DNA from: a virus
DNA length: 20,079 nucleotides
Reading direction: 5' to 3' (one strand)
Virus record (IMG/VR): IMGVR_UViG_3300017783_000279
Coordinates: 1 to 20,079 of that record
In this document: positions 1 through 20,079 of the stretch, piece by piece
Position numbering within the stretch: position 1 is the first letter of the stretch
Layout: the number at the start of each line of letters is the position of its first letter
The notes under the pieces: model-generated
Told to the model about the DNA's origin: nothing
Databases searched by the model: none
The model's input: only the letters and a program-made list of their open reading frames with translations
Position numbers and translations under genes: made by a program

Positions 1-1
1 T

Positions 2-9
2 GATAAATA
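2..9 (-). promoter_or_regulatory. candidate phage promoter box at the window edge
   Basis: The coding strand reads TATTTATC here, one base off the TATTTATA box seen before several other genes in this window. It would drive a gene lying beyond the left edge. It is inferred only from similarity to the repeated motif, and no start codon can be seen. Confidence 0.3.
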
Positions 10-20
10 TAATTATTAAA

Positions 21-51
21 TTTGCCAGGTATTATTAAGCGTATAGGCAAA
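21..51 (-). terminator. possible weak terminator hairpin after the 99-aa gene
   Basis: Just past the stop codon of the 99-aa gene the minus strand has the inverted repeat TTTGCC / GGCAAA with a 19-nt loop, followed by TTTAATAATT. The stem is only 6 bp and the T tract is interrupted. An alternative 5-bp hairpin, AGCGT/ACGCT, overlaps the stop codon. It could be a weak terminator or chance in AT-rich DNA. Confidence 0.3.
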
Positions 52-53
52 CG

Positions 54-353
54 CTATATACTGGTAACACCAGTAATCTTTTGTGATATCTCATTATAAG
101 TTTTCACATAATCTTTAATAGAATGAAAACTTTTATTTGAGTTAAGCAATTCTTCCGCAACTACTTTTAAAGCGTTTGAAAATCTTGCTGGATAACAAAT
201 CGTTTTAATATAAGGAGTATTATTTTCTCCTTTAATAACGTTTTCATAAACTGTATATCCTCCAGTAGAAGATTTAGTTATGAAGTAAGGTTCCATGCCA
301 GGATCTTTTATAACAGTATCACTAGCAGGTATTGAATTAGGTTTACGTAACAT
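54..353 (-). CDS. conserved-looking phage protein of unknown function, 99 aa
   Basis: This is a soluble, mildly basic protein with an ATG start and an A-rich leader without a Shine-Dalgarno sequence. I do not recognise a characterised family. The N-terminal third contains DPGMEPYFITKS followed by a GGYTVYE strand. The C-terminal half looks helical (ALKVVAEELL, then SIKDYVKTYNEI). There are no signal peptide, membrane segment or catalytic motifs. It is the last gene of the nrdB-nrdA-endonuclease-thioredoxin run, 12 bp after the thioredoxin gene, so it is probably co-transcribed with DNA metabolism genes. A role there would be inference only. Confidence 0.75.
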   Translation of the reverse strand: MLRKPNSIPASDTVIKDPGMEPYFITKSSTGGYTVYENVIKGENNTPYIKTICYPARFSNALKVVAEELLNSNKSFHSIKDYVKTYNEISQKITGVTSI

Positions 354-365
354 TTATATAACTAT

Positions 366-620
366 TTAATTTAAAATTAAGTTCTTAAGTTCTTGTTCTT
401 GAAGTAAGCCAGTTTTCTTGACTTCTTCTTCTTCCTTAATAATAACTGTATAAGGAATAGATCTAACTTTGTATTCAGCAGCTAAACCAGTAGTATCTTT
501 ATCTACATCAATCTCTACAAATTCAACTCCTTCTACTTCTTCTGCAACCTTGTCCCATATCTTACTGTACATTTTACAAGGCCCGCACCAATCTGCGTAA
601 AATTTTATAGCTTTAACCAT
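366..620 (-). CDS. minimal thioredoxin / glutaredoxin-like protein
   Basis: The 84-aa protein has the thioredoxin active site WCGPCK at residues 11-16 after a short beta strand (KAIKFYAD). The conserved cis-proline is in VRSIPYTVI near residue 57. It is shorter than cellular thioredoxins (about 105 aa) because the N-terminal strand and helix are missing, as in many phage thioredoxins. It follows nrdB, nrdA and an endonuclease-like gene, so its probable job is to re-reduce the C-terminal cysteine pair of NrdA, the role of T4 NrdC. A supporting role as a polymerase processivity factor, as host thioredoxin plays for T7, is conceivable because a family-A polymerase is encoded nearby, but there is no direct sign of it. 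Start: ATG at 620. Confidence 0.9.
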   Translation of the reverse strand: MVKAIKFYADWCGPCKMYSKIWDKVAEEVEGVEFVEIDVDKDTTGLAAEYKVRSIPYTVIIKEEEEVKKTGLLQEQELKNLILN

Positions 621-656
621 ATTATAATATAATAAAAATAAATTAATAATCCAACT

Positions 657-1061
657 TTATTCTACTGTATTTCCATCGACTGAGATTTCATGCCAATGTA
701 CTCTTCCATCTTCGATTGCTTTCTTAATATTTCTCTGTTTAGACATTAAGAATGAAGAACCACTTTTTACCTCGATAATATGAACTGCACATTTAGTCTT
801 ACTTTTAGTATCTGTAAAAGCTACATAATCTATAGGCATTCCTAAAAAAGTACAATCTTCTGCAGGTACTGGAAAGTCAGTCATGAAAGGAACGAAGTGT
901 TCTATGGTTTTTCCCCATTGAACTGCTCCGGACCTTTTCTTTGCATCAATTTTGATTAATCCTTTTTCTACTTCGAAGTCTTCTTTTATTTTTTTTATTT
1001 TCAGAGTATAAAATATAACTACTCCTACTAGGATTAATCCTAAAACAATTGATAATAACAT
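657..1061 (-). CDS. membrane-anchored PD-(D/E)XK endonuclease-like protein (Holliday junction resolvase-related)
   Basis: Residues 1-20 form one hydrophobic helix (LLSIVLGLILVGVVIFYTL) followed by a lysine-rich stretch, giving an N-terminal membrane anchor with the rest probably in the cytoplasm. The remainder fits the family described as predicted endonucleases distantly related to archaeal Holliday junction resolvases. Its features are GAVQWGKTIEHFVPF (about 45-59), GMPIDYVAF with D78, and HIIEVKSG with E97 and K99, which make a PD-(D/E)XK core. K108, Q109 and R110 follow and may contact DNA. It lies 9 bp after nrdA and 36 bp before the thioredoxin gene. The function is inferred from motifs: it could resolve recombination intermediates or degrade DNA near the membrane. 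Activity is not shown by sequence alone. Confidence 0.75.
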   Translation of the reverse strand: MLLSIVLGLILVGVVIFYTLKIKKIKEDFEVEKGLIKIDAKKRSGAVQWGKTIEHFVPFMTDFPVPAEDCTFLGMPIDYVAFTDTKSKTKCAVHIIEVKSGSSFLMSKQRNIKKAIEDGRVHWHEISVDGNTVE

Positions 1062-1070
1062 AATTTAATT

Positions 1071-2786
1071 TTAACCATCACAGCTCAAACAGTCAGTAGA
1101 CGTTCTACTTCCTATATCACCATTAATTACTGAATCTGTTCTTAAATAATATAAAGTTTTAACACCAAGCCTCCATGCAGTCATATGCACCTCGTTAATA
1201 AACTTAGGACTGTCTGAAGGATCGAAAGCTAAATTTAACGATTGAGTTTGATCAATATATTTCTGTCTAGCAGCAGCTTGTTCAACTAGCTGTAATTGGT
1301 TTATTTCTGCGAAAGTTAAGAAAATAGGTTTATCTTCTGCAGGCATAATATCTTCGGGTAGATTAGCGATAGATCCTCTATCTTTCATAATCTGGTCCCA
1401 AACTTCTTCTGTATTTGCTCCTTTTTCCTCTAAATAAGCTTCTAATGCACCATTTTTTCTAATAAAAGTTCCTTTGGCAGAATTAAAAGTATAGATATTA
1501 GCAGGAATAGGTTCGATACCGGCAGAAACACCACCAGCAATTGTACTATTTGAAACAGTAGGGGCTATTGCCATTACGTGAGTGTTCCTCATACCAGTAC
1601 CTCTACACCAAACCGGTTCTCCGTATTCGTCTGCTAATTTTCTTGAAGCATTCTCTGCTTTTTGTTTAATATCAGAAAATATTTGGTGAGTTAAAGAAGT
1701 TGCGGCTACAGATGCAAATGGTATTCTTTCATTTTGTAGTAAAGTATGCCATCCTAATACTCCTAATCCAATTGCTCTTCCTTTTTTAGCACTTCTGTGT
1801 GCTCTTACTAGAGATTCTCTTCCGGAAGTCTTAGTTAAAAATTCTTCTAAAACCCCATCTAAAAAATAAATCGCAGTTTCTATTAAATCGGTATTTTTCC
1901 ATTCATGCCATTTAGTAAGGTTTACTGAGGATAAGCAGCAAATAAAGCTATGTTCTTCGTCTGTGTGCAGAGTAATTTCAGAACATATATTTGTCATCGA
2001 AACATCTAAATTATTCTTTTTGTATGCAGCAGGACTGTTGTTATTAACATTATCGTGATACATAATATAAGGTTCTCCAGTTTCAACTCTAGATTTTAGT
2101 ATTTTAACCCAGATTCTCATTGCCTCAGCGTCTCTATGCTCTAATCTTTGCATGAATACATCATCCACTACAACACATTGATGAAGGTTTAGACACTGTC
2201 TATTAGGATCTCCTTTTGGTCTTCTAATTTCTAAATATTCTTCAATATCCGGGTGATTAATATCTAAATTTACTGATGCTGCTCCTCTACGTACTGCTCC
2301 TTGATTAGTAGCAATAATAGTAGAATCGTATATTTTAGCCCAAGGTACTACTCCTTCTGATTGACCCATATTTCCATTGCCAATCTTTGCCTCTCTTCCT
2401 CTAATTTTAGATAACCCAATACCAACTCCTCCACCAAGAGAGGTAAGCCTCATTAACTCAGCGTTAGTAAGGCCTATTCCTCTAATAGAATCTGGTGTGT
2501 CAATACCAAAACAGGAGATAGGTAATCCTCTATCAGTTCCTGTGTTCGATAAGACAGGGGAGGCTAAGTTCAACCAACCTTTCCACATGTATCTGTAGAA
2601 CTTATTTGCTAAGTCAGGTCGATCTAATCTTTGTGCTACTCTGTTAGCTACTCTTCTGAATGCTAATTTAGGTGTTTCGTTCTCTAATAAGTACCCTTTA
2701 GATATAGTTGCTAAAGAGATTTCATTCATCCACTCAGGATAATCTTTGCCTGCTTCCCATTGGGAATAATCTATTTGTAAAGTCAT
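1071..2786 (-). CDS. nrdA: ribonucleoside-diphosphate reductase class I, large (alpha) subunit
   Basis: This is the catalytic subunit that reduces NDPs to dNDPs. The visible active-site set is complete: C92 (LPISCFG) and C283 (CLSSVNL) form the redox pair, N266-x-C268-x-E270 (TNICSE) holds the thiyl-radical cysteine, Y546-Y547 (LYYLRT) form the radical-transfer pair, and the C-terminal C566-x-x-C569 is the shuttle that thioredoxin reduces. At 571 aa it is about 190 residues shorter than E. coli NrdA. The missing part is the N-terminal ATP-cone, since the protein begins near the 10-stranded barrel domain. Overall activity is therefore probably not shut off by dATP. It lies 9 bp after nrdB and 9 bp before the endonuclease-like gene, in one operon. 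ATG at 2786, with no Shine-Dalgarno sequence. Confidence 0.97.
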   Translation of the reverse strand: MTLQIDYSQWEAGKDYPEWMNEISLATISKGYLLENETPKLAFRRVANRVAQRLDRPDLANKFYRYMWKGWLNLASPVLSNTGTDRGLPISCFGIDTPDSIRGIGLTNAELMRLTSLGGGVGIGLSKIRGREAKIGNGNMGQSEGVVPWAKIYDSTIIATNQGAVRRGAASVNLDINHPDIEEYLEIRRPKGDPNRQCLNLHQCVVVDDVFMQRLEHRDAEAMRIWVKILKSRVETGEPYIMYHDNVNNNSPAAYKKNNLDVSMTNICSEITLHTDEEHSFICCLSSVNLTKWHEWKNTDLIETAIYFLDGVLEEFLTKTSGRESLVRAHRSAKKGRAIGLGVLGWHTLLQNERIPFASVAATSLTHQIFSDIKQKAENASRKLADEYGEPVWCRGTGMRNTHVMAIAPTVSNSTIAGGVSAGIEPIPANIYTFNSAKGTFIRKNGALEAYLEEKGANTEEVWDQIMKDRGSIANLPEDIMPAEDKPIFLTFAEINQLQLVEQAAARQKYIDQTQSLNLAFDPSDSPKFINEVHMTAWRLGVKTLYYLRTDSVINGDIGSRTSTDCLSCDG

Positions 2787-2795
2787 ATCTAGTAA

Positions 2796-3779
2796 TTAAA
2801 ACATTGTTTCAGCATCCCACTCCATATGACCCTTAGCGTAATTAGTCACCCTGTTGGCAAAGAAATCAGTTTGCTGTTTTCCAGCTATAACTGCATCAAA
2901 CCATTTCATAGTCTTTAAAGCACCTTTATCAATCTCTTCAGCAGGAATAATTGGTTTTAAACCTAAATCTGCCATCTTAGTATTAATTCTATGTTTGATA
3001 AAATTCTTTAATTCATCTTTAGTTAAGTTCTCTAAATCACCTAATTCAAATACCTTATCAATAAAATCAAATTCTAATTTAGATGCTAGCAATGCAGCAT
3101 CTTCAATTTCTTTTACTAACTTATCAGTTTTAAATTCTGGGTGTTCTTTCATTAAAGTTCTAAATAACCAGCAGCCAGCTTCAGAGTGGAGTGACTCATC
3201 TCTTACTGACCATTCTACTATCTGTCCTACTCCTTTAAGTTTATTTCTCATTTTAAACGATAAAAGAACTGCAAAAGAAGAAAATAAATTAACACCCTCT
3301 GTAAACGCAGAAAAAATCGCTAACGACTTAGCTCTTTCATGCCAGTTTGGAGTACCGTCGTGATTATCTCTCACTTGCATTAACGCTTCTATCTTCGCCA
3401 TAGTAGTTTCATCTTCTAAAAACTCTGCGAAATCATCTAAACCTAATTGCTCATTTAATAAAGAATATGCCTCAGCGTGGATAGTTTCTGAAGAACCTAA
3501 GGTTGTCCCCATCATTATAACTTCTGGTTTTCTAAACCATTTAGTTACTAATGTTGACCAGTAATCATTTACTATAGTTTCAGTTTGAGCGAATCCTTTT
3601 AGAATCTGCCCAACGACATTTTTTTCATGGTCTTTCAAGTTACTTTTCCAATCAGTTACATCTTGTGACATAGGCACTTCTGTATGTAACCAATGTGCTT
3701 GTTGTTGTTTTAGCCAGTAATCAAATGCTTTTGGGTATTCGAATGGTTTATACACCACTCTTTCTTCTAATAGACTCAT
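2796..3779 (-). CDS. nrdB: ribonucleoside-diphosphate reductase class I, small (beta) subunit
   Basis: This 327-aa protein is the radical-generating partner of NrdA. Diiron-type ligands are visible in order: E67 (QTETIVND), E98 and H101 (SETIHAEAY), E161 (TEGVNLF), and E195 and H198 (RDESLHSEAG). The radical tyrosine is present as Y105, at the spacing of E. coli Y122, so this is not the tyrosine-less class Ic type. The first ligand reads as Glu where E. coli has Asp84, a substitution seen in other small-subunit lineages. The C-terminus (WDAETMF) ends in an aromatic residue, as in subunits that dock on NrdA. The gene begins after an 89-bp gap holding a hairpin and a promoter-like box, so it is probably the first gene of the nrd operon. 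Confidence 0.97.
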   Translation of the reverse strand: MSLLEERVVYKPFEYPKAFDYWLKQQQAHWLHTEVPMSQDVTDWKSNLKDHEKNVVGQILKGFAQTETIVNDYWSTLVTKWFRKPEVIMMGTTLGSSETIHAEAYSLLNEQLGLDDFAEFLEDETTMAKIEALMQVRDNHDGTPNWHERAKSLAIFSAFTEGVNLFSSFAVLLSFKMRNKLKGVGQIVEWSVRDESLHSEAGCWLFRTLMKEHPEFKTDKLVKEIEDAALLASKLEFDFIDKVFELGDLENLTKDELKNFIKHRINTKMADLGLKPIIPAEEIDKGALKTMKWFDAVIAGKQQTDFFANRVTNYAKGHMEWDAETMF

Positions 3780-3816
3780 ATATCTTTATATATTAATAGG
3801 TTAATAAGACAGTAAA

Positions 3817-3847
3817 TCCCCAAGAGTCAATATATTTCTCTTGAGGA
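3817..3847 (-). other. intergenic RNA hairpin between gp41 and nrdB
   Basis: The minus strand reads TCCTCAAGAG, an 11-nt loop (AAATATATTGA), then CTCTTGGGGA: a 10-bp stem with one G-U pair. It lies between the end of the helicase gene and nrdB, inside the 75-nt leader that the upstream box would produce. It is not followed by a T run (TTTACTGTCT), so it is a poor rho-independent terminator. RNA processing, stabilisation or nrd leader control are all possible. Confidence 0.5.
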
Positions 3848-3854
3848 CATCTTT

Positions 3855-3862
3855 AATAAATA
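3855..3862 (-). promoter_or_regulatory. candidate phage promoter box for the nrd operon
   Basis: The coding strand reads TATTTATT within GCTAATATTTATTAAAG, one base off the TATTTATA box found upstream of other genes here. It sits just past the gp41 stop codon and 75 nt before the nrdB ATG, leaving room for a structured leader. Confidence 0.4.
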
Positions 3863-3868
3863 TTAGCA

Positions 3869-5230
3869 TTATCCGTTATCTAAACGTTCAACACTAAAAA
3901 ATTTCTTTGCCAATTCTTTGTGGGTAGAATTCACTCCATTTTCATTCGGTATATCTAAACTATCTAAGTCTGCTTTACCTTCAAATTCGATATGTCCGTT
4001 GTTGGTATCCATTTTAACATTATATGTCATACCATCTTGTCCGTATCGATTCTTCATTACGTGAACTCTACCAGTTCCTAGGACTTTGTCCTCTTTCTGT
4101 CGCGAAAGAGACAGGCAAATGTCTGCAACCATCATTTTATCATAACTTCCTGCTGCCTTATCTCCTTCAATGACAGAATCTTTAGCACCCATTCTATTTA
4201 CCTGAGATGGTGTAAGAATAGGTATCTTAAGTTCTTTTGCTAAACCTTTTGTAGCAATAAATACATCGTCAATCTCATCTTTTCTTTCTGAAAATTTTCC
4301 TTTAGAAGGAGCTCTAAGATAATCAACATAATCTATAATTACTATATCAGGTTTATGATCCATATCAATACATTTCTGAATATGAGATTTAATAGTATTA
4401 ACTGTAGCGCTTTTAGGTGCATATTCTTTTACAATTAACCTACCTTTTAAATTATCTACATATTTCTGTACTTCTTTACGGTGTTTATTTACTTCGTCTA
4501 TAGAATAACCAGTAAAATAACAGTCAAATCTTTTGCCAACATAATCCTCACCTAACTCTAAGGTATAAAAGTTAACTTTATGACCTAATTGAACTGCATG
4601 TGCTGCTATTGCAACCATAGTCCAGGATTTACCACCACCTGGGTTACCAAATATAATACCTAAATCACCAGGTCCAAATCCTCCTTGAATACCATCATTA
4701 AGTATAGGCCAAGGAGAAGGTATAGTAGGTCTGTAATCTGTTCTGTACCTACTTTCTACATCTTTATTATACTCATGTCCGATATTTTTATCCATACCGG
4801 CTTTCATAGCTTTTTCTACTAAGTTTCTGATACCGTCAAAATTACCTTCTTTAAGTAAATCAGCAGAGTCTAGTATAGCTGATTTCATCTCTTGATTCTT
4901 ACAGAAGTTAGTAAATTCTTCCTGTACATAGTCTAAATCATCTTGAGATGCTTGATAGCTATTACGCAGCTCTTCTTTTAAAGCAACCTGTAGTACTTCA
5001 TTTTCTACTTTTTGTAGTTCTACTTTAAGCACATCCATAGTTACTGTAGTATGGTACTTATCGAAGTAAGAAGTAATCTGATTGATAATCCACTTATGTG
5101 AATCTGCATCAAAGTATCCGTCTGTTAGTACATCTCTTACATTTAAGAGGAATCCTTTATCTGTAAGTAAAGACCCTAGTACTTTTAGTTGAAATCCTTT
5201 TCCGTATTGTTGTAAACTTTTTAATGTCAT
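3869..5230 (-). CDS. 41: replicative DNA helicase, DnaB/T4 gp41 family
   Basis: This 453-aa hexameric 5'-3' helicase would unwind the fork ahead of the polymerase. The N-terminal 150 residues are a helical domain. The RecA-like motor follows, with Walker A GNPGGGKS at 195-202, FYTLELGE at about 221-228, Walker B DIVIID at 295-300, a Q-containing sensor TPSQVNRMG, and the KNRYGQDG motif that carries the trans-acting arginine in DnaB/gp41 helicases. Its length is close to T4 gp41 (about 475 aa). Its ATG overlaps the stop codon of the flap exonuclease gene in an ATGA junction, suggesting coupled translation. No separate primase gene (gp61-like) is visible in this window. Confidence 0.93.
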   Translation of the reverse strand: MTLKSLQQYGKGFQLKVLGSLLTDKGFLLNVRDVLTDGYFDADSHKWIINQITSYFDKYHTTVTMDVLKVELQKVENEVLQVALKEELRNSYQASQDDLDYVQEEFTNFCKNQEMKSAILDSADLLKEGNFDGIRNLVEKAMKAGMDKNIGHEYNKDVESRYRTDYRPTIPSPWPILNDGIQGGFGPGDLGIIFGNPGGGKSWTMVAIAAHAVQLGHKVNFYTLELGEDYVGKRFDCYFTGYSIDEVNKHRKEVQKYVDNLKGRLIVKEYAPKSATVNTIKSHIQKCIDMDHKPDIVIIDYVDYLRAPSKGKFSERKDEIDDVFIATKGLAKELKIPILTPSQVNRMGAKDSVIEGDKAAGSYDKMMVADICLSLSRQKEDKVLGTGRVHVMKNRYGQDGMTYNVKMDTNNGHIEFEGKADLDSLDIPNENGVNSTHKELAKKFFSVERLDNG

Positions 5231-6255
5231 TTTATAACCGTTGTTAGCCCCCTAAAGTTTTCAAGCCATCCTTCTGTATTTTTAGTAACGCCTTCTATTT
5301 TATCTTGATCTAATAATCTTAAGAAAGCGCCTGTCTGCAAATCAGGTATCGGGCTCTTTATTATATCTAATATAGTATTTTTTTCGCTATTATCCAACAC
5401 AGAATTGTGTAAATTCATCAATTCGTAGTTTTTTTCTACCCTATCCCACTCATGGATAATTTTAGCGAATATTTTCTTCGGTTTTTCACCGTCTAATTGC
5501 GTTTCACAATGATCCCAAACATTTTGTAATGATGCTAATGAATCCCAAGTAAAGCTTTTCCATTCAGATAATATAGTTTTAATCCCTAACCCTTTTATAC
5601 CGGGTAAATTATCGGAATTATCACCCAATAATGCTTTTACTATATTATAGTTCTCAGGTAAAACTTTTATTTCCTCTACTATATTATCTACTGTAAAAGT
5701 CTTCTTTTTTACTGGTGCATAAACTTCAATGTTTTTATTCACCAATTGTAGGAAATCTTTATCTGATGAAACTATCGTGACTTTTTTATTATTACCTGAT
5801 GCTTGTTTAGCTAAGTAAGCTATTATATCATCGGCTTCTAATTTTTCCATTACAATCTGCTGTAAAGGTAAGCATTCTAGGTAATCCATAGTTCTATATA
5901 ACTGACCTATTAATGCTTCTTGTTCTTCTTCTCTAGTATCGTATAGTCCCCAGTGAGTTATTCGAGCAGTAGCTCTTTGTGCTTTATAATTAGGATCAAT
6001 ATTTTTACGATTTCCGGAACCACCCTTTCCATCCCATACAACTACTACCCTAGTTGGGTCAAAAATACGTGTAACGTATCCTAGTGAGCGAAGAAAGCCC
6101 ACCAGGCCTCCGATATGTGCGCCTGATGGGTTCATCGCCTTGAGAAGAGAGAAACTACGAATTAACATATTCATAGCATCAATGACCAGAATGTGATCAT
6201 TCAACTCTCGGGGTGGGGTCTGCTTTAAGTTTTTTAGGATTTCGTCGTACGCCAT
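5227..6255 (-). CDS. rnh: 5'-3' exonuclease / flap endonuclease (T4 RNase H-like)
   Basis: This 342-aa FEN-family nuclease would remove RNA primers and flaps during lagging-strand synthesis. The acidic metal-binding residues are in place: D26 (VIDAMN), D75 (VWDGK), E140, D142 and D143 (LEADDIIAYLA), D165 and D167 (SSDKDF), then D212 and D215 in GDNSDNLPGI, which opens the helix-3-turn-helix DNA-binding part (KGLGIKT). The size is near T4 RNase H (305 aa). The start codon overlaps the uvsX stop (TAATG), and the end overlaps gp41, so uvsX-rnh-41 are tightly coupled. The N-terminal quarter of the gene (about 6091-6150) is clearly more GC-rich than its surroundings. Confidence 0.93.
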   Translation of the reverse strand: MAYDEILKNLKQTPPRELNDHILVIDAMNMLIRSFSLLKAMNPSGAHIGGLVGFLRSLGYVTRIFDPTRVVVVWDGKGGSGNRKNIDPNYKAQRATARITHWGLYDTREEEQEALIGQLYRTMDYLECLPLQQIVMEKLEADDIIAYLAKQASGNNKKVTIVSSDKDFLQLVNKNIEVYAPVKKKTFTVDNIVEEIKVLPENYNIVKALLGDNSDNLPGIKGLGIKTILSEWKSFTWDSLASLQNVWDHCETQLDGEKPKKIFAKIIHEWDRVEKNYELMNLHNSVLDNSEKNTILDIIKSPIPDLQTGAFLRLLDQDKIEGVTKNTEGWLENFRGLTTVIK

Positions 6256-7328
6256 TAATCTAACAAATTAGGTGAAATTGGAGTCTCTTCTAAATCACCT
6301 TCTTCGATTAGATCAAAGTCTACAGAACCGACTAATTTTAACCAATGTTCTTTATGAGCATCTCTATACTTATCTATAGCTTTTTTATCATCTTCTATAA
6401 AACCATGTTGAGTCATTACAATTCTACCTCTTGATTGGACTCCTCCGATATGGTTCTTTTCTACTTGAACATTTGTTCGTTTAGCAAATTCTACTTGCAT
6501 ACCGTTTTTTATAGCCTTAATTTTAGAAGTACCTGGATTAGTAATATTACCAAAAGTAATAACTAAAGTAGAATCGTACCACATTGACATACCTCCTTTA
6601 TTTTGTAATTTAGGTTGTCCCATTGGATGTTCTGGTTTCATAGTCCAGACTTTATTGATAGCAACTAACGTATTAGTATAGGGTGAGTTCTCTTTTCTAG
6701 ATAATAGAATCTTTTGATTAAGATTATTACCAAATTGAGTGGACATCGCTCCTGCATTCCATTCGTTATTGTTCTTATTAGATCTTACAGATAAATCACA
6801 AGGTACTGATCCAATACTATCCCAGAAGAAACACATATCAAAAGGTAAATTACCTTTAGCTTGTTCGTCCATAAGATCTGCAATATAAACTGCTACATCT
6901 TCTATAGTATTTAAAGTTCCTCTATCAGCATATAAAAAATGTCCTTCGTAATCTGTTATATTACCGTTATCATCTTTTACTTCTTCTATCTGTAGTCCCA
7001 TCTCTTTTGCATGTTCCCAAGACCACTTCATCTCAGTTATGATAAAAACAGGCAGTATACCCAGTTTCTGGGCATTGACTGCTGCTTCTATAAGGGCAGT
7101 TGTTTTGCCCGTATCACTATGTCCACGCAATAGAGTGATATGTCCGGTTGGAATACCGGGTAAGGAAGTTATATCTTGAAAGGCTTTTGAAAGTGGTATC
7201 CAACCTTGCTCCTTGAACTTAACAGAAGCGTTGGAGAAACCTTTTTTCTTTTTAAAATTCCCTAAATTAAACGACTTACGTACAGACGCGGTCGCTCTTG
7301 CTTGTACTTCTTCTTTCTTTTTTGCCAT
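6255..7328 (-). CDS. uvsX: UvsX-like RecA-family recombinase
   Basis: This 357-aa strand-exchange ATPase drives recombination-dependent replication and repair in T4-like phages. The N-terminus is rich in Lys and basic (residues 1-30). The RecA core begins at LPGIPTGHITLLRG, with Walker A GHSDTGKT at 69-76, a catalytic-type Glu in FIITEMKWSW (E99) and Walker B MCFFWDSIGS (about 165-174). QFGNNLNQKI and a later MSMWYDSTLV segment match the DNA-contact and core-closing regions of UvsX. Length is near T4 UvsX (391 aa). It sits 2 bp after the gp32 gene and abuts the flap nuclease gene. In T4, gp32 and UvsX both bind ssDNA, with UvsY mediating; no UvsY is recognised here. Confidence 0.92.
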   Translation of the reverse strand: MAKKKEEVQARATASVRKSFNLGNFKKKKGFSNASVKFKEQGWIPLSKAFQDITSLPGIPTGHITLLRGHSDTGKTTALIEAAVNAQKLGILPVFIITEMKWSWEHAKEMGLQIEEVKDDNGNITDYEGHFLYADRGTLNTIEDVAVYIADLMDEQAKGNLPFDMCFFWDSIGSVPCDLSVRSNKNNNEWNAGAMSTQFGNNLNQKILLSRKENSPYTNTLVAINKVWTMKPEHPMGQPKLQNKGGMSMWYDSTLVITFGNITNPGTSKIKAIKNGMQVEFAKRTNVQVEKNHIGGVQSRGRIVMTQHGFIEDDKKAIDKYRDAHKEHWLKLVGSVDFDLIEEGDLEETPISPNLLD

Positions 7329-7330
7329 TT

Positions 7331-8128
7331 TTACTCGTTAAATAGGTCATCAAATTTACTAACTGTATCTTTATTGCCAGCGGTAGCTGTTTCTAAAGTA
7401 AAGTCAGTTTTTTGAGGACTAGAGCTTTCTGGCGTAGTTTCAGCACCTGCTGCTGGAGTATTCTCCTCAGCTGATCCTGGGTTTAAGTAGTTTTGAAGTT
7501 GTTTCTTAATAAAATCGTAATCGTACTCTGTATGTACTTCTACAGGATTAGGTTGAGTTTTTAACCATTTATCAACTAAATCATTATTGTCTGATAAAGG
7601 TGTTTGCTTAGGTTTAATTCTAACAGTAGTTTCCGGGTAAGGGTTACCTTGTCTTTGTTCTACTACCATATCCCAACCGTTAATTACATCGGTGAAGTCA
7701 CCTACATCTTCATCTTCTGCTAAAGCAAGTAAAGATTTATAGATAGTTACTCCGAATCCCCATAGCCGTACTCCTTTGTCCTCCTCTCCTCTAACGATTA
7801 CTGGTGCAAAGATTCTTGTCTTTGGGTTGATTTTACCAGATAAAGACCAGTTATCTTTATCATTCGTTTTTCTAAGTTCTTTTACAAACTCTTCGATTGG
7901 ATCTTGCTTACCGAAGTTAGATAAAGCAACCATAGGGTATTTACCAATACCGTAGTGAAACTTTAACTCCTTAAAAGGATAAGCAGGATCGAAAGCAGAT
8001 GGTACAATACGTACTGTTTGCTTTCCTAGTTCAGGTTTCCAAAAAATAGTGGAATAGTCAGTTTTTTCTCTTTGCTGACCGTTGTTGTTTAAGGCATCGA
8101 GCTTAGCCTTGATCGCATTTAAATCCAT
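7331..8128 (-). CDS. 32: single-stranded DNA-binding protein, T4 gp32-like
   Basis: This 265-aa protein would coat ssDNA at the fork and organise polymerase, helicase and recombinase. The N-terminal region (about 1-20) corresponds to the self-association domain. The core has TDYSTIFWKPELGKQTVRIV, FKELKFHYGIGKYPM and a KTRIFAPVIVRGEE segment typical of the gp32 OB fold. A low-complexity Ser/Thr/Glu/Pro linker (about 215-245) leads to the acidic tail SKFDDLFNE, the protein-interaction tail of gp32. It contains no cysteine at all, so the zinc-binding subdomain of T4 gp32 is absent. The leader holds a repeated AACTTATT element that might act in autoregulation. Confidence 0.9.
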   Translation of the reverse strand: MDLNAIKAKLDALNNNGQQREKTDYSTIFWKPELGKQTVRIVPSAFDPAYPFKELKFHYGIGKYPMVALSNFGKQDPIEEFVKELRKTNDKDNWSLSGKINPKTRIFAPVIVRGEEDKGVRLWGFGVTIYKSLLALAEDEDVGDFTDVINGWDMVVEQRQGNPYPETTVRIKPKQTPLSDNNDLVDKWLKTQPNPVEVHTEYDYDFIKKQLQNYLNPGSAEENTPAAGAETTPESSSPQKTDFTLETATAGNKDTVSKFDDLFNE

Positions 8129-8147
8129 ATAACTAATTTTAATTTAT

Positions 8148-8176
8148 AACTTATTATACTAATATAAGAACTTATT
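8148..8176. repeat. two direct copies of AACTTATT in the gp32 leader
   Basis: AACTTATT occurs on the plus strand at 8148-8155 and 8169-8176, with starts 21 bp apart (two helical turns). It fills the 49-bp gap between the 151-aa gene and gp32. It could be a protein operator or an mRNA site for autogenous control of gp32, as known for T4 gp32, but chance is possible in such AT-rich DNA. Confidence 0.3.
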
Positions 8177-8177
8177 T

Positions 8178-8633
8178 TCAGTTCTCCAACTCTATTATCT
8201 TATAAAGTTTAGTATTTACTCTTTTTAGCTCAGGGCCTTTGGTGAGAAGAATGCAATTCCTGTAATCAGACCAATTGACTCTATAAGATGTATCGAGTAC
8301 ACCTCCGTTAATTTCTTTAATTAACGTATTTAAAGCATTAATAGTGTAGAGAGTGTTAGTCTCTTTTTTTCTATGTACAAGAATAGTATTTTCTAAAAAT
8401 GTTGAAACATTTCCAAAATCTACATTGTACGTACATATATACTCATCTTGGCTCTTTGAATAAAGAACAAAGATTTTATTGTATATAATTCTGTACTTCT
8501 CTTGAATAGAGGATAATACGTCTTCTAATCCTTCCTCGGTAGAAAACGTACAGAACAGTTTATTACTCATATCTTCGTTTAAATATACTTCGTCGAAATC
8601 GTACTCGACAGAAAAATCTGTAACTGATTGCAT
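8178..8633 (-). CDS. unknown phage protein between polymerase and gp32, 151 aa
   Basis: I do not recognise this protein. The N-terminal part is acidic (VEYDFDEVYLNED). It is followed by alternating strands and helices (YRIIYNKIFVLYS, EYICTYNVDFGNV) and a C-terminal half that looks like a small alpha/beta domain (TINALNTLIKEINGG, then NWSDYRNCILLTKGPELKRV). There is no membrane segment. It lies between the DNA polymerase and gp32 genes in a run of replication genes, so a replisome accessory role is a fair guess and nothing more. The TATTTATA box ends 5 bp before the ATG at 8633. If that box is a promoter, the mRNA would be nearly leaderless. The Met at residue 22 is an alternative start. Confidence 0.8.
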   Translation of the reverse strand: MQSVTDFSVEYDFDEVYLNEDMSNKLFCTFSTEEGLEDVLSSIQEKYRIIYNKIFVLYSKSQDEYICTYNVDFGNVSTFLENTILVHRKKETNTLYTINALNTLIKEINGGVLDTSYRVNWSDYRNCILLTKGPELKRVNTKLYKIIELEN

Positions 8634-8638
8634 TCTAT

Positions 8639-8646
8639 TATAAATA
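8639..8646 (-). promoter_or_regulatory. candidate phage promoter box TATTTATA
   Basis: The coding strand reads CATATTTATAATAGAATG, with TATTTATA only 5 bp from the start codon of the 151-aa gene. It matches the boxes before the tube, tape measure and 79-aa genes but is much closer to the ATG. It could give a leaderless transcript or serve a later start. Confidence 0.4.
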
Positions 8647-8656
8647 TGATTCTGTT

Positions 8657-9982
8657 CTACAAAACTAAATTTTTACTAAACTTAAATTTAACTGGGTACT
8701 TCCCATCTTTTTCTAAAATCTTTTGAATTTCTTCTAAAGTTTTTTTGCCGTCTTCTTTACTAAAATCAAAGAGTATGGCATCGTAAGTAAACAACGCTAT
8801 TTTAGTTTTTTTATCTTTAAGATAGCGTAATACTTCTTTTAATATAAGAATATTATTTGAAGTTTCCAACGATTGCATCATATAATTCATCAACTTAGCT
8901 GGATGCATATCTTTTAACTCTTTTGTGAATGGTTTACCTGATTGTGGATTACAAACAAATCCTTCATCGTTAAACATGGTCCACATATTATCAATATATT
9001 CTTGTATATCTTTAAATATTTTTAAATCTTTATGTTCTTCAGGTATTTTTCCATATATGGCCTGAAAGTTAATCTGTTTTGCCTTAGCATATTCTTCATC
9101 TGTAATTTCATCTTTACCGAAATATAACTTTGCTAATTGCTTATGAGCAGATGCGCTGGTAAGTTTATAATCAATTTGCTCAGAAAGTAAGCGCAAGTGA
9201 TACCCGTCAAAATCAAACTCAACAAAGTAATCTTTTTGTGGTCGGAAGGTTTTTCGATGCTTCTCCGTGTGAGGAATAGCAGCGAAATTAATACTATTAT
9301 AAGAATTAGTGGGTCTAGATGTAGCATTGTATAAATTATATGATGTTAGTACTTTATTGTTAACTATATTATATAGTGGATCCCTAGGAGAGAACGTCTC
9401 TACGAAAGGTTCGTAATAGACTCCTATACCGTGTTGCTCTATTAAATAGAATACGTTAGTTGCAGTTTTATTATAAAAGTCAAATCCATCAGGAATCTCT
9501 AAATCTATTACAAATTTTATTTTTTCATAAAAATCTTCATAAGATTCATACAACTTACTGATAGGGATTAACTTATTTACAAACGGCTTATCTCTGAATC
9601 TATTATAGAAATAATTTATACCCGAATTACCTCTTGAAATATCTAATTTTTCATATTTTACCATACTGTATAGTAATGATAAATCTATGGCATCCTGTAA
9701 ATTAAAATGATATAATAACTTCTTTTTATCGAACGTATATAGTTTACTACTTTTAAGTAATAACTCGTAGACACGCTTTTTTTCTACGTTTAATCCTTCA
9801 TCATGATCTATAGGAATAATAAATCCGTGATCAGATTTAAGAAGTCTAATATATACTGCTATAGTTGAGGTAAGTCTGGGATGGTATAAGTCGTGTGTAG
9901 GTATAACATCTACATAACATCCTAATCTAACAAGATTTTCGAGATTAACTAACTTAGATTCTTCTTCTACTATATAAAACAC
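8657..9982 (-). CDS. short family-A (PolA-like) DNA polymerase
   Basis: The 441-aa protein carries the three polymerase motifs of family A in order. Motif A is FDFDGYHLRLL with D257 (compare DASGLELR in T7). Motif B is K302-x3-F306-x3-Y310-G (KQINFQAIYG, with the E. coli Pol I K-F-Y spacing). Motif C is TYDAILFDF with D401. A TSRPTN-to-HTEKHRKTFRP segment (221-248) matches the TGR-to-GRKIRQAF region before motif A, and NYMMQSLETSNN (366-377) matches the conserved Asn/Gln helix. The N-terminal 115 residues resemble a shrunken 3'-5' exonuclease domain, but I cannot find the DxE motif, so proofreading may be lost. GTG start: an in-frame stop lies immediately upstream, and a short AAAAAGG precedes it. 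Next to gp32, it is probably the replicative polymerase. Confidence 0.8.
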   Translation of the reverse strand: MFYIVEEESKLVNLENLVRLGCYVDVIPTHDLYHPRLTSTIAVYIRLLKSDHGFIIPIDHDEGLNVEKKRVYELLLKSSKLYTFDKKKLLYHFNLQDAIDLSLLYSMVKYEKLDISRGNSGINYFYNRFRDKPFVNKLIPISKLYESYEDFYEKIKFVIDLEIPDGFDFYNKTATNVFYLIEQHGIGVYYEPFVETFSPRDPLYNIVNNKVLTSYNLYNATSRPTNSYNSINFAAIPHTEKHRKTFRPQKDYFVEFDFDGYHLRLLSEQIDYKLTSASAHKQLAKLYFGKDEITDEEYAKAKQINFQAIYGKIPEEHKDLKIFKDIQEYIDNMWTMFNDEGFVCNPQSGKPFTKELKDMHPAKLMNYMMQSLETSNNILILKEVLRYLKDKKTKIALFTYDAILFDFSKEDGKKTLEEIQKILEKDGKYPVKFKFSKNLVL

Positions 9983-10030
9983 TTACAAAACCTTTTTATT
10001 TAATATAGTAAAAAAGATTCAATAAGGCAA

Positions 10031-10897
10031 CTAATATTGATTCATAGTTGAACTACCACCTACATTTCCGCCGCTGCCAAAGCCGCCTCCTATATTTCCT
10101 TCATCGAAAATACCTTCGTCATTATTGGAGTAACCCCCACCTCCACCACCACCGCCTCCGGTTCTACTAGGAGGGGTTGACAAAACTGGAGCTGTTGTTC
10201 TAGGTTCAGGTCTTACAGAACGTTTGATAGGTTTAATTTTTCCAAATCTTTTTATTTTTTTCTTTGGTTTCTTTTTCTGTATGTTTGAAGTTCTTTTTAT
10301 AATTCTAAGTTTTTCTTCTCTAGATAAATCTTCAAATTTATACCCTTCTACATCAGATTCTATATCGACGTATTTATCGAATTCAGTAACGAATAAATCT
10401 AAACCTTTTAATTCTAAATTTGCTTTTTGAGTGTTTTCTTTATTTCTTGTAGAAGCACCTTTATATAGATAACCTTGATTAAAAATATCTCTTACTGGTT
10501 TTTCTAATATCCACTTTACGGTTATACCTTTTAAGTACTTTTGTTCTAATTTTTTTCTTGAAGTTTCTTTTTTAACTTCTATTATTTTACCATTTCTAGT
10601 ATCTTTTATAAAATATCTTAAAAAGTAACCTTTATCATAATCTTCAGGTTCAGGATAAACAGGTTCTGAAACTAATTTATCAGCATATTCAGGTAAAGGT
10701 ATATGTGGTTCAGAATCGTCTTTGACTATTCTTATAGCATCTTTACCAGGAACGCTTCCTGTATATGTTTCACCATTATAGAGTTGATGATAAGCACCCT
10801 CATAAGGTTGCCCATTAGGCAATAGAAACTCACCCCTTGAAGCAAACTTGCCTTTTAGGTATTTAAAAGCAGGAAGAAATTTTTTTAATTTACTCAT
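10031..10897 (-). CDS. putative virion/baseplate-associated protein with glycine-rich tail, 288 aa
   Basis: I do not recognise a characterised family. The N-terminus is basic (LKKFLPAFKYLKGKF), followed by GEFLLPNGQPYEGAYH and NGETYTGSVPGKD, a repeated strand pattern seen in proteins near the tail genes of marine T4-like phages. The middle (about 90-175) is a mixed alpha/beta region. Residues 205-230 are strongly basic (KKKPKKKIKRFGKIKPIKR). The last 50 residues are Gly/Ser/Asn-rich and include nine consecutive glycines. It lies 6 bp after the hub-peptidase gene, at the end of the tail run, which suggests a structural or tail-tip role. The following gene starts the replication block. Confidence 0.7.
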   Translation of the reverse strand: MSKLKKFLPAFKYLKGKFASRGEFLLPNGQPYEGAYHQLYNGETYTGSVPGKDAIRIVKDDSEPHIPLPEYADKLVSEPVYPEPEDYDKGYFLRYFIKDTRNGKIIEVKKETSRKKLEQKYLKGITVKWILEKPVRDIFNQGYLYKGASTRNKENTQKANLELKGLDLFVTEFDKYVDIESDVEGYKFEDLSREEKLRIIKRTSNIQKKKPKKKIKRFGKIKPIKRSVRPEPRTTAPVLSTPPSRTGGGGGGGGGYSNNDEGIFDEGNIGGGFGSGGNVGGSSTMNQY

Positions 10898-10903
10898 TGT
10901 TTC

Positions 10904-13696
10904 TTATTTAGGAATGTACTTTGGTTTAGATTCTGGTGAATTTGGGTTCCATGCTTGGAAGTGCATCCAATCGTAATTTTTTGCTCTACCTAAACTATAC
11001 CATCCGTTCTGTTCAAATATATCTATCATATCCTGATATTCTTGCCTGGAGAATAAAGCGTCTGGTGATTTTGTTTTTAAAGCATTTTTTGATGCATATA
11101 AATCTATTGCAATACCCCATGAATGTAAGCTCCAAGTTGTACCACCTCTTTTAGCTCTTTTATTATATACTCCACTATAAATATTTATGCCTAATTTGTT
11201 TATTTTTTCTTTCCCGTATTTGTCTAGTATACCTTGTAGCGCTGATCTCAAGCTAGATGCTACACCTTTATGTACTCCTCTAATAGTTTTTACAGGTTCA
11301 CCATCATACTTTAAATTAAATCCTTTAGGAACAGACATTGTAGCAAAATTACTTTTATCCCCCGGTTTACCGTATTTATCTCTTACGTTTTCTTGAGTCT
11401 TGCTATTATCTAGTATTTCTTGAGATTCTTTTCTTCTTTTTTCTTTTTGTTTTTCTATCTTTTCTTGAGCAGCCAAAAATGAAGCATCAGGTTCTTCGGT
11501 TGCAGGTAAATTGAACATTTTAGTCGAAATATCTGTTACCCATCTATTATCTTGACCTATATTATCAGTTATATTAGTAATTATAAACCCAACTCTATTA
11601 TGATACCTTGAAGGTAGTATGTTATTTTGTACTTTAAACGCTTCACCTACTTTTAATCCGCTGATTCCATCCATGGTAAAAGAAAGATTCAAAGGTATAA
11701 TACCACTATATGATGCTTTAGTTCCTGATTGTCTTTTTACTCTTTGACTATGTTTATAAGCTAATGATGTATATTCCCTGTGGTTAGCAGAACAGTTTCT
11801 TAAAGCATCTCTATCGTATTTTTTGTCACTACTATATACTCTATAGATATCAGCTACTTTATTACCGTAATCTATAGCTTGTTCATTTAATTTTTCTTGA
11901 TCACTAGCTGTATCATCGGAGCTTTTCTTTTCTGCTGGTCCGGTTTTAAGTTTTTCTTTGTATCTATCCCTAACGCCATCATTATATCTTGCTATACCGT
12001 CCAAAGCTTTATCGTCCCCAGAAACTGCTGCAGAAATAGCTAACATATTTGTAAGTTCTCCAGATATTTTGGATTCTAATTGAAAGTTACTTACTAAGCT
12101 TCCTAATCCAACTAGGTCTAATGTAGTAAACTCATCACCGCTTACTTTTTCTGGGTCGTAAAAGTTTCTATCAATGACTCTCCATTCATTTAATTTCTTA
12201 TCTAAATCTAAATCAAGTTTATTTATAGCTCCTAAATTAGTATTTATATCACTTAATATTTTTTTTAAGAACGAAAATACATTAGCTTCTTGACTAGAAT
12301 TATCTACTTCAGCTTCTACGTAACCTTTACAGATATCTTCTAAATGTTTTACGTTTAACATTATTCCGTAAATATCATCAACTTCACCTTTTGCAGTTGA
12401 CACTTCGTTAGGTAGTACATCTCCATAAAGTTCTTTATCTGATAAGTATACGCCCTTTTCTGCTTTATGTTTTAACATACATATTCCTGGGTCTAAAGCA
12501 ACGTGGCTAGGAAATGTAATAAATGTACTGGATAATGAAGTACCGTAGTTATTTTCTCTAAATACTGTTTCTTTTTCTTTATCTTCATTTTCAGGTATGA
12601 GAAAAGCGTTAACTAGCCCCAGTAGGGTACCCAGAGTAATATATACAAATTTATTTTCAAAACTTTCACCAGGAATGTATTCTGCGTCTCCTTCTACGAC
12701 CGGGTCTTCAAACCCAGCTACATTAAACCTATTGCTAACAGTTATTAAGTACCCTATCTCATCGATATTTTGAGCACCTTTGATAAACTGCTTCATAAAT
12801 TTTTTATTATCCCCTTTAATTCTCATAGCTTTGAGTGCTTTTAAAAGAGTAAAATCTGAAGCTTTAGTTGAATCAGACTTAACATACTCATCTAATCCAC
12901 TTTCTTTATTATCAGTCATTAAAAGTTTTAAGGATTCTACTATTTCTCCTTTAGCTTGTATCTGAACACTGCAGTCAAAGCCTCCGTCGTTGTTATATGA
13001 CCAGCTAAAGTTAATAATTCTACCTAGAAATGCGCTATAGTTGTAGTCTGTACTTTCTTCTAATTCGACTATTTCTTGTTCCAGTTGTGAAAGTTTTTTT
13101 GACTTATCTAAATATTTTTGAGCTAAACTATTTTGAAAAGTTAATACTTCACTACTTTTTGAATCATAATAAGCAGCAGAACCGTATTCAACAAGTACGT
13201 TAAACCCAGGTCTAAAGTAAAGCTGTTCAGCAGCATCTAACTGCTCTAAGGACCAAACTTGAAATCCTATGTCCGCTTTTTTTAACGTACCGTAAGCTCC
13301 CTGAGATTGTACTGTAAAACTTGTAATCCCCATCATAGGTCTAAACCCTGATTGTGAACTATAATCGTATCCGCTGTCGTTTTCTAAAAAATTACCAAGA
13401 AGCCTAAGACCTTCTCTATTTTTAAATCCAGTAAATTCTCCTTTATCGTTTTTTTGTTTTTTTAAAACACCGCCTTGCAAAACAAAATTAGAAGCTAATT
13501 CTTCAGTTAATTCTTCTTTATCTGGAGATTCTTTAGTATTTACAGAAGATACAACCCTTATCCATGCTCCTTTATTATTTAAAAGCATAGTATTATCAAC
13601 AAGTCTATTATTATCAACTAAAAGTGCTTTTCTTGCATTTAATTGATCAACGACTTTTCTGTCAATTGGTATTCCAAATGCTTTTCCTGTTGACAT
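10904..13696 (-). CDS. baseplate hub-type protein with C-terminal M15 peptidase domain
   Basis: This large, 930-aa protein has a structural N-terminal part that reads like a tail hub subunit: GITSFTVQSQGAYGTL and FRPGFNVLVEYGSAA early, and LNLSFTMDGISGLKVGEAF followed by RVGFIITNITDNI later. A charged linker (about 745-775, EKQKEKRRKESQEI) leads to a D-Ala-D-Ala carboxypeptidase/VanY-like (M15) domain at about 790-930. Its metal site is H858 and D865 in SLHSWGIAID and H912 in DWMHF. The domain would cut peptidoglycan cross-links as the tail tip crosses the cell wall, the task of the lysozyme domain of T4 gp5. Its start overlaps the stop codon of the LysM protein (TAATG). The hub assignment is inferred; the peptidase motifs are clear. 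Confidence 0.82.
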   Translation of the reverse strand: MSTGKAFGIPIDRKVVDQLNARKALLVDNNRLVDNTMLLNNKGAWIRVVSSVNTKESPDKEELTEELASNFVLQGGVLKKQKNDKGEFTGFKNREGLRLLGNFLENDSGYDYSSQSGFRPMMGITSFTVQSQGAYGTLKKADIGFQVWSLEQLDAAEQLYFRPGFNVLVEYGSAAYYDSKSSEVLTFQNSLAQKYLDKSKKLSQLEQEIVELEESTDYNYSAFLGRIINFSWSYNNDGGFDCSVQIQAKGEIVESLKLLMTDNKESGLDEYVKSDSTKASDFTLLKALKAMRIKGDNKKFMKQFIKGAQNIDEIGYLITVSNRFNVAGFEDPVVEGDAEYIPGESFENKFVYITLGTLLGLVNAFLIPENEDKEKETVFRENNYGTSLSSTFITFPSHVALDPGICMLKHKAEKGVYLSDKELYGDVLPNEVSTAKGEVDDIYGIMLNVKHLEDICKGYVEAEVDNSSQEANVFSFLKKILSDINTNLGAINKLDLDLDKKLNEWRVIDRNFYDPEKVSGDEFTTLDLVGLGSLVSNFQLESKISGELTNMLAISAAVSGDDKALDGIARYNDGVRDRYKEKLKTGPAEKKSSDDTASDQEKLNEQAIDYGNKVADIYRVYSSDKKYDRDALRNCSANHREYTSLAYKHSQRVKRQSGTKASYSGIIPLNLSFTMDGISGLKVGEAFKVQNNILPSRYHNRVGFIITNITDNIGQDNRWVTDISTKMFNLPATEEPDASFLAAQEKIEKQKEKRRKESQEILDNSKTQENVRDKYGKPGDKSNFATMSVPKGFNLKYDGEPVKTIRGVHKGVASSLRSALQGILDKYGKEKINKLGINIYSGVYNKRAKRGGTTWSLHSWGIAIDLYASKNALKTKSPDALFSRQEYQDMIDIFEQNGWYSLGRAKNYDWMHFQAWNPNSPESKPKYIPK

Positions 13697-13998
13697 TATC
13701 TTTCATTGTTTAATTTGTTATATAGATTGATAACGTTAGATGGATCTGCTGGTATTCTTATTTGAATACCTGGTTTGACGACAAGTGAGTCTTTTTTAAA
13801 ATTATTCGCACCTGCTATAATCCACCATAAAGATGCATTATTGTAAAACTGTAAAGCTAACGTATCGTATCTATCACCTGCTGTAGTAATAGCGTAAATA
13901 TCATCAGAGCTCAAAGGTATTTCCGGAAATATTATATTTCTATAATATCTTGCTCCTTCAGAGTCTTTTCTTACTTTTATATTTTTGTACCTATTCAT
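13696..13998 (-). CDS. LysM-type baseplate protein (gp53-like)
   Basis: This 100-aa protein has an N-terminal strand-rich arm (RYYRNIIFPEIPLS) followed by a LysM-like module at about 38-82: AGDRYDTLALQFYNNASLWWIIAGANN, then VVKPGIQIRIP. This YDTLA-x-LWWII-x-AN pattern is typical of small LysM baseplate proteins of contractile tails, such as T4 gp53 or tube-initiator/gpX-like proteins. Which of these it is cannot be settled from the sequence. In such proteins LysM serves protein-protein contacts rather than peptidoglycan binding. It lies between the 469-aa virion protein and the hub-peptidase, overlapping the latter by one base, as expected of a hub-proximal piece. Confidence 0.82.
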   Translation of the reverse strand: MNRYKNIKVRKDSEGARYYRNIIFPEIPLSSDDIYAITTAGDRYDTLALQFYNNASLWWIIAGANNFKKDSLVVKPGIQIRIPADPSNVINLYNKLNNER

Positions 13999-13999
13999 T

Positions 14000-15409
14000 T
14001 TATATTAATATATTTCCTACTTTATTAATATACTGCTGACCAAATGTTGTATTAAAATTATGAACAGGTTGGAAAGAACATTGTACATCTAATACATGAG
14101 GAAGCTGTGAATCTCCATCTTGACCGCCAAATTGGTAATCTGTATTCCATGATAAATTAATAGAGTTAAAAAATCCTGTTTGATTTAAAAGATAATCACC
14201 AATAGTTACTGCAGCGAAATTACCTCTCATAAAACTATCTCCTACATAAGTTGGTGCTAACTGTCCTACTAATTTATTTAATTTTTGATAAAGTGGATCT
14301 ACCTCGTTTTTAGATAAAACAGCTACTTTAAAACTAAAGTCTATATTTCTATTAAATCCTGAATATGTGTAGAAATCTTCTGCTCTTCCGATATACTTGA
14401 ATGAATTCCAGTTTGAATTATAACTATCACTAAAAGAATCTAAATAAGCTCTGAAGTTTAGATGTGTTACTGTTGGCTGTCCTCCTTCGGTAGTTTGAGG
14501 AGAAATAATTTTAAACCTAAACTTTATTAAATCATTAAATACTTTATCTGTATCAGTATCTATGGTTTGACTTTCCTCAATCGAGCTAGTTACTGGAGAA
14601 GAAGCTTTTAACTTTCCTCCAAATAAGGTGTTAATTTTATCTACTGCTTGACCACTGGTATAGTCAAATCCTACATCACTATTAATAAGTACGTTGTGAT
14701 TAGTATTAGTCTGTCCTACTGTGCTTTCTCTAGGAGTTCCTTCATTTTTTAAAGGTATGTATCCTTGATCATCTATTTTAGCAAAAGACCCTTCAAATTC
14801 GGGTACTTTGTTATTTGTACTTTGATTTCTAAATATTTCTGCTCTACTTCCTTTACCTTCCGGTTTATTGAAATAGTCTAGTACTATTAAACTTTTATTT
14901 TCTGTAAAATCACCGGATTTTTCTACCTTACCTTTTACAGTAATTATCCCGTCTTGATTTTTACTATTTTTATACTCTACATGACCTTGTACACCTCTTA
15001 GATACCCTAATTTGCCTGCAAATCCTTTTACAAAGTGCGTTCCTGTGCCGTTTACTGGTACTTGAGCTATTGTGGAAGCGAAGACTTTAGCCGAGTTTCC
15101 TATACCTCTTAAAGCATCTCCTACTAAAGATCCATTATTACCTTTATTTTTAATACGGTCTGCATTACTCTTTATACGTTGTTCTAGAGTATTTAATGCT
15201 GCTTGATTAGCACTAAATTTTAATGCTGCAGGAGTAGAGGTAAGTAGTTTGGTAATTCTTTTTAAATCATCTACTCTTTTAACACCTTCCAATTCGAAAC
15301 CGGACGAACTTGCGCTTCCATCGATCGGTTTTACAACCAAAGGATCTTGAGCTCCAAATTCACCATAAGTCAAAGACTTAAGATTTGTCTGTATATTGAT
15401 TAACGGCAT
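14000..15409 (-). CDS. virion structural protein, probably baseplate/tail-tube junction type, 469 aa
   Basis: The N-terminal 110 residues are polar and helical (RITKLLTSTPAALKFSANQ). The middle is strand-rich and rich in Asn, Gly and Lys. The C-terminal 170 residues look like a tail-tube-fold domain: LNFRAYLDSFSDSYNSNW, FKYIGRAEDFYTYSGF, FSFKVAVLSKNE, YLLNQTGFFNSINLSW and a final LDVQCSFQPVH strand. The position, after the tape measure and before the LysM and hub genes, corresponds to T4 genes 48 and 54 (baseplate-tube junction), so that role is likely. It is longer than either T4 protein. Direct homology cannot be shown here. ATG at 15409, 19 bp after the small 79-aa gene. Confidence 0.75.
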   Translation of the reverse strand: MPLINIQTNLKSLTYGEFGAQDPLVVKPIDGSASSSGFELEGVKRVDDLKRITKLLTSTPAALKFSANQAALNTLEQRIKSNADRIKNKGNNGSLVGDALRGIGNSAKVFASTIAQVPVNGTGTHFVKGFAGKLGYLRGVQGHVEYKNSKNQDGIITVKGKVEKSGDFTENKSLIVLDYFNKPEGKGSRAEIFRNQSTNNKVPEFEGSFAKIDDQGYIPLKNEGTPRESTVGQTNTNHNVLINSDVGFDYTSGQAVDKINTLFGGKLKASSPVTSSIEESQTIDTDTDKVFNDLIKFRFKIISPQTTEGGQPTVTHLNFRAYLDSFSDSYNSNWNSFKYIGRAEDFYTYSGFNRNIDFSFKVAVLSKNEVDPLYQKLNKLVGQLAPTYVGDSFMRGNFAAVTIGDYLLNQTGFFNSINLSWNTDYQFGGQDGDSQLPHVLDVQCSFQPVHNFNTTFGQQYINKVGNILI

Positions 15410-15428
15410 AGTTAGATACTAGTTTGAA

Positions 15429-15668
15429 TTAACCTGTAATATCTCTAGCTCTATCTTTTATCCCTTTTTCAGGAAGATTGTCCATATAGTTATTTTCAGG
15501 TTTTTTACCTTTTAAACTCAATTTAGACTGTTGAGCCAGAATATCTGGGTTGTCAGTAATAGATGAGTTATAATGCAAAGTAGATGTTGATTTCGCTCCA
15601 GCTCTCTGCGAAGGTGTTGTGCCTTTTAATCCTAATACAGACTCTTTTACTTTTGATAATAGTGACAT
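15429..15668 (-). CDS. small unknown protein after the tape measure gene, 79 aa
   Basis: This is a short, basic, Ser/Lys-rich protein with no recognised domain. An N-terminal amphipathic helix (SLLSKVKESVLGLKG) is followed by a probably disordered stretch ending in NYMDNLPEKGIKDRARD. It sits between the tape measure and the 469-aa virion protein and has its own TATTTATA box 15 bp before its ATG. It is therefore probably a late protein, either a minor tail component or an assembly factor. Coding status is supported by its own upstream box, tight spacing and lack of any competing frame. Confidence 0.65.
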   Translation of the reverse strand: MSLLSKVKESVLGLKGTTPSQRAGAKSTSTLHYNSSITDNPDILAQQSKLSLKGKKPENNYMDNLPEKGIKDRARDITG

Positions 15669-15683
15669 AATATTGATTTTTAT

Positions 15684-15691
15684 TATAAATA
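15684..15691 (-). promoter_or_regulatory. candidate late promoter box TATTTATA
   Basis: The coding strand reads AACTATTTATAATAAAA, with the box 15 bp before the ATG of the 79-aa gene. It is almost identical in sequence and spacing to the boxes before the tape measure (16 bp) and tail tube (16 bp) genes. It would transcribe the downstream baseplate genes. Confidence 0.55.
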
Positions 15692-15695
15692 GTTA

Positions 15696-18065
15696 TTAAT
15701 TGCTAAGTTTAGAGTTTAGTACTAATGTTTGACCGACTTTACTTCCGTCTAAGTATACATCTCCTCCACTTTTGACAAGACTAATTAATTCTTCGAGTAA
15801 TGCTTCAACATTTCCTCCTAACTTAGTACCGCCTGCCATGGTAATTGTATCTTCTCCGAGAGGTTTAATTGTAAAGTCCGATACTGGCATTTCTTGACTT
15901 CTAGATGTTGCTTTACTAATATCTCTAGCTGCTAATCCGGCGTCTATTGCGACTGATGCAGCTGTTCCTAACCCTGGTATAGTACTTGCTACTCCAGATG
16001 CTAATTCTCCTGCAGCGCCCAACCAATCTCCTTGAGATGCTCTACTTATTGCAAATCCTACTCCTGCTAATGCCCCTAAGATAGGAATTTTTTTAAGGAG
16101 AGATTTTCCTACTGCCTTAGCACCTAATTTACCGGCTTGTTTACCTAGGCTCTTACCAGCAGCTCCTCCACCTTTTTTTAGGAGGGCATCTTTTGCTGCT
16201 TTTCCTCCAAAGCCTGCGGCTATTTGTTTTGCGCTTAGTTTACCAGCGTTTTTTGTTACTGTTGATAAACCTTTACTAGACTTCATTAAACCTTTTATAC
16301 CTTTACTTGCTCTAGATATTCCTTTATATAATTTAGGTCCTATTGCCACTCCAGCTAGTAGAAGTACTAGAAGTTTAACTTCCTTAATCAGATTCTGCAT
16401 AACATTAGTTATGTTGGCAAAAGGATTACCTTCCCCTGTTAAATCCTGGGATAATTTACTCATAGCAGAAGCCATAGTATCACCCATTTTTTCTTGAGCA
16501 ATTGCCATTGCTTTTGCAGCAGTTATGGATGCTTCTTTATCTGCTAATTCATCTTTACCTAATTCCCTTAATGCTTCTTCTTTAGACATTCCTTTTTTCA
16601 TCAAGGCATCTATCTGTTGTTTGGTGTTGAGTGATGCTAAATCCTGTATACCGGTTTCTTCAGCTACTTTCTTTAGAGCTTCTTGCTGCATCAAAGTACC
16701 TGCTAATTCATCTCTATTCATACCTAGAGATTTAGCTAAAGCATTTTGCTGAAGAACGTTCAGGTCGGCAAACTCTGCTGCTGTTCCCACATTCTTAGCT
16801 AACTCTTCTGCTAATGTTACTTGGTCGCCGGCTAATGCTGCTGATCTAGCTTTATCTAAATTTAAATTTCTTCCTAGCAGCAATTCTGCTTCCATTTCTG
16901 CTGCAATTGATGATTCGAAATCTAAAAATCCTTCTGCGGAGGAATTTAACTGGGACATAGATAATCCAAGCTTTCTTGCATTAAATGCTGCTTTAGCAAC
17001 TCCTCCTGGGAATTTTTGAGTAGTTAAAAGTGTAGCTTTAGACATTGATCCGATATCTTTCATGACATCTTGATACCTAATACTTTCTTTAGTACCAGCA
17101 TCCATAGCTTTTAAGGTACCTATCATTGAGTTAGTTTGATTTTTAAACGAACCTTCTGATAATGCAGACATTCTATATAAGTTTCCTGCTTCATCAGCAG
17201 AAAGACCTAATTTCGTAGTCATTTTAGAAACTACTTTTGCAGTATCTGTACTTGCAATTGCTCCTGTTCCTAATGCTTCAGATAAAGCAAATGTTGCTTC
17301 TCTTGCCTCACGAGCTGTAACTAACGTACCTTCAAGAGCATCTATTTGATCGCGGTTAAATTTAGCTGCTTGGTTTGAAGTAATATTAAAAGTTTTTCTT
17401 ACGTCTTGAGTAGCTTCATCAAATCGGTTTAAACCATCCACTGCTGTAACAAACAATGCTTTTCCTATAAGGCTAGTTATAGACATTAAACTAGCGCCTA
17501 TACCCTTCATACCGCTTCCTGTTTCAGCTACAGCATCTCTTCCTGCTTTGGCAGCCTTACCGAAATCTCCAAATAATTTATTAATTAGAGGTATATCTTT
17601 TACAAATTCATCCGCCTTATCAAAAAACTTAACCGTATTATCTATTTTGCGATAAGATTTAAGTAACTTATTAGCTTCTTTTGTTAGTTCTTTAGAAGCC
17701 TGTAATTGATCATTAAGTAAAATTGCTTTAGACTGATCAGATTTTAATTGTGATTGTGAAAGTTTATCTATTTCTCTGGCAAGGCTGGTTTGTCCTTCTA
17801 GTGCTTTTTTATAAGTTTCAGTAAATTTAGCTGATTTGCTTTTAGATTTTAGATCAGAAGCAGAAAAAGTAGAAAGTCTTTTTGCTAAATCAACATTCTC
17901 TTGACCTAGCTTAGTATAGTAGTCCATTTCCCCAGCAGTTTCGCCAGTTTCTTTACCTACTTCTTTCATAGCAGCTTTCATCTGCTTTAATATATCAACA
18001 AACTCTGATCCTGCTTTACGCAGTTCATTCATTTCGTCTATTCTATCTTTAGGTTTGTCAGCCAT
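15696..18065 (-). CDS. 29: tail tape measure protein
   Basis: The 789-aa protein is long, helical and Ala/Lys-rich, which fits the ruler that sets tail length. The N-terminal 150 residues are predicted coiled coil (AAMKEVGKETGETAGE, ALEGQTSLAREIDKL). Hydrophobic segments lie at about 190-210, 562-577 (VKLLVLLLAGVAIGP) and 659-674 (IPILGALAGVGFAIS); such segments in tape measures may form a membrane channel during DNA ejection. The end carries GGDVYLDGSKVGQTL, a motif common at tape measure C-termini. It follows the gp26-like/overlapping ORF pair, the usual place after tail assembly chaperones. T4 gp29 is 590 aa, so this tail may be longer. A candidate promoter lies 16 bp before the ATG. Confidence 0.9.
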   Translation of the reverse strand: MADKPKDRIDEMNELRKAGSEFVDILKQMKAAMKEVGKETGETAGEMDYYTKLGQENVDLAKRLSTFSASDLKSKSKSAKFTETYKKALEGQTSLAREIDKLSQSQLKSDQSKAILLNDQLQASKELTKEANKLLKSYRKIDNTVKFFDKADEFVKDIPLINKLFGDFGKAAKAGRDAVAETGSGMKGIGASLMSITSLIGKALFVTAVDGLNRFDEATQDVRKTFNITSNQAAKFNRDQIDALEGTLVTAREAREATFALSEALGTGAIASTDTAKVVSKMTTKLGLSADEAGNLYRMSALSEGSFKNQTNSMIGTLKAMDAGTKESIRYQDVMKDIGSMSKATLLTTQKFPGGVAKAAFNARKLGLSMSQLNSSAEGFLDFESSIAAEMEAELLLGRNLNLDKARSAALAGDQVTLAEELAKNVGTAAEFADLNVLQQNALAKSLGMNRDELAGTLMQQEALKKVAEETGIQDLASLNTKQQIDALMKKGMSKEEALRELGKDELADKEASITAAKAMAIAQEKMGDTMASAMSKLSQDLTGEGNPFANITNVMQNLIKEVKLLVLLLAGVAIGPKLYKGISRASKGIKGLMKSSKGLSTVTKNAGKLSAKQIAAGFGGKAAKDALLKKGGGAAGKSLGKQAGKLGAKAVGKSLLKKIPILGALAGVGFAISRASQGDWLGAAGELASGVASTIPGLGTAASVAIDAGLAARDISKATSRSQEMPVSDFTIKPLGEDTITMAGGTKLGGNVEALLEELISLVKSGGDVYLDGSKVGQTLVLNSKLSN

Positions 18066-18081
18066 AGGTATTTGTATATAC

Positions 18082-18089
18082 TATAAATA
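18082..18089 (-). promoter_or_regulatory. candidate late promoter box TATTTATA for the tape measure gene
   Basis: The coding strand reads TTAACTATTTATAGTATA, with TATTTATA 16 bp before the ATG at 18065. The flanking AACTATTTATA is shared exactly with the box before the 79-aa gene. It lies immediately after the hairpin that closes the preceding transcription unit. Confidence 0.55.
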
Positions 18090-18091
18090 GT

Positions 18092-18118
18092 TAAGGCCTC
18101 TATTATTTAGAAGCCTTA
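18092..18118 (-). terminator. hairpin at the end of the gp51-position ORF
   Basis: The minus strand reads TAAGGCTTCTA, loop AATAA, TAGAGGCCTTA: an 11-bp stem with one G-U pair and a 5-nt loop. The ORF's TAA stop lies in the loop. It is followed by AACTATTTATAG rather than a T run, so termination would be weak. It may act as a processing or mRNA-stabilising hairpin just upstream of the tape measure promoter. Confidence 0.5.
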
Positions 18119-18405
18119 GTTACAAAAGTAGGTCTTTTAATTTTACTTTGATTTGAAGTTGCCTTAGTTTGTTTAGAAGCTTGTTGTGTTATTTCAGCTT
18201 CTTTATTAAAATGGTCTTGTATTTTATTGAAAGTGAACTTTCTTAACCAGATTGGCATATTATATACGGTATACCAATCAAAACCACCGTTACCGTGAAA
18301 TACTATGTCGTGTATTTTAGAGAATAGTTTTGCCCTATATTCAGAGGTCAGGCCAAAAAAACTTAAGCGTGACGGGTACCTCGATGTCCTCCTGGCCACC
18401 GTCAA
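18103..18405 (-). CDS. ORF overlapping the gp26-like gene; probable frameshift extension (gp51-position tail assembly protein)
   Basis: The conserved-looking part starts at FFGLTSEYRAKLF and continues through HDIVFHGNGGFDWYTVYNMPIWLRKFTFNKI; the last 30 residues are a Lys/Gln/Thr-rich tail. The frame is open only from 18411 and has no ATG before residue 50. The listed start is a TTG at 18405, and a GTG at 18399 is the only other usual start. Neither has a ribosome-binding site. The ORF overlaps the gp26-like gene by 65 bp in the +1 frame and shares the T7 run at 18355-18361. The position, between gp26 and the tape measure, matches T4 gene 51 and the T segment of lambda G/GT. It is most likely translated as an extension of gp26 after frameshifting. 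Confidence 0.65.
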   Translation of the reverse strand: MTVARRTSRYPSRLSFFGLTSEYRAKLFSKIHDIVFHGNGGFDWYTVYNMPIWLRKFTFNKIQDHFNKEAEITQQASKQTKATSNQSKIKRPTFVTKASK

Positions 18406-19084
18406 CGGTATCTACAGTAGTCACCATATTAATATCAGGTGAAACTTCTATATATTTTTTTCTTAAAGCTCTCGCATCTTTAGCTAATAGGTAATTATCT
18501 ACGAAATTACGAATATCTTTTTTCTCTGTTAGACCGTTAACAGAAGTAATCATATGTTTTAAACGAGTTGAGCTACCAGCATCAGATTTTTTATCTATTT
18601 TTTGTAATCCTATTACTTCTCTATCAATTGCTTTTTCATCACCGTGAGTTAGTAGTTTAAAAGTAATCGTATTGTCAGTAGACGGTAGTACAAACACAAA
18701 TTCGTTTTTTCCGTCTTTCACTAATTTTTTATCTAAATAAGTACTTTCTAATGTTGAAAGGTCTACAGTATAGCTCTCACCATCATAATTAATATCGTAG
18801 TCTTTACCGTATGATAATACTCTTGCTGCAACCATTATAGCATTTTTATCTCCTAGTAGTAACTGGTTAAAATCTATAGTTTTATCAACTATTAAAGATT
18901 TTAATAACCTATCTACCGCTGTTCCGTCTCTAAGGTAGTTTTGATTAGTAAGTATATCTTCTTCTCTAGCAGTCATATATTTCATTTCAACTGTTCCACT
19001 AGATAATGGAGATTCTTCTGGATAAAGTAAACCTTTTGAGGGTAAATCTACTGATTCAGTAGGTAGTTTAAATTTTGATTCCAT
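18341..19084 (-). CDS. 26: gp26-like baseplate hub/tail assembly protein
   Basis: This 247-aa protein resembles the gp26 baseplate family of T4-like phages. The N-terminus FKLPTESVDLPSKGLLYPE is the family signature, followed by GTVEMKYMTAREEDILTNQNYL. The middle holds LLLGDKNAIMVAARVLSYG and a FVLPSTDNTITFKLLTHGDE segment; the end is VTLKFFWPDL. I chose the ATG at 19084 because homology starts there; a longer frame reaches 19150 but would run into the terminator and lacks family sequence. T4 gp26 is 208 aa. It precedes the tape measure gene, where tail assembly chaperones are encoded in other phages. About 18371-18410 its DNA is over 60% GC, unlike its neighbours. Confidence 0.85.
   Translation of the reverse strand: MESKFKLPTESVDLPSKGLLYPEESPLSSGTVEMKYMTAREEDILTNQNYLRDGTAVDRLLKSLIVDKTIDFNQLLLGDKNAIMVAARVLSYGKDYDINYDGESYTVDLSTLESTYLDKKLVKDGKNEFVFVLPSTDNTITFKLLTHGDEKAIDREVIGLQKIDKKSDAGSSTRLKHMITSVNGLTEKKDIRNFVDNYLLAKDARALRKKYIEVSPDINMVTTVDTVDGGQEDIEVPVTLKFFWPDL
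18355..18364 (-). promoter_or_regulatory. candidate programmed frameshift site (AAG TTT TTT TGG)
   Basis: In the gp26 frame the minus strand reads AAG TTT TTT TGG CCT GAC CTC TGA. Moving +1 after the second TTT lets tRNA-Phe re-pair with TTT and continues as GGC CTG ACC (FFGLTSEYR) into the overlapping ORF. A -2 shift, or polymerase slippage on the T7 run, would reach the same frame. The predicted fusion is about 326 aa (243 from gp26 plus 83). Confidence 0.55.
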
Positions 19085-19114
19085 AAATTTTATTTGTTTA
19101 TAACTTGTTCCATA

Positions 19115-19122
19115 TATAAATA
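19115..19122 (-). promoter_or_regulatory. candidate late promoter box TATTTATA for the gp26-like gene
   Basis: The coding strand reads CGTATATTTATATATGG, with the box 30 bp before the ATG at 19084 and just after the terminator that follows the tail tube gene. Terminator then promoter is a coherent transcription-unit boundary. Confidence 0.5.
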
Positions 19123-19145
19123 TACGAAAAAAAAACTTTGGGACC

Positions 19146-19173
19146 AACAAAAAACCCGGAAAAAATCCGGGTT
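19146..19173 (-). terminator. rho-independent terminator after the tail tube gene
   Basis: The minus strand reads AACCCGGA, loop TTTTT, TCCGGGTT, then TTTTGTTGG: a perfect 8-bp stem with a GC core and a T run. It starts 25 bp after the gp19 stop. It is the clearest terminator in the window and would bound a highly expressed sheath/tube transcript. Confidence 0.88.
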
Positions 19174-19198
19174 AATGTTTTTAAGAGGCAGAAGTGTA

Positions 19199-19684
19199 TT
19201 AGTAATTTAATACGCAGTAGTCCATTGCTACTGTAATGCTGATTTCCACAGCTTCATCAGATGTCCAGTCGTACTGACCGAAGTCTCCGTTTGATAAGAT
19301 TGCACCTTTGATGATCCATTCTCCTACGATATCACCTACAGGTCCTAATATATTTAAAGTTAGATCCTTTTTATAGAAATCTGAATATCCAGCTCTACCT
19401 GTTACAGATTCGTATCCTTGTCTAGCCCATTCCATTACTGCTTGAGCTCCAGAAGGAGTTACTGGATCGTAAAGAGTCATGGTCATATCATCCCATTCTC
19501 TTTTTCCTCTAATTTTTCTATATGAATTGATGTGATCTAATTTGATAACGTTATCGGTGAAGGTAGGAGCTTTCACATTCTTTACCATAAAGGAAGGAAT
19601 ATTATCGATAAGCATCACAAATCTGTTCTGTACCTTTGGTTCAAAGGCTTTAAACATTATTTCGTTTGGATCTAATACTGCCAT
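19199..19684 (-). CDS. 19: tail tube protein
   Basis: This 161-aa protein, the length of T4 gp19 (163 aa), would stack as hexamers inside the sheath to make the DNA conduit. Family features are the N-terminal PNEIMFKAFEPKVQNRFVMLID, IPSFMVKNVKAPTF, RKIRGKREWDDMTMTLYDPV, AVMEWARQGYESVTGRAGYSD and the C-terminal WIIKGAILSNGDFGQYDW, followed by the DEAVEISITVAMDYC strand. It follows the sheath gene by 38 bp, where the TATTTATA box lies, and is closed by a strong terminator, which fits high-level late expression. ATG at 19684. Confidence 0.95.
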   Translation of the reverse strand: MAVLDPNEIMFKAFEPKVQNRFVMLIDNIPSFMVKNVKAPTFTDNVIKLDHINSYRKIRGKREWDDMTMTLYDPVTPSGAQAVMEWARQGYESVTGRAGYSDFYKKDLTLNILGPVGDIVGEWIIKGAILSNGDFGQYDWTSDEAVEISITVAMDYCVLNY

Positions 19685-19700
19685 GTTGTATTTACTTTAT

Positions 19701-19708
19701 TATAAATA
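19701..19708 (-). promoter_or_regulatory. candidate late promoter box TATTTATA for the tail tube gene
   Basis: The coding strand reads ACGATATTTATAATAAAG, with the box 16 bp before the ATG at 19684, the same spacing as for the tape measure gene. It would allow the tube gene to be expressed apart from the sheath. Confidence 0.55.
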
Positions 19709-19722
19709 TCGTTAATTAAAAT

Positions 19723-20079
19723 TTATCCATTAAATGTTGCACCAGTAGGCTCAACTGTAAAGTCAAGTACTATAAATTCTGCAGTTTTAGCTGGCTGAAT
19801 AAATATTTGTCCTACTAATTGATTTCTATCTACAACATCTGCTGTGTTGTTTGTGTCATCCATTACTACTCTGAAAGTGTAAAGACCTTGTCTTTGTACT
19901 ACTGATTCTAAGTAAGGATTAACTATTGATAAGAATCTGTTTCTAGTCGCTACTGTATTTTGTTCGAATACTAAGTTTCTAGCTTGATCTCCTAAGAATT
20001 TCTTAAGTTCAATTAACAATCTTCTTACGTTTACTCTATCTAAAGCAGAAGCTTTAGTTTGTAAAGTCTTTTGACCAAA
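19723..20079 (-). CDS. 18: tail sheath protein, C-terminal fragment
   Basis: This frame is open to the window edge, so the start lies outside; the 119 residues seen are the C-terminus. The sequence enters with FGQKTLQTKASALDRVNVRR, the hallmark of contractile sheath C-terminal domains (T4 gp18 family). It continues with LLIELKKFLGDQARNLVFEQN, the VDRNQLVGQIFIQPAKTAEF segment and the final FTVEPTGATF. In sheath proteins this part forms the inner domain whose terminal strands mesh with neighbouring subunits to make the contracting lattice. An internal TTG at 20019 is not the start, because conserved sequence continues upstream of it. The tail tube gene follows directly. Confidence 0.95.
   Translation of the reverse strand, partial: FGQKTLQTKASALDRVNVRRLLIELKKFLGDQARNLVFEQNTVATRNRFLSIVNPYLESVVQRQGLYTFRVVMDDTNNTADVVDRNQLVGQIFIQPAKTAEFIVLDFTVEPTGATFNG

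Follow-up and report, generated by a model that had tools for sequence, protein, structure and literature searches.

A 2016 review describes the G/GT frameshift of phage lambda, gives the roles of the two proteins and regards the shift as conserved among all long-tailed phages 'except T4' (PMC5009743). For T4, gp26 and gp51 are listed as hub assembly chaperones, gp51 being absent from the particle and of unknown function (PMC3004832). A comparison published in 2010 left two features of the family unexplained, namely a cyanophage gp51 of only ∼20% of the normal length and the missing gp51 of Aeh1 (PMC3037559). Vladimirov, Gautam and Davidson (2022, Virology 566:9-15) are cited for the two-gene solution of some T4-like phages (in PMC10885494) and for poly-T -1 signals in T4-like tail assembly chaperone (TAC) genes (in PMC12846349). 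As far as can be judged from these citing papers, the TAC identity, the T4 two-gene arrangement and the poly-T -1 signals have apparently been described already; a claim that the T4 duplication was unreported was accordingly dropped, as the 2022 work is cited for the T4 two-gene solution.

The gp26-like gene and its putative +1-frame extension

The window, that is, the whole stretch of 20,079 nucleotides analysed here (IMG/VR record IMGVR_UViG_3300017783_000279), comes from a T4-related marine phage and carries on its minus strand a gp26-like open reading frame (ORF) at 18341..19084, with an ATG at 19084 and a stop codon at 18343-18341, which encodes a protein of 247 aa (TAC-N, 'G' product). 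The N-domain of this protein matches Pfam PF12322 (T4 base plate protein) above the Pfam cut-off (E 4.2e-7; 30.3 bits, cut-off 24.5), and the protein also matches phrog_150 (baseplate hub; 3e-11). The 3' end of the ORF reads AAG TTT TTT TGG CCT GAC CTC TGA; the T7 run at 18355..18361 (minus strand), read TTT TTT T(GG), is the putative slip site, with the presumed P-site codon at 18358-18356. A downstream ORF, in the +1 frame and without an ATG ahead of its conserved core, as the initial annotation had stated, is open from 18411 and ends at 18103. The 65 bp overlap that had been given for it holds from the TTG at 18405; from 18411 the overlap is 71 bp. With one base skipped at T7, the conceptual read gives a predicted fusion of 326 aa (...VTLKFF-GLTSEYR...), which is the size that had been expected, and the entire recoded gene (TAC-NC, 'GT' product), supported by this read and by an alignment of 26 fusions, would span 18103..19084 (minus strand). 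Its part read after the shift (18103..18354; GLTSEYRAKLF..IHDIVFHGNGGFDWYTVYNMPIWLRKF..KASK) is the T domain, assigned by conservation and profile match.

The recoded gene is flanked on the same strand by a gp19-like tail tube gene directly upstream (19199..19684; phrog_4542 tail tube, 3.5e-23) and by a tape measure protein gene directly downstream (15696..18065; phrog_167 tail length tape measure, E 3.5e-4); a tape measure annotation is found at the equivalent position in the phages immuto and LIS04. The gene order tail tube - TAC - tape measure is that of lambda, in which a rare frameshift near the 3' end adds a T domain. The lambda shift is -1, whereas the downstream frame in the window is +1; by analogy, the window pair would work like G/GT and be its functional counterpart without being of the lambda type. 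In the interval that separates the tube gene from the gp26-like gene, a hairpin followed by T's (AACCCGGATTTTTTCCGGGTTTTTT) was observed at 19130-19175, at a place equivalent to that of an annotated rho-independent terminator in SP-15 (L084, 4418-4450); a terminator at this position would reduce the chaperone mRNA relative to the tube mRNA. Further along the window, positions 10904-13696 encode a baseplate-region protein of 930 aa with a C-terminal M15 peptidase domain (PF13539).

IMG/VR was scanned with the gp26-like gene, and 80 relatives (56-93% identity) were obtained and placed into 37 clusters below 90% amino acid identity. All 80 have TTT TTT T or TTT CTT T (TTT[T/C]TTT) directly before GG or AC, and in all 80 a +1 ORF runs across the gp26 stop. 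The alignment of junctions in relatives, which had been proposed as a check, thus confirmed that both the T-rich site and the frame relation are kept. The T domain (∼80 aa; FFGLTPEYR..FxQIHEIVFHGxGGYxWxTVYNMPIWLR in the +1-clade alignment of 26 fusions) was retained in every relative long enough to judge. By cluster, the slip codons read TTT TTT TGG CC[T/A] (32), TTT TTT TAC CC[A/T] (3) or TTT CTT TGG CCT (2); the first slip codon is therefore TTT in 37 of 37 clusters, and the second is TTT in 35 and CTT in two. Elsewhere in these genes, Phe is written as TTC at about 19% of codons (37 clusters), and the chance of an invariant TTT at either slip codon is near 4-5e-4 under the assumption of independent clusters, which are only partly independent. 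A further scan from Microcystis phage Mel-JY01 yielded a slip site (T-rich, YTTTTTT-type) and a +1 T domain in 79 of 79 scorable contigs; the one remaining contig, which ends near the gp26 stop, could not be scored. The arrangement of slip site and +1 ORF was confirmed to lie far above chance, with the reservation that contigs of one clade share kinship, so that counts do not equal independent trials. Most contigs of the relatives L358-L364 were binned together with genomes of Flavobacteriales, a hint that the phage of the window infects Bacteroidota.

The +1 arrangement is also present in named isolates: Flavobacterium phage immuto (TTT CTT TGG), Microcystis phage Mel-JY01 and Rhodothermus phage RM378 (both TTT TTT TGG), Bacillus phage SP-15 (TTT TTT CAC), Streptococcus phage GXN1 (TTC TTT CGT) and Listeria phage LIS04 (TTT TTT AGT). 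In the records of these isolates the T domain is absent, truncated or entered as a separate hypothetical protein. A +1 ORF at a divergent site (TTT CTA) occurs in huge phage LR756508. A single origin of the +1 mode was neither supported nor rejected by a tree test (AU p 0.48).

Direction of the proposed shift and possible stimulators

Reasoning from the sequences, a slip in the P site would allow UUU-U, CUU-U and UUU-C each to re-pair with UUU or UUC after a +1 shift; LIS04 is a weak case, as its shifted pairing (UUU to UUA) is imperfect. +1 ribosomal slippage fits the CTT-T variant, which speaks against both transcriptional slippage and a -2 shift. Independent initiation, a -2 shift, transcriptional slippage and assembly error were all considered and rejected.

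The best-surviving alternative is that the T domain is made as a separate protein, initiated inside or just after the gp26-like gene through a weak start or translational coupling. Such starts are conceivable from the TTG at 18405 in the window, from an ATG 2 nt past the gp26 stop in many cyanophages, and from TAATG-type overlaps in Vibrio K474, Cygsa01 and huge phage LR756511, the last of which has a separate overlapping gene in place of the +1 fusion. However, ATG, GTG and TTG are all absent between the point at which the +1 ORF opens and the conserved core in 17 of the 37 window-clade clusters, no ATG is present there in Aeh1, Melnitz, phiAS5, ACP17 and Desulfovibrio 7757, and the cyanophage ATG is buried within a conserved hairpin; an independent start would, moreover, leave the invariant slip site unexplained, and this reading is considered improbable.

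The initial annotation had allowed for a +1 or a -2 shift. Ribosomal slippage by -2 at the same T7 site would enter the identical downstream frame and is compatible with T7 and with LIS04, but CUU to UUC (immuto and its relatives) and, in the UUC UUU of GXN1, UUU to UCU give no re-pairing, whereas TTT CTT TGG and TTC TTT CGT pair after a +1 shift only, to UUU and UUC; the +1 shift is therefore favoured, and -2 slippage seems a little less probable even than a separate start. Transcriptional slippage, by which T7 would give rise to transcripts shortened by one base or lengthened by two, draws on the 7-base homopolymer of the window; the TTT CTT TGG relatives (including immuto) and GXN1 (TTC TTT C) interrupt the homopolymer, with no run >3 and the frame relation unchanged, which argues against this route and makes it very improbable. 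An error of sequencing or assembly with a single real frame, to which homopolymers are prone, is already refuted by the agreement of >150 contigs and several isolate genomes, and its probability is negligible. The comparative data thus lend strong support to the proposal of a G/GT-like pair, in which a programmed +1 shift fuses the gp26-like protein to the ORF that follows.

A Shine-Dalgarno (SD)-like AGGAGG was found at 18388..18393 (minus strand), 27-32 nt upstream of the slip site. In 28 of the 37 clusters an SD-like hexamer precedes the slip site by ≤45 nt, mostly by 28-33 nt, compared with 20 of 518 other windows in the same genes; third-position G+C climbs from about 0.2 to about 0.5 across the last 15 codons of the +1-clade genes. 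In several clusters a stop codon closes the +1 frame two codons before the slip site; where the frame is closed just before the site (L017, L019, L022, L028, L034), the hexamer is therefore not a start signal for the T domain. The +1 clade gave no sign of RNA structure downstream of the slip site (mean z -0.4) and no consensus structure upstream of it. The CUU-U P-site slip of part of the relatives is common to the +1 frameshift of bacterial prfB (RF2), but prfB has a stop codon in the A site and an SD at 3 nt, whereas the A-site codons of the +1 clade are UGG, UAC, CAC, CGU and AGU (UGG or UAC in the window clade) and an SD at prfB-type 3 nt spacing is absent; the window clade thus lacks both features of a prfB-type site. 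The prfB shift serves autoregulation, whereas the purpose in the window clade would be a product ratio. The distance of the SD-like hexamer from the slip site fits neither prfB nor dnaX.

A sister clade with a -1 site and the T4 gp26/gp51 pair

Cyanophages and phages related to them have the T domain in the -1 frame, preceded by T TTT TTN (U UUU UUN). This site was present in 80 of 80 cyanophage-like contigs and in 82 of 82 scorable Melnitz-like and phiAS5-like contigs, as well as in P-SSM5, S-PM2, LG08, RL38J1, phiAS5, Asswx_1, nt-1, ACP17, Melnitz, Desulfovibrio 7757, Atu_ph07 and PA5oct, and the heptamer is constant though the last slip codon alternates between Phe and Leu. Ackermannviridae (Det7, phiA8-29) have a weaker site. 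Contig L276, identical to Aeromonas phage Aeh1, carries a -1-frame T domain behind GAT TTT TTC without a start codon. The cyanophages have an SD-like GAGGG 10-14 nt upstream of the site (Glu is GAG there in 74 of 77 cases, and in 24% elsewhere) and a hairpin that starts about 5 nt downstream of it; of 53 distinct sequences, nearly all retain this hairpin (alifold -5.3, null mean -2.2; an equally low value in one of 40 shuffles). The start codon annotated for gp51 falls within this conserved hairpin, 3' of the gp26 stop (L097-L176). On this evidence, the fusion of KVP40-like phages, Aeh1 and the cyanophages would arise through a -1 slip at U UUU UUN. The short cyanophage 'gp51' (PMC3037559) therefore resembles the downstream ORF of the window in its homologous T domain and in its place directly after gp26, but it follows U UUU UUC in the -1 frame and is accompanied by the SD-like GAGGG and the downstream hairpin, whereas the window clade uses +1. 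That one chaperone family switched its shift direction, between -1 (U UUU UUN, SD 10-14 nt upstream, hairpin) and +1 (YUU-Y), with AGGAGG ∼30 nt upstream as a stimulator of a new type, is put forward as a tentative and rather doubtful suggestion.

T4 genes 26 and 51 are neighbours, as the initial annotation had stated, but they are divergently transcribed and therefore cannot be joined by frame in T4. Both T4 proteins match PF12322 over the full length of the domain; gp51 consists of PF12322 plus a T domain, and gp26 of PF12322 only. A T-domain model built from the -1 clade matched the last ∼50 aa of six of six Tevenvirinae-type gp51 proteins tested (E 1.6e-9 to 2e-4, 20,000 sequences) and gave no match to the gp26 proteins tested. 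In profile comparisons, the -1 T domain matched the T4 gp51 C-terminus with a probability of 98.1, and the +1 and -1 T domains matched each other with 89-91 (score 33.6, null maximum 18.7 in 60 column shuffles); compared directly, the +1 T domain and the T4 gp51 C-terminus matched weakly (23). By transitivity via the -1 clade, the T domain of the long form appears homologous to the C-terminus of T4 gp51. A tree of the domain common to these proteins places T4-type gp26 and gp51, each as a monophyletic group, together in one clade (100/97) next to the -1 lineages. From the T-domain matches and the tree it follows that the T4 counterpart of the fusion is gp51, that the counterpart of the short form is gp26, and that the downstream ORF of the window is equivalent to the end of gp51 only; its earlier assignment as gp51 stands for the C-terminal ∼50 aa, not for the whole protein. 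Judged from these sequences, T4 gp51 is a paralogue of gp26 with a T domain added by fusion, the gene having been duplicated in the T4 lineage.

Two predicted chaperone forms from one gene

One gene very probably gives rise to both forms of a T4-type TAC via +1 slippage. Most ribosomes would finish the gp26-like frame at its own stop and release the short form (247 aa). A minority would slip by +1 with the second slip codon, which is UUU or, in part of the relatives, CUU, in the P site, re-pair with UUU or UUC and read on through the +1 ORF, and the 326-aa fusion with its C-terminal T domain would be the rarer, long form. On the model of lambda G/GT, the short form would coat the tape measure protein, whose gene lies directly downstream, the long form would recruit through its T domain the tail tube subunits, whose gene lies directly upstream, and both forms would depart before the tail is complete.

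A model of the G-domain was confident (pLDDT 89, pTM 0.85), and its matches in BFVD were baseplate hub proteins of T4-type and jumbo phages. Among the PDB matches listed, those of highest probability were HK97 tail assembly chaperone chains (0.44 and 0.21); the Foldseek match to HK97 gp13 (2OB9; probability 0.44, TM 0.40 by target, E 1.9) is a weak hint, and no match of the G-domain model to PDB structures reached E 0.001. No PDB relatives were found by sequence search, and single-sequence AlphaFold of the 326-aa fusion gave no confident model (pLDDT 31).

The window system and T4-type gp26/gp51 share an N-domain (PF12322), a homologous C-terminal T domain and, as predicted, a short and a long form. 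T4 has the two forms as products of two divergent genes, other T4-like phages, according to the citing literature, use a poly-T -1 site, and the window would use +1. The view that gp26 and gp51 form a G/GT-like pair, offered as an explanation of the roles of these hub factors, is strongly supported for the pair; as an explanation it is not novel, a TAC role having already been proposed in the literature. The +1 clade and the explanation of the short cyanophage gp51 and of the 'missing' Aeh1 gp51 appear to be new, provisionally, in a literature search that lay mostly outside subscription journals. The 200 residues missing from cyanophage gp51 would come from gp26 via the shift, which would be of the -1 kind for cyanophages and Aeh1 and of the +1 kind for the window clade, with duplication in its place in T4. 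The annotation of many genomes, in which the T domain is missing, truncated or named as a separate gene, would be corrected, and a single protein family would offer -1, +1 and two-gene solutions for comparison at the bench.
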